Positions 1-64,000 of a stretch of DNA of 64,000 nucleotides are shown here, in pieces. The stretch's first letter is position 1. Each line of letters begins with the position of its first letter. The translations under genes and the position numbers were made by a program. The stretch is from Geothrix sp. PMB-07. Lineage in GTDB: Bacteria; Acidobacteriota; Holophagae; Holophagales; Holophagaceae. The notes under the pieces were generated by a model that worked only from the letters and a program-made list of their open reading frames with translations, had not been told where the DNA came from and searched no databases. The stretch is taken from the NCBI RefSeq assembly GCF_030758935.1, contig NZ_CP132333.1, positions 4,154,992-4,218,991 of the forward strand. The letters run 5' to 3'.

Positions 1-332
1 ATGTCCAGGGGCCGGTCCAACTTCTGTGCGCCCAAGCGGCTCAGCCGCGCCCAGGCCTTCCCCCGGTGCCACGGCCTGCCCAGCACGTAGGCTTCCGCGT
101 GGACGTTCTCGGCGCCGGACGCACGCAGGGTGTCCATGGCCCAGGCCTCGGCCCTCTCCAGGTTGGCCGAACCGGTCAAACGGGGGCCGATCCCATCACA
201 GAGGGCCTCGAGGTTTGGCATGAGGCGGGAATTCGTTTTGATTTCCCGCACCAGCAGATCCGGCGGGGCTCCCTGCGCTCCAAGTCCCAAGGCCAGGAGG
301 CCCGCCAGCAAGAAACCCGCGGGGCGCCTCAT
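1..332 (-). CDS. Secreted M28-type metallopeptidase, N-terminal fragment (cut by window edge)
   Basis: The reading frame opens with ATG at 332 and runs off the left edge, so only about 110 residues are visible. They begin with a signal peptide (MRRPAGFLLAGLLALGLGA, then QG). Next comes a helix-rich stretch and the motif GIGPRLTGS, followed by an AEAWAMDTL helix. This order is typical of the N-terminus of secreted M28 (aminopeptidase Y-like) peptidases, just before the zinc-binding domain. The zinc ligands lie outside the window, so activity cannot be judged. The start codon overlaps the stop codon of the upstream small gene (ATGA at 329-332), which implies co-transcription and translational coupling. 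A second, complete M28 peptidase lies at 48657. Confidence 0.75.
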   Translation of the reverse strand, partial: MRRPAGFLLAGLLALGLGAQGAPPDLLVREIKTNSRLMPNLEALCDGIGPRLTGSANLERAEAWAMDTLRASGAENVHAEAYVLGRPWHRGKAWARLSRLGAQKLDRPLD

Positions 333-844
333 CGGGACTTCGGATAGAGGCCCGCCACAAACGCGGGGAAGGTTCCGGCTTTCAGCTGCGCCAGGGCCTC
401 GTCGAAAGCCGCCGAGCGGTTCTCGGGTTTCTTGTCCCGCAGGGCCTCGTAGGCGCGCACCACGCCCTCTAGGGCGGCCTGGTGCACGGCCACACCGCGG
501 TCCGGCGCCTTGCGGGCATCCTGCAGCCCGTGGGCCAGCATGTGGGCCACGCCGCTCAGCATGTACTTCGGGATTGCGACTCGGCGCAGATCCCCCTTGG
601 CCTCCTTCTCCATCCAGCGCGCGGGCGCCTCGGGGCCGAAGGTCACATCCGGCACGTCGTCCAGCCACTTGGTGAACCAGCGCCCCTCGGGTGTGAGCAG
701 CTTGAGGGGATCCTGGTCGGTCTCGGCAGCGAGGCGCTGGACCCGCGCCCGCTCCTCGGGCGTGGAGGGGCCACGCTCGGCGCGGAGGGGAACGATGGCG
801 AGGCAGACAAGTGCCGCGGGAACGATGCAGGTGGGCGAGGTCAT
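329..844 (-). CDS. Small exported protein of unknown function
   Basis: 171 residues if started at the ATG at 844. I chose this start because AAGGAG lies 7 bases upstream; an in-frame ATG at 970 has no ribosome site and would add unconserved-looking sequence. The first 25 residues form a signal peptide (a hydrophobic run ending in LRAERG). The mature part is charged and helical, with no motif that I recognise. The stop codon overlaps the start of the downstream M28 peptidase gene by 4 bp, so it may act with that peptidase, but this is only context. No promoter is evident in the 845-1016 stretch, which otherwise looks empty. Confidence 0.6.
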   Translation of the reverse strand: MTSPTCIVPAALVCLAIVPLRAERGPSTPEERARVQRLAAETDQDPLKLLTPEGRWFTKWLDDVPDVTFGPEAPARWMEKEAKGDLRRVAIPKYMLSGVAHMLAHGLQDARKAPDRGVAVHQAALEGVVRAYEALRDKKPENRSAAFDEALAQLKAGTFPAFVAGLYPKSR

Positions 845-1143
845 GGTGACTCCTTGAGGCAGGGCAGAGCCGACCGCGTCGACAGCGGCGGGCAGTGAAT
901 GGGAAGAGGGCATCCCCGGATGGTGCGGGGTCCTTGGGGCCGCGTCCTGCACGTCAGGAACTCGGATCACCCATGGAAGAAAGGACGCAGGCGTCCTATG
1001 AAGGTTCGCTGATTCTTTGCCGAAACGGGCGGGGGGCTTCGAACAAGTCCGGCCTCGCCGTCCCCGGTTTCACTCCCGGCCGTGCCCCGCACGGCCTCCG
1101 CGATCCCACTCGGAGGTTCGAACACACCTTCGATGAGCGTCAC

Positions 1144-1166
1144 AAAAAAACCCTCCGGAGAGGGTT
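1144..1166 (-). terminator. Terminator copy in repeat unit 3
   Basis: Same hairpin as the other two copies: AACCCTC, four-base loop, GAGGGTT, then a run of T on the minus strand. It is the most distal of three spaced 158 bp apart. Confidence 0.75.
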
Positions 1167-1301
1167 CTTTCATCGTATTGGTCGGGGCGAGAGGATTCGA
1201 ACAAGTCCGGCTTCGCCGTCCCCGGTTTCGCTCCCAGCCGTGCCCCGCACGGCCTCCGCGATCCCACTCGGAGGTTCGAACACACCTTCGATGAGCGCCA
1301 C

Positions 1302-1324
1302 AAAAAAACCCTCAGGAGAGGGTT
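1302..1324 (-). terminator. Terminator copy in repeat unit 2
   Basis: Hairpin with arms AACCCTC/GAGGGTT and a T run on the minus strand. The loop differs by one base from the other copies (cagga instead of ccgga on the plus strand), leaving the stem intact. Confidence 0.75.
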
Positions 1325-1459
1325 CTTTCATCGTATTGGTCGGGGCGAGAGGATTCGAACAAGTCCGGCTTCGCCGTCCCCGGTTTCGCTCCCGGCCGTG
1401 CCCCGCACGGCCTCCGCGATCCCACTCGGAGGTTCGAACACACCTTCGATGAGCGCCAC

Positions 1460-1482
1460 AAAAAAACCCTCCGGAGAGGGTT
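1460..1482 (-). terminator. Rho-independent terminator of tRNA-Pro
   Basis: Thirteen bases after the tRNA CCA end. Stem AACCCTC/GAGGGTT around a four-base loop, followed by seven T on the minus strand. It is the first of three near-identical terminators in the repeat array. Confidence 0.85.
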
Positions 1483-1494
1483 CTTTCATCGTAT

Positions 1495-1571
<77 letters not shown>

Positions 1572-1588
1572 AAGGGGACAGTGTATCG

Positions 1589-2740
1589 CTACTTGGCGCC
1601 GATGGCGACGCTGCGGAGGTTGAGGCCGGCGCGCTGGAGGTCGAAGATCTTGGCGGCCAGGCCCACGAGGAGCTGGGTTTCCATCTCTTCACGGCCGCGC
1701 TTGGTGGCGCCCGCGGGGGGGATGGCGGTGATGTCGGCGGCGGTGCGGGTCTTGGACCAGTTCAGGTCCATGGCAAAGGAGACCTTCTTGTCCTGGCTGG
1801 CCAGTTCGCCGGCCACGTTCGACATGCGCCCCTCGCTGCCGTAGCCCACCCGCAGCCAGCCCGGGCCCTCGAAGCCGCGGCTGCTGTTGTTGATGTTCAC
1901 GGACTGCAGGCGGTTGTTGGCGGCATAGCTGAAATCCATGCGGGTGTGGACACCCTGCTCGTCGTTGCGGAAATCCAGGCGGATGGGCTGCTTGCTGGTC
2001 TTGTCCACGGAGACCTCCAGCCTGCCACGCTTCCAGAAGCCCAGGCTCTGGGCCAGGCTCTGCTCGCGCTTCTTGGCGTCCCAGCCCTGGGTGGGTGCGG
2101 TGAACACGAGGCGCTGCACGGTGCGTCCATCGACATTCTCCTCCCCGGCCAGGGTGGCCTGGAAGGTGGGCCCATCCACATAGACGGCCTTGATGTCATT
2201 CAGCGTCTGGCGGAACCAGGTCATGTAGGTGAGGGGCGCATCCGAAGCGGCAGGGTCCACCCGCGTGGTGTAGGCGTTCTGCTCCTTGCTGTAGATGAAG
2301 CCTCGGTTGCCGCGCCGGGTGTAGAGGATGGTGCCGAAATCGCCGGCCAGATCGGTCTTGAAGTCGCCATTGGCAAAGTAGGTGCCCTTCACGCGCAGGT
2401 TGGCCGAACCACCCTGGCTGTTGCCCTTCACCTGGCCCTGGCTCAGGCTGTCCACCTTCTGGTTGATGGCGGCGCCGCTGAGGGCGATTCCAAGCGTGCC
2501 CTGCATGTCCACGGAGGAGATGCCCTGGTAGGGCTGGCCGAACCAGGCGGCGTCAATGGCATCCAGGGTTTCCCGCAGCCCCTTGCGGGCCGCTTCGGCC
2601 TCGGGGGCGGGCTTCGCGGTGGCTTTGGTCGCGGATTTGGAGGCAGCGGGCTTGGCCGGGTTTGCCTTGGCCGACTTGGCGGGCGTCTGGGCGGGAAGCA
2701 GGGCGGCGATGAGCAGAAAGGGCAGGGCGGTGGAGCGCAT
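1589..2740 (-). CDS. Exported protein of unknown function, possibly LolA-like fold
   Basis: 383 residues from the ATG at 2740. A signal peptide ([18 protein letters not shown]) is followed by a low-complexity Lys/Ala/Pro linker to about residue 55. The rest alternates short polar and hydrophobic segments, as in a large beta sheet, with statements such as [18 protein letters not shown] and [19 protein letters not shown]. This resembles periplasmic lipid- or lipoprotein-carrier folds of the LolA type, but no diagnostic motif is visible, so that is a guess. Forty-four extra in-frame residues upstream lack signal character and were left out. The divergent neighbour upstream is the zinc-ribbon gene on the same strand; tRNA-Pro lies 17 bp downstream. 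Confidence 0.6.
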
Positions 2741-2756
2741 GGAAAACCTCGTCGGG

Positions 2757-3167
2757 TTATCGATGAGAGTGTTTGGGGGCTGGTTTTGGTTCCGGCCGCT
2801 CTTTGGCGAAGCAGGCTCGGCACAGAGCCTTGCTGGGGTCATCCGGGATGAAGGGCAGGTATTCCTGGGCACCGCAGGAGGCGCAGGTGATGTGGGTCAG
2901 GATACGGGCGGCTTCCTTCCCTCCTTTGCGCTTGTAGACGAAGGAACGGCGGTAGCAATCCGGGCAGAGGTAGAACTTCTGGCCGGTCTCGACCTTGAAG
3001 TGCATGCCGCAGTCGGAGCAGATCTTTTCCCGGGGGGCCTTGGGATCCGGCGGCGCCACAGGCGCCCGCTTGGTCAGCAGCACAGGCGTGGGCTTCGCGG
3101 CCTGCTCGGGAACGGCGTCCCCGGTGAGAGGACCGCTCGCTGAGGTGGATCCTTTTTTCATTGTCAT
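2757..3167 (-). CDS. Small zinc-ribbon protein
   Basis: 136 residues (134 if the second ATG at 3161 is used; AAGGGA lies before both). After a Pro/Ala-rich, probably disordered N-terminus of about 45 residues come two zinc knuckle pairs: CSDCG and CPDC (with about 20 residues between), and CASCG and CRAC. Four CxxC motifs suggest two zinc ribbons or one treble-clef pair. The basic stretch YRRSFVYKRKGGK between them may bind nucleic acid. Zinc-ribbon proteins of this size are often annotated as CxxC zinc-binding domain proteins of unknown role. It lies 16 bp upstream of the exported-protein gene and is divergent from meaB, with 77 bp between. Confidence 0.6.
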   Translation of the reverse strand: MTMKKGSTSASGPLTGDAVPEQAAKPTPVLLTKRAPVAPPDPKAPREKICSDCGMHFKVETGQKFYLCPDCYRRSFVYKRKGGKEAARILTHITCASCGAQEYLPFIPDDPSKALCRACFAKERPEPKPAPKHSHR

Positions 3168-3244
3168 GATTCCCTTGGGGCCAGAGCCGAAAGACCAGGG
3201 TACCCCATCCCGCCAGAGGCCGTGAAGTCTGGCATCCTGGGCCC

Positions 3245-4183
3245 ATGCCTTTGACTGTCGACCTTCTGGAGCCTCTGCGTCGCGGCGAGCACCGCGCCCT
3301 GGGCCGCGCCATCTCCTGGATGGAGAATGGCCATGCCGGGGCCAGGAATCTCATGGCCCAGGTCTGGCCCCATCTGGGCCGGGCCATGGTGATCGGCATC
3401 ACCGGTTCCCCGGGGGCGGGCAAAAGCACGCTCACCGACCAGCTGGCCCGGGCCCTGCGCGCCGAAGGCCAGAAGGTCGGCATCCTGGCCGTAGATCCCA
3501 CGTCACCCTTCAGCGGTGGCGCCATTCTGGGCGACCGCATCCGCATGCAGCGCATCGCGGCGGACCCTGGCATCTTCATCCGCAGCATGGCCACCCGCGG
3601 TGCCCTGGGCGGCCTGGCCCGGGCCACGCAGGATGCCATCGATCTGTTGGACGCGGCGGGCTTCGATACGGTGATCGTGGAAACCGTGGGCGTGGGCCAG
3701 GATGAAGTCGACGTGGTCAGCTGCGTCCAGACCTGCTGCGTGGTGCTGGTGCCGGGCATGGGCGACGAAATCCAGGCCATCAAGGCCGGCATCATGGAAG
3801 TGGCCGACCTCTTCATCATCAACAAGGCGGACCGGGAAGGCGCGGATCAGGTGGAGCGCGAACTGGAGGCCATGAAATCCCTGGCCATGCCCGAGGGCTG
3901 GGACCCACCTGTGTTGCGCACCGTGGCCCAGGTAGGCACGGGCGTCGCCGAGCTGCTGGCTCAGATCCGTGAGCATGGCCGCTGGCTGCGAGCCCATGGC
4001 GGCCTGGCGCGTAAGGCCCGGGAGCGGGCGCGGTTGCGGTTTGAATCCCTGCTGGCCGAGGCGGCGGTGCGCCGAGCCAAGGCCCATGTGAGCCCCGAAC
4101 GCCTGGACAGCCTCATCCAGGGCATTGCCGACCATGCCCTGGATCCCTATACCGCCGTGGGAGGCCTGCTGGGCGAAGTTTGA
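3245..4183 (+). CDS. meaB: MeaB/ArgK-family G3E GTPase
   Basis: 312 residues, the usual length for the family. The P-loop GSPGAGKST sits at about residues 53-61, followed by VGILAVDPTSPFSGGAILGD, the family signature for the switch I region. ETVGVGQDEVDV (switch II) and NKADREGADQ (base recognition) follow. MeaB proteins load and protect adenosylcobalamin in methylmalonyl-CoA mutase or related acyl-CoA mutases. No mutase gene is in this window, so its partner must lie elsewhere. The C-terminal helix-turn-helix-like dimerisation arm (RARLRFESLLAEAAVRR) is present. The gene is followed after 30 bp by the PilZ-like gene on the same strand. Confidence 0.92.
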   Translation: MPLTVDLLEPLRRGEHRALGRAISWMENGHAGARNLMAQVWPHLGRAMVIGITGSPGAGKSTLTDQLARALRAEGQKVGILAVDPTSPFSGGAILGDRIRMQRIAADPGIFIRSMATRGALGGLARATQDAIDLLDAAGFDTVIVETVGVGQDEVDVVSCVQTCCVVLVPGMGDEIQAIKAGIMEVADLFIINKADREGADQVERELEAMKSLAMPEGWDPPVLRTVAQVGTGVAELLAQIREHGRWLRAHGGLARKARERARLRFESLLAEAAVRRAKAHVSPERLDSLIQGIADHALDPYTAVGGLLGEV

Positions 4184-4213
4184 GTCTGCCAACACCCATC
4201 CGATAGGGCATTC

Positions 4214-5389
4214 ATGGCCAATCGAAGTCTCAACAAGGAAGAGCCCGAAGCAGTCCGCATGGTCTTCCAGCGGCTTTGTGAAGGCGAGGAAAGCGTTCAG
4301 CTGACCTTTGGAACCCTGAAGGGTGAGTTCAAGGTGCTGGCCGAAGCCCCCGACCGCATCATCCTGGGCATTTCGGATGTGGAGCGAGGCCAGTGGCGCC
4401 TGAAGCCCGGTGCACGGCTGGCCCTGCGCCTGGTGGATCGCGGCCTGCCCTTCGAAGCCGTGGTGGATTTCGAGGGCCACGGGAAACTTCATGGCATGGA
4501 AGCAGGCCACATCAGCATGCCCCGGATGCTCCGGGCCCTGGATGCCCATCGGCTGGCGGAGTACATCCCCGACCGGGCCATACCCTGCCCCTTCGCCGAT
4601 CAGCGAAATGACGTAAAGGATGGCCTGGCCACGGCCTTTGGCGAGGATGGCCTGGAACTGATGCCCCCGGAAGGCACCCATGCCCTGAGCGACCTGCTGC
4701 GCCTGAATGCCTCCACCACCGTGGAGGTGCGCATCGCCCCAGGGGAGAGCCTGGTCCTCACAGGGAAGGTCGCCTACTTCGGGGATAAAGTTTGGGGCCT
4801 GCGACTGAGCGATTCTGCGGACCGCGAAACCGTTGGCCGCTACCGCCAGTGGCTGCTGGAAGCCCGCCATCAGCAGGCCAACCGCGACCGGGCCCGGTTC
4901 AATCCCGGTGGCCTCGAGTCTCCCAAGCTGCCCGGTCGCAAGGAAGCGGTGCTCGTGCCCACAGCCCGGCCTCGGCTATTGGTGGACCGGGATCCCCTGA
5001 TCCTGGTGGTGGCCGAGGGGGAGGCCTTTTCTGCCCGGTTCGCGGAGGCCGTCGGGCGCAAGTTCGGGGTGGCCGCCCTGGATCTGGGCCCGGGCCCCCT
5101 GAAACCAGCCTTGGGAGATCTGGGCGCCGGAGCCGACAGTTGGGGTCGCACTCGTCTCATCCTCATCCACCACCGGCTCCGCTCGGGCACGGCCCTGGAG
5201 CGCTGTCGAAGGGTGGTTCAGGAGGAGGCCTGCCCTTTGCCAATTCTCATTGGCGGTACCGAAGAAGAAAGCGATCTAAAAAGAAACCGCTCCGCGGCCG
5301 CAGGCGCCGTGGATTACCTGGTGATCGAGCCATTCAAGGTGCTTTCCGTGATTCGGGCCCTCGACGAGACCCTTAAACTGTTTGGCTGA
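4214..5389 (+). CDS. PilZ-like domain protein with degenerate receiver-like C-terminus
   Basis: 391 residues. Residues about 15-120 look like a YcgR/PilZ N-terminal beta barrel (FKVLAEAPDRIILGISDVE, GARLALRLVDRG). About 150-225 could be a second PilZ-like barrel (TTVEVRIAPGESL, VWGLRLSD). The canonical RxxxR and D/NxSxxG c-di-GMP motifs are not clear, so ligand binding is uncertain. The last 120 residues (PLILVVAEGEAFSARFAEAVGRK ... GAVDYLVIEPFKVLSVIRAL) follow the alpha/beta pattern of a CheY-like receiver but lack the acidic pocket and the central phospho-Asp. It lies between meaB and a chemotaxis transducer on the same strand, which fits a role in motility or surface signalling. No transmembrane segment is seen. 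Confidence 0.5.
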   Translation: MANRSLNKEEPEAVRMVFQRLCEGEESVQLTFGTLKGEFKVLAEAPDRIILGISDVERGQWRLKPGARLALRLVDRGLPFEAVVDFEGHGKLHGMEAGHISMPRMLRALDAHRLAEYIPDRAIPCPFADQRNDVKDGLATAFGEDGLELMPPEGTHALSDLLRLNASTTVEVRIAPGESLVLTGKVAYFGDKVWGLRLSDSADRETVGRYRQWLLEARHQQANRDRARFNPGGLESPKLPGRKEAVLVPTARPRLLVDRDPLILVVAEGEAFSARFAEAVGRKFGVAALDLGPGPLKPALGDLGAGADSWGRTRLILIHHRLRSGTALERCRRVVQEEACPLPILIGGTEEESDLKRNRSAAAGAVDYLVIEPFKVLSVIRALDETLKLFG

Positions 5390-5458
5390 ATTTAATCAGC
5401 CTGTCCAGCGGTCCGATGCAGCCATGGGGCCTATTTTGCCCCTCTGCCGGAGCCCCGC

Positions 5459-6643
5459 ATGTCCTTGTCCCATCGTTTGAGCGTGCGCGGGAAGCTTCTC
5501 CTGATGCTGGCGCCCCCCATGGCCGGCTACGCCTTTTTCAACATCCACGACACCCTGCTCGACTATCGGGCCCTGGCGGCCCAAGGCCTTCTGGATAAGG
5601 GCGTCGACCTCGGCCACCCCCTGTGGCGCACCTTCTTCTTTGACTTCTTTGCCTCCTTCGTGGTCTGGATGGTCGCGGCCCTGGTGGTCTATCGGGTGAG
5701 CCTGTGGATCACCCGGCCTTTGAATGCCCTGGCCCAGGGCCTGAAGCAGAGCGACCTCACCTTGCAGCTGCCTGTGGAGAGCGAGGATGAGACCGGCCAG
5801 GCCGCCGCTGCCTTCAACACCTACAACGCCCGCATGCGGGAGGTCTGCAGGCACCTGACGGAATCCTCCGATTCCGTGGCCAGCGGCGCCAACCAGCTTT
5901 CTTCCTCCAGCGAACAGATGGCCACCACCAGCTCCAGCCTGGCCGGGAACTCCCTGGCCCAGCGGGAGGCCTTCGAGCGGGTGGCGGCTGCTGTCACCGA
6001 GCTGTCCGCCTCCATCGACCAAGTATCCGCCAACATCAAGCGCTCCCAGAAAGAATCCGAAGCCGCCGTGGCCGCAGTGAACCAGGGCACCCACGCAGGT
6101 GGGGAAAGCGCCCAGGCCATGGATGACATCCGCGCGGCCACCACCCGCATGGTGGCAGCGGTGCGCCTCATTCAGGACATCGCCCGGCAGACCAACCTCC
6201 TCTCCCTCAATGCCGCCATCGAAGCCGCCAAGGCCGGGGCCATGGGCAAGGGCTTCGCCGTAGTGGCGGAAGAGGTGCGCAAACTGGCGGAACGCAGCGG
6301 TGCCGCCGCCCGCGAAATCGGCGAACTCATCGAACAAAGCAACGCCTCCGTGGATCGCGGCGCCGAAATGGTGGATGCCACCGTCGCCGCCCTGGGCGCC
6401 ATCGACACCAACATTCAGGGCCTTGCCGCCATGATCCTGGAAGTGGGCTCCGCCGCGGAAGAACGGGCCCGCACCAGCGCCGAGGTGGCCCAGCAGGTCG
6501 ACGAAAACCTGCAGCGTGTGGCCCACAACGCCACGGCCACCGAGCAGATGGCCCGCACCGTGAGCGAAGTGGCCCAAACCGCAGGCGAACTGGCCCGCGT
6601 GGCGGCCGACCAGAATCAGCTGGTGGGGCAGTTCAAGGTCTGA
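5459..6643 (+). CDS. Methyl-accepting chemotaxis protein with minimal periplasmic region
   Basis: 394 residues. A first hydrophobic segment lies at about 12-27 and a second at about 64-82. The 36 residues between them are too short for a normal sensor domain. A HAMP-like linker ([19 protein letters not shown]) follows, then a long coiled coil with the conserved hairpin tip ([35 protein letters not shown]). The C-terminus ends in QLVGQFKV, with no CheR/CheB pentapeptide. It should signal to CheA/CheW at the inner membrane. Lacking a periplasmic ligand domain, it may sense through the membrane or HAMP, or via a partner. ATG at 5459 is preceded by CCGGAG, a plausible ribosome site. Confidence 0.9.
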
Positions 6644-6680
6644 GTTTTGTTACCGTTTCGCCTTCAGTCGTAAAGGATTC

Positions 6681-6733
6681 ACCACGAGGCACGGAGGCCT
6701 CCGTACCTACTCAGTGACTCGGTGCCTCGTGGT
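6681..6733. repeat. Long inverted repeat (accacgaggcac / gtgcctcgtggt)
   Basis: Perfect 12-bp arms at 6681-6692 and 6722-6733, with a second short palindrome (cggaggcctccg) inside. It stands 38 bp after the chemotaxis gene. It could form a stable hairpin in RNA and end or protect that transcript, but there is no T run. A similar element follows gap at 58264-58307, so this may be a dispersed palindromic family. Confidence 0.6.
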
Positions 6734-6768
6734 AAATCTCTATCGCTGATGCCCACTTGTTAAACCAA

Positions 6769-6807
6769 CCCCAAGCCGAATGCCCCATCAGAACTATCGA
6801 CTTGGGG
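6769..6807 (-). terminator. Candidate terminator of the RiPP precursor gene
   Basis: Arms ccccaagccga (6769-6779) and tcgacttgggg (6797-6807) match at 10 of 11 positions. On the minus strand the stem is followed by TTGGTTT, a weak U tract. It lies 59 bp beyond the stop codon of the precursor gene. Confidence 0.45.
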
Positions 6808-6865
6808 GATTATTTATAAAGCCATACAGACGAAGTCATGTAAAAAAGACGGCAACACCATAAAA

Positions 6866-7069
6866 TCAATAGATAACGGTTACTTCACCCCAGCAATTTC
6901 CAGTCTCCGTAAAGCTTGTGTTTACACAATTAATATTGGTATCACTACCATCATAAGTAGCACCTTTATGTTTAATACCACCACCGCCACCAACAACATG
7001 ATTAAGGTCCTCGTTTCCGAGATGACAAAGGGTCTCTCGTGTTAAATTTAATTTCTTGGTAAATTCCAT
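6866..7069 (-). CDS. Lanthipeptide-like RiPP precursor peptide (orphan)
   Basis: 67 residues, preceded by a strong ribosome site (AAAGGAG, 7-8 bases before ATG). The N-terminus KKLNLTRETLCHLGNEDL followed by NHVVGG matches the leader pattern of class I lanthipeptide precursors: a basic start, LxL, ET, hydrophobic spacing and a Gly-Gly end. Five consecutive Gly (27-31) mark the leader-core junction. The core has Cys48 and Cys59 and eight Ser/Thr (38, 42, 44, 51, 52, 54, 56, 64), the raw material for thioether rings. No LanB, LanC, protease or transporter gene is nearby, so maturation enzymes would have to act from elsewhere, or the gene is a relic. The whole region 6740-7340 is much richer in A+T than its surroundings, which suggests horizontal acquisition. 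Leader assignment is by eye. Confidence 0.6.
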   Translation of the reverse strand: MEFTKKLNLTRETLCHLGNEDLNHVVGGGGGIKHKGATYDGSDTNINCVNTSFTETGNCWGEVTVIY

Positions 7070-7350
7070 GACTGATCTCCTTTAATTGTGATAATAGAAG
7101 GTTTGTTCAAGATTACTGAGATTCCCATGACGGTAATCTGTCAATAGTCTGCCTCAGCCCCTACGGAGTTGGTGAATGGACCACCTTATCGACCGGGGAA
7201 GCAAGTATTTTAGATTGCTATATAACCGTTCATGACTATTTTTTGCATGCACGCATCCGATAAATAACAAGGTTGGCCACCTTGCCTGAAAGTCTGACCA
7301 TCTACCGTAGATAAGAAAAGGTCCACTTTGTGAATTTCCCACTGGTCCAC
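7070..7350. other. AT-rich intergenic islet, no gene supported
   Basis: Gap between the precursor gene and the transposase remnant. It holds the ribosome site of the precursor gene and a possible -10 element (TATTAT on the minus strand, around 7090). A 62-codon open frame on the minus strand at 7154-7342 has no ribosome site or recognisable product. The composition is unlike the flanking chromosome. Confidence 0.5.
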
Positions 7351-8163
7351 TTACTCTCGATTCAAGGCTGCGCTTGAGTTCAGGGCGATTTCTGGATTCG
7401 ATTCCTCGAACATCGTCCAGGCCTTGTTCGCCAACTGCATGACGTGGAAGCCGTCGAAGGTGAGATGGGCGTTCGGGAATTGGGCCCTCAGCCCCAGGAT
7501 GAAGGCCTGGGACATGTCACAGCAAGCCTCGCTGATCCGTTCGGCGGAACCTCCTTGGGTCTCCAGGCCCTTCCTGAATGCCTCGACCGTGCTCCGGTCA
7601 TTGCCCTGGGTGCCGAACAGCAGGCGCCTCCGGTCCAGGTCCATGAACAGCGACACGTGGTCCTGTCCGCGCCGGGCGGCGGTCTCGTCCGCGGCAATCG
7701 CCTTCACCCGGCTCATATCCAACCGCTGTCGGGCCTCCTCCGCGTGGTGATCGACCAACCGCAAGAGCCTCATGTCGTGCTCGCCCGCGGTGAGAGCCAC
7801 CGAATTCAATGGCATCTCCCGCATCAGCGCCATGAGCAGGGCCTCGAGTAACAGTGTGAACCCCTATCCTGGCCGGGCCCACCGCACCTCCACCTGCTTC
7901 ACCCCGTGCTGACCGCAGCGGCAGCGAGTCACCCGCGCTGTCGGGTAAGCCGAATGCTGGAAGAAGTCCAGGTGCCGCCAGGATTTCTCCTCGGTGTCGT
8001 GGACCTACGAAGACTCCCCGCACTCCGGGCACGGGAAAGACGCCCCTCGCGGGAAGTCGATCTGGATGTCCAACCACCGTGTCTCAGTGGTGAACACCAA
8101 CTCCTTCACCTCCCAAGAAGAGGAGAAACCCAGCGCCATGGTGAAAAGAGCGTTCGCGCCCAT
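7351..8163 (-). pseudogene. ISL3-family transposase remnant with two in-frame stops
   Basis: A single continuous frame runs from ATG at 8163 to 7351 and is broken by TAG codons at 8005-8007 and 7864-7866. Read through, it begins with an ISL3-like N-terminus (ALGFSSSWEVKELVF, DFPRG, then FPCPECG zinc ribbon), continues with TEEKSWRHLDFFQH and GVKQVEVRWARPG, and then the DDE core: AADETAARRG, CCDMSQAF, TFDGFHVMQLANK. About 270 codons remain; intact members have about 400, so the last third, with the catalytic Glu, is missing. The element is therefore dead. The 3' break falls next to the AT-rich islet. GGAACCC at 8221-8227 may mark the other end of the former insertion sequence. Neighbouring genes read away from it. 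Confidence 0.85.
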
Positions 8164-8230
8164 CCCACCATGATCCCAAACCTGCCGGTCCGGTGAGTCC
8201 CTGCCCACACGATTCAGCGAGGAACCCTTG

Positions 8231-9460
8231 TTATTTAGCCCGCACCGCCGCCACCTGGCCCGCGCGGCGGTGCCGCCCTGCGGCGATTTCGCGCACGCCC
8301 TCGATGGCCGCCTGGATGTGCTCTTCGTGGTTGAAGACGCCGATGCCGAAGCGCACCGCGCCGTGGAGGGCGGTGGTGCCCAGGTGGTCGTGCACCATGG
8401 GGGTGCAGTGGAGGCCCGTGCGGCAGGCGATGTTGTGGTCCACGTCCAGCATGGTGCCCACGTCCGCCGCCTCCAAACCTTCCATGTTGAAGGACAGCAC
8501 GCTGATGCGCTGCTTGCCGGGAACATCCTCGGCACAGTAGAGCACCACGCCGTCGATCTCACGGAGGCCGTCGCGCAGCCGGGTCCAGAGGGCCATTTCG
8601 TGGTGGTGGATGGCGTCCAGGCCCATGGCATTGACCCAGGTTACGCCCGCGTTCAGGCCCGCGATGCCCGGCAGGTTCGGCGTGCCGTACTCCATGCGGT
8701 AGGGGTATTCATCCAGGTGCTGGCGCTGGGCGCTCTTCACGCCGGTACCGCCTGCGCGGGTGCGGCGGATCTCGACGCCTTCCCGCACGTACATGCCACC
8801 GATGCCCATGGGCCCCATGAGGCTCTTGTGGCCCGTGAAGCAGATGATGTCGGCGTTCAGTTCATCCATCTTCACGGGCACCATGCCCGCGCTCTGGCTC
8901 ACATCGAGGATGAAGCGGATGCCCCGTTCGCGGCAGGCGGCGCCGATGGTGGCGGCGTCCTGCACGGTGCCGATGACATTGGAGGCGTGGTTCATGACAC
9001 AGGCCTTCGTGTCCGGGCGGAAGCGGCGGATCACTTCCTGGGGGTCCACGTAGCCCGTGGCGTCGAAATCCACCCAATCCACGGAGCTGCCCTCCTGCTC
9101 CAGCTTCCACAGGGGACGCAGGGTGGCGTTGTGCTCCACATGCGTGGTCACCACGTGGTCGCCGGGCTGGAGGCTGCCCCAGATGGCCAGGTTGAGCGCA
9201 TCGGTGGAGTTGTAGCCAAAGACCAGGCGATTGGGATCGGTGCCGCCGAAGAAGTCGCAGAGCAGCTTGCGGGTGTCATCCACCAGGGCGCCCGCCTCCA
9301 GGCAGAGGTCGAAGCCGCTGCGGCCCGGATTGACGCCCGCCGAACGGTAGAAGCGATCCATGCCCTCGTAGACTTCCTGGGGCTTGGGGAACGACGTGGC
9401 TCCATTGTCGAGGTAGATCATCTTCACTTCGGAAGGAATGGGCAGGTGGAACAGGCTCAT
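8231..9460 (-). CDS. Class V aminotransferase / cysteine desulfurase-like protein
   Basis: 409 residues from ATG at 9460, which overlaps the stop codon of the DsrK-like gene (ATGA). The N-terminus MIYLDNGATSFPKP and NPGRSGFDL are hallmarks of the NifS/SufS superfamily. The PLP lysine is in FTGHKSLMGP (about residue 205). A Cys is present in the loop RTGLHCTP, the position of the persulfide-carrying Cys in related desulfurases. The closest family by pattern is the class V aminotransferase group typified by Enterococcus EF2568, whose substrate is not settled. Its place as the last gene of a dsrC operon suggests that it hands sulfur from cysteine to DsrC; that is inference. A long upstream extension in the same frame lies inside the previous gene and is not used. 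Confidence 0.85.
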   Translation of the reverse strand: MSLFHLPIPSEVKMIYLDNGATSFPKPQEVYEGMDRFYRSAGVNPGRSGFDLCLEAGALVDDTRKLLCDFFGGTDPNRLVFGYNSTDALNLAIWGSLQPGDHVVTTHVEHNATLRPLWKLEQEGSSVDWVDFDATGYVDPQEVIRRFRPDTKACVMNHASNVIGTVQDAATIGAACRERGIRFILDVSQSAGMVPVKMDELNADIICFTGHKSLMGPMGIGGMYVREGVEIRRTRAGGTGVKSAQRQHLDEYPYRMEYGTPNLPGIAGLNAGVTWVNAMGLDAIHHHEMALWTRLRDGLREIDGVVLYCAEDVPGKQRISVLSFNMEGLEAADVGTMLDVDHNIACRTGLHCTPMVHDHLGTTALHGAVRFGIGVFNHEEHIQAAIEGVREIAAGRHRRAGQVAAVRAK

Positions 9461-10800
9461 GAGTGCACCTCTGCAGGAGTCGGGAGGACGATGGCTGCGG
9501 CCACCAGTTCCGCCACGGTCTTGATCTGGACCTTCAGCTGGTATTCCTTGTTCAGCTCGCCGAGCTGATCGATGCAGTTGTGGCAGGGCGCGGCCACCAC
9601 CTTGGCTCCGGTGGCGCGAATCTGATCCGCCTTCTTCCTGCCCGCGGCCAAACGCCGGTTCCGATAACGGCTCATGGCCAGCTGACCTCCGCCGCCACCG
9701 CAGCAGTAGTTCTCCACGCCGTGGGGCGCCATCTCCACCAGGTTGGCCACGGCGCGCCGCAACACCCGGCGCTGGGGCTCCGAGATGCCGCCGTGCCGCA
9801 CCAGGTTGCAGGGATCGTGCAGCGTGACGGGTTCCTGGTTCTTCGTGGGATCCACCTGGAAGCGCCCTTCGCTCAGGTAGCCATCCATGAGTTCCAGGAT
9901 GCTCACCACGGGGAAGGGGAAGTGCTGCTTCAGCCACTCGGGCCCCATCCATCGGGCGCTCTGATAGCCGTGACCGCATTCGCCGATGACCAGCACCTCG
10001 CAGTTCAGGCGCGTCATGGCATCGGTCAGGTTCTTCACGATGGCGGCGGCCTGATCATCTTCGCAGGTGAAGAGGGCGTAGTTGGTGAGATCCCAGCCCC
10101 CATCGCTGGCCAGGGTCCAGTCCTCGCCCGCGGCCCAGAAGACCTTGGCGCTGGCCTGAAGCGAGAGCGGGAAGAACTTGGCTTCGCGGGGATTCACCGT
10201 GAAGAGGCAGCGGGCCCCCTGCTTGTCGAGGGGAATGCGGGCCTCGGGATCGCCCGTGTCGGCCTGGAGCTCCTCCTCCATCCACGCCACAGTCTCGACC
10301 CATTCCTCGCGCTCGATGGCCATGTTGTTGCCATGCTGCAGGCTGTTCTCCACGTTGGCCTGCAGGTCCTCGGGCACCAGGCCCATGGCGCCCAGGGCGC
10401 GGCGCGCCGCGCGGAAGAGGGCGGGCAGGGGAATGCCGATGGTGCAGTTCATGGAGCAGCGGCCGCAGAGGGTGCAGCGGCCGAACACCGCATCCACCCA
10501 GGCCCGGGCCATGTCACGATCGAAGCGCTTCGCTCCCACCAGCCCCGGCGCCAGGCGACCCATGGTGGTGAAGTGCGCTTTGAACACCGAAGCGATGTGA
10601 TCGAGCTTGCGGCCCGGCACGTTCTCGAGCTCGGGCTCTGCGCGGTGATAGTGGCAGCCTCCTGCACAAAGCCCACAGCGCACGCAGGCATTCAGGTAGC
10701 TGGCCTCGGCCTCCTTCAGGCCGGCGCGGAACACCTCCAGGCCGCGCGCATAGTCCGCGTCCGTCAGGGCCTCCAGCTTCTGTTCCAGGTCAGTGGACAT
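9457..10800 (-). CDS. DsrK/HdrD-like iron-sulfur oxidoreductase
   Basis: 447 residues. Two ferredoxin-type cluster motifs lie near the N-terminus: CVRCGLCAGGC (about 39-49) and CTLCGRCSMNC (about 110-120), each giving four Cys ligands. The C-terminal half carries CCG-domain elements: GECGHGYQSAR, HDPCNLVRHGG, YCCGGGGGQ and APCHNC. In HdrD and DsrK these bind a special [4Fe-4S] cluster that splits disulfides or trisulfides. It is soluble and would dock on the membrane protein encoded just upstream (11-bp overlap). With DsrC at the head of the operon, the likely job is electron exchange between a quinone-linked cytochrome b and the DsrC disulfide. DsrJ, DsrO, DsrP and DsrAB are absent from the window. 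Confidence 0.85.
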   Translation of the reverse strand: MSTDLEQKLEALTDADYARGLEVFRAGLKEAEASYLNACVRCGLCAGGCHYHRAEPELENVPGRKLDHIASVFKAHFTTMGRLAPGLVGAKRFDRDMARAWVDAVFGRCTLCGRCSMNCTIGIPLPALFRAARRALGAMGLVPEDLQANVENSLQHGNNMAIEREEWVETVAWMEEELQADTGDPEARIPLDKQGARCLFTVNPREAKFFPLSLQASAKVFWAAGEDWTLASDGGWDLTNYALFTCEDDQAAAIVKNLTDAMTRLNCEVLVIGECGHGYQSARWMGPEWLKQHFPFPVVSILELMDGYLSEGRFQVDPTKNQEPVTLHDPCNLVRHGGISEPQRRVLRRAVANLVEMAPHGVENYCCGGGGGQLAMSRYRNRRLAAGRKKADQIRATGAKVVAAPCHNCIDQLGELNKEYQLKVQIKTVAELVAAAIVLPTPAEVHS

Positions 10801-11416
10801 GGGAATCTCCCGGTGGAAACACGCCGCGCCGCCCGAAGAAGGCCCCGAAGTGCGATCGGGCCACGAAGAAGAAGAGACAGTGCCGGATCTTGCCGAGGGG
10901 CGTGTAGACCAGCAGCAGGATGGCGCTCACCAACCAGGCCGGGCCGGGTATCAGCGCCAGGGCCACGAAGCCCGTGGCCAGCAGGTTGGACACGACGTCG
11001 TCGGGCCGGGACAATCCCCGCAGTTCCGCCTTCAGAAGGCGCTTCAACAACAGGCCCAGACCGCCCACCACACCCAGCACCAACAAGGCCCGGGCGCCCA
11101 GCCAGAGCGACCGTGGCACCCCGAACTCCGCCAGGCGGAGCGCCAGCAGCGCGAAGGCCGTGAAGATCCCCCCATGAAAGGCCAAGCCCAATCCGTATGA
11201 AGGCAGGTGCTCCCGCACGCTCTCCTTGGCGCCGGGGCTCATGGCGCCCGTGAAGGCGTAGCGGATGCCCGCGGCCGGATCGCCCGCCGCGGCGGCGAAG
11301 GGCTGGCGCGACCCGAAGGCCCGCACGCGAGCCCGCAGCAGGAGCAGGCCCGCCGCGGCCCAGACTCCCGCCGCAATGACAGCAATGCAAAGCGGGGCGG
11401 AAAGCACGCTCGGCAT
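10790..11416 (-). CDS. DsrM/NarI-like membrane cytochrome b subunit
   Basis: 208 residues with about five hydrophobic segments (near 5-25, 75-95, 105-125, 145-160 and 163-180). Histidines in EHLPSYGLGLAFHGG and in YTPLGKIRHCLFF sit where NarI and DsrM bind two b-type hemes, facing each membrane side. It would exchange electrons with the quinone pool. A good ribosome site (AGGAGG) precedes the ATG at 11416. The C-terminus overlaps the start of the DsrK-like gene by 11 bp. It is shorter than DsrM of sulfate reducers. Other NarI-like subunits are possible, but the neighbours DsrK and DsrC favour a DsrM role. Confidence 0.75.
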   Translation of the reverse strand: MPSVLSAPLCIAVIAAGVWAAAGLLLLRARVRAFGSRQPFAAAAGDPAAGIRYAFTGAMSPGAKESVREHLPSYGLGLAFHGGIFTAFALLALRLAEFGVPRSLWLGARALLVLGVVGGLGLLLKRLLKAELRGLSRPDDVVSNLLATGFVALALIPGPAWLVSAILLLVYTPLGKIRHCLFFFVARSHFGAFFGRRGVFPPGDSHVH

Positions 11417-11424
11417 GGTGCCTC

Positions 11425-11745
11425 CTACACGCAGCCGTCAGGCTTGGGCAGGCCCGCCAGCTTGCAGGCACCCTTGGCCGGCCCACTGGGGAAGAGTTCG
11501 TAGATGCGCTGGAGGCGCAGGCCCGTGGCCTTGCAGACGGCACGCACCATGGGCGCCCCCTGTTTCTCCTCGAAGTGGCCGCGGATGAAGCGGATGACGG
11601 ACCAATGCTCCTCAGTCAGGGCCTCGAGCCCCTCCTCGGCCTGAGCCAGCGCCAGGGCCAGCTCCTCGTTCCAGATCCCCGGATCCACCAGGAAACCTTC
11701 TTCGTTCAGCGCCACCGCTTGTCCATGGAACATCAGGCCGCTCAT
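11425..11745 (-). CDS. dsrC: DsrC/TusE-family sulfur carrier protein
   Basis: 106 residues from ATG at 11745 (GGAGGG just upstream; an in-frame ATG at 11781 adds 12 residues that do not fit). The core EEGFLVDPGIWNEELALALA, WSVIRFIRGHF and LFPSGPAKGACKLAGLPKP match DsrC/TusE. The C-terminal arm holds both conserved cysteines: the Cys of GACKLAG and the penultimate Cys of the ending DGCV, ten residues later. Presence of both distinguishes redox-active DsrC from TusE or RspA forms with one. DsrC carries sulfur as a persulfide or trisulfide and delivers it to a DsrMK-type complex. It heads the operon dsrC-dsrM-like-dsrK-like-desulfurase-like and is divergent from a MocR regulator, with 77 bp between the start codons. 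Confidence 0.92.
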   Translation of the reverse strand: MSGLMFHGQAVALNEEGFLVDPGIWNEELALALAQAEEGLEALTEEHWSVIRFIRGHFEEKQGAPMVRAVCKATGLRLQRIYELFPSGPAKGACKLAGLPKPDGCV

Positions 11746-11822
11746 GCATCCCTCCGGGGCCGCACACCGCGCGGCCAGCAACGGGTTTGGATTTTGTGTG
11801 AATGGAAACTAGAATTGTGTGC

Positions 11823-13193
11823 ATGACAATCTGGGTGCCCGATCTCTCGCAAGCCTCCGGCCCCACCTACCTGGCCGTGGCCGATGCCATCGGAACCGCA
11901 GTACGACTGGGTCAGCTGCGGCCCGGTGACCAGCTCCCCACCCATCGATCCTTAGCCGATCTATTGGGTGTGAATGTGAGCACCATCACACGCTCGTACC
12001 GGGAGGCGGCCCGCCGCCTGCTGGTGGGCGGCGAGGTGGGGCGCGGCACCTACGTGTTGGGCCTGGCCTCCGAAGCGGCCCTGTTCGCATTGCAAAAGCG
12101 CCCGGAGGGAGGCGTCATCGACCTCTCCACCAACCGTCCGCCCGTGGGTCTGGCTGAAGGCGATCTGGGCGTGGGACTCGCCACCCTGGGCTGGGGCGAA
12201 GGCGGCCGCTTCCTCGACTACCCCAGTCCCGGCGACACACGCCTTCACCGGGAGGCCGCCACCACGTGGCTGCAGCGCCGCGGCTTGACGGCCGAAGCCG
12301 AACACCTGCTGATCTGCGCGGGGGCCCAGCACGCCATGGACACGGCCCTGAGCCTGCTGGGCGAGCACCGGGATCTGGCCTGCGAATCCCTCGTCTACCC
12401 CGGGCTGAAGGCCCTGGCCCGCCAGAACCGGCGGCGCCTGCATCCCATGGCCATGGACCGGGAGGGCGTGCTGCCCACGGCCCTGCAGGCCGCCGCCAAG
12501 GCGGGCCTGCGCGTGGCGGTGCTCTCCCCCACCTTGAACAATCCCACCACCGCCACCATGAGCCTGGCCCGACGGGAGCGCCTCGTGGCCATCGCCCGGA
12601 AACACGACCTGCTTCTGGTGGAAGAGGATGTCTACGGCCTGCTGCCGGAGGATGCGCCACCACCGCTGGCAGCCCTGGCACCCGAGCGGGTGCTCTACGT
12701 GACGGGCCTCTCCAAGACCGTGGCCGCCGGCCTGCGCCTGGGCTACTTGCTGCTGCCGCCTTCTCTGCGCACCCGCGCCCGGGACGCGGAGCACCACACG
12801 ACCTGGTACGTCTCGCCCCTGAGCATGGCCCTGGGCGCCGCCTGGATCGAGGATGGCACCGCCTGGCGCCGCCTCCTCACCCAGCGCAAGGAGCTCGCCG
12901 CCCGCCATCGGCTTTGCTCCCAGGGCCTGCGCAGCCTCGCCTGGCGCGGCGAAGCCCACTGCCCGCACCTCTGGCTGCCCACGCCGCCCGGTGGCCAGGA
13001 GCGCTTCAAACGGCGCGCCCTGGAAGCGGGCGTGGTGGTGGTCTCCGCGGATGTCTTCGCCGCCACCCGCGCCGTGCAACAGCCCGGCATCCGCGTCTCC
13101 ATCGGCGCCGCGCCAGACCGAGCCACCCTCGCCCAAGGGTTGGCGCGCCTGGAGGGCCTGGTCGAGGGACTGTCCAACGCCTCTGACCGCTGA
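11823..13193 (+). CDS. MocR-type GntR/aminotransferase transcriptional regulator
   Basis: 456 residues from ATG at 11823 (an ATG at 11802 is also possible; neither has a strong ribosome site). Residues about 10-75 form the GntR winged helix (AIGTAVRLGQLRPGDQLPTHRSLAD with a recognition helix VNVSTITRSYREA). The rest is a fold-type I aminotransferase domain with PLP lysine in VTGLSKTVAAGLRLGY and the Tyr/Asp motif VEEDVYG. MocR proteins sense amino acids, vitamin B6 or related amines through PLP. It is divergent from the dsrC operon and shares a very short promoter region with it, so it is the obvious candidate regulator. Its stop codon abuts that of the convergent aguB gene without a spacer. 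Confidence 0.9.
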   Translation: MTIWVPDLSQASGPTYLAVADAIGTAVRLGQLRPGDQLPTHRSLADLLGVNVSTITRSYREAARRLLVGGEVGRGTYVLGLASEAALFALQKRPEGGVIDLSTNRPPVGLAEGDLGVGLATLGWGEGGRFLDYPSPGDTRLHREAATTWLQRRGLTAEAEHLLICAGAQHAMDTALSLLGEHRDLACESLVYPGLKALARQNRRRLHPMAMDREGVLPTALQAAAKAGLRVAVLSPTLNNPTTATMSLARRERLVAIARKHDLLLVEEDVYGLLPEDAPPPLAALAPERVLYVTGLSKTVAAGLRLGYLLLPPSLRTRARDAEHHTTWYVSPLSMALGAAWIEDGTAWRRLLTQRKELAARHRLCSQGLRSLAWRGEAHCPHLWLPTPPGGQERFKRRALEAGVVVVSADVFAATRAVQQPGIRVSIGAAPDRATLAQGLARLEGLVEGLSNASDR

Positions 13194-14054
13194 TCAGTCC
13201 GTCTTGGCGATGAGTCCGTACAGATCGGGCCTTCGGTCCCGGAAGAACCCGAAGGAGGCGCGGTTGCGGCGGATCTCGTCGAGGTCGAAGGCGGCATGGA
13301 TCACGCCGCTGTCCGTGCGGCCCAATTCCGCCACCTTCTCGCCGCGATGGTCCGAGATGAAGGAGTGGCCGTAGAAGGTTTGATCCCCTTCGGTGCCGAT
13401 GCGGTTCGAGGCAATCACGGGCACCACGTTGGACACGGCGTGCCCGATCATGGCCCGCTGCCAAAGGTCCTTGGTGTCCAGCTCCGGGTTTTCCGGCTCG
13501 GTGCCGATGGCCGTGGGGTAGAGCAGGATCTCGGCCCCCATGAGCATCATGGCCCGGGCGCATTCCGGGTACCACTGGTCCCAGCAGATACCCACGCCGA
13601 TCCGGCCGAAGCGCGTGTCCCAGACCTTGAAGCCCGTGTTGCCGGGCCGGAAGTAGAACTTCTCCTCGTAGCCGGGCCCATCGGGAATGTGGCTCTTGCG
13701 GTAGACGCCCATCAGGGAACCGTCGGCATCCACCATGGCCAGGCTGTTGTAGTGGTGGTGCCCGTCCCGCTCATAGAAGGAGACCGGGATCACCACGCCC
13801 AGTTCCTTCGCCAGCTTCTGGAAGCGCGCGATCGTGGGATGCCCCTCGACGGGCCGCGCCCAATCGAAGAAGGCATCCTTTTCTTCACGGCAGAAGTAGT
13901 AACCCTCGAACAACTCCGAAGGCAGGATCACCTGGGCGCCCTGGGCCGCGGCCTCGCGGACGAGGGCCTCCACGCGGGCCACGTTTTCCTCGAGGCTGGC
14001 CGTGAAGGCGCACTGGGTCGCGGCGACTCGGATGGTGCGGGATTCGGCGCTCAC
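13194..14054 (-). CDS. aguB: N-carbamoylputrescine amidase
   Basis: 286 residues starting with GTG at 14054, overlapping the aguA stop (GTGA). It belongs to the nitrilase superfamily. The Glu-Lys-Cys triad is visible: Glu in ILPSELFEG, Lys in VYRKSHIPDG, and Cys in GVGICWDQWYPE. The sequence around the Cys and the segment YEEKFYFRPGNTGFKV are characteristic of carbamoylputrescine amidases rather than of general nitrilases. The reaction gives putrescine, CO2 and ammonia. Together with the upstream agmatine deiminase it forms a complete two-step route from agmatine to putrescine. An arginine decarboxylase is not in the window. Confidence 0.95.
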   Translation of the reverse strand: MSAESRTIRVAATQCAFTASLEENVARVEALVREAAAQGAQVILPSELFEGYYFCREEKDAFFDWARPVEGHPTIARFQKLAKELGVVIPVSFYERDGHHHYNSLAMVDADGSLMGVYRKSHIPDGPGYEEKFYFRPGNTGFKVWDTRFGRIGVGICWDQWYPECARAMMLMGAEILLYPTAIGTEPENPELDTKDLWQRAMIGHAVSNVVPVIASNRIGTEGDQTFYGHSFISDHRGEKVAELGRTDSGVIHAAFDLDEIRRNRASFGFFRDRRPDLYGLIAKTD

Positions 14055-15076
14055 AGAACCTCCGGCTGCTGTTGGGTGATGCAGTGGAAGGCGCCACCCC
14101 CGCTGAGGATGGCGCGGGCCGAGCGGCCCACCACGCGGCGGCCAGGGAAAAGCGGCGTCAGGGCAGCCACAGCGGCTTCATCGTATTCGGTGCCGTAGGT
14201 GGGAACGACCACCGTCTGGTTGCCGATGTAGAAGTTCACGTAGCTGGCGGGCATGGCTTCGCCGTCCTCATTCTCCAGCCGGCCGGGCGAGGGGATGCGC
14301 ACCACCTGGAGCTTCCGTCCCCGGGCATCGGTCATGGCGGCCAGATCCACGGCCAAGCGCTCCAGGGTGGCGGCGTTGGGATCCTGCGGGTCCTTTGCCT
14401 CCATGCACACCACCACACCTGGAGCCACGAAGCGGGCCAGGGTGTCGATGTGGCCGTCGGTGTGATCGTTGAGGAGGCCCTCGTCGAGCCAGAGCACCTT
14501 CTCGGCGCCCAGGCCTTCCCCAAGCGCGGCCTCGATCTGGGCCTGGTCCATGTCCGCATTGCGGTTGGGGTTCAGCAGGCACTGGCGGGTGGTGAGCACG
14601 GTGCCCTCGCCATCCACCTCCACCGAGCCGCCTTCCAAAATCCAATCGTGGTCGATGAGGTGTGCGCCGCTGCGGCCCGCCACACGGGTGGCCACATGGT
14701 CATCGCCTGGCAGTTCATACTTGCCGCCCCAGCCGTTGAAGCGGAAGCAGGCCGCGTGCAGGCGGCCCGCCTCATCCTTCACAAAAATGGGCGCCGTATC
14801 CCGCAGCCAGATGTCGCCCACGGGCACCGGATGGAAACGCACCTGGGCCAGCACCGGCGCCAGGGCCGCCCGGGCCTGGGCTTCGGCGGCCTCGTCTGCC
14901 ACAAGCAGCTCCAGGTGTTCTCCGCCGCCTTCGGCGATGGCCAGGCACAGGGCGGCGAACTCCGCCTGGGCCGGTGCCAGGTTCTCCTGCCAGAGGTGAC
15001 CGTGGCTGGGCCAAGCCAGCCAGCAGGCGCTGTGGCGGTCCCACTCGGCGGGTTGATGGATGGCGGGATGACTCAT
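14051..15076 (-). CDS. aguA: Agmatine deiminase
   Basis: 341 residues from ATG at 15076; longer frames extend over the divergent gene and are not real. It is a PPAD-family guanidine-group-modifying enzyme. Seen are PAEWDRHSACWLAWP near the N-terminus, DIWLRDTAPIFV, FNGWGGKY, GGSVEVDGEGT, NDHTDGHIDT with the catalytic His and Asp, and GGGAFHCITQQQP with the catalytic Cys near the C-terminus. It converts agmatine to N-carbamoylputrescine and ammonia. It is translationally coupled to aguB. The start lies about 160 bp from the divergent CocE-type gene, so a shared promoter region is likely. Confidence 0.95.
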   Translation of the reverse strand: MSHPAIHQPAEWDRHSACWLAWPSHGHLWQENLAPAQAEFAALCLAIAEGGGEHLELLVADEAAEAQARAALAPVLAQVRFHPVPVGDIWLRDTAPIFVKDEAGRLHAACFRFNGWGGKYELPGDDHVATRVAGRSGAHLIDHDWILEGGSVEVDGEGTVLTTRQCLLNPNRNADMDQAQIEAALGEGLGAEKVLWLDEGLLNDHTDGHIDTLARFVAPGVVVCMEAKDPQDPNAATLERLAVDLAAMTDARGRKLQVVRIPSPGRLENEDGEAMPASYVNFYIGNQTVVVPTYGTEYDEAAVAALTPLFPGRRVVGRSARAILSGGGAFHCITQQQPEVL

Positions 15077-15235
15077 ATCGGCACAGGTTCCAGCAAGGAG
15101 AACCCCGGCATGGGGCCCACCCTCCAGTTCATCAAAACCCAGTGCCCCCGTCGAGGGGAATGGCTGCTCCCACAGGAAGTCGCCGGGAATTTCGGCACCA
15201 TACCACGTATGATGGGGTATCCATCCGGAGCCACC

Positions 15236-17149
15236 ATGCCCACCTCCCGTTTTCTGCGGGCCTCTGCCTTCATCGTCGCGGCCCTGGTGGCGGCGCCCAC
15301 TGCCCTTGAGGCCCAGCTCAGCCCGGCCATGGAGAAGGCGGTCGCGGCCGTCCGCAGCCACTACACCAAGCGCGAAGTGCTCATCCCCATGCGCGACGGT
15401 GTGAAGCTCTTCACGGCCATCTACACCCCGAAGGACACCAGCAAGACCTACCCCTTCCTTTTGAACCGGACGCCCTACAGCGTCTGGCCCTACGGCGAGG
15501 ATGCCTACCCCCCGGAGTTGGGCCCTTCGGCGCGCTTCCAGGAAGTGGGCTTCATTTTTGTTTTCCAGGATGTGCGGGGCAAGATGATGTCCGAGGGCGA
15601 GTTCGTGAACATGCGGCCCCAGCGCGCCGTGAGCGGCGCCGTCATCGACGAGAGCACGGACACATACGACACCCTGGAATGGCTGGTCAAACATGTGCCC
15701 GGGAACAACGGCCGCGCGGGGCAGATGGGCATCAGCTATCCCGGCTTCTACTCCGCCGTGGGCATGCTCTCGGGCCATCCGGCTCTGAAGGCTGTGTCAC
15801 CTCAGGCGCCCATTGTGGATTGGTTCCAGGGGGACGACTTCCACCGCAACGGCGCCCTCTGGCTGCCCCACGCCTTCAACTTCATGACCTCCTTCGGTCA
15901 GCCCAGGCCCAAGCCCACCCAAGCCTGGCCCGAAGGCTTGAACCACGGAACCTCCGACGGGTACGAATGGTTCATGCGCCTGGGCTCCACCGGCGCCACC
16001 CGCCAGTACACGAAGAACGTGCCCTTCTGGAACGAGATGCTGGATCATCCCAACTACGATGCCTTCTGGCAGGCCCGGAACCTGCGGCCCCAGATTAAGG
16101 ATGTGAAACCCGCCGTGCTCACCGTGGGGGGCTGGTTCGATGCCGAAAACCTCTATGGCGCCCTGCAGGTGCATCAAACCGTGAACCGCCAGAGCCCCGG
16201 CACAGACAACCGGCTGGTCATGGGCCCCTGGTTCCACGGCGGCTGGGAACGCAGCAAGGGCGACCATCTCGGCCCCGTGCAATTCGGCGCCAACACCTCC
16301 GACTGGTTCCAGACCGACGTGCTGCTGCCCTTCTTCAACCACCACCTGAAAGATGCCAAGGCCCCCGACCTCGCCAAGGCCACGGTCTTCGAGACTGGCG
16401 CCAACCGCTGGCACAAGCTGGATGCCTGGCCGCCCCGGCAGGCCCGGGAGAAGAAGCTCTACCTCCTGCCCGCAGGCAAACTCGGCTTCGAGCCGCCCGC
16501 GGCAGCAGCCGAGCCTGACATGTTCATCTCCGACCCCGCCAAAGCCGTGCCCTTCATCGAGAACGTGGCCATCGGCATGACCCGCGAGTACATGAGCGCC
16601 GATCAGCGCTTCGCCGGGCGCCGCCCCGACGTGCTCGTCTACCAGACGGAAGCCCTCGCGGAAGATCTCACCTTCGCGGGTCCGCTTCATCCCGAATTGT
16701 TCGTGGCCACCACGGGCACCGATGCGGATTGGGTGGTGAAGCTGGTCGATGTCTATCCCGACGACTTCAAGAATTCCGATTTCAAGGCGGGCAACTCACC
16801 CTGGGACCGCCAGCCCAACCCCATGGGGGGCTACCAGCAGCTGGTGCGGGGCGAGGTCATGCGCGGCAAGTTCCGCAACAGCCTCGAGAAACCCGAACCC
16901 TTCACGCCCGGCCAGCCCGCCCGCGTCGCGTGGTCCATGAATGACGTCTTCCACACCTTCAAGAAGGGCCACCGCGTCATGGTGCAGCTCCAGAGCACCT
17001 GGTTCCCGCTGATGGACCGCAATCCCCAGACCTTCATGGACATCAACCAGGCCAAGCCCGAGGACTACCACAAGGCCACACACAGCGTCTTCCACGACGC
17101 CGAGCGGCCGAGCAACCTGGGCGTGGGCGTGGTTTCGGAAAAGCTGTAG
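15236..17149 (+). CDS. Exported CocE/NonD-family alpha/beta hydrolase (X-Pro or acyl-amino-ester hydrolase type)
   Basis: 637 residues from ATG at 15236 (CCGGAG upstream). A signal peptide (residues 1-25, ending LEAQ) is followed by a catalytic alpha/beta hydrolase domain: VLIPMRDGVKLFT, RTPYS, FQDVRGKMMSEG, then the nucleophile elbow GQMGISYPG with Ser in GxSYxG. Asp and His of the triad are probably in VGGWFDAEN and GPWFHGGW. The C-terminal third is a jelly-roll (FAGPLHPELFVATTGTDADWVVKL). The family includes alpha-amino acid ester hydrolases, cocaine esterase and PepX, and the exact substrate cannot be told. Export suggests peptide or ester scavenging in the periplasm. It is divergent from aguA. 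Confidence 0.88.
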   Translation: MPTSRFLRASAFIVAALVAAPTALEAQLSPAMEKAVAAVRSHYTKREVLIPMRDGVKLFTAIYTPKDTSKTYPFLLNRTPYSVWPYGEDAYPPELGPSARFQEVGFIFVFQDVRGKMMSEGEFVNMRPQRAVSGAVIDESTDTYDTLEWLVKHVPGNNGRAGQMGISYPGFYSAVGMLSGHPALKAVSPQAPIVDWFQGDDFHRNGALWLPHAFNFMTSFGQPRPKPTQAWPEGLNHGTSDGYEWFMRLGSTGATRQYTKNVPFWNEMLDHPNYDAFWQARNLRPQIKDVKPAVLTVGGWFDAENLYGALQVHQTVNRQSPGTDNRLVMGPWFHGGWERSKGDHLGPVQFGANTSDWFQTDVLLPFFNHHLKDAKAPDLAKATVFETGANRWHKLDAWPPRQAREKKLYLLPAGKLGFEPPAAAAEPDMFISDPAKAVPFIENVAIGMTREYMSADQRFAGRRPDVLVYQTEALAEDLTFAGPLHPELFVATTGTDADWVVKLVDVYPDDFKNSDFKAGNSPWDRQPNPMGGYQQLVRGEVMRGKFRNSLEKPEPFTPGQPARVAWSMNDVFHTFKKGHRVMVQLQSTWFPLMDRNPQTFMDINQAKPEDYHKATHSVFHDAERPSNLGVGVVSEKL

Positions 17150-17226
17150 GATTCACAACCCTGGATAAACGGATGCCAAAACAGGTTTCCCGAGCATTGT
17201 TCATGGCCCCGTGCTTTTATCTGCCT

Positions 17227-18267
17227 TCATCCTGTGCTGAAGACCAGTCGACGATCCAACTGCGCGCCGAAGTAGAGGAGGGATACCGCATAGCCCACAG
17301 CACAGGGCAGGATTACCCAGGGAGCCGCCCGGAAAACCGCAGTGCCAGCCCCGAACATGACCAGAACCTGAAGGAATCCTGACCATCCGCGCGCGCCACT
17401 CAGGAAGCGCCAGGGAGGTTGGGCCTGGGGATCCAGCACACTCGGTGCGTGACCGAAACCCAAGAGCACCAGACCCGCTGCTAGCCCTGACAGCAGATTG
17501 AGCGGCAGCGTCAACAGGAGCAGAAGCATCAGAAATGCCACATCCTTGGCCGCGAGTATCTGCCAGCCCTTTATTGGGAGCAACGCGTAACGCTTCCAAC
17601 CAGCCCCAGCATCAAAGCCGAAGAGACGCTGGGCATAGGTGCTGAAAGAGAGCGCCACAAGCAACGACATCCCATGCAAGGCCGCAGGATCCGGTCGGGA
17701 GGCCAGAAGCCGGTACAGGGCGCCACTGAGGCCTAGCGCCACTCCCAGGTAGAGATCGAGCGTTTGGAGCATCTCGCGAAGGTTCTTCTGCACCAGTTCA
17801 CCCAAGGGGCCGGGAAGATTCGGGATCCAATCCGGCATAACCCGCCATCGACTCAAACCAAGATGGCGAGGCCAGAAGATGGCGATTCCGTTGGATAGAA
17901 CCATAACCAAAAGGAGGGTTGCCGAGACACGCCCGTAGCGCCAGCCACCCCACAGAGGCAGCAGCAGGATGACCCAAACCACCGGGCTCATCAGGATGGG
18001 GAGCACCCTGAGCCGCATTGTCTCCGACCTTTTGAGAGGCAACAAAAGAAGGCGCTCCCGGGGAAGACTCCAGAGCGGGTTGAGGCTCAGCGGAAAAACA
18101 ATCACCATCCCCACCAGCAAGAGCAGGAACACCGAGCTGCGCGGGTTCGTCCCGAGGAGGAGCATGGTGAAGAGGAAGAAATGATTCCCCGTGACCGAGG
18201 CTGTCCGCCTCAGCTCCCGTCCAACAATGGTAGCCATTGGCCCTAGGAGGACCGCGATCCGAGCCAC
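17227..18267 (-). CDS. ABC transporter membrane subunit
   Basis: 346 residues from GTG at 18267, chosen because GGAGG lies 7 bases upstream; an ATG at 18237 has a poorer site. There are about eight hydrophobic segments, and the largest soluble loop is basic (RLRVLP, RWRVMP). There is no family motif beyond the general permease pattern. It overlaps the preceding ATP-binding gene by 25 bp, so the two form one ABC system, probably an exporter, since no binding protein is encoded. It is the last gene of the long dnaJ-led run. Codon use here is slightly less GC-rich than in the genes upstream. Confidence 0.75.
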   Translation of the reverse strand: MARIAVLLGPMATIVGRELRRTASVTGNHFFLFTMLLLGTNPRSSVFLLLLVGMVIVFPLSLNPLWSLPRERLLLLPLKRSETMRLRVLPILMSPVVWVILLLPLWGGWRYGRVSATLLLVMVLSNGIAIFWPRHLGLSRWRVMPDWIPNLPGPLGELVQKNLREMLQTLDLYLGVALGLSGALYRLLASRPDPAALHGMSLLVALSFSTYAQRLFGFDAGAGWKRYALLPIKGWQILAAKDVAFLMLLLLLTLPLNLLSGLAAGLVLLGFGHAPSVLDPQAQPPWRFLSGARGWSGFLQVLVMFGAGTAVFRAAPWVILPCAVGYAVSLLYFGAQLDRRLVFSTG

Positions 18268-18992
18268 GGCAGGTCCTCCAGCGGCGGGGTCTCCACGAGG
18301 CTGAAATACATCTCCCCAAGGGTTGAAGGGAGTTCCTCTTTGGGTGAGTTCCAGGCGATCTGTCCATTCCGAATCAGGATGCAGTGCGTGGCCAGCCGCT
18401 CAGCCATGGAGAGAATGTGGGAGGTGAAGAGGATCGTCACCCCCCGCTGGGACAGCATGAGGAATAGCTCTCGGATCACCTCGGCCGCCACCGGCTCTAC
18501 CCCTTCAAAAGGCTCATCGAGCAACAGAATCCGAGGATTGTGGAGAAGTGCCAAGGCCAGTGCGGTTTTCTTTCTCATGCCGTGGGAACAATGGCTCGCG
18601 TAGGTGGTTCGGCCCGCTTCCAGGCCCAGAAGGTGCACCAGTTGATCTGCCCGAGTCTGGGTTTCCTCACGGCTGAGACCGTAAATGGGACCACAGAGCT
18701 GGAGATGTTCTTCCACCGTCAGCTGATCGAAGAGGCCCAACCCCTCAGGTAGGACGCCGATCTGCTGCTTCAGCGGCGAGAAATCCTCCTCATAGCGAAC
18801 AGTGACACCCGCCAAGGTCACCGTACCGGAGTTGGGCCGCAGCAGCCCGGAGAGCATGTTGAGCGTGGTGGATTTCCCCGCGCCATTGGGCCCCAGAAGG
18901 GCACAGATGCTCCCAGTGGGAAGGGAGAAGCTGATGCCATCCACCACGGTTCTTGAGCCAAACCGGCGGCTGAGGCCCGAAGAAGCGATCAT
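18243..18992 (-). CDS. ABC transporter ATP-binding protein
   Basis: 249 residues from ATG at 18992, overlapping the methyltransferase stop (ATGA). The Walker A GPNGAGKST lies at about 36-44, the Q-loop in KQQIGVLPEG, and Walker B in RILLLDEPFEGVEP. The signature motif is SHGMRKKTALA rather than LSGGQ, an accepted variant in this exporter class, and the H-loop is in LFTSHILS. It is most like ATPases of ABC-2 type exporters and energises the permease encoded downstream. The substrate is unknown. Confidence 0.9.
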   Translation of the reverse strand: MIASSGLSRRFGSRTVVDGISFSLPTGSICALLGPNGAGKSTTLNMLSGLLRPNSGTVTLAGVTVRYEEDFSPLKQQIGVLPEGLGLFDQLTVEEHLQLCGPIYGLSREETQTRADQLVHLLGLEAGRTTYASHCSHGMRKKTALALALLHNPRILLLDEPFEGVEPVAAEVIRELFLMLSQRGVTILFTSHILSMAERLATHCILIRNGQIAWNSPKEELPSTLGEMYFSLVETPPLEDLPWLGSRSS

Positions 18993-20053
18993 GCGCCTGC
19001 CGCCTTCCATCCCTCCAGCACCCGAAACCGGCTGCCCATCATGTTGGGGAGGGTGAGCTGCAGCAGGTTTTCGGTGCGCGCTTTTCGCTCGGCTTCGGGC
19101 AGGCCCATCCACTCGCCGCCCCAGCGGTCCAGGGGCGCGTGGGTGCGGATCCATTTGCTCAGCGCCACGTGGCCCAGCTCCGACAGGCCCTCGGCTTCGA
19201 GCAGCCGGGAGAGGCGGGTGAAATCGACATCGGCTGTCAGATCGGCCTCACCCAGGTCCTCGTGCCATTTCCCATCCACGCCGTGGGCCTTGAAGCGGCG
19301 CAGATCGGCCCCCTTGGCCAGCAGCCGGTCTGCAGATTCGCCATAGTCCACGGCCAAGAAGAGACCCGCTTGCAGCGGCGTGGTCAGCGCTTGAACCAGG
19401 CTGGGCAGGCCTTCGCACCACACGCTGCCGTCTCGGAGTTCCAACCCATCGGTCTGGCTGGCGAACCAGGCCCCGGCCTCACCAGGGTCAGCGACCTGCC
19501 ATTCCGGTCCGGTCACCGTCAGCACTTCACGGGTCCAGCACTCGCCGTCCCAGCGCCAGGGTTGGGCGGGCAGGGCATCGAAGAGCTCATTGCTGAAGAT
19601 GGCGCCGGTGAAGGGTTCCAGCACTTCCGATTCGGCGGCGAACCGCGCGCGATGGGCCGAGAGGAAGGGGGCCAGGGCCCTTTCCGCAGCCTCTCTCGCC
19701 GCCGGGTTGTCGTCGCGATGCACATAGACCAGGGCTTCGGCAAAGGGCCCCGATACGGCGCTCAGCACATCGCGGCCCAGCCAACCGCGACCTGCTCCGG
19801 GCTCCAGCGCCGTGAACTGGGCGGGCCGGTCCAGCCGCTCCCAGGCCGCTTCCAGACGCAGCGCCAGCGTCTGGCCCAACAGGGGGCCAAGATCCAGGGC
19901 CGTGTAGTAGTCCTTGCCCTCGAAGCCCCAGGGGCCCTCTTGGCGCCGATAATAGCCGTGCTCCGGATGATAGAGGCCCAGGGCCATCACCTCCGAAGCG
20001 GGAACAGGCCCCTGGGCCAGGCGGGATTGCAGCAGATCGTTGAGCGGATTCAC
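18989..20053 (-). CDS. MidA/NDUFAF7-family SAM-dependent methyltransferase
   Basis: 354 residues starting with GTG at 20053 (GTGA overlap with the exporter gene). The N-terminus VMALGLYHPEHGYYRR is the family signature. It is followed by KDYYTALDLGPLLGQTLA, the SAM-binding LEPGAGRGWLGRDVL (about 95-110), FSNELFDALPAQPWR and LAVDYGE. The mitochondrial member methylates an arginine of a complex I subunit; the bacterial substrates are unknown. The long open frame extending upstream to 20680 overlaps the exporter gene and is not coding. Confidence 0.88.
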   Translation of the reverse strand: MNPLNDLLQSRLAQGPVPASEVMALGLYHPEHGYYRRQEGPWGFEGKDYYTALDLGPLLGQTLALRLEAAWERLDRPAQFTALEPGAGRGWLGRDVLSAVSGPFAEALVYVHRDDNPAAREAAERALAPFLSAHRARFAAESEVLEPFTGAIFSNELFDALPAQPWRWDGECWTREVLTVTGPEWQVADPGEAGAWFASQTDGLELRDGSVWCEGLPSLVQALTTPLQAGLFLAVDYGESADRLLAKGADLRRFKAHGVDGKWHEDLGEADLTADVDFTRLSRLLEAEGLSELGHVALSKWIRTHAPLDRWGGEWMGLPEAERKARTENLLQLTLPNMMGSRFRVLEGWKAAGA

Positions 20054-22611
20054 TTCTTCTCCAAGGGCCACTTCTCCAGCAACACCGGCAGCAACCACTG
20101 GGTGAGCAGCAGGGCCAGGGCCACACCGCCCAGGCAAGCCAGGCCCAGGCCCCGCAGGCCGCGGTAGCCACTGAAGACCATGCCGCCGAATCCAGCGAGG
20201 GTGGTACCTGCGCATACGGCGTTCACACGGGCCACCCGCTGCGGAGCATCCTTCTCGCCGCGGGCGCGGTGCAGCAGATTGAAGGCCGTATCCACGCTCA
20301 CCCCCAAGGCGATGGGGATGGCCATGAGGGAGAGGAAGGTGAGGGGTTCCCCTCCCCACCCCAGGGCACCAAAGACACCGGCCTGACTGGCCAGCAGCGG
20401 GACCAAGGCCAGCACCGCGAATCGCAGACTGCGACCGAAGGCTGCGATCACCAGAAAGATACCCGCCAGCGCCAGAAGCACCGCCTGTTGCACCGCCTCC
20501 TTGGCGATGCCCTTCACCACCCGGAAGAGGGGCTGGGTCCCCACGAAGCGCCCACCTGCGGCCTCTACCACGGGGGTGAGACGGTTGAGCGACGCCTCGT
20601 CCAAGCGCAGAGGAACACTGAGCGCCGGGGCCAGCGGTGGCGGTTTCCGATGCTGATGGAACCCATCCCAAAGATTCCATGGATGCCGCTCTTCTCTGGG
20701 CGCCGCCCGCGGCAGCATGGCCTGCAGGGCCGCCACGGGTTGCGTCGGGTCTGAGGCCGCCTCCGCCAAAGCCGTGAGGGGGCCTTCAAGCCCGGCAGGG
20801 TCCAGTCCGGCCTTGGAGGCGGCCTCCAGCACCTGACGCCGCCAGGTTTCCGAACCCAGGGCATGGCGCAGCTCGGGATCGAGGCTCTTCCAGTCGGGCA
20901 CGGGCAGTCCCGCCTCCCGCAGAATGGGGCTCAGCTTGTTCCAGCGGGCCGGCAGGCGGTCCGGGTCTTCCAGCGGAATTTGCAGGGCCAGGGGCTGCAG
21001 GCTGGCGCCCAGGGTGCGCGTCAGACGCTCCTGCAGGGTGAGGGCTGGATTGCCCTGGGCCCGGAAGCGGCGCAGATCCTCTTCCCAGCGGGTGCGAGGC
21101 GCTCCCACCAGGGCAACCATCAGCACGGCCAGCGCAGCCCAGGGCGCCCAGCGCCTGCGGGGTTTTCCTGGCAGCGATGGGCCCGGGGCGAAGGTGCCCC
21201 GGCCGCGGTCCAGGGTGAGCAGAAGGGGCGGCAGCACCAGGAAGGTTGCCGCCAGGCAGGCCAGCAGTCCCAGCCCCGTGGTGAGCCCCAGGTCGCGGAT
21301 GCCGGGGAAGGGCGCGAAAGCCAGTGCGAGGAAGGCCATGGAGGTGGCCAGGGCGCCTGCCACCACGCCTGGGCCTGTGCCCAGCATGGCCGCTCTCAGA
21401 GCCCGGGGCTTGGTGTGGCCAGCCCGGCGGTCATCCCGGTAGCGGCTGAAGAGGAGGATGCCCACATCGTCGCCCACGCCCAGGAGCACCGCGCCGAAAC
21501 CCGCGGCCATGAGGTTCACCCGGCCCAGCACCCAGCCGGTGAGGCCCAGGGCCCAGACCATGCCCACCAGCAGCGGCACCATGACGAAGCCGTAGCCCGC
21601 CAGGGTGCGGAAGCCCAACCAGTAGACGAGGCCGATGAGGAGGAAGCTCAGGGCGAGGCTCAGTACCACTTCCACCGTGAGGCGATGGGATTCCCAAGCC
21701 GTGATGGCGTGGGCGCCCGTCACTTGCAGTGGGAAGGCCCGACCTTCCTTGAGATCTTCGATGGGCGCGAGCGCGGCTTCCGTGTCGCGGAGGCTGGCGC
21801 TTACCGGCAGAGGACCCTTCGCCCCCCGGCCCAACCAGGTCAAGACGCGGGTGGTGGCCTTGGCATCGGTGGCCGGAAAGCCTGCCACCAGGGGCAGCAT
21901 CACGAAGCGACCATCCTTGGTCTCGAAGTATCCGGTGCGCACCTTCAGGGTGAAGGCCCTGCCGAGGGCCGTGGCCTTGGCCATGCCCTCGCCATCCTGG
22001 GGCGCCAGGTCGCGCAGGCCCAGGGGATCCAACCGCGCGAGGGCCGCGGGCAGCGGCTCTGGCGAGGACAGGGCCTTGGCGGTGGCCTGGAGGCGGCGCT
22101 GCAGCGCCGCGAGATCCGTGAGGGGCGCGAGACGGTCCCCCAGCCAGGCAGGCGCCATGGTGTAGAGGGTCTCCGTGGTGAGGCGGCTCACGGCGGCATC
22201 GCCTTCCGCGATGGCGCCCACCGCCAGCAAGGCGGGCCAGGGACTCACGCCGCCCGGGCCCGGCACGGGAATGGGATCGGACAACCGTCCTTCCGCAGCG
22301 AGGCCATTGAGGGGGAGGTTGCCCTCCGTGAGGAGGCGGTCCACCAGACCCTCGGCCCAGGCGCGACGAACTTCCAAATCGGCTTCGCCGCCTTCCGCCA
22401 CCAGCCAGATCAGCTCCTGCTGGCCCACGCCCGCCTCCAGATTCGCGCGGACGGCGGGATGTTCCGAGGGCAGCAGGCTCATGAGGTCCAGAGCCCGCTC
22501 CACACGCAGGGTGCCCCAGCCCAGCAGCAGCGTGAGGCCTGCCACGCATAGCCACAACCCCCTCGACCGGCTGAGGTGAAGACGCAGCAGGACGCGCAGC
22601 AGGGCTTTCAT
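20050..22611 (-). CDS. MMPL/RND-superfamily exporter
   Basis: 853 residues, a typical length. The duplicated RND layout is visible: an N-terminal transmembrane helix, a large periplasmic domain (about 40-290), five to six helices (about 300-470), a second periplasmic domain and a second helix bundle to the end. Motifs GFGAVLLGVGDDVGILLFSRY and LMAIPIALGVSVDTAFNLLHRA correspond to the MMPL helix 4 Asp/Tyr region in each half. Such proteins export hopanoids or other lipids using the proton gradient; the substrate here cannot be named. The gene is coupled by 4-bp overlaps to genes on both sides. Confidence 0.85.
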   Translation of the reverse strand: MKALLRVLLRLHLSRSRGLWLCVAGLTLLLGWGTLRVERALDLMSLLPSEHPAVRANLEAGVGQQELIWLVAEGGEADLEVRRAWAEGLVDRLLTEGNLPLNGLAAEGRLSDPIPVPGPGGVSPWPALLAVGAIAEGDAAVSRLTTETLYTMAPAWLGDRLAPLTDLAALQRRLQATAKALSSPEPLPAALARLDPLGLRDLAPQDGEGMAKATALGRAFTLKVRTGYFETKDGRFVMLPLVAGFPATDAKATTRVLTWLGRGAKGPLPVSASLRDTEAALAPIEDLKEGRAFPLQVTGAHAITAWESHRLTVEVVLSLALSFLLIGLVYWLGFRTLAGYGFVMVPLLVGMVWALGLTGWVLGRVNLMAAGFGAVLLGVGDDVGILLFSRYRDDRRAGHTKPRALRAAMLGTGPGVVAGALATSMAFLALAFAPFPGIRDLGLTTGLGLLACLAATFLVLPPLLLTLDRGRGTFAPGPSLPGKPRRRWAPWAALAVLMVALVGAPRTRWEEDLRRFRAQGNPALTLQERLTRTLGASLQPLALQIPLEDPDRLPARWNKLSPILREAGLPVPDWKSLDPELRHALGSETWRRQVLEAASKAGLDPAGLEGPLTALAEAASDPTQPVAALQAMLPRAAPREERHPWNLWDGFHQHRKPPPLAPALSVPLRLDEASLNRLTPVVEAAGGRFVGTQPLFRVVKGIAKEAVQQAVLLALAGIFLVIAAFGRSLRFAVLALVPLLASQAGVFGALGWGGEPLTFLSLMAIPIALGVSVDTAFNLLHRARGEKDAPQRVARVNAVCAGTTLAGFGGMVFSGYRGLRGLGLACLGGVALALLLTQWLLPVLLEKWPLEKK

Positions 22612-23501
22612 CGCCTCTGGGGATCCAGGCGGTCGATCCAGAACTGGAGGGCCGGCACCATCTCTACGCGCTCGGCGCCTCGCAGGCGCTCGAAGAGGCT
22701 GGCATCCTCTAGCCGCACCAGGGGATGGTTCTCGCGCCGATCCATGGCCTCAGGCGGATGCGAGGCCGTAAGAATCGTCGGCAACTCCTCGCTGTAGCGA
22801 TGATCCAGCAGCTGGGCCAGGGCCGCGGCGATGCGGATGTCGGAATCCATGCGGTCCCAGTCATCCAGCACGAGCAAGGGAAGCTCCTGCAGAGGCTCAA
22901 CCAGATCGCGCACGCTTTGGAAGGCGGCGTTCTGGAAGCTGCGCACGTCGTAGTAGGTGTCCTTGATGGCTTGGCTGAGGCTGCGGACGGACACGAAGCG
23001 GCCGCGCTTGCCCGTTTGTTCGGACCAGGCCCGCAGCGCTGCGGCGGCCAGGGTGCTGCGGCCGCTCTGGGCAGGGCCATGGATCCACCACAGCTCCCAG
23101 CCGTGCCGGAATTTGTGTTTGCCCGCGGTGGCCCACTGCGAAAGGCCCTCGGCTCCGAGCGGGCGGATGCCATGCTCAGGCCGCTTGCGCAGGGCCTGCA
23201 GCAGCTTCACCAGCTGATCGCGGCCCTCCAATTCGCCCACTTCTTCCGGGGGGCGGGTGAGCAGCTCCTCGAGATCCGGCACGCGATCCAGCAGGGCGCG
23301 CACGCCGCTGGCCTGGGCGTTGTTCCACCATTTCCAGAAGCGGGTGAAATCCGCCTCGCGGTAGCGCGTGGGCAGGCCCAAGGTCTCAGCATCCGGCGCC
23401 ACATCGGCGGTGCAGCCGCAGACGAGCACGGGCTTCTGAGGATCCGGGTCAAAGACCAGGCCCTTGCCGTGGCAACGCGGGCAATCGGGGCGACCCTTCA
23501 T
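22608..23501 (-). CDS. DnaC/Hda-like AAA+ ATPase with N-terminal zinc motif
   Basis: 297 residues. The N-terminus CPRCHGKG followed by CGC could bind one zinc ion, as in phage and IS-linked helicase loaders. The AAA+ domain has Walker A GPAQSGRST (about 143-151), with Arg in place of the invariant Lys, and Walker B PLLVLDDWDRM. A sensor-like TASHPPE segment follows. DnaC/IstB loaders usually have GKT, whereas Escherichia coli Hda also carries Arg at this place, so the protein may hydrolyse ATP slowly or not at all. It sits between the sigma factor and the exporter genes with 4-bp overlaps. A role in replication control is possible but unproven. Confidence 0.65.
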   Translation of the reverse strand: MKGRPDCPRCHGKGLVFDPDPQKPVLVCGCTADVAPDAETLGLPTRYREADFTRFWKWWNNAQASGVRALLDRVPDLEELLTRPPEEVGELEGRDQLVKLLQALRKRPEHGIRPLGAEGLSQWATAGKHKFRHGWELWWIHGPAQSGRSTLAAAALRAWSEQTGKRGRFVSVRSLSQAIKDTYYDVRSFQNAAFQSVRDLVEPLQELPLLVLDDWDRMDSDIRIAAALAQLLDHRYSEELPTILTASHPPEAMDRRENHPLVRLEDASLFERLRGAERVEMVPALQFWIDRLDPQRR

Positions 23502-24364
23502 GGCCCATCGCCTCCACGCAGGAAGCCTCCCAGCACTTCACGGCGGCGCTCACGGATGCGCGCGAAGGCCCGCTCCTCGAGTTGGCGCACGCGCTCGCGG
23601 GAGATGGGCGGGTCGAAGCGCTTACCGATTTGCTCCAGCGTCAGCGGATCTTCACCGCCAATGCCGAAGTGCAGCGTGATGATGGTGCGCTCCTTCTCGC
23701 TGAGCGAGGCCAGGCTGGCGTCGATCTGCTCGAGGAAGGCCTCCTGGTCCAGCGTGTGCATGGCGGAGGGCTCCACCTCCTGCTCGAGGCTGTCGCCCAC
23801 GGTGAGATCGGAATCGCCCAGGCCCTGCTCGGTGGAGACGGTGGATGTGGTCTGCTGCAGCAGCTGATAGCGCTCCACATCCTCGATGCTCAGACCAGCG
23901 GCCTCTGCGATCTCCTGCAGCAGCGGCACTCGGCCCAGGGATTGGCTGAGCTTCTGCGTGACCCGGTTGAGGTGCACCAGGTGGCCTGCGACCTTCTGGG
24001 GCAGACGGATCTTGTTTCCGTGCTCAGCCAGCGCATGGAAGATGGCCTGCCGCACCCACCAGGAGGCGTAAGTGAGAAACTTGTTGAGGCGCTCGGGATC
24101 AAAGCGCTTGGCCGCTTCGATGAGGCCGAGGTTGCCCTCGCTGATGAGATCCAGCAGATCCAGGCCCATGCCTTCGAACTTGCGAGCCTCCTTCACCACG
24201 AAGCGGAGGTTCCCCTCCACAAGACGGCGCAGCCCCTCGGGGTTGCGATCGTTCTGCCACATGCGGCCATAGAACCGCTCTTCATCGGCCGTCAGCAGGG
24301 GCAGATGGCGGATGGAGTCGAAGTACTTGTCGAGCGAGCGCTCTTCGAGATGCCGGAGGGGCAC
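23498..24364 (-). CDS. Sigma-70 family RNA polymerase sigma factor (group 2/RpoH-like)
   Basis: 288 residues from GTG at 24364. Region 1.2 (SLDKYFDSIRHLPLLTADEE), region 2 (NLRFVVKEARKFEGMGLDLLDLISEGNLGLIEAAKRFDP, then YASWWVRQAI), region 3 (LPQKVAGHLVHLNRV) and region 4 (LTLEQIGKRFDPPISRERVRQLEERAFARIR) are all present. There is no long region 1.1, so it is not the primary sigma factor. The size and the position behind dnaJ-hspR suggest a heat or stress sigma factor, but region 2.4 alone cannot prove promoter preference. It overlaps the ATPase gene by 4 bp, and 61 bp separate it from hspR. Confidence 0.9.
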   Translation of the reverse strand: MPLRHLEERSLDKYFDSIRHLPLLTADEERFYGRMWQNDRNPEGLRRLVEGNLRFVVKEARKFEGMGLDLLDLISEGNLGLIEAAKRFDPERLNKFLTYASWWVRQAIFHALAEHGNKIRLPQKVAGHLVHLNRVTQKLSQSLGRVPLLQEIAEAAGLSIEDVERYQLLQQTTSTVSTEQGLGDSDLTVGDSLEQEVEPSAMHTLDQEAFLEQIDASLASLSEKERTIITLHFGIGGEDPLTLEQIGKRFDPPISRERVRQLEERAFARIRERRREVLGGFLRGGDGP

Positions 24365-24425
24365 GGTTCACCTAATGGGAGACACCAGCATAGCAAGCGA
24401 TTCCGCCTGCTTGCGAAGCCTCACG

Positions 24426-24803
24426 TCAGGAGCGCTTCCGCAGCCCATGGGGTGTCAGTTTCACCAGGCCCGTGGCCGACGTGGGCCTTGGTATGTCCTT
24501 CACACCCGCCGCCTCCAGGGCATGGGCCAGACGCTCCAGATCCTCCTGCAGGTGGTTGAGGCGGTCGCGCATGCCCAGCACCACTTCCACCCCGGCCAGG
24601 TTCACGCCCAGGTCCCGGGTGAGGTTGAGAATGAACTCCAGGCGCTCCAGGTCCTCATCGCTGTAAAGGCGGGTCTTGCCTTCGGTGCGGCTGGGAGTCA
24701 GCAGGCCCTCCCGCTCATACAGACGCAGGGTCTGGGGATGCACGCCATAGCGCATCGACACCACGCCGATCATGTAGGCACCCAGGCGAGGATCTTTAGC
24801 CAT
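24426..24803 (-). CDS. hspR: HspR-type MerR-family heat-shock repressor
   Basis: 125 residues from ATG at 24803, overlapping the 3' end of dnaJ by 8 bp. The MerR helix-turn-helix is clear ([32 protein letters not shown] split over residues 11-42), followed by the wing [14 protein letters not shown] and a C-terminal coiled coil ([15 protein letters not shown]). HspR binds inverted repeats upstream of dnaK and related operons, with DnaK as co-repressor. Its place directly behind dnaJ, within the chaperone cluster, is the standard context. A possible operator lies in the dnaK leader. Confidence 0.9.
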
Positions 24804-25863
24804 GGCTCGCACTCCGCTGCTTGCGCACATCCGCGTCGTTCAGTTCCGCCAGTTCCCGCAGCAGCTCCTTGCTGCGCTCGTCCTGGATGGTGGGGGTGAC
24901 CACGGCCACCTCCGCGATGAGATCTCCCCGCTGGGTGCTGCGGGGTACGGGCATGCCCTGGCCTTTCAGCCGCAACCGCGCCCCGGTCTGGGTGCCCGGA
25001 GGCACCTTGATGGTCTGCTGGCCTTCGGGCGTCGGCACGTCCACCTTGGCCCCGAGGGCCGCCTCCGAAAAGCTGATGGGCAGTCGCACGTAGAGATTGG
25101 GTCCCTTGCGCTCGAAGCGGCCATCCGGCTCCATGCTGATCTGCAGGAAGAGATCCCCGGGCCCACCGCCTCGCCGGCCCGCCTCGCCCTTGCCCGCCAC
25201 GCGCAGTTTGGCGCCATCCTCCACGCCCGCGGGGATGGAGATGGTCACCGTTTCCTGGCGCGAGTGGCGACCGGCGCCCCCGCAATCGGGACAGGCCGGA
25301 GCCTTGGAGCCTCGGCCCTGACAGTCGGGGCAGGTGCGACCGAAGGAAAGAAATCCCGATCCGCCGCCGATCTTGCCCTTGCCCTGGCAGGTTCGGCACA
25401 GCTCCTGTTTGCGGTTGGACTCCCCCGTGCCGTGACAGGTGAGACAGGGCTCAGAGCGGTTCACACGGAGGTTGAGGCGCGTACCCTCAAAGGCCTCCCT
25501 GAAGCCCAGCCGCACGGAGTGAAGCAGGTCTTCGCCACGCATGGGGCCGGTGCGGGCCTGTCGACCCCCGAAGCCCGCGAAGATGTCCTCGAAGGAAAAG
25601 GCCCCTTCCTGGTGGAAGCCAGGAGGCACCTGGGCGCCCGGGCCATTGGGATCGCCGTAGGTGTCGTAGTTCTTCCGCTTTTCGGGATCCGACAGCACAT
25701 CATTGGCTTCGGCCAGCTTCTTGAACTCGGCCTCCGCCTTCGCGTCGCCCGGGTTCAGGTCGGGGTGATGCTTGCGCGCCAGCTTGCGATACGCCTTCTT
25801 GATGTCCTCTTCCGAGGCCGATTTGGGCACGCCCAGGATCTTGTAATAGTCGGGGTGGGACAT
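24796..25863 (-). CDS. dnaJ: Chaperone DnaJ
   Basis: 355 residues from ATG at 25863 (MSHPDYYK); an ATG six codons earlier is less likely. The J domain (residues 3-70) has the HPD motif in [11 protein letters not shown]. The Gly/Phe-rich region is short (about 75-105). Four CxxCxGxG zinc motifs follow: [24 protein letters not shown] and CPDCGGAG, so it is a full class A J protein. The C-terminal beta-sandwich substrate domains are complete. It stimulates DnaK ATPase. It is separated from dnaK by a strong terminator, yet it leads a run of eight genes that all overlap or nearly abut. Confidence 0.96.
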
Positions 25864-25869
25864 GGCTTT

Positions 25870-25882
25870 AGTGTAGGACACT
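25870..25882. promoter_or_regulatory. Small inverted repeat just before dnaJ
   Basis: agtgt-agg-acact, perfect 5-bp arms, 7 bp upstream of the dnaJ start codon. It could be an operator or a leader hairpin. It does not match the HAIR consensus, so it may be chance. Confidence 0.3.
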
Positions 25883-25900
25883 CAGATTTCATACAGGTAG

Positions 25901-25933
25901 AAAAATGGGGAGCCTCTTGGCTCCCCATTTTTT
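25901..25933 (-). terminator. Rho-independent terminator after dnaK
   Basis: Stem atggggagcc / ggctccccat with loop tctt, flanked by A and T runs on both sides, so it can act in both directions. It lies 9 bp beyond the dnaK stop codon and separates dnaK from dnaJ. Confidence 0.9.
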
Positions 25934-25941
25934 GACGGGAC

Positions 25942-27840
<1,899 letters not shown>

Positions 27841-27850
27841 GTCGTTCCTC

Positions 27851-27872
27851 CTTGAAGCCAGGTGGGTTCAAA
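27851..27872 (-). promoter_or_regulatory. Possible HspR-type operator in the dnaK leader
   Basis: The plus strand reads CTTGA, twelve bases, TCAAA. The HAIR consensus of HspR is CTTGAGT-N7-ACTCAAG, in which CTTGA and TCAAG are eleven bases apart. The site is thus one base wide and one mismatch off. It lies between the probable transcription start and the ribosome site. Confidence 0.35.
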
Positions 27873-27890
27873 TCCTTCTCTGGAACTCCC

Positions 27891-27918
27891 AGCATAGAGG
27901 GTATGGAAGCATTGTCAA
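27891..27918 (-). promoter_or_regulatory. Sigma-70-type promoter of dnaK
   Basis: On the minus strand TTGACA (27918-27913), a 16-bp spacer and TATGCT (27896-27891), about 50 bp before the dnaK ATG. The surrounding DNA is A+T rich. No CIRCE element was found. Confidence 0.7.
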
Positions 27919-27990
27919 TAAGATCTTCAAAATTAGACTCATATTTTCTTCTTCGTTGACCATCCAGCGCTCTTGGATATCCTGGCACCC

Positions 27991-28179
27991 ATGACGCTTC
28001 GCCCCTGCCCCCTCTGCCGGAAGCCCACCCCCTGGGAGGGCAATCCCTACAAGCCCTTCTGCTCCGAACGCTGCCAAACCCACGACCTGGGCGCCTGGTC
28101 CAGCGAGAGCTACCGCGTTCCCGAGAAACCCCAGGAAGAGGATGGCGAAGGCTGGAGCGGCGAAGGCGAAGAGGGCTGA
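27991..28179 (+). CDS. yacG: DNA gyrase inhibitor YacG, zinc-binding
   Basis: 62 residues from ATG at 27991 (an in-frame ATG at 27973 is upstream without benefit). The motif CPLCRKPTPWEGNPYKPFC followed by SERCQTHDLGAW gives the C-x2-C, C-x3-C zinc site of YacG, then SESYRVP and an acidic tail. YacG binds GyrB and lowers gyrase activity in Escherichia coli. It is divergent from dnaK; its stop codon directly abuts that of the convergent HMG-CoA lyase gene. Confidence 0.9.
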   Translation: MTLRPCPLCRKPTPWEGNPYKPFCSERCQTHDLGAWSSESYRVPEKPQEEDGEGWSGEGEEG

Positions 28180-29163
28180 TCAGCCCGGATTCGAGGTCGA
28201 ACCAAGGGCCCTTTCGCGAATGGCCTCCAGGCTCCCCGGGATGGGGTGCAGGTCCTGGGCCCGGCCCGCGTGCATGACCTGGCCAGGCACATCATGGCCC
28301 AGCAGCTCCGGCAGCGACCGGGCCGCGGCCAGCAATCGGGGAAGGTCCACGTCCATGGGGTGGCCGAGCGCCTGCAGCATGTGCACCAGATCCTCGGTGC
28401 AGACATTCCCGGTGGCCCCAGGGGCATAGGGGCAACCGCCGATGCCCCCCAGTGAGGCATCAAACCGGTCGACACCCGCCTCGATACCCGCGAGCGCGTT
28501 CACCAGGCCCATGCCTCGGGTGTTGTGCAGGTGCAAAGTCAGTTGCGCCTGCGGAAAGCGCGCACGGAAAGCGCCGCAGAGCTGCCTCACGCGGTCGGGA
28601 TGGGCCATGCCGGTGGTGTCGCAAAGGGAAATCCCCTCCACGCCCCGGTTCAAGAAGCGCTCGGCGAAGCCGAGGACCACGGCTTCGGGAATGGGGCCTT
28701 CCATGGGACAGCCGAAACAGGTGGAGAGGGAGACATTCAGCGTCACGCCCGTGGCTTTGGCCAGATCCACCACCTCGAAGAGCCGCGCCACGGACTGTTC
28801 GCGGGTCATGCGCAGATTCAGCAGGTTGTGGGTTTCGCTGGTGGAGATGGTGAGGTTGAGCTCATCCGTCCCCGCAGCAATGGCGCGCTCCGCGCCCTTC
28901 AGGTTGGGCACCAGCGAAGTGTAGACCACGCCCGGCTGACGCTTGATGCCGCGCAGCACTTCGTCCGCATCGGCCAGGGCCAGGATGGCCTTGGGCGAGG
29001 TGAAGGAAGTCACCTCGATCTTCGAGAGACCGCAAAGGCTCAGGGCATCGATGAGCCGGATCTTGTCCGCGGTGGGAATGAAGCGCGGCTCGCTCTGGAA
29101 GCCATCCCGCGTGCCCACCTCCTGGATGTGGATCCGGGGTTTCACGTTGGATGACTGGGCCAT
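28180..29163 (-). CDS. Hydroxymethylglutaryl-CoA lyase
   Basis: 327 residues. It is a DRE-TIM metallolyase: VGTRDGFQSE at the N-terminus supplies the Arg-Asp pair, HLHNTRGMGL the metal-binding His residues, and SLGGIGGCPYAPGATGN the catalytic Cys loop specific to HMG-CoA lyases. It cleaves HMG-CoA to acetyl-CoA and acetoacetate, the last step of leucine breakdown. No other leucine-degradation gene is nearby. The start lies 9 bp after the end of the upstream glycosyltransferase gene on the same strand. Confidence 0.93.
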   Translation of the reverse strand: MAQSSNVKPRIHIQEVGTRDGFQSEPRFIPTADKIRLIDALSLCGLSKIEVTSFTSPKAILALADADEVLRGIKRQPGVVYTSLVPNLKGAERAIAAGTDELNLTISTSETHNLLNLRMTREQSVARLFEVVDLAKATGVTLNVSLSTCFGCPMEGPIPEAVVLGFAERFLNRGVEGISLCDTTGMAHPDRVRQLCGAFRARFPQAQLTLHLHNTRGMGLVNALAGIEAGVDRFDASLGGIGGCPYAPGATGNVCTEDLVHMLQALGHPMDVDLPRLLAAARSLPELLGHDVPGQVMHAGRAQDLHPIPGSLEAIRERALGSTSNPG

Positions 29164-29172
29164 GAACCCTCC

Positions 29173-30135
29173 TCACTTCCCCTGATGGACCTTCTTCACC
29201 ATGTAGCGGGGACGGTCCCGCACTTCCTGGTAGATGCGGCCGATGTACTCGCCCAGCAGGCCGAAGGCGATGAACTGGCAGCCTACGAAGAAAAAGAGGA
29301 TGGCAAAGAGCGTGAACACGCCCTGAGCCGTGCCCTCGGGGTGCATGAAGCGGTAGACCACCAGGCCCAGGAACAGCAGAAAGCCGAAGGCCGCGGTGAT
29401 CACGCCGAACACACTGAGGGCCTGCAGGGGCAGAAGGCTGAAGCTGGTGAGCAGGTCGAACTGGAGGTTGATGAGCTTCCAGAGGCCGTACTTGCTCTCC
29501 CCGGCGGCGCGCTCGGCGTGGGCCACAGGCACTTCGGCAATGCGCTTGGCGAAGCTGTTGGCCAGGGCCGGAATGAAGCTCGAGCGCTCCTTGCACAGCA
29601 GCATGGCGTTTACCACGTCGCGGCTGTAGGCGCGCAGCATGCAGCCGTAGTCGTGCATCTGCACGCCCGTGGTGCGCCGGGTGATGGCGTTCACGATCTT
29701 GCTGGGCATGGTGCGGAAGAAGCTGTCGTTGTTCTGGCGGCCCTGGCGCCAGCCCCCCACAGCGTCGTAGCCCTCCTCCACCTTGGCGACCAGCTTGGGG
29801 ATCTCCTCGGGCGGGTTCTGCAGATCGGCGTCCATGGTGACCACGATCTGTCCCCGGGCCTCGGCAAAAGCCCCGAAAATGGCGCTGTGCTGACCATAGT
29901 TCCGGTTGAACTCCACCACCTTCACCCGGGGTTCGGCCTTGGCGATCTCGACGAGCATGGCCAGGCTCCGGTCCCGACTGCCGTCATCGGTGAAGACGAT
30001 CTCCCAGGACTTGTCCGGATCCGTGAAGGACTCAGCCATCACCTTGGACAGACGTTCCCACAGCGAAGGAATGTTCTCCTGCTCGTTGTAAATGGGGATG
30101 ACGATGCTGAGGTAGGGATTGGAATGGACGTCCAT
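29173..30135 (-). CDS. Polyprenyl-phosphate glycosyltransferase (GT2, ArnC/GtrB-like)
   Basis: 320 residues. The GT2 catalytic domain covers 1-220, with LSIVIPIYNEQENIP, FTDDGSRDRSLA, NRNYGQHSAIFGAF and MDADLQNPPEEIP (DxD). Two C-terminal transmembrane hairpins (about 235-262 and 270-297) end in EYIGRIYQEVRDRPRYMV, the family signature. Such enzymes move a sugar, often 4-amino-arabinose formate, glucose or mannose, from a nucleotide donor to undecaprenyl phosphate at the inner face of the membrane. The sugar cannot be told. No modification operon surrounds it. Confidence 0.9.
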   Translation of the reverse strand: MDVHSNPYLSIVIPIYNEQENIPSLWERLSKVMAESFTDPDKSWEIVFTDDGSRDRSLAMLVEIAKAEPRVKVVEFNRNYGQHSAIFGAFAEARGQIVVTMDADLQNPPEEIPKLVAKVEEGYDAVGGWRQGRQNNDSFFRTMPSKIVNAITRRTTGVQMHDYGCMLRAYSRDVVNAMLLCKERSSFIPALANSFAKRIAEVPVAHAERAAGESKYGLWKLINLQFDLLTSFSLLPLQALSVFGVITAAFGFLLFLGLVVYRFMHPEGTAQGVFTLFAILFFFVGCQFIAFGLLGEYIGRIYQEVRDRPRYMVKKVHQGK

Positions 30136-30191
30136 GAGCGCTCCGGAGGGTCCATTCTAGTAGGATCAAAGCCTGCGCATTGGAGTCAGTC

Positions 30192-30911
30192 ATGGCCGAG
30201 CCCAAGATCCTGCTGGTGGAAGACGAGCTCAGTCTGGCCGAAGGCATCAAGCTCAACCTCGAGTTGGAAGGCCTTTCCTGCACCTGGATTCCCCGCGGCG
30301 ATCAGGCTTTGAAGCAGATCCTGGCCGAAACCTACGACCTGGTCATCCTCGACGTCATGCTGCCCGGCATGGACGGGTTTACGATCTGCGAAAAGGTGCG
30401 CGAGGCCAAAAACTTCACGCCCATCCTCTTCCTCACCGCCAAGAACACGGATGATGACCGCGTTCACGGCTTCGAGACCGGCGCCGACGATTACCTGGGC
30501 AAGCCCTTCCAGGTGCGCGAACTCCTGCTTCGGGTGCGCGCCATCCTGCGGCGCGAATCCTGGTACAAGAGCCGCGAGATCAGTAGCCGCCAGGTCTATG
30601 GCGCCTACTGGGTGGACTTCGACAACTTCTGCGGTGAGGGCCCCAGCGGCCCCTTCCAGCTGGGCGTCAAGGAATCCATGATCCTCAAGCTGCTCATGGA
30701 GCGGCCCGGCCAGGTGGTGAGCCGCACCGACATCCTGGACAAGGTGTGGGGCGAGGACGCCTATCCCACCAGCCGCACGGTGGACAATTTCATCGTCCGC
30801 ATTCGCCGCGTCATGGAGGATGATCCCCACCATCCGCGGTGGGTCCACACCATCCGCAGCGTGGGCTACCAGTTCGATCCCGAAGGCAAGCAGCGTAAGG
30901 GTGAAGAATGA
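30192..30911 (+). CDS. OmpR-family response regulator
   Basis: 239 residues from ATG at 30192; an ATG at 30180 is also in frame. The receiver domain has the acidic pair in LLVEDE, the phospho-acceptor Asp54 in LVILDVMLPGMDG, Thr in FLTAKN and Lys in YLGKPF. The C-terminal winged helix ends with VWGEDAYPTSRTVDNFIVRIRRVMEDDP and VRSVGYQF-like IRSVGYQFD. No histidine kinase gene is adjacent, so it is an orphan in this window. A strong terminator follows immediately. Confidence 0.92.
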   Translation: MAEPKILLVEDELSLAEGIKLNLELEGLSCTWIPRGDQALKQILAETYDLVILDVMLPGMDGFTICEKVREAKNFTPILFLTAKNTDDDRVHGFETGADDYLGKPFQVRELLLRVRAILRRESWYKSREISSRQVYGAYWVDFDNFCGEGPSGPFQLGVKESMILKLLMERPGQVVSRTDILDKVWGEDAYPTSRTVDNFIVRIRRVMEDDPHHPRWVHTIRSVGYQFDPEGKQRKGEE

Positions 30912-30941
30912 AAAAGGGGGCGCCAAGGCGCCCCCTTTTTT
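30911..30941. terminator. Bidirectional terminator between convergent genes
   Basis: Stem gggggcgcc / ggcgccccc with a short aa loop, flanked by five A and six T. It can stop the response regulator (+) and the exported-protein gene (-). Confidence 0.88.
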
Positions 30942-30953
30942 GCAGAATTTCCT

Positions 30954-32069
30954 CTACTTGACGTCGTAGTCCCTACTGCGACCGAGCTTCTGGAAGAGGG
31001 CCGCCTGATCCGCGAGGCTGGCCGGGGCGGGGCCCTGCTTCACATCGGCGAGCACCGCGCGCTTGTCTTCCCCCTTGCTGAACTTGCTGTCGCCGAGCAC
31101 CGGTTCGAAGGTGGGCAGGGGGACCAGCTCAGGGGCAGGGCCTTCCGGCGCCTTGGAGCCCACAATGTCGGCAGCCTTGGTCAGGAGGGTGGCGCCACCA
31201 CTCAGGCGGCGCACATCCAGCCAGCCGAAACCCGGGTCGCGCAGCAGCTCAAGGTCATCCTTTTCCAACCAGGCCGACAGGTCGTTCAGGGCCTTGACCT
31301 GGACGGGATCCGGCAGACGGCGGGTCTTCTTCTCACCCTTCACCTCCACCTCCTGAGTCGTGTTTTCAACCCAGGCCTGGGCCCGTTTCACCCACAGGGC
31401 CGTGATGGCCTTCTGGCCCGCGAAGCCCTCGGGTGCCTTGGGGCCTTTCACGGCCTTGGCCTTCTTTTTCCCCTTGGCCGGTGTTTCAGGTTCGGCCCAG
31501 CTGGGCGCGGTGGCATCCACCTTGGCATCCAGGAGCAGGCCCTTGATCTTGGCCAGGCGGGGCTCCAGACCCTTGGGCCCGGTTTTCGCTGCGGCACGGG
31601 CCGCGGTTTGCAGATCCTTCCAGGTGCTTTCGAGCAGGAGCTTCTTGCCCTCGGCATCGTAGAGGCCGTGGTTGGCGTTGAATTTGGCCAGGTAGGCCTC
31701 GACGGGGGCCAGGGCGGCAGAGGCCTTTTCAGGAATGTCCAGCTTGGCCTTCACCAGCGCTTCCAACGCCTCGCGCACTTCCAGGGCCCGGGGGTGGCTG
31801 CGGTAGTAGCCCAGCTCATGGGCGGAAAGCGCGGCGCGATGCAGCGTGTAAGCCAGTTTCCGCTGGGTGGGACGAAGCTGATCGAAGGCCTTCGGTTCGG
31901 CGGCCTTGGGCTCGGTCGCCTGAGGTGCCACCGGGGGCTCCTGGACCGCCTCAGCGGGTTTGGTTTCGGGGGCCGGAACCTGAACCGGCGTGGCCGGGGG
32001 TTCCTGCGGGGGCGTCTGGGCCAAAAGGCCCGAGGCCACGATCAGGGCCATGACCCAGTGTCGCTGCAT
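30954..32069 (-). CDS. Exported Ala/Pro/Lys-rich protein, possible M49 N-terminal-like domain
   Basis: 371 residues. After a signal peptide (1-18) comes a Pro/Ala/Glu-rich linker to about 62. A helical domain follows, with RKLAYTLHRAALSAHELGYYR and FNANHGLYDAEGKKLL. These lines recall the N-terminal lobe of M49 dipeptidyl-peptidase III-type proteins, but the HExxGH zinc motif is absent, so enzymatic activity is not expected. A Lys-rich insert (KGKKKAKAVKGPK) interrupts the middle. It ends convergent with the response regulator. The function is unknown. Confidence 0.5.
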   Translation of the reverse strand: MQRHWVMALIVASGLLAQTPPQEPPATPVQVPAPETKPAEAVQEPPVAPQATEPKAAEPKAFDQLRPTQRKLAYTLHRAALSAHELGYYRSHPRALEVREALEALVKAKLDIPEKASAALAPVEAYLAKFNANHGLYDAEGKKLLLESTWKDLQTAARAAAKTGPKGLEPRLAKIKGLLLDAKVDATAPSWAEPETPAKGKKKAKAVKGPKAPEGFAGQKAITALWVKRAQAWVENTTQEVEVKGEKKTRRLPDPVQVKALNDLSAWLEKDDLELLRDPGFGWLDVRRLSGGATLLTKAADIVGSKAPEGPAPELVPLPTFEPVLGDSKFSKGEDKRAVLADVKQGPAPASLADQAALFQKLGRSRDYDVK

Positions 32070-32126
32070 AGATGACTCCTCGGTGAAGGTGCTATGGAAT
32101 GCCCCAGTATGCAGCAGGGGACAAAC

Positions 32127-34508
32127 TCACGCCTCGACCGGAGTCTCTAGGAGCCGCTCGAGACTTTGCTTGAGTTGCTTTAGATCAAAAGGCTTACCCA
32201 GGTAGGGCACCTGGCTGGCCTCCAGGAACTCCCGCGTCTTCACATCAAAGGAATCGCCCGTGGTGTAGAGGATGCGCCGGGTCATGGCCGGGCGCTGGGC
32301 CTTCAGCCAGTCGAAGAGATCCACGCCTGAAAGGCCGGGCATGCGGATGTCGGACACGATGACGTCGAAGCTGCCAACCTCCAGCTTCTGGATGGCCTCG
32401 TCGCCGCGGGGGCTGGATTCCACCTCCATACCCCAGGCGCTCAGGGCGTCCACCAGGCACTCCAGCAGGAAGCTTTCGTCATCGACCACCAGGGCCCTGG
32501 TGCCCTTCAGCCCCGGCGGGGGAGCGGGTGCCGCTGCGGGTTCCTTCACCGCCACGAGGGGAAGCTCCAGCAGGAAGGCGTTGCCCAGGCCTTCCTGGCT
32601 GCGGGTGCTGATGCGGCCCCCGTGCTGGCGCGCGATGATGTCGGCGATGGGCAGGCCTAGGGCCTCCGTGGTGGTGGCCTGAGCGGGGTCAAACAGCTCC
32701 GCCTGCCGTGCTTCACCCACGGCCGGGCCCGTATCCTGGACCACCACCTGCAGGGTTTCACCAGAGACCCGGGTGGCAACCCGCAGCCGCTTGATGGGGC
32801 TCAGCGCCATGGCCTGCAAGCCGTTCAGGAGGAGGTTGGTGAGAGCCTGGACAAGAAGCCCCGGATCCAGGGCGGTCTGGGGCAGTGCCGGATCCAGGTT
32901 CAGCTCCACCGAGGCACCCATGCGCTGCGCCTTCGCATCCACCAGGGCGGTGGCCTCCTGCACCAGGTCGTTCACCCGCACCGGCAGGGGCCTCGGGCTG
33001 GGCGGATTCAGAACCGTCTGCAGGGGATGGAGGAGGCTCTGGATGGAGTCCACCGCCTTGACCAGGCGGGCGGCCTGCTCGGCCTGGTGGGGATCCATGG
33101 AGGATTCGGCGATGAGCCGCGATTCCAGCAGCACCGGAGTCAGCCGGTTGGCCGCCTCGTGGAAAAGGGAGGGCACCAGACGTCCCAACGCTTCGTGCTT
33201 CTGGGAATGGACCAGCTGCTCCTGCAGTTCCTTGTGCTCGGACACATCCCGCACCAGGGCTGAATAGGCCAGCACGCGCTCGTCATTGCCGCGGACCGGC
33301 GCATAGGTGATGTTGGCCGGGAAGGTCACGCCCCCCTTGCGCAGCCGGGTGGTGGCCATGTCGCGAACCACCTGGCCGCGCCCCACCTGCTGGGCCACCT
33401 GATCCAGCTCCGTCAGCAGGTGGTCCGGCGTCAGCTGAGCCATGTTGCGGCCCACGATTTCCGGGCGCGAATAGCCGAAGATGCGTTCCGCCGCCATGTT
33501 CCAAGTCAGGATCTTGCCATCTGGAGCATAGGAGATGACGGCTTCGCCGATGTTCTGCACCAGGCCTTCGAGGTAGCGCCGGGTCTTCAGGTTGTCCTGG
33601 TTGGCGCGGTCCAGCTGGGTGTAGAGCTGGCTCAGCTCCTCGTTCTTCTTTTCCAGTGTGTCCTTGACCTGCTTCAGTTCGGAATAGAGCCGCGCCGTTT
33701 CCATGTTGGATTTGAGCGCGTCTTCCAGCAGGTCTTGGGCATCGGCCACCTTGCCGGGTGTCAGGTCCGCCACGCTCACATTGCTGTGCCGGAGCACCGT
33801 GGATTCCACGGGCGGAACGAGCGGTGCCTCCTGGGGCTGAGGCAGCTCGCGCATGCTTGATCGCACATTGGATTCGATGAGATTCAGCATCTCGTCGAAA
33901 TCCTTGATCTTCTTGTCGAGGTGGTACTTCTTGAAGGTGTAGCTGACGGTTTCGCGGGTAATGGAAAGGAAGGTGTCCAGCACGCCGGTGCCCCGGTTGG
34001 CCACGGATTCGAAGTAGGGCACGCTGCGGAAATTGAGGCGGCGGTTCATGACGCCCACCGCCAGCGCGTCGGGCAGATCCCGCTTGTTGTACTGAATGAC
34101 AAAGGGGATCTGCTTGATGTTCAGGCGATTCGCGTTGAGGTTGTGGTACAGGTTCGACAGCGAGTCCACGTTGTCCTGCATCTTGGCTTCACTGGAATCC
34201 GCCACGAACACCACACCATCGGCGCCGCCCAGCACCACGCGGCGGCTGGCATCGTACTGCACCTGGCCGGGCACCGTGTAGATCTGCAGATGGATGGCGT
34301 TGCCATAGATGTAGCCCAGGTTGATGGGCAGCAGGTCGAAGAACAGCGTGCGGTCTTCCTGGGTGTTGACCGAGAACATCTCGCCGCGCTGAGCATCCGA
34401 GCACATGGCATGCAGCGACTGCAGATTCGTCGTCTTTCCCGACAGACCTGGTCCGTAGTAGACCAGCTTGAGCAGGATCTCATTGGCACGGGTGTTGAAC
34501 TGAACCAT
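32127..34508 (-). CDS. MglA-type GTPase fused to PAS, histidine kinase and receiver domains
   Basis: 793 residues in one frame. Residues 1-200 are an MglA/Ras-like GTPase: P-loop GPGLSGKTTN at 19-28, a PGQ switch II at 80-82 and NKRD at 141-144. A coiled coil spans about 255-305. A PAS domain covers about 310-425 (GEAVISYAPDGKILTWN, ERIFGYSRPEIVG). The kinase core has a possible phospho-acceptor His450 in SLFHEAANRL, an N-box (TNLLLNGLQAM, 557-567), G1 (QDTGP) and G2 (ALGLPIADI). A receiver covers about 670-790 with Asp676/677, Asp720 and Lys772. MglA normally sets cell polarity as a separate protein. Here the switch and a hybrid kinase share a chain, so the nucleotide state may directly gate kinase output; that is inference. 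No MglB gene is in view. Confidence 0.9.
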   Translation of the reverse strand: MVQFNTRANEILLKLVYYGPGLSGKTTNLQSLHAMCSDAQRGEMFSVNTQEDRTLFFDLLPINLGYIYGNAIHLQIYTVPGQVQYDASRRVVLGGADGVVFVADSSEAKMQDNVDSLSNLYHNLNANRLNIKQIPFVIQYNKRDLPDALAVGVMNRRLNFRSVPYFESVANRGTGVLDTFLSITRETVSYTFKKYHLDKKIKDFDEMLNLIESNVRSSMRELPQPQEAPLVPPVESTVLRHSNVSVADLTPGKVADAQDLLEDALKSNMETARLYSELKQVKDTLEKKNEELSQLYTQLDRANQDNLKTRRYLEGLVQNIGEAVISYAPDGKILTWNMAAERIFGYSRPEIVGRNMAQLTPDHLLTELDQVAQQVGRGQVVRDMATTRLRKGGVTFPANITYAPVRGNDERVLAYSALVRDVSEHKELQEQLVHSQKHEALGRLVPSLFHEAANRLTPVLLESRLIAESSMDPHQAEQAARLVKAVDSIQSLLHPLQTVLNPPSPRPLPVRVNDLVQEATALVDAKAQRMGASVELNLDPALPQTALDPGLLVQALTNLLLNGLQAMALSPIKRLRVATRVSGETLQVVVQDTGPAVGEARQAELFDPAQATTTEALGLPIADIIARQHGGRISTRSQEGLGNAFLLELPLVAVKEPAAAPAPPPGLKGTRALVVDDESFLLECLVDALSAWGMEVESSPRGDEAIQKLEVGSFDVIVSDIRMPGLSGVDLFDWLKAQRPAMTRRILYTTGDSFDVKTREFLEASQVPYLGKPFDLKQLKQSLERLLETPVEA

Positions 34509-34630
34509 GGGTTCGCCAGGAAAAATGTGGAGACCAGCCTAACACGGAGGGCCGGGCTGCAAGCCGCCACACCATCTCTACGGCAAGCCCCGTGCTAGCA
34601 TGACCTTTTTCACCCTTTTGAGGTTTCCAG

Positions 34631-34773
34631 CGCGATGACCGTTCCTACCGAGGTCGCCATCATCATCTCGGTATGCCCTCTGGGCATACGCGAGGCCGAC
34701 CACGCGGCATCTGCCCGGAATTGCCCAGCTTTGAGCCCGCGATGACCGTTCCGACCCACGTCGCCATCATCAT
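34631..34773 (+). repeat. Direct duplication of the uppS start region with a palindrome between copies
   Basis: A 36-bp segment at 34631-34666 recurs at 34738-34773 with three mismatches, offset 107 bp. Both copies contain an ATG and the codons for MTVPTxVAII. Only the second leads into uppS; the first runs out of frame to a stop. Between them stands a perfect palindrome, gtatgccc-tct-gggcatac (34671-34689). The first copy looks like a decayed tandem duplicate. Confidence 0.75.
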
Positions 34774-35428
34774 GGACGGCAACGGCCGTTGGGCTGCTCA
34801 GCGGGGGTGGCCCCGCATCAAGGGGCACAAGGCCGGGGTCCTGGCCGTGGAGCGCATTCTGGAGGCCGCGGCAGACGCCGGCGTCCAGCATCTGAGCCTC
34901 TACGCCTTCTCCACGGAGAACTGGAAACGGCCAGCCTTGGAAGTGGGGGCCCTCATGGCCCTGCTGCGCATGTACTTGCGCATGTTCCTCCACAAGCTCG
35001 CCAAAAAGGGGATCCGGTTCCACCACCTGGGCTCCCCGGAGGGCATGCCCTCGGGAATCCTGGCGGACATGAAAACCCTGGAAGAGGCCACCGCCAAGAA
35101 CACCGGCATGACCTTCCACCTGGCAGTCAACTACGGCTCCCGGCTCGAACTGGCCCAGGCCGCCCGGCGCTGCGTGGAAGAGAGCCTCCGCCCCGACCAG
35201 GTGGATGAAGCCGCCCTGCAGGCCCGGCTTTGGACCGCTGGAGTACCCGATGTGGACCTGCTCATCCGCACCAGCGGTGAGCACCGCATTTCCAACTTCC
35301 TGCTCTGGCAGTCCGCCTACGCCGAACTCTACATGACCGACCTCCTCTGGCCCGACTTCGGCCCCGCCGAGCTGAGGGCCGCACTGGAGGATTACGCCCA
35401 GCGCGAACGCCGCTTCGGGGGGATCTGA
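34742..35428 (+). CDS. uppS: Undecaprenyl diphosphate synthase
   Basis: 228 residues from ATG at 34742. The signature MDGNGRWAAQRG near the N-terminus carries the catalytic Asp; LSLYAFSTENWKRP, NYGSRLELAQAA, DLLIRTSGEHRISNFLLWQSAYAELY and LWPDF are all present. It condenses isopentenyl units in the cis configuration onto farnesyl diphosphate to make the C55 lipid carrier for cell-wall synthesis. An ATG at 34673 in the same frame is not used, because conservation begins at 34742. Its stop overlaps the start of cdsA (TGATG). Confidence 0.96.
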   Translation: MTVPTHVAIIMDGNGRWAAQRGWPRIKGHKAGVLAVERILEAAADAGVQHLSLYAFSTENWKRPALEVGALMALLRMYLRMFLHKLAKKGIRFHHLGSPEGMPSGILADMKTLEEATAKNTGMTFHLAVNYGSRLELAQAARRCVEESLRPDQVDEAALQARLWTAGVPDVDLLIRTSGEHRISNFLLWQSAYAELYMTDLLWPDFGPAELRAALEDYAQRERRFGGI

Positions 35429-36315
35429 TGGAACGCACCACACCCAAGGTGGACACCCGCAACATGACGGTGCGGATCACCACCGCCGCGGTCTTCGGGC
35501 TGTTCTTCTTCAGCCTTCTCTGGTTCGGCGACCAGCCTTGGGCCCCGGGGACCTACCTCGCCGTCATGGCCGCGGCCATCCTCATGGGTGTTCGTGAAAT
35601 GACGCTCATGGCCCGCGTGCGGGGCTTCAACCCTTCGCTGGTGTCCGGCGTCCTGGTGGCCTGGGGCATCATGCTCCACTTCTATTTCGCCACCGGCAAC
35701 CAGGACCCCCTGCCGCTCTGGCTGGTCTTCACCCTCGGCGGCTTGCTCATCCACTTCGGCGCCCTGTTCTTCGACGCCAAGCTGGAAGACGCCCTTCCGA
35801 GCCAGGCCATCACCTGGCTTGGCGCCCTCTACCTGGGTTTCGGCCTGGGCTTCCAGCAGAAGCTCTTCATGCTGCAGGGCACCCTGCCCAAGACCGGCAG
35901 CCGCCTCATCCTGTCGCTCTTCATCATCACCTGGTTCGGTGACACAGCCGCCTATTTCGTGGGCAGCTACTTTGGACGCCACAAGCTGGCCCCCAAGGTG
36001 AGCCCCAAGAAGAGCTGGGAGGGCGCCTTCGGCAACCTCGGCGGCAACTTGCTGGGCGCTTTCCTCATGAAGGCCACGGTCTGCCCCGAGTGGTCTCTGG
36101 TGGACATCTTCGCCCTGGCCCTGCTGCTGGGCACCGTGGGCCAGCTGGGCGATCTCGTGGAAAGCACCTGGAAGCGCAGCGCCGGGGTGAAAGATTCCAA
36201 CGCAGGCAATGTCTCCATTCCCGGTCACGGCGGCATGTTGGACCGGGTGGACAGCCTGGTGTTCGCGGCCCCGGCCCTCTACGCCTACGTCCACTTCGTG
36301 CACGGATTCAACTGA
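35428..36315 (+). CDS. cdsA: Phosphatidate cytidylyltransferase
   Basis: 295 residues with about seven transmembrane segments. The conserved C-terminal block GDLVESTWKRSAGVKDSN followed by IPGHGGMLDRVDSL is the CdsA signature (the S..KR....KD...PGHGG..DR.D pattern). It forms CDP-diacylglycerol from CTP and phosphatidic acid in the inner membrane. It lies between uppS and dxr, an arrangement common in bacteria. Confidence 0.95.
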   Translation: MERTTPKVDTRNMTVRITTAAVFGLFFFSLLWFGDQPWAPGTYLAVMAAAILMGVREMTLMARVRGFNPSLVSGVLVAWGIMLHFYFATGNQDPLPLWLVFTLGGLLIHFGALFFDAKLEDALPSQAITWLGALYLGFGLGFQQKLFMLQGTLPKTGSRLILSLFIITWFGDTAAYFVGSYFGRHKLAPKVSPKKSWEGAFGNLGGNLLGAFLMKATVCPEWSLVDIFALALLLGTVGQLGDLVESTWKRSAGVKDSNAGNVSIPGHGGMLDRVDSLVFAAPALYAYVHFVHGFN

Positions 36316-36316
36316 G

Positions 36317-37471
36317 GTGCGAACCCTCGCCATCCTCGGCTCCACCGGGAGCATTGGCACCTCCACACTGGACGTGGTGCGGGCCCACCCCGAGCGGCTT
36401 TCGGTGGTGGCCTTGGCGGCGGGGCGCAACCGGGAGCTGCTGAAGGCCCAGTGCGAAACCTTCCGCCCCCGCTGTGTCTCCGTGGGCACTCGCGAGGATG
36501 CGGACTGGCTCCGCTCCAACCTCTCGTACCGCCCTGAGGTTCACTGGGGTGGCGAGGGGCTCTTGGCCTGCGCCCTTCATGCCGAGGCCGATACCGTGGT
36601 GGCCGCCATTGTGGGCAGCGCGGGGCTGGCCAGCACCGAAGCGGCTCTGCGCGCTGGTCGGCGGGTATGCGTCGCCAACAAGGAATCCCTGGTAGTGGGC
36701 GGGGCCCTCATGCATGAGGCCGCCCTGGCCGGGGGGGGCGAACTGCTCCCCGTGGACAGCGAGCACGCCGCCTTGCATCAGCTGCTGGAGGGTCGCGATC
36801 CCGCCACCATCCGGGAAGTGCGCATCACCGCCAGCGGGGGCCCCTTCCGGGACTGGCCTCTGGCCCAGATCCAGACCGCCACCGTCGACCAGGCCCTCAA
36901 CCACCCCACCTGGAAGATGGGGCCCAAGATCACCATCGACAGCGCCACCCTCATGAACAAGGGGCTGGAGGTCATCGAAGCCTCGGTGCTCTTCGGCCTC
37001 TCGGCCGACCAAGTCGCCGTGACCGTGCACCCCCAGAGTCAGGTGCACGCCATGGTGGGCTTCCATGACGGCAGCTACCAGTTGCAGGTCTGCGCCAACG
37101 ACATGAAGCTGCCCATTCAGTACTGTCTGCTCTATCCCGAGAAGCAGCCCGGCCCCGTGGCGCCCTATCCCTGGGACGCGGCCCGCCAGTGGACCTTCGA
37201 GGCCCCGGATCTGGAGCGCTTCCCCTGTCTGGGGCTGGCCTTCCAGGCCCTGCGCGCCGGAGGCACCGCCCCGGCCCTGTTGAATGCCGCCAACGAGGTG
37301 GCCGTCGCCGCCTTCCTACAGGGAAGACTGGGCTTCTGGGATATCCAGGCCTGCAACCACGAAACCTTGAGCCGCATTCCTGCCACGCCCCTGGGGTCCT
37401 TGGCCCAAGTGCTGGATGCGGATGCGACCGCAAGGCGTCATGCTGAAGGTTGGGTCCACGCCCGGGCCTGA
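36317..37471 (+). CDS. dxr: 1-deoxy-D-xylulose 5-phosphate reductoisomerase
   Basis: 384 residues from GTG at 36317, one base after the cdsA stop codon; an upstream in-frame ATG lies inside cdsA. The NADPH motif GSTGSIGTSTLDVV is at the N-terminus, then ANKESLVVGG, DSEHAALHQ (the usual Ser after DSEH is Ala here), ASGGPFRD and MNKGLEVIEA. It makes 2-C-methyl-D-erythritol 4-phosphate in the MEP route, supplying precursors to UppS. Confidence 0.95.
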   Translation: MRTLAILGSTGSIGTSTLDVVRAHPERLSVVALAAGRNRELLKAQCETFRPRCVSVGTREDADWLRSNLSYRPEVHWGGEGLLACALHAEADTVVAAIVGSAGLASTEAALRAGRRVCVANKESLVVGGALMHEAALAGGGELLPVDSEHAALHQLLEGRDPATIREVRITASGGPFRDWPLAQIQTATVDQALNHPTWKMGPKITIDSATLMNKGLEVIEASVLFGLSADQVAVTVHPQSQVHAMVGFHDGSYQLQVCANDMKLPIQYCLLYPEKQPGPVAPYPWDAARQWTFEAPDLERFPCLGLAFQALRAGGTAPALLNAANEVAVAAFLQGRLGFWDIQACNHETLSRIPATPLGSLAQVLDADATARRHAEGWVHARA

Positions 37472-37485
37472 CTTTTCGGACATCC

Positions 37486-38628
37486 ATGAACCGCCACCGC
37501 CTGCCTCTGACCCTCTGCTTGTCCCTCGTCGCGCTGTTCGCCCTGAAGGTGCCGGGCGCCGGTTTTTGGGGGCCCATCCTCATGCTGGGCGGCCTCGTCT
37601 TCCTGCACGAGGGCGGCCACTTTCTCGCCGCCAAGTACATGGGCATGCCCGTGGAAGTCTTCTCCTTGGGCTTCGGCCCGCGCCTGTTCGGCTTCAAGTG
37701 GCGGGAGACCGACGTGCGTCTCTCCGCCCTGCCCCTGGGCGGCTACGTAAAACTGGCGGGCTTCAATCCCGAGGACCCCGGTGCCGACGATCCCTATGGT
37801 TTCCTTCAGCAGCCCTTCGGCAAGCGCATGCTCTTCTACAGCGGCGGCATCCTCGCCAACCTGGCGACCAGCCTTATCCTGTTCACAGCCGTCCGCGCCG
37901 ACCAGGCACGCATCATCAAGGCGGAACCCCGGCCAGGGTCGGCCATGGTAGTTGATCAAGTGGCCAAAGGCATGCCTGCTGATGTAGCCGGCCTCCAACC
38001 GGGGGACGAATTGCGCCGCGTCGGTCACATCCTTTTCCCCTCCGGCCGGTGGGAAGATGCAGTGGCCTATATCAAGACCCATCCAGCTCAGCCCATCGCC
38101 GTTGAAGTACTCAGGGAAGGCAAGTTGCTTTCTTTCTCCGTGACTCCCACCAATGAAAACGGCGTAGGCCGTGTTGGGGTCGGAAGCCTGCCGATGTCTT
38201 ACGATTTTCAACGAAGGCCCCTCCAAATGGGCGACCTTCTGACCGGTGGACGCATTGCCATTGAAGACTCCTGGCACATGAGTGGCCAAGTGTTCGGTTT
38301 TCTCAAGAAACTCGTCACCTTCCAGGCACGGAGCGCCGAGGTGTCGGGACCCATTGGCATCATCAAAGCAGGCAGCCGGGCCGCCAAGTCTGGCTGGCAG
38401 GAATTTCTCATCATGTGCGGTGCCATCAGCCTGCAGCTGGGCATCCTCAACGCCCTGCCCATTCCCGCCCTCGACGGTGGCCACATGGCCCTGCTGGTTT
38501 TTGAAAAACTGCGGCGGAAGGACCTCACCATCGAGCTCAAAGAGAAGATCCTCACCGGCGGTTTCCTGCTGCTGGCCTCCCTCATGGCCCTGGTGATCGT
38601 CATGGACGTGCTTAAGCTCAGGAAGTAG
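37486..38628 (+). CDS. rseP: Site-2 intramembrane metalloprotease RseP
   Basis: 380 residues from ATG at 37486. The zinc site HEGGH is in the first transmembrane segment (about 36-40), the third ligand Asp in NALPIPALDGGHM, and one PDZ domain lies at about 140-230 (GMPADVAGLQPGDEL). Escherichia coli RseP has two PDZ domains; here one is seen. It cleaves anti-sigma factors and leftover signal peptides in the membrane. The 3' end overlaps the convergent kinase gene by 11 bp. Confidence 0.93.
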   Translation: MNRHRLPLTLCLSLVALFALKVPGAGFWGPILMLGGLVFLHEGGHFLAAKYMGMPVEVFSLGFGPRLFGFKWRETDVRLSALPLGGYVKLAGFNPEDPGADDPYGFLQQPFGKRMLFYSGGILANLATSLILFTAVRADQARIIKAEPRPGSAMVVDQVAKGMPADVAGLQPGDELRRVGHILFPSGRWEDAVAYIKTHPAQPIAVEVLREGKLLSFSVTPTNENGVGRVGVGSLPMSYDFQRRPLQMGDLLTGGRIAIEDSWHMSGQVFGFLKKLVTFQARSAEVSGPIGIIKAGSRAAKSGWQEFLIMCGAISLQLGILNALPIPALDGGHMALLVFEKLRRKDLTIELKEKILTGGFLLLASLMALVIVMDVLKLRK

Positions 38629-39991
38629 GGGCCTCAGCCCGCGGGAGGAGCACCTGGAAGCAGGTGCCTCGCCCTGGTTCGCTCTCCACCAGGATGATGC
38701 CGCGGTTCTGCTTCACCACGCCGTGGACCATGGCCAGCCCCAACCCAGTGCCCCGGCCCTCGCCCTTGGTGGTGAAGAAGGGCTCGAAGATCCTCGCCAC
38801 CAAATCCGGTGCCATCCCACAGCCACTGTCGGAGATGGTGAGGCAAACGTGGTCGCCTGGCTGGGCATCCACCAGGGCGGCGCAGTCCGTCAAGGTCAGG
38901 GTCCGGTTCGAGGTGGCCACCTCGATCTGACCCACACCCGAGACGGCATCCCTGGCATTCACCAACAGGTTGGTCAGCACCTGGTCCAGCTGGGTCGGGT
39001 CCATCAGCACTTTCCCCAGGCCCGGAGCCAAGGACCAGCGCAGCTGCACTTCAGATCCCACCAGCCTTTCCAGGACCGCCTGCAATTCCGTGATGGATTG
39101 ATTCAGGTCCAGCATCCGCGGGTCCACAGGCTGCTGCCGGGCGAAGGCGAGCAGCTGCCGCGTGAGCTCCGCCGAATGCCTGGCCGCTCGAAGGATCTCC
39201 TCCAGGTGTTTGCGCTCTGGGTATTCCAGCGGCTTCCCATAAAGGGCCAAATCCGCGTTGGCCAGGATCACGCCCAGCATGTTGTTGTAGTCGTGGGCCA
39301 CCCCACCGGCGAACCGGCCGACCAGTTCCATCTTCTGCGCCTGCTGCAGCTGGGTTTCCAGACGCGCGCGCTCGCTGACGAGGCGGGTGTGCTCCGTGAT
39401 GTCCCGGCCAATGCCCAGGACACCGATGAGGACCCCATGACCGTCGTACATGGGGGTTTTCAGGGTTTCCAAGACCACTTCCTGGCCTGTTTCGGCCAGG
39501 GTGACCCGCTCCTCGTTCTCCCTGGTGGTTCCCGCATCGATGGCCTTCTGATCCTGGTCGCGGAAGAAATCCGCCAGGGCCTTGTCCACGAAGTCGTAGT
39601 CGGTCTTGCCGACAATCTCGATCTCCCGGGCACCGAAAAACCGCTCGAAAGCCCGATTGCAGCCCAGGTAGACCCCTTTGGGATCCTTCAGCCACACCAG
39701 GTCCGGAATGGTGTGGATGAGGGCGTTCAGCCTGGCTTCCCGGTTGGCCGTCCGCTCCACCAGCCGTTTCACCATCACGAAAAGCATGGTGGCGGTGACC
39801 GCCACGAACACCCATCCTTTCAGGATGCTGAGCACCGTCATGGCAACCGGGTCATGCACCAGGAAGCCCACGGCCCGGTCCGAAAGCAGGATCCAGAGCC
39901 CGGAAAACACGGCGTACAAGAGGACGATGCGCAAGGCTCCAGCGGTGCTCGACACCGCAGACTTCGGGTGGATCTGGATCGGTTCAGGCAT
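38618..39991 (-). CDS. PAS-domain membrane histidine kinase
   Basis: 457 residues. Two transmembrane helices (about 20-45 and 52-75), a PAS domain (about 85-205, with DLVWLKDPKGVYLGCN and GIGRDITEH), then the dimerisation helix with phospho-acceptor His in GGVAHDYNNMLGVI, an N-box (LTNLLVNARDAV), G1 (ISDSGCGM), F-box (FEPFFTTKGEGRGTGLGL) and G2. All kinase motifs are intact. The type resembles NtrB-like kinases. No response regulator is immediately adjacent; the LytR-type gene upstream at 40042 belongs to a different pair. Confidence 0.92.
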   Translation of the reverse strand: MPEPIQIHPKSAVSSTAGALRIVLLYAVFSGLWILLSDRAVGFLVHDPVAMTVLSILKGWVFVAVTATMLFVMVKRLVERTANREARLNALIHTIPDLVWLKDPKGVYLGCNRAFERFFGAREIEIVGKTDYDFVDKALADFFRDQDQKAIDAGTTRENEERVTLAETGQEVVLETLKTPMYDGHGVLIGVLGIGRDITEHTRLVSERARLETQLQQAQKMELVGRFAGGVAHDYNNMLGVILANADLALYGKPLEYPERKHLEEILRAARHSAELTRQLLAFARQQPVDPRMLDLNQSITELQAVLERLVGSEVQLRWSLAPGLGKVLMDPTQLDQVLTNLLVNARDAVSGVGQIEVATSNRTLTLTDCAALVDAQPGDHVCLTISDSGCGMAPDLVARIFEPFFTTKGEGRGTGLGLAMVHGVVKQNRGIILVESEPGRGTCFQVLLPRAEAPTS

Positions 39992-40041
39992 GGGGTAAAT
40001 CCCAGGGGCTCAAGACCCATCCTAGCCCCTGGATTGTTTCG

Positions 40042-40767
40042 TCAGAGCCCGAGCATCTCCTTGATTTTCGGTGTGACGCTGCGGCTGACTTCCAGATCCA
40101 GCCCCTCGGCCACCCGCACCGAGGCCCGCCCCCCCTCCAGAGGCTTCAGGCCCAGCACCGCCTCGGGGCGGAGCAGCAGGTGCCGTTGAATGCGGAGCAA
40201 AGCAGCCCCGGGAAAGGCCGCCTCCACTTCCGCCAGGGTGGTCCAGGAGGTCCGGTGCCGACTGCCCCCGGCCCAGGCCCAAACCACCTCCTCCTCCACC
40301 TCGAAGTGGGTAGTCCGTTTCAGATCCAGGAACACGTGCCCCTCTCCGGCCCGCACCGGGAAGCGCTGGGGGGTCGAGGTGGGCGCCTCGGAGCGGCGGA
40401 GGCCGCCCTCCTTCAGGCGGGATAGGGACTTTGCCAGGCGTTCTGCTGACACAGGTTTCAGGATGTAGTCCACCGCCGCCGCCTCGAAAGCGCGAACCGC
40501 GTGCTCCGAATAGGCGGTCACGAACACCACGGGCGGGCAATGGCGACAGTCGGCCAGCTCCGCCGCCACCTCCAGGCCGGTGGCGCCTGGCATCTGGATA
40601 TCCAAGAAGAGGACGTCGACCTCCCTGGGCTCCCGCAGCCAGGCCAGAGTGGAGGGGCCATCCTCCAACTCCGCCTTCACGTCGCAGCCCGCCTCCCGCA
40701 ACAGCCGTGAAAGCCGAGCCCGGGCCAGGGGCTCGTCATCGGCCAGCGCCACGCGGAGGGTCTTCAT
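40042..40767 (-). CDS. LytR/AlgR-type response regulator (LytTR DNA-binding domain)
   Basis: 241 residues. The receiver domain has ADDEPLARARLSRLL, the phospho-acceptor Asp56 in LFLDIQMPGATG, Thr in FVTAYS and Lys in YILKPVS. The C-terminal LytTR domain (about 135-235) includes LRIQRHLLLRPEAVLGL. It is coupled by ATGA (40764-40767) to the sensor kinase gene upstream, making a complete LytS/LytR-type pair. Confidence 0.93.
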   Translation of the reverse strand: MKTLRVALADDEPLARARLSRLLREAGCDVKAELEDGPSTLAWLREPREVDVLFLDIQMPGATGLEVAAELADCRHCPPVVFVTAYSEHAVRAFEAAAVDYILKPVSAERLAKSLSRLKEGGLRRSEAPTSTPQRFPVRAGEGHVFLDLKRTTHFEVEEEVVWAWAGGSRHRTSWTTLAEVEAAFPGAALLRIQRHLLLRPEAVLGLKPLEGGRASVRVAEGLDLEVSRSVTPKIKEMLGL

Positions 40768-41867
40768 CGTCGTGTCTCCAGGTGCTCCAACACCACTTCG
40801 GCCACCGTGAGGCTCCCCTCTGGCCGGAGGTGGAAGGTGGCCCCCGCCCCATAGGCCAGCTTCAGCCGGGCTTCCAGGTTGCCAAGGCCCACTCCCTGGC
40901 CCGGCAGCAAGCCCAAGCCTTTGCCGGAGTTGGCGACCTGCAACCGCAGGCCGGTCCCTTCGCGATGCAGCCGGATGACCAGTTCGCCTCCGGCCGAGTG
41001 AGGCGCAATGCCATGTTTCAGGGCGTTTTCCACCAGGGGTTGCAGCAAGAACGGGGGCGTTTCGACAGAATCCAGGCTTTCATCCCATTCCCAACGCACC
41101 TGCAAGCGGGAACCAAACCTCAACCCTTCCACGGCCAGGAATCGCTGCACCAGAGCCCTCTCTTCGCTGAGGGGGGCCTTGGGGCGATCCCCGTGGCGCA
41201 GCAGGGCCCGGTACAACTCCGACAGATCCAGCAGCGCCTGCTCCGCGGCCAGAGGATCCATCCGCACCAGTTCGGCCAGGCCATTGAGCGAGTTAAAGAG
41301 CACATGGGGGCTCAGCTGCCCACGCAGCAGCACCCACTGGGCCTCTTCCAGTTTCGTCTCCACAGCCGCCTTTTCTTCTTCTGAAATGACCGAGAAGGCG
41401 ATGATGGCCCCCACGATGGTCATCATGGGCAGACCGCCCAGCAGCGTCATGGAGAGAATGCCCATGAAGGTGGGTGTGATGCCCCGGGGGTACCCCAGTG
41501 CCGCCGCCTTCGCGCTGGCACCATGCACCAGAAACCAGCTGATGGCGACCAGCAGCAGAATGAGGAAGGCATTGAAGACGAGCGCCTGGATCAACCCGCG
41601 CCAGAAGGGGGCCCGGCCCTGATCGTCTCCACTCCAGCGCCAGGGCAGGGGTGTCAGGAATCCATAGCAGAAGGACATCAGGAAGGGTGTGAGCAGGGAA
41701 TTCGCCAGCGCCCCCGGCTGCCGCATCTGGTCCGAGGCCGAGACCAGCAGGAACTGGAACGCCGTGAACACGCCGGTGAAGACCAGCACCACCACCCAGG
41801 GCGTCCGCTTGCGCAGGCGGGACAGAAGATGCTGCTGGAGGGGGACGAATCGCATGGCTTCCAGCAT
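40764..41867 (-). CDS. LytS/YehU-type sensor histidine kinase
   Basis: 367 residues (363 if started at the ATG at 41855). Four transmembrane helices fill the first 155 residues, with no periplasmic domain. The His_kinase block follows: EEAQWVLLRGQLSPHVLFNSLNGL, with phospho-acceptor His in QLSPHVLFNSLN, then PFLLQPLVENALKHGI and GLGNLEARLKLAYG. The canonical form reads NPHFLFN; here the fold is kept with small changes. It phosphorylates the LytTR regulator downstream. Confidence 0.92.
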   Translation of the reverse strand: MLEAMRFVPLQQHLLSRLRKRTPWVVVLVFTGVFTAFQFLLVSASDQMRQPGALANSLLTPFLMSFCYGFLTPLPWRWSGDDQGRAPFWRGLIQALVFNAFLILLLVAISWFLVHGASAKAAALGYPRGITPTFMGILSMTLLGGLPMMTIVGAIIAFSVISEEEKAAVETKLEEAQWVLLRGQLSPHVLFNSLNGLAELVRMDPLAAEQALLDLSELYRALLRHGDRPKAPLSEERALVQRFLAVEGLRFGSRLQVRWEWDESLDSVETPPFLLQPLVENALKHGIAPHSAGGELVIRLHREGTGLRLQVANSGKGLGLLPGQGVGLGNLEARLKLAYGAGATFHLRPEGSLTVAEVVLEHLETRR

Positions 41868-42032
41868 GCCTCAGTCCGATTCGTACGGACGGATGGCCGC
41901 CGGGCGGACGTTTCGGGCCGCTCATTCGGAGTTCCGCACCGGGGATCAGATCAGGGCCGGGAATCCGGGTCAGCGATTCGCCTGGAACGGTCCCCCTCTC
42001 GCCGGCACCCAAGAACCAAGCCCGGAGCCCCC

Positions 42033-42584
42033 ATGCGCCCTGTCCTGACCCTAGCCCTCACCCTGGCCGCCAGCCTGGTAGGCACCCTGCCATCCCTTGC
42101 CGCCGAAAGGAACCCCATGTCCCTGCACGAAATCACCCTCAACACCCTGGATGGCAAACCCCAGTCCCTGGCCGCCTACAAGGGGAAGGTCGTCCTGGCC
42201 GTGAACGTGGCCAGCGAATGCGGCTTCACCCCCCAGTACGCCGGTCTTCAGAAGCTCTACTCCGAACTAAAGGACAAGGGTTTGGTGATCCTGGGCTTCC
42301 CCTGCAACCAGTTCGGTGGCCAGGAGCCCGGCACCGCCGCCCAGATCGAGACCTTCTGCCAGAAGAACTACGGCGTGACCTTTCCCTTGTTTGAAAAGCT
42401 GGAGGTGAAGGGCCCCCACCAGGCGCCCGTCTACGCCTTCCTCACGGCCAAGAACGGCGAGCCCTCCTGGAACTTCCACAAGTACCTGGTGGGTAAGGAT
42501 GGTCAGGTGATCCAGGCCTTCAGCAGCAAGGTGGCTCCTGATAGCGCCGAACTAAAGGCCGCCATCGAGGCCGCGCTGAAGTAG
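42033..42584 (+). CDS. Exported glutathione peroxidase-family peroxidase (Cys form)
   Basis: 183 residues from ATG at 42033 (CCGGAG upstream). A signal peptide (1-25, ending LAAERN) precedes the thioredoxin fold. The peroxidatic Cys is in NVASECGFTPQY, with Gln in FPCNQFGGQEPG and Trp in PSWNFHKYLV completing the active site. Bacterial Cys enzymes of this family mostly use thioredoxin rather than glutathione. A periplasmic location is inferred from the leader. The gap 41868-42032 upstream holds no gene. Confidence 0.92.
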   Translation: MRPVLTLALTLAASLVGTLPSLAAERNPMSLHEITLNTLDGKPQSLAAYKGKVVLAVNVASECGFTPQYAGLQKLYSELKDKGLVILGFPCNQFGGQEPGTAAQIETFCQKNYGVTFPLFEKLEVKGPHQAPVYAFLTAKNGEPSWNFHKYLVGKDGQVIQAFSSKVAPDSAELKAAIEAALK

Positions 42585-43271
42585 CTATTTGGTGGAGACA
42601 GCCGCTGCAGGCGGCGCTTGCTGCATTTCCACGTAGAGCGCCTTCACGCCGTTGATGAGGAACTGCATGGCCACCGCGGCCAGGATGAGGCCCATGAGCT
42701 TGTTCATGACCTTGGTGCCGATGGCGCCAATGCGCGCAAACACGGCCGGGGCCTTGCGCAGGATGAGGTAGGTCAACCAGATGTTGGCGATGATGGCCAT
42801 CAGCACCACGCCGTACTCGCGCCAGGTCACGCCCGCGATCATGCCCATCACGGTGGACAGTGTTCCCGGGCCCGCCAACAAAGGGATGCCGAAGGGGATG
42901 ATGGCGAAATCCTCGGGGTGTTTGAGGCTGGCTTCGGCCTTTTCATCCTCGGTGCTTCGCTCACGAGGATCTTCGCCATAGAGCATGGAGATGGCGCGGT
43001 AGAGCACCAGCACGCCCCCCACGAAGCGCATGGCCAGGGCTGTGAAGCCGAAGAAACTGAAGATGAATTGGCCCACCAGCGCGAACACGATCATGGCCGT
43101 GCCTGCTGTCAGAGAGGCCTTTCGCGCACTGCGGCGGAGGGCGACGCGATCCATGCCCACCGTGGCGCTGGCGAAGATGGCCGCCGCGCTGATGGGATTC
43201 AGCACCGAGAACAGCGACGTGGTCACGCCGAGGGCAAAGGACCAGGAGGGCAGGGGGCCGAGGTGGGGCAT
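42585..43271 (-). CDS. MarC-family integral membrane protein
   Basis: 228 residues with six hydrophobic segments. Family motifs SVLNPISAAAIF, FIFSFFGFTALAMRFVGG and FGIPLLAGPGTLSTVMG are clear. The function of the MarC family is not established; the proteins are multispan membrane proteins once linked to multiple-antibiotic resistance. The gene ends directly against the glutathione peroxidase gene (stop codons abut). Confidence 0.9.
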   Translation of the reverse strand: MPHLGPLPSWSFALGVTTSLFSVLNPISAAAIFASATVGMDRVALRRSARKASLTAGTAMIVFALVGQFIFSFFGFTALAMRFVGGVLVLYRAISMLYGEDPRERSTEDEKAEASLKHPEDFAIIPFGIPLLAGPGTLSTVMGMIAGVTWREYGVVLMAIIANIWLTYLILRKAPAVFARIGAIGTKVMNKLMGLILAAVAMQFLINGVKALYVEMQQAPPAAAVSTK

Positions 43272-43298
43272 GCGCTACTGTAGCGCTAGCATGAAGCC

Positions 43299-43913
43299 AT
43301 GCGCGATCCAGAAGCCCTTCGCGAACAACACAAACGGCGCCTGTCCTGGATGCCCTGGCTCTACTTCGCCTTGAAGGTCCGACACCGCGACTGGGCCCAG
43401 GCCTGGCAGGCCGAGGTTCAGGCCCAGCTTCTGGCCCAGGAGACGGTGCACCTGGGCGAGGGCTGCTTCATCGCCCCGGAGGCGGCCATCTTCGGAGAGC
43501 CTGGCCGCCCTGTGGTTCTCGGCGACCGCTGCGCCATCGCAGCCCAGGCCTTTCTCCATGGCCCCATCACCCTGGGCAGTGATGTGAGCGTCAATGCTGG
43601 GGCACGGTTGGACGGAGGTCGCAAGGGCCTCGTCATCGGGGATGGCACCCGCATCGCCAGCGGCGCCGCCCTCTATGCCTTCGATCATGGCCTGAAATCC
43701 GATCGCGACATCAAAGATCAGCCTGTGAGATCGCGTGGCATCCGCATTGGGCGAGATGTGTGGATTGGCGCCAACGCGGGCGTGACCGATGGCGTCACCA
43801 TCGGCGACCACGCCGTGGTGGCCATGGGGGCCGTGGTGGTCAGGGATGTGCCCGAGTGGTCCATCGTGGCGGGCGTACCAGCCGCCGTGGTGGGTGACCG
43901 TCGCGACAAGTAA
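43299..43913 (+). CDS. Hexapeptide-repeat acetyltransferase
   Basis: 204 residues. A helical N-terminus (about 1-55) is followed by left-handed beta-helix hexapeptides (VHLGEG, VVLGDR, ITLGSD, VSVNAG, LVIGDG) and the active-site region YAFDHGLKSDRDIKDQPVRSRGIRIG, with the catalytic His in DHG. Then VWIGANAGVTDGVTIGDHAVVAMGAVVVRDVPEWSIVAG, split over residues 150-190, closes the fold. It is similar to maltose/galactoside/colanic acid O-acetyltransferases. The acceptor sugar is unknown. It is divergent from marC by 27 bp. Confidence 0.9.
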   Translation: MRDPEALREQHKRRLSWMPWLYFALKVRHRDWAQAWQAEVQAQLLAQETVHLGEGCFIAPEAAIFGEPGRPVVLGDRCAIAAQAFLHGPITLGSDVSVNAGARLDGGRKGLVIGDGTRIASGAALYAFDHGLKSDRDIKDQPVRSRGIRIGRDVWIGANAGVTDGVTIGDHAVVAMGAVVVRDVPEWSIVAGVPAAVVGDRRDK

Positions 43914-43983
43914 GGCGTCGTCCCCTGCCACAGCGTGGCGGCTGCACGTTGCATTTCGCGAGACGCGGTTGAATGATTGTGTT

Positions 43984-43996
43984 TGTAAATATTACA
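43984..43996. promoter_or_regulatory. TGTAA-N3-TTACA palindrome in an AT-rich spacer
   Basis: Perfect 5-bp arms in the 164-bp gap upstream of the small exported-protein gene. The arms equal those of the HexR consensus but stand two bases closer together. The following A+T-rich run (tatttaatttatattatt) could hold a promoter. Confidence 0.3.
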
Positions 43997-44077
43997 GATA
44001 TTTAATTTATATTATTGGCACAAGACGTGAACAATCCTCTGCACCGGGCAGGCAACCCAGCCCCGGAAGGAGACACC

Positions 44078-44353
44078 ATGCGAAGCTTGGTTCTGTTCGC
44101 CCTTGCAACCCTCGCGACCCTTCCACTCTCCGCCCATGGCCGCTGCTGGCAGGGCCCCCGCCGCGTCGTGGTGATCGAAGCCCCCCGCTGCTCCCCCTAC
44201 CGCCATTGGGACGAGCGGCGGTGGGAGGATCGCTGGGAGCGCCGCGCCTGGCACAGGCACCACGACTGCGATGATGACCGCATCATCCTGCGGCCCCTGC
44301 CACGTCCTTTGACCCCGCCCTTTGAAGGCCGAGTGGAGTTTCGGATCCGCTGA
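44078..44353 (+). CDS. Small exported Arg/His/Trp-rich protein
   Basis: 91 residues from ATG at 44078 with a good ribosome site (GGAAGGAG). A signal peptide (1-21, ending SAHG) precedes a basic mature peptide rich in Arg, His, Trp and Asp (WDERRWEDRWERRAWHRHH). Cys24 and Cys38 could form a disulfide, and HDCDDD follows. No family is recognised. Such His/Asp-rich small periplasmic proteins may bind metals, but this is speculative. Confidence 0.6.
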   Translation: MRSLVLFALATLATLPLSAHGRCWQGPRRVVVIEAPRCSPYRHWDERRWEDRWERRAWHRHHDCDDDRIILRPLPRPLTPPFEGRVEFRIR

Positions 44354-44438
44354 CCCAGCCATGCGACAGTCATTGTCCAATGATGAGCTTGAAACTGAGA
44401 GGGTGGCCCGGGCCGCTCTCTTTTTTTCGCATCAGCCC

Positions 44439-44467
44439 TTGACAAAAACGAAAATAAAACGAATATT
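44439..44467 (+). promoter_or_regulatory. Candidate promoter of the 66-residue gene
   Basis: TTGACA at 44439-44444, a 17-bp A-rich spacer, and AATATT at 44462-44467 (4 of 6 to the -10 consensus), 27 bp before the start codon at 44494. Confidence 0.55.
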
Positions 44468-44493
44468 GAGCTCATGGAACGGATGGAGCCCCC

Positions 44494-44694
44494 ATGCTGA
44501 CCTCTCCTCGCAGTTTCGGTTACAAACTCAGCGACTACTTCATGGAATACGGCCCCATTGAGGCCGACAGCCTGGATGCTGCCAAGGCTCAGATCCGGCG
44601 TCGCCTCGGCGTGAACCGGTTGCCCCTGGGCCTGCACATCTGGGACCTGGCGGAACGCCCCCTCACCCGCTGGCGGGTGGATGTCGCCAGCTAA
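44494..44694 (+). CDS. Small protein of unknown function
   Basis: 66 residues. A GGAG ribosome site lies about 5 bases before the ATG, and a promoter-like sequence is further upstream. There is no signal peptide, Cys or obvious motif. The middle is helical (SLDAAKAQIRRRLGV), with a Trp/Leu-rich end (LHIWDLAERPLTRW). It is convergent with ribF. Similar-sized conserved cytoplasmic proteins exist, but I do not recognise this one. Confidence 0.5.
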   Translation: MLTSPRSFGYKLSDYFMEYGPIEADSLDAAKAQIRRRLGVNRLPLGLHIWDLAERPLTRWRVDVAS

Positions 44695-44700
44695 CCACGC

Positions 44701-45636
44701 CTAAACCCGATTGGCTGTCCACCAGGCCTGGCCCTCGGCCACATCCTGCGCAATCTGGGCCCGAAGCTCATCCACCGAACGGAACTTCACTTCGCCCCGG
44801 ATGCGGTGAAGAAACCGCACATGGAGCCGAGCACCATAGAGGTCGCCCTCAAACCCCGGCAAGTGGGTTTCCACGGTGAGCCGCTGCCCATCAAAGGTGG
44901 GCTTTTCTCCTACGTTCGTGAGCCCCAAGTGGCTGCCCCCATGATGGGGCATGGCCACTTCCGTGACATAAACCCCATAGGCTGGCATCTGCTCTTGTTC
45001 CCAGGCCAGGTTAGCCGTGGGAAATCCCAGGTGGCGGCCCCGGCGGTCACCCTCCACCACCACGCCCGTGAGGGTGTATGGATGCCCCAGGAAGGCGGCG
45101 GCCATGGCCACATCCCCCGCATCCAGGGCCTCGCGGATGCGGGTGCTGGAAAGACGGCCCCCGTCGGGCGCCCGCAGGGCGAGCGTGCGGACAAGGCAGT
45201 TGTGGGACGCGCCCCAGGCTTCCAGGGTGCTCACGGTCCCGCTGCGGTCACGGCCAAAGCAGAAGGCCCGGCCCACGTGAATCTCCACTGGCCTGAGGGT
45301 CTGCTGGAGGCGGTCCAGGAAGGCTTCGGGGCTCAGTTCGGAAAAGGTCCGGCTGAACGGAATCACCCAGGCCAAGTCCATGGCCTCGGCCTCAAAGGCC
45401 GCCAACCGCTGCTCCAGGGTCATGAGCAGCTTCGGCTTCCGCTCCGGGGACACCACCAGGGTCGGGTGGGGATCAAAGGTGACCACCGCCGCGCGCTGTC
45501 CCTGGGCCTTGGCCCGCCCGGAGGCAATCTGCAGCAGTTCCCGATGGCCCGCGTGAACGCCATCGAAGGTGCCCAAGGTGACCACGAAAGGGCCCGAGGC
45601 CGGAGCCGTCTCAAGATCGTGACGCCAGACTTCCAT
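44701..45636 (-). CDS. ribF: Bifunctional riboflavin kinase/FAD synthetase
   Basis: 311 residues from the second of two adjacent ATGs (45636, which stands 7 bases after GGAGAAG; the first is at 45639). The N-terminal adenylyltransferase half shows VTLGTFDGVHAGHREL and FDPHP, and then SSTRIREALDAGD. The C-terminal kinase half has GDRRGRHLGFPTANL, GVY and NVGEKPTF. Both halves are complete. It converts riboflavin to FMN and FAD. The ATG overlaps the terC stop codon. Confidence 0.96.
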   Translation of the reverse strand: MEVWRHDLETAPASGPFVVTLGTFDGVHAGHRELLQIASGRAKAQGQRAAVVTFDPHPTLVVSPERKPKLLMTLEQRLAAFEAEAMDLAWVIPFSRTFSELSPEAFLDRLQQTLRPVEIHVGRAFCFGRDRSGTVSTLEAWGASHNCLVRTLALRAPDGGRLSSTRIREALDAGDVAMAAAFLGHPYTLTGVVVEGDRRGRHLGFPTANLAWEQEQMPAYGVYVTEVAMPHHGGSHLGLTNVGEKPTFDGQRLTVETHLPGFEGDLYGARLHVRFLHRIRGEVKFRSVDELRAQIAQDVAEGQAWWTANRV

Positions 45637-46580
45637 CATGCTTCTCCGTCCCGCTCTGCTGGCCAGGCCAGGCTGGCCACCACGCTGCCCGCCAGCACTG
45701 CGGCGATGATCAGCAGGCTGTACTGAACCGGGATGTGGAACCATTTCGCCACGCACATCTTCACGCCCACGAAGGCCAGCACCACGGCCAGGCCGGTCTT
45801 CAGCCGATGGAAGCGGTCCATCATCTTGGCCAGCAGGAAGTAGAGGCTCCTCAATCCCAGAATGGCAAAAATGTTCGACGTGTAGACCACGAAAGGATCG
45901 CGGCTCACGGCCAGCACCGCCGGGATGGAATCCACGGCGAACACCAGATCTGTCACCTCGATGGTGATGAGCACCAGCAGCATGGGCGTGGCGAAGCGTT
46001 TGCCAGCCCGGACCACCCAGAAATGCTCGTGACCGCCCGTCTCGTCATAGGGCACCAGGCGCCGGAAGGCCCGCACCATGGGGTTCTGCGTCGGATCCGC
46101 CTCCTGCTCATCGACCAGCAGCATCTTGAGGCCCGTGTAGACGAGGAAACCGCCGAAGACGTACATCATCCACTCGAAGCGGTTCAGCAGGGCCGTGCCC
46201 GCCAGGATCATGGCGGCACGCATGATCAACGCGCCCAGCACACCCCAGAACAGCACCCGGTGCTGATGGCGGAGATCCACTTGGAAGCTGCGGAAGACCA
46301 GAACAAACACGAACAGGTTGTCGACACTGAGGGATTTCTCCAGCACGTAGCCCGTGAACCATTCCAGGCCCTTCTGCGTGCCCTCCGCCTGGAAGATCAG
46401 GCCATTGAAAATCAGCGCCAGGCTGATCCACACCACGCTCCAGATCCCGGCCTCGCGCATGCTGGGCGCGTGGATCCGCCGGTTGAAGACACCCAGGTCC
46501 AGGGCCAGCATGAGAAACACGAAGGCATGGAATCCAACCCAAGCCCACCAGGGCGCGGCTTGGAGCAGGGCATCAACCAA
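45636..46580 (-). CDS. TerC/Alx-family membrane protein
   Basis: 314 residues with about eight transmembrane segments. Family motifs LDLGVFNRRIHAPSMREA, GYVLEKSLSVDNLFVF and ITDLVFAVDSIPAVLAVS-like EVTDLVFAVDSIPAVLA are present, with acidic residues inside helices. Members export manganese or take part in metal handling and membrane-protein metallation; tellurite resistance is the historical label. It is translationally coupled to ribF. Confidence 0.93.
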   Translation of the reverse strand: MVDALLQAAPWWAWVGFHAFVFLMLALDLGVFNRRIHAPSMREAGIWSVVWISLALIFNGLIFQAEGTQKGLEWFTGYVLEKSLSVDNLFVFVLVFRSFQVDLRHQHRVLFWGVLGALIMRAAMILAGTALLNRFEWMMYVFGGFLVYTGLKMLLVDEQEADPTQNPMVRAFRRLVPYDETGGHEHFWVVRAGKRFATPMLLVLITIEVTDLVFAVDSIPAVLAVSRDPFVVYTSNIFAILGLRSLYFLLAKMMDRFHRLKTGLAVVLAFVGVKMCVAKWFHIPVQYSLLIIAAVLAGSVVASLAWPAERDGEA

Positions 46581-46638
46581 GGGTCCTCCAGATCTTTTAG
46601 CTTATCTGGGTTGCCAAGCCCCGGCCCAGCCACACGCC

Positions 46639-46664
46639 AGAAGGGGCCCCGAAGGGCCCCTTCT
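46639..46664 (-). terminator. GC-rich hairpin after the coiled-coil protein gene
   Basis: Arms agaaggggccc and gggccccttct around a cgaa loop. There is no T run, so it is a weak terminator candidate or an mRNA-stabilising hairpin. Confidence 0.5.
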
Positions 46665-46683
46665 CATCCTCGGAATCACAGGC

Positions 46684-47040
46684 CTACTTGGTGGTCTGGG
46701 CGTCGTGTTTCTGTATGCGGATGCGGCGGCTTTCCTTGTTCTGTTCCCGCTCAATCTTGGCCGCTTCCTTCTTGGTGATCTTGCCGTCGGCCTCGGCCTT
46801 GACGATGTCCTTGTCGACCTTGGCTTCCTGACGCTCCAGGCGGGCCGTCTCCTTGGGCGTCAGCGAACCGCTGGCTACGCCCTGGGCAATGCGCTTCTGC
46901 TGGCGATCCGCACGCTTTTCGGCGCGGGCCTCGCGCTTGGGCGTGGCGGTTTGCGTGCCCGGCTCCGGGGTCTGGGCGAAGAGGGAGGCGCCCACCAGTG
47001 TGATCCCGAAGGCGGCGAGGGCGAGGCGGCGGAGGTTCAT
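46684..47040 (-). CDS. Small exported charged coiled-coil protein
   Basis: 118 residues from ATG at 47040 (AAAGGAAT upstream); the frame extends further upstream but without a leader. A signal peptide (1-23, ending LFAQ) is followed by a Lys/Arg/Glu-rich helix with two similar segments, GSLTPKETARLERQEAKVDK and DGKITKKEAAKIEREQNK, each starting like a tiny EF-hand-like turn. Proteins of this pattern recur in many Gram-negatives with no known function. Confidence 0.65.
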   Translation of the reverse strand: MNLRRLALAAFGITLVGASLFAQTPEPGTQTATPKREARAEKRADRQQKRIAQGVASGSLTPKETARLERQEAKVDKDIVKAEADGKITKKEAAKIEREQNKESRRIRIQKHDAQTTK

Positions 47041-47233
47041 GGTGATTCCTTTCGGGTGAGGGGCAACGGCCCCAGAGGCTTTCAGGTCATAACCCATGCC
47101 AACTGAGTATCTGTCTTGACCCCAATCCTTCTGAATTGGTTGAGACGGGTTGCTGAGGAACCTTGCCTCAGAGAGGTCGCTGCCTGTTGCAGCCTGCCTC
47201 GCCACGGCCCCGAGAATCCCACATCATGTCCCC

Positions 47234-47965
47234 ATGAGCCTGCCCCGCCTGTTCATGGACGCCCTGCCGACGGCTGAAAACACGCTGGTCCATCTCGGTC
47301 CCGAAGCGTCCCGCCACCTGAAGGCCCTGCGCCTGAAACCTGGGGCGGCCTTGGAACTGGTACTGGGCGAAGAAATCTGGACTGCAGACCTGGCGGAGTT
47401 GGACCGGGGTCGCGCCACAGCCAGACTCGTTTCCCCTCTGCAGGAAGAGCGCGAACCCCCCATGGCCCTGGAGGCCTGCTTGCCCCTGCCCGCCCAGCTC
47501 AGCCTTTTCGATGAGTGGCTGCCACCCCTCGTGGAACTGGGCGCCACCCTCATCCAGCCCGTCATCTACCAGCGCAGCGAGTACGACGCCGCCAAAACCC
47601 TGGCCCGCATGGAACGCTGGTCGCGTCTCATCCAATCCGCCTGTGAGCAGAGCCACCGCAGCCGCCTGCCCGAACTGCGTGCCCCCATCCCTTTCGAGCA
47701 ACTGCTGGGCTGGCCGTCTTCGCAGAAGTGGGTGGCCTATGAACTCGCTACCGGATTGGCCAATCCGGACTTTTGTCACGAATCCCTGGCCTTCACCAGC
47801 GGGCCCGAGGGTGGCATCACCCCCGGTGAATTCGCGGCCCTGGAAAAAGCCGGCTGGAAACCCGTGAGCCTGGGACGAAGCATTCTTCGCGCCGTCACGG
47901 CCCCAGTGGCTCTGCTGGGGGCCATCCAGTTTCAGATCGGCCGTCTGCACTCCAAGGAAGACTGA
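47234..47965 (+). CDS. rsmE: 16S rRNA (uracil-1498-N3)-methyltransferase
   Basis: 243 residues from ATG at 47234. A PUA-like N-terminal domain (1-70) precedes a SPOUT methyltransferase with KTLARMERWSRLIQSACEQSHRSRLP, the knot motif TSGPEGGITPGEF, and LGRSILRAVTAPVALLGAI at the C-terminus. It methylates the 30S decoding centre. It is divergent from the coiled-coil gene. Confidence 0.95.
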   Translation: MSLPRLFMDALPTAENTLVHLGPEASRHLKALRLKPGAALELVLGEEIWTADLAELDRGRATARLVSPLQEEREPPMALEACLPLPAQLSLFDEWLPPLVELGATLIQPVIYQRSEYDAAKTLARMERWSRLIQSACEQSHRSRLPELRAPIPFEQLLGWPSSQKWVAYELATGLANPDFCHESLAFTSGPEGGITPGEFAALEKAGWKPVSLGRSILRAVTAPVALLGAIQFQIGRLHSKED

Positions 47966-48101
47966 TCCCGCTCCATGAAAACATCCCGCTCTTCCCGGCA
48001 CTCCTGCCGGGCTTACCGAAGTTCAGATCTGGCCGTTCAGAGCCGATGGCTTAACGGTGAGCTTTCAGTCTTTGGCAGCCCCGCGCATCAGGAGTCAACC
48101 C

Positions 48102-48599
48102 ATGAGTTTCAGAACCGCTTTCTCCGCCCTCGTCCTTCTGGCAGTGCCCCTTTGTGCCGGCGATTTCGACGCCCTCGCCAAGAGCCTCCGCCAAACCTGG
48201 CCCAACTGCACCACCGTGATGGTGGTGTGTGACGTCGCGAACAGCAAGGGCACCGTGGAAGCCGCCAGCAGCGCCTTCAGCGGCGTGAAGGTGATGGTGG
48301 TGGATGTCAAAGGCCCGCAGGATATCGGAAGGGCCGCTGGAGCCGTCACCACCCGCCACCCCGACGCCGTATTGTTGCTGCCCAGCGACAAGGTGGTCAG
48401 TGACGGGAGCAGTGCGGCCTCTTTTCTCATCCAGCGCCTGGGCGCGGCCAAAATTCCAGTCATCTGCACCTCTGAGGCCGGTGTCCGCCAGGGTGCGGTG
48501 TTCGCCACCGGGCCCAGCACCGGGGGGAAGGTCTTTGCCAATGCCAAGGCCGCAGGGGTCGCGGGCGTGAGTGTACCCGCCGGTGCCACCAACATCTGA
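48102..48599 (+). CDS. Small exported protein, possibly related to ABC substrate-binding proteins
   Basis: 165 residues from ATG at 48102 (AGGAG upstream). A signal peptide (1-19, ending LCAG) leads to an alpha/beta domain. The stretch AVLLLPSDKVVSD, then AAKIPVICTSEAGVRQGAVFAT, recalls the C-terminal lobe of ABC-type substrate-binding proteins of the DUF534 group, which bind aromatic amino acids. Here only about half of such a domain is present. That similarity is by eye and tentative. The next gene is the M28 peptidase, 57 bp downstream. Confidence 0.5.
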   Translation: MSFRTAFSALVLLAVPLCAGDFDALAKSLRQTWPNCTTVMVVCDVANSKGTVEAASSAFSGVKVMVVDVKGPQDIGRAAGAVTTRHPDAVLLLPSDKVVSDGSSAASFLIQRLGAAKIPVICTSEAGVRQGAVFATGPSTGGKVFANAKAAGVAGVSVPAGATNI

Positions 48600-48656
48600 T
48601 CTCCTCCAAGGCCCCGTCTTGCGAGGTATGCTGAGGGCTCCCTCCGAGGAGCCTTC

Positions 48657-50270
48657 ATGCGTTTCCTGCTTCCAGCCCTGGCGGCCACCAGCCTGATGGC
48701 TCAAACCGCGAATCCCGGTGCCCAGGTGCAGGAAGGTCCGCTTCGGGCCCACCTGGCATTCCTCGCCGACGATCTGCTGGAAGGTCGAGGCACAGGTCAG
48801 CGCGGGGCCGAACTGACCGCGCGCTACCTGGAAACCCAGCTGCAGATGCTGGGGTTGAAACCAGCCCAGGACAGCTCCTATCGCCAGCCGGTATCCCTCC
48901 TGGGCCTGCGCACCCAGGTGGATCGCAGCGCCCTCAGCTTTCAGAGCGGAAGCGCCTGCCTCACGCCCAAGTTCGGGTCGGAAATCGTCTTCGGCGCGGG
49001 CCAGGCCAAGGCGGAACAGGTATTTGAGGCCCCCGTGGTCTTCCTGGGCTTCGGCATCGACGCCCCGGAGTACCGCTGGAACGACTACAAGGACGTGGAC
49101 CTGCGGGGCAAGATCCTGCTTGTGATGGTGAATGAACCCGCCCCCACGACGGACGAACCGGGCCTTTTCGATGGTCCCAATCTCAGCGCCTACGGGCGCT
49201 GGACCACCAAGTTCGAGATGGCCGCCAAACATGGCGCCGCGGGTGTGCTGCTCATCCACACCACACCTTCGGCCACCTATGGCTGGAGCGTGGTGCGGCC
49301 CAGCTGGGAGGCGGAGCGCTTCTCGTTGGCCAAGGGCCCCGCCGGGACAGGGCTCCAAGGCTGGATGACCGAGGAGACTGCCAGGGCATTGGTCAAGCAG
49401 GGTGGCCAAGATCTGGACGCACTCCGCGCCAAGGCCCAGACCCGTGATTTCCACCCCGTGCCTCTAAATCTCACCCTCAAGGGCCAGCTTCACAGCGCTG
49501 TTCGCATCGTCGATCAGTTCAACGTGGCGGGCGTGGTGCCAGGCTCGGACCCTGCTCTCAAGGATGAGCTGGTGGTCTATAGCGCCCACTGGGATCACCT
49601 GGGCAAGGGCGGCGACCTGGCTCTGGATAGCCACCCGAATCCAGAACCCGGGCACGAGAAAGACACCATCTACAACGGCGCCGTGGACAATGCCTCCGGC
49701 TGCGCGGCCCTGTTGGCCATGGCCCAGGCGGCGCGGCACACGCCTGCGAAACGCAGCCAGATGTTCCTCTTCGTCTGCGCCGAAGAGCAGGGCCTGCTGG
49801 GCTCGAAGGCCTACGCGGCCAATCCCCTCTGGCCGCTGGCCAAGACAGTCGCCGACCTGAACCTGGATAGTCTCAACTTCGTGGCCCCCACCCGAGACAT
49901 GGGCCTGCCCTTCAGCGAACGCAGCACCCTCGGCGACCTGGGTCGCGCCGTGGCCAAAGCCTCGGGCCTCAGCATCGGCCCCAGTCATCCCGATACCGGC
50001 GGCGGCTACTTCCGCTCGGATCACTACAGCTTCGTTCAGGCAGGCGTGCCCGCCCTCTCCGTGGGTGGCGGCCGCGACTACATCGGGGCCGATCTCGCGG
50101 CCCTCAAGGCCAAGGCCTCCGCCTACGGCAAGCGCTATCACCAGGTCACCGATGAGTACGATCCCACCTGGGACCTGCAGGGCATGGTGCAGCAGGCCCA
50201 GTTCACCTTTGACTTGGGCCAAGCGGTGGCCAATGCCGCCACCAGGCCAGCCTTCAAACCCGTGAAGTAG
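48657..50270 (+). CDS. Exported M28-family metallopeptidase with PA domain
   Basis: 537 residues with a signal peptide (1-15). Residues about 20-120 open with LAFLADDLLEGRGTGQRG, the usual start of this family. A protease-associated insert (about 125-245, DLRGKILLVMVNEP) follows. Then the zinc sites appear: VVYSAHWDHLG (His/Asp), NGAVDNASGCAALLAMA (bridging Asp), FVCAEEQGLLGS (Glu pair), LNLDSLN and SDHYSF (last His). All ligands of a two-zinc aminopeptidase are visible. It acts in the periplasm on peptides. Confidence 0.92.
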   Translation: MRFLLPALAATSLMAQTANPGAQVQEGPLRAHLAFLADDLLEGRGTGQRGAELTARYLETQLQMLGLKPAQDSSYRQPVSLLGLRTQVDRSALSFQSGSACLTPKFGSEIVFGAGQAKAEQVFEAPVVFLGFGIDAPEYRWNDYKDVDLRGKILLVMVNEPAPTTDEPGLFDGPNLSAYGRWTTKFEMAAKHGAAGVLLIHTTPSATYGWSVVRPSWEAERFSLAKGPAGTGLQGWMTEETARALVKQGGQDLDALRAKAQTRDFHPVPLNLTLKGQLHSAVRIVDQFNVAGVVPGSDPALKDELVVYSAHWDHLGKGGDLALDSHPNPEPGHEKDTIYNGAVDNASGCAALLAMAQAARHTPAKRSQMFLFVCAEEQGLLGSKAYAANPLWPLAKTVADLNLDSLNFVAPTRDMGLPFSERSTLGDLGRAVAKASGLSIGPSHPDTGGGYFRSDHYSFVQAGVPALSVGGGRDYIGADLAALKAKASAYGKRYHQVTDEYDPTWDLQGMVQQAQFTFDLGQAVANAATRPAFKPVK

Positions 50271-50399
50271 GGGCTCAGGCAAACCCCATCGAAAGCATTT
50301 TTGACTGTTTTTTCTTGATCACAGCAAGCATTGCCTGGACCATCCTGGGATTCACCCATTCAGGGCCGCCCCTGTCGGCCTGGTTTTCCCGAGGCTCAC

Positions 50400-51554
50400 A
50401 TGTCGAAGCACATCGTGTTCTGCGCGGATGGCACCTGGAACAATCCGAACGAGGACGAGAACCACGATCAGACAGCGGATCCCACCAACGTTTATAAGCT
50501 CTTCGTAGGCCTCGATGGGGCCCTCAGCCCCACCTCACTCCTCCTCGCCGATGAACAGGAAAAGACCCTGGTGGAAGACGGCGCCACCGTGCAGGTGGCC
50601 AAGTACCTCCACGGCGTGGGTGATTCCCGCAACGCCATCCTGCGCCTCATGGGCGGCGCCTTTGGTGCAGGCCTCATCTCCCGCATTGTCCGCGGCTACA
50701 CCTTCATCTCCCGGAACTACCAGCCGGGCGACCGGATCAGCATCCTGGGCTTCAGCCGCGGCGCGTACACCGCCCGGGCCTTGGCGGGCCTCATCGCCTC
50801 GCAGGGCGTGCTGCGCCCCGGCCTCACCAAGGATAAGGAACAGGCCTATCGCTCCGGTGCCCAGGCCTGGTACCGCTACCGGCAGGCGGCCCTTAGCAAC
50901 CCCTTCAGCCTGACCCGACTGGCCGAGATCGTGTCGGATCTCCCGGCCTTCCTTTCCATCGGGTCCCTCAAGGACAGCGACCTCGTGCCCGTGGATACCC
51001 TGCAGGCCGTGGGTGTGTGGGATACGGTGGGCGCCATGGGCATCCCCGTCTATGCCTCCGGCGGCGCGCGGCAGGATGCCTTCCGCTTCGCCGACACCAA
51101 GCTCAGCCCGAAAGTGCTCAATGGCTTCCATGCCGTGGCTCTGGATGAGCGCCGCATCGACTTCTCGCCCACCCTTTGGGATGCGGACACCCGCATCGTT
51201 CAGGTGCTATTTCCAGGGGCTCATGCAGATGTGGGCGGCGGTTATCCCACCGTCCATCAGGAAAGCGGCCTGTCGGATGGAGCCCTGAAGTGGATGGCCC
51301 TGCAGCTGGGGCAGGTGGGGCTGCGCTACACGGCCGGATGGCTGGATGCCATCCAGCCCAATGCGGCCGGTACCGCTCACCAGCCCTGGAGCCACATGCC
51401 CTGGACCTTGCCCGGCGTGGCATTGGGCCCTCGCCGTTTCCCCAGCGGACTGACTGTGGACGCCTCCGTCCTTCAGCGGCGCGGTTCTGGGCCGGTGGTG
51501 GCCGAACCCGGGACGACCGCCTCGCCTTATGCGCCGGGCAACCTTCCCGCCTAA
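50400..51554 (+). CDS. DUF2235-domain alpha/beta hydrolase (Tle1-like)
   Basis: 384 residues from ATG at 50400. The N-terminus IVFCADGTWNNP and TNVYKL is the DUF2235 signature. The nucleophile elbow ILGFSRGAYTARALAG holds the catalytic Ser, VGVWDTVGAMG a catalytic Asp, and FPGAHADVGGGYP the region of the His. Family members include type VI secretion phospholipase effectors, but no VgrG, Hcp or immunity gene is near and there is no secretion signal, so a housekeeping esterase or phospholipase is equally likely. It is convergent with hexR, 3 bp apart. Confidence 0.85.
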   Translation: MSKHIVFCADGTWNNPNEDENHDQTADPTNVYKLFVGLDGALSPTSLLLADEQEKTLVEDGATVQVAKYLHGVGDSRNAILRLMGGAFGAGLISRIVRGYTFISRNYQPGDRISILGFSRGAYTARALAGLIASQGVLRPGLTKDKEQAYRSGAQAWYRYRQAALSNPFSLTRLAEIVSDLPAFLSIGSLKDSDLVPVDTLQAVGVWDTVGAMGIPVYASGGARQDAFRFADTKLSPKVLNGFHAVALDERRIDFSPTLWDADTRIVQVLFPGAHADVGGGYPTVHQESGLSDGALKWMALQLGQVGLRYTAGWLDAIQPNAAGTAHQPWSHMPWTLPGVALGPRRFPSGLTVDASVLQRRGSGPVVAEPGTTASPYAPGNLPA

Positions 51555-51557
51555 AGG

Positions 51558-52406
51558 TTAGGTCACCTCACGGGTGGGCTGGAGCGATGCCTTCGCCGCC
51601 TCCATGCGGGTGAGCGCAGCCGGTCCTTTGCGCAGGGCCAGGGCCACGGTGAGCACGTCGATGATGGCCAGATGCACCAGACGCGACACCATCGGCGCAT
51701 AGACCTCGGGGTTCTCCTGGACATCCGCGGGCAGGACGATGTCGGCGAGGGCCGCCAGGGGCGAATCGGTGCGCGTGAGGGCAATGACCTTGGCGCCGGA
51801 GCGCCGGGCCAGAGTGGCCACTTCGAGCAGGGACTTGATGCGGCCGGAATTGGAAATGATCAGAACCACGGCATCCGCGGGCAGCAGCACCGCGGCCACG
51901 CGCTGCATGTGGGTGTCGGTGCAGGCGATGGTGGGCGTGCCCAGTCGGAAGAGCTTCATCTGGGCATCCTGGGCGGTCACACCGGAATTCCCCAGCCCAT
52001 AGCATTCGATGCGACTGGCCCGGTCGAGCGCCTCCACCGCCTGTTCCAGCGTGTCCGGTGAAAGGGCTTGGCGCCCCTGAGTCAATCCGGCCACCGCGTG
52101 ATCGAAAACCTTTCCGATGAGTTGGCCGAGGCCATCACCGGGGGACAGGCTGGCATGGACAAAGGGAATGCCCGCTCCCAGATCCCCTGCCAGCTTGAGC
52201 TTGAAGTCGGGCAGCCCCGCGCATTGCAGGCGCCGGCAGAAACGGATCACCGTGGGCTGGCTCACCTCGCACCAGATGGCGATTTGCGTAATGGGCGCGG
52301 AGATCACCTCCACCGGCTTGTTCAACACCAACTCGGCGACCCGCCGCTCCGAGGGCGGCAAGTCGGAAAGCAGGGTCTGGATGCGGGAAAGGAGGGAGAG
52401 CGTCAT
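51558..52406 (-). CDS. hexR: HexR/RpiR-type regulator of Entner-Doudoroff genes
   Basis: 282 residues from ATG at 52406 (CGGAGG upstream). The N-terminal helix-turn-helix (1-80) has RVAELVLNKPVEVISAPITQIAIWCEVSQPTVIRFCRRL, here described by residues about 21-60. A SIS sugar-phosphate domain (about 105-250) follows, with YGLGNSGVTAQDAQMKLFRLG and ISNSGRIKSLLEVA. HexR binds KDPG, which releases it from operators. It is the third gene after zwf and pgl on the same strand, and two HexR-like sites stand in the zwf/edd promoter region, so autoregulation within the operon is likely. The name is inferred from this context; RpiR-type relatives look similar. Confidence 0.85.
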   Translation of the reverse strand: MTLSLLSRIQTLLSDLPPSERRVAELVLNKPVEVISAPITQIAIWCEVSQPTVIRFCRRLQCAGLPDFKLKLAGDLGAGIPFVHASLSPGDGLGQLIGKVFDHAVAGLTQGRQALSPDTLEQAVEALDRASRIECYGLGNSGVTAQDAQMKLFRLGTPTIACTDTHMQRVAAVLLPADAVVLIISNSGRIKSLLEVATLARRSGAKVIALTRTDSPLAALADIVLPADVQENPEVYAPMVSRLVHLAIIDVLTVALALRKGPAALTRMEAAKASLQPTREVT

Positions 52407-52482
52407 GGGACACCTCCGGCACTGCGCTCAGCCGCTGTTGGCTTTGGCCTGGCTGGGAGATCGGGTCGCTGCCCATGAATGG

Positions 52483-53172
52483 TCACGGCGCCCAGAATAC
52501 CGAAACCGGCACCGCTGTCTGCCGCAGGATGGCCCGTACCGGCAGATCCTCCACGCGTCCCTCGCCAAGGGCCCGCTCCAGAACCAGGCGTTTCTCCTCA
52601 CCCGCGATCATCAGCACCACATCACGGGCGTCCAGAAGCGCCCGCAGGGACAGGCTCAGTCGGGCATGCGCCGCATGCGGTGGATGCACGGCCAGGGCGG
52701 CAGCTTCGGTGGTCAGCCCCGAGCCCAATTCGGATGAACCGGGAAACAGCGAGGCCATGTGGCCATCCTCACCCATGCCCAGAATCACCTGGCTGAAGGG
52801 ATGCGCGAGGGCCCCGAGGGACGTGCAGACCGCAGGCACGGCGGCTTCTGGCGTGTCATCACCGGTCCAGAGGGGCACAAAGCGGGCAATAGCCGCCCGG
52901 CCCTGCAGCAGATGCCTGCGCACCAGGGCCTCGTTGCTGTCGGTCTGATCGGGCGCCACCCAGCGCTCATCGGTGAGCGTCACCACCACGCGCTCCCAGG
53001 TCAGGGCCTGCGTCGACAGCGCCTGCAACAATGGCACGGGGCTTCGCCCCCCTGACACCACCAGCACCGCCTGTCCCCCTTGGGCCAGATCCTCTTTCAA
53101 GCGCCGCGCCACGTGCTGCGCCACCGCTGCCACAAGCGTTGCGCCGTTGGAGCATTCCCGGAGGCTTGGCAC
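52483..53172 (-). CDS. pgl: 6-phosphogluconolactonase
   Basis: 229 residues from GTG at 53172, two bases after the zwf stop codon; an upstream ATG at 53286 lies inside zwf. Motifs LVVSGGRSPVPLLQAL and VTLTDERWVAPDQTDSNEA, and then ILGMGEDGHMASLFPGS with the catalytic His, fix it as a DevB-type lactonase. It hydrolyses 6-phosphogluconolactone to 6-phosphogluconate, between Zwf and Edd. Confidence 0.95.
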   Translation of the reverse strand: MPSLRECSNGATLVAAVAQHVARRLKEDLAQGGQAVLVVSGGRSPVPLLQALSTQALTWERVVVTLTDERWVAPDQTDSNEALVRRHLLQGRAAIARFVPLWTGDDTPEAAVPAVCTSLGALAHPFSQVILGMGEDGHMASLFPGSSELGSGLTTEAAALAVHPPHAAHARLSLSLRALLDARDVVLMIAGEEKRLVLERALGEGRVEDLPVRAILRQTAVPVSVFWAP

Positions 53173-53174
53173 CG

Positions 53175-54635
<1,461 letters not shown>

Positions 54636-54646
54636 CCGCACTCCGC

Positions 54647-54661
54647 TGTAGAAATATTACG
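54647..54661. promoter_or_regulatory. HexR-like operator 1 (zwf-proximal)
   Basis: TGTAGAAATATTACG matches the HexR consensus TGTAATwwwATTACA at 12 of 15 positions. It stands 12 bp before the zwf start codon, where it would overlap a possible zwf -10 element (TAATAT on the minus strand). Confidence 0.65.
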
Positions 54662-54688
54662 ACAAATGGGCTGGATTTCGTCCTGCGA

Positions 54689-54703
54689 AGTAATAAAATT
54701 ACA
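54689..54703. promoter_or_regulatory. HexR-like operator 2 (edd-proximal)
   Basis: AGTAATAAAATTACA matches TGTAATwwwATTACA at 14 of 15 positions. Its centre is 42 bp, about four helical turns, from that of site 1, so both lie on the same face of the DNA between zwf and edd. Confidence 0.75.
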
Positions 54704-54742
54704 TATGTAGCGGCTACGGTCGGACCCTCGAAGGAACATCTC

Positions 54743-56584
54743 ATGGCTTTGAATCCCCATGTGGCAGCCCTGACTGATCGCATCCGGCAGCGCAGCCACG
54801 TCAGCCGGAACGCCTACCTGGCGCAGATCCGGGAGGCCGCTTCCGCCACACCTCACCGCTGCCTGGTCTCCTGCGCGAACCTGGCGCACAGCTTCGCGGC
54901 CTCGGGGGCGGACAAGGCGGCCCTTCGTGAAGGCCGCCAGCCCAACATCGGAATCGTGACCGCCTACAACGACATGCTCTCCGCCCACCAGCCGCTGGAG
55001 GCCTATCCCGCCTGGATCCGTCAGGCGGCCCGTGCCGCGGGCGCCACGGCCCAGGTGGCCGGGGGCGTGCCCGCCATGTGCGATGGCATCACCCAGGGCC
55101 AGCCCGGCATGGAGCTGTCGCTCTTCTCCCGTGATGTGATCGCCATGAGCACGGCGGTGGCCCTTTCCCACAGCGTCTTCGACGCGGCGCTCTGCCTCGG
55201 GGTGTGCGACAAGATCGTCCCCGGCCTGCTCATCGGGGCCCTTCAGTTCGGCCATTTGCCAGTGCTCTTCGTGCCCGGCGGGCCCATGGTGACGGGCATC
55301 TCCAACGAGGAGAAGGCCCGCGTGCGCCAGCGCGCCGCCGCCGGTGAAGCGGACCGCGCGGAGCTGCTGGAGTCGGAGGCCAAGGCCTATTCGGCGCCTG
55401 GCACTTGTACCTTCTACGGCACCGCCAACAGCAACCAGATGCTCATGGAAATCATGGGCCTGCACCTGCCCGGCACCGCCTTCGTGCCCGCGGGCAGCCC
55501 TCTCCGTGAGGCCCTCACGCGCCGCTCGGCGGCCCGCGCCGTGGAGCTGGTCGCAGGTGGCTCCGAATACACGCCGCTGGGCCTGGTCATCGATGAGCGG
55601 GCCATCGTGAACGGCATGGTGGGCCTGCTGGCGACCGGTGGCTCCACCAACCACACCCTGCACCTGGTGGCCATCGCCCGAGCTGCGGGCATCCACATCG
55701 ACTGGAGCGATTTCGACACGCTCTCGGCCCAGGTGCCCCTGCTGGCCAGGGTGTACCCCAATGGCGAAGCCGATGTGAATGCCTTCCACAAGGCGGGCGG
55801 CATGGGCTTCCTCATCCGCGAACTGCTCAACGCCGGTCTCCTCCATGACGACGTCCTCACGGTTGCCGGGCCGGGCCTGCGCCCCTACACCCAGGCGCCG
55901 GAGCTGGAACCCAAGACCAAGGCCCTGGTGTGGCGCGAAGCCCCCGCCCAGAGCCGCGACGAGGAGATCCTGCGGCCCTTCCTGCGGCCTTTCTCCCACA
56001 ACGGGGGCCTGCGCCTGCTCACAGGCAACCTGGGTCGCTCGGTCATCAAGGTCTCATCGGTGAAGCCCGAGTACCGCCACATCCTGGCCCAGGCCCGGGT
56101 CTTCGACAGCCAGGAGGCCCTGCAAGCCGCCTACCAGGCGGGCAGCCTGAACCGGAACGTGGTGGTGGTGGTGCGTTTCCAGGGGCCCCGCGCCAACGGC
56201 ATGCCTGAGCTGCACCAGCTCACGCCCCCCCTGGCGAACCTGCTGGACCGCGGCTACCGCGTGGCACTGATCACAGACGGCCGCATGTCCGGCGCCTCCG
56301 GCAAGGTGCCCGCCGCCATCCATGCCTCGCCCGAGGCCTTGGCGGGTGGGCCTCTGGCCAAGATCCAAGATGGCGATCTCATCGAACTGGATGCAGAGCG
56401 GGGCACCCTGGAAGTGCGGGTCGATCCCGCCGAATGGGCCCTGCGCCCCCTGGCGCAACCGCCCAGCACCGGCCATGATCGGGGCCTGGGCCGGGAGCTC
56501 TTCGGGCTTTTCCGGGCCCACGCCACCACCGCCGAAGCCGGAGCCACCTCCTTCGGGCCCAGCTTTGATCGGACGCTGCCATGA
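54743..56584 (+). CDS. edd: 6-phosphogluconate dehydratase
   Basis: 613 residues from ATG at 54743 (AAGGAA upstream). It is an IlvD/Edd-family iron-sulfur dehydratase. Typical segments are [71 protein letters not shown] and [17 protein letters not shown]. Cluster cysteines are in MCDG and GTCT. It converts 6-phosphogluconate to KDPG. It is translationally coupled to eda by a 4-bp overlap. A long N-terminal extension of the same frame over the zwf region is not coding. Confidence 0.97.
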
Positions 56585-57204
56585 AGCTCGAACACATGCT
56601 CCAGGCCTCTCCGGTGCTGCCCGTCATCGCCCTGGAGCGTCTGGACCAGGCCCTGCCCCTGGCAGAGGCCCTGCTCGAAGGTGGCTTGTCCGCCCTGGAG
56701 ATCACCCTCCGCACGCCGGTCGGCCTGGACGCCATCCGCCTCATCAGCCACCGCTTTCCCGGGGCCCGGGTGGGCGCCGGCACCGTGACCACGCCCGAAG
56801 CCCTGCGCCAGGTGGAAGAGGCTGGCGCCGCCTTTGCCGTGAGCCCCGGCCTCACCCCCGCCCTCATCGCCGCGGCGCGGGAAAGTTCCATTCCGCTGCT
56901 GCCAGGGGTCATGAGCCCTTCAGAGGTGATGGCCACCGTGGAGGCGGGATTCCGCCTCCTCAAACTCTTTCCCGCCGAGCAGGTCGGTGGCGTCGGCATG
57001 CTCAAGGCTCTGGCGGGCCCATTTCCGGGCCTGCGCTTCTGTCCCACCGGTGGCGTGACTCCAGAAAGCGCTCCCGCTTATTTATCCCTGCCCAACGTCA
57101 TTTGCGTGGGCGGATCCTGGCTGACACCCAAGGCTTCACTGGACGCAGGCGACTGGAAGGTCATCATGGATCTGGCCCGTCGGGCCGCGGCCCTCGCCCA
57201 CTGA
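56581..57204 (+). CDS. eda: KDPG aldolase
   Basis: 207 residues. The catalytic Glu is in ALEITLRTP, the Schiff-base Lys in RLLKLFPAE and the phosphate-binding TGG in CPTGGVTPE. It splits KDPG into pyruvate and glyceraldehyde 3-phosphate; the latter is used by the GAPDH encoded 24 bp downstream. It may also cleave 4-hydroxy-2-oxoglutarate. Confidence 0.97.
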
Positions 57205-57219
57205 ACGACCTTTTTTTAG

Positions 57220-58227
<1,008 letters not shown>

Positions 58228-58263
58228 GCAGCCTCTACCGTCAACCGGTCCAAGACCGACCAG

Positions 58264-58307
58264 CACCGAGGGCGCAGAGGAAAAAGACATCCTCCGCGCC
58301 CTCGGTG
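58264..58307 (+). terminator. Long hairpin after gap (possible terminator or dispersed palindrome)
   Basis: Arms caccgagggcg (58264-58274) and cgccctcggtg (58297-58307), with inner agagga/tcctc pairing. There is no T run. It resembles in style the palindrome at 6681-6733. It may separate gap from glk in the 187-bp gap; nothing else is seen there. Confidence 0.55.
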
Positions 58308-58414
58308 ATTTCCGGCCCTTTGTTTTCAGGGAAGCTCTTGTCCTGATCCCGGTTACCGTTTCATGTCGTGACTTGTATTGCCCGTGACTCAAACCGATTC
58401 GAGGTGGTTCCTCC

Positions 58415-59458
58415 GTGATTGCCTGCGCCGATTCCCCCGTCCTGGTCGCCGATGTGGGCGGCACCAACCTCAACCTGGCCCTGCTGGCGCCCGAGGGTGA
58501 CCGCTTTCGCCTTCTCCACAAGGCCCGCTTCAGCACCCAGGAGGAGCGCACCCTGCTCGACCCCATCCGCTCCTTCCTGGAGGCAAACACGGCGGTGCGC
58601 CCCACCCAGGCCTGCTTTTCAGGAGCAGGTCCCGTGCTTGACCGGCGCATCCACCTCACCAATGCCCCCTGGGACATCGATGGCCCCGCGTTGGAGCGCG
58701 ACCTCCACATGCCCGTTCATCTGGTCAATGATTTCATCGCCCTGTCCTGCGGTGTCGTTCAGTTGGACCTGACCGATCCCTCCCAGGTCACCCCGCTGCC
58801 CCACGGCGATGGCAGCCTGCCCGTGGCAGATCCGCATGGCCTGGCCTTGGTGGTGGGCGCGGGCACCGGGCTGGGCGTGGGCTTCATCATCCGCACGCCC
58901 CAGGGGCCCCGTGCCTTTCCCAGCGAGGGCGGACACATCGGCCTGCCCGTTTTCGACGAGGATTCCCTGGCCCTATGGAAGCACCTGCAGAAGGGCCTGC
59001 CCGGGCCCCCGGGGGCCGAAATGGCTGTTTCGGGCATGGGCCTGGCGCTCCTCTTCCGCTTCCTTCTGGATTCCCATCGCGCGCCCTGGACACCAGCCGC
59101 CAGCGCCATCCTGGCCCTTCCCAATACTGATCAGCCCGCGGCCATTTCCGCGCAGGCTGCCACGGACGCCGCCTGCGCAAGGGCCATGGCCCTCTTCGTG
59201 GACCTCTACGCCCGCGTGTGTGCCGATCTCTGCGCCGTTTTCATGCCCACGGGCGGGTTGTTTCTCGCGGGCGGCATCGCCTCGAAGAACACATCACATT
59301 TCCTCGGTGGCCGCTTCATGGCCCGCTTCGAGCGCAACTACCGCGCCCATCTGGACCTGCTCACCCGCTCCACGCCGGTGTTCCTGGTGCACGACTACGA
59401 CCTGAGCCTCTATGGCGCGGCTTACGCTCCAGATTGCGCCCCGAACGGTGTGCCCTGA
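58415..59458 (+). CDS. glk: Glucokinase
   Basis: 347 residues from GTG at 58415 (GAGGTGG upstream). It is of the bacterial Glk type rather than ROK: VLVADVGGTNLNLALL (phosphate 1), NDFIALSCG, VVGAGTGLGVGFI, PSEGGHIGL and LAGGIASKN. It makes glucose 6-phosphate for Zwf and thus completes the path from free glucose through the Entner-Doudoroff route. It may share the edd-eda-gap transcript or have its own promoter. Confidence 0.93.
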   Translation: MIACADSPVLVADVGGTNLNLALLAPEGDRFRLLHKARFSTQEERTLLDPIRSFLEANTAVRPTQACFSGAGPVLDRRIHLTNAPWDIDGPALERDLHMPVHLVNDFIALSCGVVQLDLTDPSQVTPLPHGDGSLPVADPHGLALVVGAGTGLGVGFIIRTPQGPRAFPSEGGHIGLPVFDEDSLALWKHLQKGLPGPPGAEMAVSGMGLALLFRFLLDSHRAPWTPAASAILALPNTDQPAAISAQAATDAACARAMALFVDLYARVCADLCAVFMPTGGLFLAGGIASKNTSHFLGGRFMARFERNYRAHLDLLTRSTPVFLVHDYDLSLYGAAYAPDCAPNGVP

Positions 59459-59459
59459 G

Positions 59460-60755
59460 CTAGGCGCGCGTAACCGCGAAGCCTTGGAAGCCCTCGCCCT
59501 CCCAGTGCAGGGGGTTCGGCCGGAAGACGGGGGAATGGCCCTCGCTCCCTTCCCCGGGCGTGCCCAGGCGCCCAGGCCACACCGGGGCGGGCTGCAGGTC
59601 GGGTCTGGCCTCGGCCAGCCACTCTCGGTGGGCCTCGCACTCTTCGGGCAGCCAGGAGCACACGGCATAGATCAGCAGCCCACCGGGCGCCAGCCGTTCA
59701 GCCGCGGCCGTGAGGAGACGGCGCTGCAGGCCGGTCAGGCGAGGCAGGTCTTCGTGCTGTAGCCAAGGCCATTCGGGATGCTTCTGCAGGGTGCCGCTGC
59801 CGCTGCAGGGCGCATCCAGCAAGATCAAGTCAAAGTCGCTCTCGGCGCGCTCCAGCCATTCGGCGGCGTCGGCGTGGATCACCCGGGCCCGGAGGCCGCG
59901 CTGCTCAAGGGTCTGGCGCAGGCGTGCCGCGCGCCGGGGATGCACCTCCAGGGCGACCAGATCCGCTTCAGGATGCCGCAGCGCCAGGGTGGTGGCCTTG
60001 CCGCCGGGAGCGGCGCAGGCATCGAGAATGCGCGTGACGGGCCGCTCCCATTGGTAGGCCAGCAGGGCCTGGGAGCTGCGATCCTGCACCATGCCGGCGG
60101 CGGATTCCAGCCAGGGCCGGGGGAAGGGGGCGCCGTCCTCCAGGCAGAGACACCCAGGCACCTCAGGCAAGGGCACCAGTCCTTCGGGGACTTCGCCCTT
60201 CAGCAATCGGAAGTCCGGCCGTGGCGGCCGTTGCAGCCGGGCCCAGAGCGCTTCCAGATCACCCTCGACATGCTTCCCGGCGCCATGGGGTGCCAGGGCC
60301 GCCCTCAGGGCACGCTCGGCGGCGGAACTGCGATCCAGGGCCGCGGGCAGGGCTTCCAGTTCCGCGGCGAGGGCCGTGCGATCCTTGGCGGCCTTGCGGA
60401 GGATGGCGTTCACCAAGCCCTTGTGGGGAACGAAGCCCAGATCGCGATTTCCCGCCAGCTCCACGGCCTCGTTTACAGCGGCGTGATCACTGACACCGGG
60501 CAGCCAGGCCAACTGGGCCAGGCCCATGGCCAGGGTCACTCGGGTACCCAGGGGCACGCCGCGATCAGGATCTTTCAGCTTGGGTTTCACCCAGGCCTGC
60601 AGGCGGCCCCAGCGGCGCAAACACAGGCCGAGCAGAGCCTGAGCCAGATGGGCATCCTCTCCCAGCTCACGATCCCAGATGTCGGGCACGCGGCCGCCTT
60701 CCCCAAAGACTTCATGCAGGGCATGGGCGACATGGATGCGGGCAGGCGTGGGCAT
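59460..60755 (-). CDS. rsmB: 16S rRNA (cytosine-967-C5)-methyltransferase RsmB
   Basis: 431 residues from ATG at 60755. The N-terminal NusB-like helical domain (1-140) contains VNEAVELA and KGLVNAILRKA. The methyltransferase domain has DACAAPGGKATTLAL (SAM binding), LLDAPCSGSGTLQKHPEW (motif IV; the usual Thr of SGT is Ser) and YAVCSWLPEECE with the catalytic Cys. Upstream in-frame ATGs at 60827 add residues without similarity. It is convergent with glk, 1 bp apart. Confidence 0.93.
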   Translation of the reverse strand: MPTPARIHVAHALHEVFGEGGRVPDIWDRELGEDAHLAQALLGLCLRRWGRLQAWVKPKLKDPDRGVPLGTRVTLAMGLAQLAWLPGVSDHAAVNEAVELAGNRDLGFVPHKGLVNAILRKAAKDRTALAAELEALPAALDRSSAAERALRAALAPHGAGKHVEGDLEALWARLQRPPRPDFRLLKGEVPEGLVPLPEVPGCLCLEDGAPFPRPWLESAAGMVQDRSSQALLAYQWERPVTRILDACAAPGGKATTLALRHPEADLVALEVHPRRAARLRQTLEQRGLRARVIHADAAEWLERAESDFDLILLDAPCSGSGTLQKHPEWPWLQHEDLPRLTGLQRRLLTAAAERLAPGGLLIYAVCSWLPEECEAHREWLAEARPDLQPAPVWPGRLGTPGEGSEGHSPVFRPNPLHWEGEGFQGFAVTRA

Positions 60756-60876
60756 GGAATTCCAATCACTCGAGAAAGAAGGAACCGCGAAAAGCGTGAT
60801 GGGTGCTTCCACAGCTGACCCGGCCACCTAGCTAGAGCTTAGCGGGTCCGAACAGACCGGGCGTTGCGGGTGGGAG

Positions 60877-62040
60877 TCAGATCCCCGCAAAGAAGGTTGC
60901 GATATCTCGCGCAAGCCGCTCGGGCTCCTCGGCGGAGCCAAAGTGCCCACCGCTCGGCATGGCGGACCACCGGCGCACGTCGTAAAGCCGCTCGACCCAT
61001 TCCCGGGGCGGGCTGCCCTCTGATACGAAGTTGTGGTCAAAGTTGGCGAATCCCGTGGGCACCCGCACCCGTTCCCCGGGCCGGAGATCCACCCCATGCC
61101 AGCGGTTGTCGAAATAATCACGCATGGAGGGGGTGATGGTCTCCGTGGCCCAGTAAAGCGTGAGCATCGTGAGGAGGAAATCCCGGGAAACACGCCCTTC
61201 GAGATCTCCGCCCGAGTCACTCCAGGCCCGCCATTTTTCGAGAATCCAGGCCGCGAGTCCGGCGGGTGAATCGTTCAGGGCGTAGCCCAATGTTTGGGGT
61301 TTCGTGGACTGGATGGCGGAGTAGCCCCGCTCGGCCTCCTCCCATCGGCGCACCTCAGCCACATAGGCGCTTTCGGTTTCGGTCCATGGCCGGGTCGCTT
61401 CACCCGTGGGCGGCCAGAGCTCCATGGTGGTCAGGTGGATGCCAATCAAGGGCGCCGCATTCTTGAGGGCCATGAAGGTGGTCACACCCGCGCCAAAATC
61501 GCCTCCTCCCGCGCCATACCGTTCATACCCCAGGCCCTGCATGAGCTGGTGCCACAGGTGAGCCACGGTCTGGTAGGTGACGCGGGCGGGCCGCTCCGAG
61601 AAACCGTACCCAGGCAGCGAGGGAATGACGAGGTCGAAGGCGGGGCCGTCGATTCCGTGGGCCTTCGGGTTGGTCAAGAGAGGCACCAGCGGAAGCAGCT
61701 CCAGAAACGAACTGGGCCAACCATGGGTCAGGATCAAGGGAATGCCGTTCCCCTCCCGCGCGCGCTCATGCACGAAGTGAATTTGAACGCCTTCAAGCTC
61801 CGCGCGAAAGTGCCTGAAGGTGTTCAACCGGCGCTCCTGCAAGCGCCAGTCGAAACCATCGGCCCAGTAGCCAAGCAGACGCTTCAGGAAATCGAGGTCC
61901 GTCCCCTGTTCCCAGGCTACTCCCGGGGCCCGATCAGGCCAGCGCGTACGAAGGATGCGCGCCCTGAGATCAGACAGAACCTCATCCGCCACGTGGACTG
62001 CAAAAGGTCTGATCGGCATCGGCCCGTGATTTTGGCTCAT
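60877..62040 (-). CDS. Epoxide hydrolase (EHN-type, alpha/beta fold)
   Basis: 387 residues from ATG at 62040 (62019 is an alternative). The N-terminal EHN domain (about 5-115: PFAVHVADEVLSDLRARI, WEQGTDLDFLKRLLGYWADGF) precedes the hydrolase core with LTHGWPSSFLEL (oxyanion hole), the nucleophile Asp in AGGGDFGAGV, and the His in SGGHFGSAEEP. Proteins of this build are microsomal-type epoxide hydrolases or related to juvenile-hormone hydrolases. The natural substrate in this bacterium is not evident from context. No signal peptide is seen. Confidence 0.92.
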   Translation of the reverse strand: MSQNHGPMPIRPFAVHVADEVLSDLRARILRTRWPDRAPGVAWEQGTDLDFLKRLLGYWADGFDWRLQERRLNTFRHFRAELEGVQIHFVHERAREGNGIPLILTHGWPSSFLELLPLVPLLTNPKAHGIDGPAFDLVIPSLPGYGFSERPARVTYQTVAHLWHQLMQGLGYERYGAGGGDFGAGVTTFMALKNAAPLIGIHLTTMELWPPTGEATRPWTETESAYVAEVRRWEEAERGYSAIQSTKPQTLGYALNDSPAGLAAWILEKWRAWSDSGGDLEGRVSRDFLLTMLTLYWATETITPSMRDYFDNRWHGVDLRPGERVRVPTGFANFDHNFVSEGSPPREWVERLYDVRRWSAMPSGGHFGSAEEPERLARDIATFFAGI

Positions 62041-62044
62041 GCGG

Positions 62045-63208
62045 CTACAGCTCTTTGAGGATCTCCGCCTTCTTGGCTTCGTAATCCTTCTTGTCCAGCA
62101 GGCCCTTCTTGTAGAGCTCCTGCAGCTTCTGGAGGCGCTCCTCAGGCCCCGTCTTGGCAGGGGCGGCTTCGGGTCTGGGCTGGGGCTTCGACTCCGGTGG
62201 TGGAGCTGTGGCGCTGCGGCTTTCAGCGCGCCGCAGCGCCTCCTGCAGGTCGATGGCCTCTCGGCACTCGCGCAGGGCCGTCTGGAAGATGCTGGCGTCG
62301 GGCTGCATGTCCAGGGCCGCGCGCAGGTAGGGCAGGGCCTCCTCGTAGCGCCCCAGGATGAAGTGGATGATGCCGACGTTGTACTGGGCGCGGGGGTAGT
62401 ACTTGGGCTTCTGGCCCTTGTCCCGCTTGGACTGATCGAGGCCATCCAGGGCCAAGTCCATGGCCCCGCGCACGTCTCCGGATTTGAGGCGCTGATGGGC
62501 CTTATCCATGCCGAAGGTTTCGTCGTCGAAGAAGGTGAGCTTGCGCACCTCACTCCAGGAGAGCAGCATGCGCAGCACCTTTATCTTGGCGGTCTCGAAG
62601 GCCAGGCGGCGCACATCGGAATCCCGCGGGTAGGCGGGAAACCCCTCGTACGAGGTGTTGCTGAGGCTGGGCGTATCCTCCAGGCGCTGGGCACCGAACA
62701 CCTTGCCCGTGCTGAGATCCACCACCTGCACGGTGGCGCTGAAATCGAGGCTGGTGATGCTGGTGCGCTTGTGGCGGATCACCTCCTGCTTCGTCTTGTA
62801 GTCGGTGCTGCGCTCTTCCTTGGTGGACTGATTCCGGCTCAGATCTGAGCGGTTCACGTTCACGATCACCAGCACACTGGGGCCCAGGAGCTTGCCGAGT
62901 TTGGCGATGGTGGCGGGCTCCACGTAGCCGCTGGCGCCCAGTTCCTGCTCCTTGAGCACCGCATCGAGGTGGGCCCGGTCCACCACCTCCACCTGGCGGC
63001 TCTGCACCAGGTCGGCGGTGAGGGCATCGGCCAGCTCGCGGGAGTTGATGTCCCTGGAGGGCGCGAAGGCCAGCCGCTCCACCTTGAGGCCCAGGCCCGG
63101 CGGATGCACGAGGGTGACTTCGACCTTGGGATTGGCCAATTCGCTCCAGAACTGGGCTTGGACCGGCAGGGCGAGCAGGGCCAGGGAGGCGGGCAGCAAC
63201 GTGCGCAT
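62045..63208 (-). CDS. Exported CsgG-like protein with TPR and SHOCT domains
   Basis: 387 residues from ATG at 63208. A signal peptide (1-19) is followed by a domain of the CsgG/TolB-N type that reads regulatory-like ELADALTADLVQSRQVEVVDR, GYVEPATIAKLGKLLGPSVLVIVNV and DFSATVQVVDLSTGKV. Two to three tetratricopeptide-like helix pairs come next (about 235-310: YYPRAQYNVGIIHFILGRYEEALPYLRAAL). A Pro/Ala linker ends in a SHOCT domain, LQKLQELYKKGLLDKKDYE. No lipobox is visible. CsgG-like proteins form outer-membrane secretion pores or lipoprotein complexes, but pore residues cannot be checked here. It lies 4 bp before the epoxide hydrolase gene on the same strand. Confidence 0.7.
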   Translation of the reverse strand: MRTLLPASLALLALPVQAQFWSELANPKVEVTLVHPPGLGLKVERLAFAPSRDINSRELADALTADLVQSRQVEVVDRAHLDAVLKEQELGASGYVEPATIAKLGKLLGPSVLVIVNVNRSDLSRNQSTKEERSTDYKTKQEVIRHKRTSITSLDFSATVQVVDLSTGKVFGAQRLEDTPSLSNTSYEGFPAYPRDSDVRRLAFETAKIKVLRMLLSWSEVRKLTFFDDETFGMDKAHQRLKSGDVRGAMDLALDGLDQSKRDKGQKPKYYPRAQYNVGIIHFILGRYEEALPYLRAALDMQPDASIFQTALRECREAIDLQEALRRAESRSATAPPPESKPQPRPEAAPAKTGPEERLQKLQELYKKGLLDKKDYEAKKAEILKEL

Positions 63209-63284
63209 GAAAGCTCCGGAAAGGCTGATCCAGGCTAGCACGTGCGGGCTGTGGCATTCTGGCTACAGAACCCGAGGAGCCCCC

Positions 63285-63731
63285 ATGGCCCACAGCTACC
63301 CCCTCACCCTGACCTGGACCGGCAATACCCTGGATGGCACTTACAACCGCAACGCCACGGTCAGCAACCCTGGCAAGCACCCCCTCTCCGTGAGCAGCGC
63401 GCCGGAGTACATGGGCGATCCCACCCGCTGGAACCCCGAAGATCTCCTGGGCTCGGCCCTCTCCACCTGCCACATGCTCACTTTCCTGGCCCTCTGCGCC
63501 AAGGCCAAGGTGGAGGTGGTGGGCTACGAGGACCACGCCGAGGCCATTCTCGACACCGTGGAGAAAGTCACCCGCGTCACCCAGATCCACCTCCGGCCGG
63601 TCATCCGCGTCACCCGCGGCACCAGCATGGCCAAGGTGGTTGAGCTGTTCGAGAAGGCCCACAAGTACTGCTTCGTGGCCAACTCCATCACCTGCGAAGC
63701 GGTCATGAACCCCCGGGTGGTCGAGGTCTAG
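63285..63731 (+). CDS. OsmC-family peroxiredoxin-like protein
   Basis: 148 residues from ATG at 63285 (GAGGAG upstream). The two redox Cys are present in [14 protein letters not shown] and [10 protein letters not shown], and [12 protein letters not shown] precedes the first. The OsmC/Ohr fold reduces organic hydroperoxides using a Cys pair. The length and TCHMLTFL pattern point to OsmC rather than Ohr. It is divergent from the CsgG-like gene; nrdR begins 13 bp downstream. Confidence 0.9.
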
Positions 63732-63744
63732 GGGCGGGAGCCAA

Positions 63745-64000
63745 ATGCGCTGTCCCTTCTGCGGGCACCTCGAGGACAAGGTGGTGGACTCCCGCGAGTC
63801 CCGCGAGGGTGACTCCATCCGCCGCCGCCGCGAATGCCTGTCCTGCGCCCGCCGCTTCACCAGCTATGAGCGGGTGGAGGAAGTGCCCCTGGTCATCCTC
63901 AAGAAGGACGGCCGCCGCGAGCCCTTCGACCGCCAGAAGCTCATGAAGGGCCTGCTGCTGGCCTGCCAGAAACGGCCCGTCTCCCTGGCCCGCATCGAAG
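63745..64000 (+). CDS. nrdR: Transcriptional repressor NrdR, N-terminal part (cut by window edge)
   Basis: 85 residues are visible, without a stop before the edge. The zinc ribbon is [15 protein letters not shown] followed by [13 protein letters not shown]; the ATP-cone begins [20 protein letters not shown]. NrdR senses dATP/ATP and represses ribonucleotide reductase genes. GCGGGAG lies before the ATG at 63745. Confidence 0.95.

Follow-up and report, generated by a model that had tools for sequence, protein, structure and literature searches.

We describe a protein of 793 residues, encoded in the 64,000-nt stretch of DNA analysed here (the window), that joins an MglA-type GTPase to a PAS domain, a histidine kinase core and a receiver in one chain. 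The fusion is a genuine conserved protein, in which known parts occur in a new combination, and its conservation makes it a meaningful one. We give an even chance to the reading that it is an MglA-type GTPase controlled by its PAS domain and receiver, the kinase having been turned into a scaffold that reads the receiver or acts as its phosphatase. That information flows in reverse, with the crippled kinase reading, and possibly dephosphorylating, its own receiver and setting the state of the GTPase, is a tentative proposal to which we assign a modest chance of being correct.

A conserved single-chain fusion

The gene is a single open frame of 793 codons without a stop (Table 1), as expected from the chain length given in an initial annotation of the window, to which the strand (minus) is now added. 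In Pfam searches of the 793-residue protein the cut-offs were exceeded by PAS, HATPase_c and Response_reg and, just barely and in its N-terminal part, by Ras and Arf; HisKA gave no Pfam match at E 0.1. In the one AlphaFold2 model obtained, a single long helix (residues 257-319) joins the GTPase to the PAS domain; the placement of domains in this model is not meaningful (mean pLDDT 69.1, pTM 0.37), and its GTPase part was modelled poorly, probably owing to how little the alignment varies over it. In a fold search, DivL (4q20_B) ranked first for residues 444-651 (203 aligned, rmsd 5.6, Z 22.6), level with HK853 and ZraS; the matches of the search were histidine kinases and receivers throughout and are uninformative for the GTPase or the PAS domain.

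Table 1. Features of the fusion gene and its neighbours, in window coordinates.
Feature	Residues	Position	Strand	Basis
Whole gene: MglA-type GTPase, long helix, PAS, degenerate DHp-CA, receiver	793 aa	32127..34508	-	ORF, Pfam, phmmer, relatives
MglA-type GTPase domain; K25, R53, T54, T78, Q82, N141 kept	1-195	33924..34508	-	phmmer, alignment
Long helix (probable coiled coil)	257-319	33552..33740	-	AlphaFold2 secondary structure
PAS domain	about 312-426	33231..33575	-	Pfam PF00989, E 4.7e-14, residues 313-422
DHp region; H450 (codon 33159-33161), E451, N454 (codon 33147-33149)	about 432-500	33009..33215	-	Alignment, model, fold search
CA (HATPase_c); G1 degenerate, G2 incomplete	about 506-655	32544..32993	-	Pfam HATPase_c, residues 548-651; alignments
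Degenerate G2 box site, TTTEALGLPIAD	612-623	32640..32675	-	ZraS alignment: two-residue gap at glycine loop
Receiver (REC); D676, D677, D720 (codon 32349-32351), T750, K772	about 671-788	32145..32498	-	Pfam PF00072, E 8.7e-19, residues 673-783
OmpR-type response regulator (receiver + Trans_reg_C); possible partner	243 aa	30180..30911	+	Pfam
uppS, divergent neighbour; conserved context, no part of the machine		34673..35428	+	Pfam, E 1.4e-79

Near-full-length matches to the fusion were found in 43 of 61 genomes of the same family (Holophagaceae), its own included; five further genomes of the 61 match up to residue 652-670 only, and the remainder match partially or not at all. A sample of 199 genomes from across the phylum gave 27 with matches at E 1e-60, and the full-length matches all belong to the same family. 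Named relatives among the best 80 loci comprise Geothrix fermentans, G. oryzisoli, G. terrae, G. paludis, G. limicola and uncultured Holophagaceae, with Acanthopleuribacter pedis as a more distant one. Of the 41 same-family loci, 40 have uppS divergently beside the fusion gene; the exception, L048, stops at a contig edge. The initial annotation had asked for the same fusion to be sought in relatives, and it is present there. An assembly error or a frameshift merging two genes has next to no probability and is rejected, since near-full-length matches occur across the family, G. fermentans, G. limicola and G. terrae included, and the uppS neighbour is conserved.

The residue counts given below for the kinase and receiver derive from 84 collected sequences, reduced to 65 rows by keeping one copy wherever the first 400 residues were the same; N-terminal extensions ahead of residue 1 were trimmed off. 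Several proteins of the named relatives coincide with proteins from genomes of the window's own genus (e.g., L007 and L176; L025 and L165), which marks the organism as Geothrix-like (Holophagaceae, Acidobacteriota). Some candidates lacking a kinase (e.g., G019, G012) lie outside the row set. L189, which is cut by a contig end, was excluded from the tree, built from residues 1-432 of the remaining 64 rows and rooted at the midpoint. The GTPase was found in every row examined, and the PAS domain was reached in all except L189.

The GTPase as the guarded part of the chain

Among solved structures, those of MglA from Myxococcus xanthus and Thermus come nearest in sequence to residues 5-188 (phmmer, E 2e-56 to 6e-50), and the domain is 50% identical to the canonical MglA of the same genome. 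K25, R53, T54, T78, Q82 and N141 are invariant in all 42 aligned sequences, its own included, and the P-loop string GPGLSGKTT is complete in 41 of them; the features of an MglA-family G domain, comprising the P-loop Lys, the switch residues Arg53 and Thr54, TVPGQ (with Thr78 and Gln82) and NKRD, are present in 42/42. R53, T54, T78 and Q82 carry the same numbers as in M. xanthus MglA, whose switch is described as depending on R53, T54 and Q82 (PMC6876712) and on T78 too (PMC3000849). The GTPase therefore looks intact, as every catalytic residue checked is kept. Across 37 sequences of over 740 aa, 149 of the 195 positions of the domain are invariant.

Evolutionary rates also single out this domain. 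In the genus of the window, the median dN/dS is 0.057 for the GTPase, the lowest in the chain, against 0.239 for PAS, 0.154 for DHp, 0.372 for CA and 0.225 for the receiver; the DHp value in other genera is 0.60, a figure that has no control. The GTPase is the guarded part of the chain. We considered the relaxed CA value as a sign of kinase decay and dropped it, because an intact PhoR-like control kinase in the same genus shows the same domain order (PAS-like 0.164, DHp 0.102, CA 0.235), and fast CA evolution is thus no proof of decay. Two other candidate control kinases were unusable, L086 having most of its matches at ~41% identity and L068 matching its own genome only.

The GTPase persists where the kinase does not. 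A GTPase followed by a long linker and a PAS domain, with neither kinase nor receiver, makes up seven of the 64 rows, a distribution that takes two or more changes to explain on the tree. A distant basal group accounts for five of these rows and, on this midpoint-rooted tree, may never have had a kinase. The other two, L182 (beside uppS, cdsA and the same glycosyltransferase as its relatives) and L052 (=L185, beside uppS and a glycosyltransferase), sit at the conserved place beside uppS and hence have lost the kinase and receiver of their relatives. Relocation of the kinase to a separate next gene was rejected: the immediate downstream frame, to which the scan was confined, was scanned at five kinase-less loci and encodes no kinase at any of them, being peptidase M49 (L182), an MMPL transporter (L191, L037), CrcB (L209) or a glycosyltransferase (L185), with ~60 bases separating it from L182 and L052; the contigs of L190 and L192 end 214 and 404 bases past the gene and are uninformative.

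A role of the fusion in polarity is suggested by its likeness to MglA alone. MglA of M. xanthus and Thermus is a single domain of ~195 aa that is usually coupled to MglB, whereas the fusion has 600 further residues, which takes it outside the 150-240 aa of single-domain MglA-family proteins, and no mglB within a few genes. No Robl_LC7/MglB match occurs inside the window. Genome-wide, a single Robl_LC7 match exceeds the cut-off; it maps to 475 kb and adjoins a separate canonical MglA. Another, which falls short of the cut-off, maps to 4,048 kb, likewise beyond the window. Apart from the fusion, there are three MglA-type genes in the genome: one belongs to the canonical mglB-mglA pair at 475 kb, and the remaining two carry C-terminal tails, for total lengths of 308 and 477 aa. 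Orphan MglA-family GTPases without mglB are known from the main survey of the family (PMC4316618), in which sequences of >240 aa were excluded (39 of 488 in the MglA clade, by its table 1). The class of long MglA proteins may be under-described as a consequence of this exclusion.

The kinase core and the receiver

In CA domains the G1 box is DxGxG and the G2 box GxGxG, and our alignment to ZraS is consistent with these assignments. In the window protein the two boxes read DTGPA and EALGLPI, so that neither has the form found in hybrid HisKA kinases; relative to ZraS the H box is kept, and the G2 loop is two residues shorter, with its first glycines gone. N562 is retained, and the DHp motif of hybrid HisKA kinases (H-E/D-x-x-T/N) is present as H450-E451-A-A-N454.

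The degeneration extends through the family. Kinases are borne by 57 of the 65 non-identical rows, 48 with a receiver and nine without. A complete G2 motif is found in 0/57 of these rows, as is its third glycine (position 620), and the second glycine of G1 occurs in 0/48 receiver-bearing rows and 5/9 receiver-less ones. The phospho-acceptor position of the receiver-bearing rows is occupied by His in 36 and by Asn in 12, the latter spread over several genera; in receiver-less rows it is His in one of nine and another residue in eight. E451 is found in 43 of the 48 receiver-bearing rows, with D in three more. The N-box Asn is present in all nine receiver-less rows and, together with the second G1 glycine in five of them, suggests that some members of the family may still bind nucleotide. 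On the tree the His rows (36/36, including the window protein) form one group with support of 100/99.

As a yardstick we examined the HATPase_c domains of the same genome, of which there are 93 matches, three falling below the cut-off and being left out. DxGxG is present in 85 of the 90 domains and GxGxG in 81, the latter by a loose regex run over all GHKL types that may have produced false matches, as it did for the window protein, where the match lies downstream of the true site. Besides the window protein, one HATPase_c domain (L154) has neither motif. CA also has the lowest mean conservation among the folded domains of the fusion (0.674). Taken from these motifs, the DHp-CA kinase is probably crippled, and weak or relay kinase activity may be retained in the clade of the window protein, where H450 is kept (36/36).

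The receiver, by contrast with the vanished glycines, has its acidic pair, phospho-Asp, Thr and Lys (D/D/D/T/K) in 48/48 receiver-bearing rows. N454, four residues past the His, is likewise present in 48/48 receiver-bearing rows and in 0/9 receiver-less kinase rows; it is one of only four invariant positions among the 73 of the DHp region in receiver-bearing rows, and is kept also in the 12 rows with Asn for His. In HisKA proteins, CrdS and HK853 among them, the Thr/Asn at the corresponding position is reported to be required for phosphatase activity but dispensable for kinase activity, whereas the acidic residue following the His is required for kinase activity only (PMC3510030). Receiver and N454 go together in each of the two independent contrasts that the tree offers, too few to reach significance (sign test, p 0.5). 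The N454 column is clear in the four near receiver-less rows (L048, L049, L058 and L179) and uncertain in the five distant ones owing to a gap of ~27 columns starting near it. We therefore treat the association as a lead, not as proof.

Much of the architecture put forward in the initial annotation is borne out by Pfam and the alignments, including the PAS domain, the receiver, a small GTPase with an intact P-loop and the lack of an MglB gene nearby; the kinase core is incomplete, for G1 has lost its second glycine and G2 its glycine loop. Its suggestion that the GTP/GDP state could directly control phosphorylation is partly supported: the fusion and the intact GTPase stand, but the suggestion presupposes a working kinase, and the counts for G2, G1 and the phospho-acceptor, as well as the kinase-less rows, speak against one.

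Direction of signalling and known systems

We read the GTPase as the output of the chain, and PAS domain and receiver as its inputs, because the GTPase is present in every row while kinase and receiver can be absent. The protein would act as a single, probably dimeric, chain, with PAS sensing and phosphorylation of the receiver in trans by another kinase as its inputs. The DHp-CA module would have lost its ATP-dependent autokinase activity largely or wholly and would serve as a scaffold on which the receiver docks and is perhaps dephosphorylated, and the state of the receiver would pass via the PAS domain and the long helix to the GTPase. The signal thus probably runs from sensor and receiver to GTPase, a direction that fits the pattern of conservation better than flow from GTPase to kinase.

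The opposite flow, in which the GTP/GDP state of the GTPase is the input that controls a working hybrid kinase, and through it the chain's own receiver or an OmpR-type regulator, is in our estimation unlikely. It would account for the retention of H450, E451 and N562 in the window protein and for the MglA fusions elsewhere whose H, G1 and G2 motifs are intact (L039, L042, L045, L211), but it sits poorly with a family in which no row has a complete G2, no receiver-bearing row has the second G1 glycine, 12 of 48 have Asn for His and seven of 64 lack the kinase. A further point in its favor is an OmpR-type regulator gene 1.2 kb from the fusion gene, convergent with it and with a 371-aa gene behind it, which is matched in 20 relatives' loci at 79-97% over 235 aa or more (one protein region, L055 and L175, being counted twice, and matches being partial where flanks end). 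This regulator is a possible partner or phosphate acceptor of the fusion, and its nearness speaks for some phosphotransfer or phosphatase link. However, it is retained at 83% beside L182, which has no kinase, and hence does not depend on the kinase module. No kinase was found among ten scanned neighbours of the fusion gene, including those between it and the regulator; aside from the fusion, the HATPase_c domain closest to the regulator in this genome lies some 8 kb away. Rfam gave no match over 30000-38000.

Two further readings concern what remains of the kinase. The DHp-CA module could be a decaying spacer or dimeriser with no function toward the receiver, leaving the GTPase, long helix and PAS domain to do the work. 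The absence of kinase and receiver from seven rows and the low conservation of CA agree with this; it is nonetheless quite unlikely, given that N454, L456 and nine CA positions are invariant in 48/48 receiver-bearing rows, along with 38 positions of the receiver, which points to a kept function. Alternatively, in the window's clade only, the DHp His might be a relay that takes phosphate from the receiver (in reverse) or from a partner kinase and makes no use of ATP itself. The constancy of this His in the clade (36/36) despite a degenerate G2, beside an intact receiver, is what such a relay would leave, yet 12 other receiver-bearing rows maintain this fusion with Asn in place of the His, and we find the relay distinctly doubtful.

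The reading that we prefer, of a GTPase governed by PAS domain and receiver, has partial precedents, both of them analogies: a kinase core turned receiver reader in DivL, and a receiver governing MglA in RomR. DivL of Caulobacter (PMC4211667) has a PAS domain and a DHp-CA core that reads a phosphorylated receiver and is without autokinase function. It is an imperfect precedent, as it reads a separate receiver, DivK, has no phosphatase activity and carries Tyr (rarely Ala) at the place of the His with its N, G1, F and G2 boxes kept; the fusion, conversely, keeps the His, has degenerate G1 and G2 boxes, holds its receiver in the chain and has a GTPase attached, so that its likeness to DivL-type pseudo-kinases is one of fold. 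In Myxococcus the receiver protein RomR governs the MglA GTPase as a separate protein that is an exchange factor with RomX (PMC3441718; PMC9481161), whereas the fusion carries receiver and GTPase on one polypeptide, separated by the PAS and DHp-CA parts. The actinobacterial conservons also couple an MglA-family GTPase (CvnD) to a histidine-kinase-like protein (CvnA), together with the roadblock protein CvnB and CvnC (PMC13343842; PMC4316618); by these accounts they are four separate proteins with no response regulator, unlike the fusion, which is one chain without a roadblock.

MglA-kinase fusions of other kinds are the GAF-type proteins of other Acidobacteriota (L039, L042 and L045) and L211 (Aminicenantes, one genome), which has HisKA-HATPase_c and no called sensor; all four have an MglA-type GTPase, a long middle and a DHp-CA core as here, and differ from the fusion in having intact H, G1 and G2 motifs and no receiver. 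L040 has Gln for His, and L046, by eye, no H box. A search of the 199 phylum genomes with the GAF-type L042 gave four matches at E 1e-70, one of them in the kinase part only. Outside Holophagaceae, the GTPase-PAS-kinase form is without a receiver (L047, L184 and L186-L188), and Nitrospirota and Zixibacteria have MglA-type GTPases whose tails show no further clear domain. We found no account of an MglA-histidine kinase fusion in the literature searched, which lay mostly outside subscription journals and was judged largely from titles and abstracts.

Bacterial signalling is known to bring two-component systems together with Ras-like GTPases but, in the cases surveyed, it does so via separate proteins. 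A single chain that holds both makes the effect of receiver phosphorylation on GTP hydrolysis or exchange directly testable in vitro, and the stepwise decay of the kinase motifs alongside a near-unchanged GTPase offers a natural series for the passage from enzyme to scaffold. If the reversed flow is true, bacteria would have in this fusion a single-protein equivalent of a receptor-coupled G protein.

Neighbours of the fusion gene

The gene immediately 3′ of the fusion gene, which is kept next to it within the genus, encodes a protein of 371 residues with a signal-like N-terminal start and no match in a Pfam search at E 0.01. This protein is ~27% like the product of a longer gene that occupies the equivalent place in L182, a same-family locus whose fusion homolog has neither kinase nor receiver, and the longer gene matches peptidase M49. 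An OmpR-type response regulator is also conserved (79–97%) near the fusion in 20 loci from relatives, and a scan of ten neighboring genes found no kinase gene among them.

The start region of the divergent neighbor uppS has a tandem near-copy (36 bases, 92% alike, spacing ~107 bases), the two near-copies being separated by a short palindrome. The repeat was not found in the rest of the genome at E 0.01; multiple copies, judged by eye, occur in L006, the nearest relative.

Coordinates of features in the window, its genome and the nearest relative
Feature	Location	Strand
371-residue protein gene	window 30954-32069	minus
OmpR-type response regulator	window 30180-30911	plus
uppS-start repeat	window 34630-34775	
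uppS-start repeat, multiple copies	L006 3980-4360	
MglA-type protein, uncharacterised tail (window's genome)	L003 1447-2373	
MglA-type protein, rich in proline, uncharacterised tail (window's genome)	L004 1501-2934	

MglA-type GTPases with tails or kinases

Six further proteins, most of them from Nitrospirota, combine an MglA-type GTPase with a tail of ~110–450 residues in which no further Pfam domain exceeded the cut-off (L194, L195, L196, L198, L202, and L222). Four others (L039, L042, L045, and L211) join an MglA-type GTPase and a kinase in one chain with the H, G1, and G2 motifs intact, and it is in these that the proposal of the initial annotation, that the GTP/GDP state of the GTPase could control phosphorylation by the attached kinase, would be better tested.
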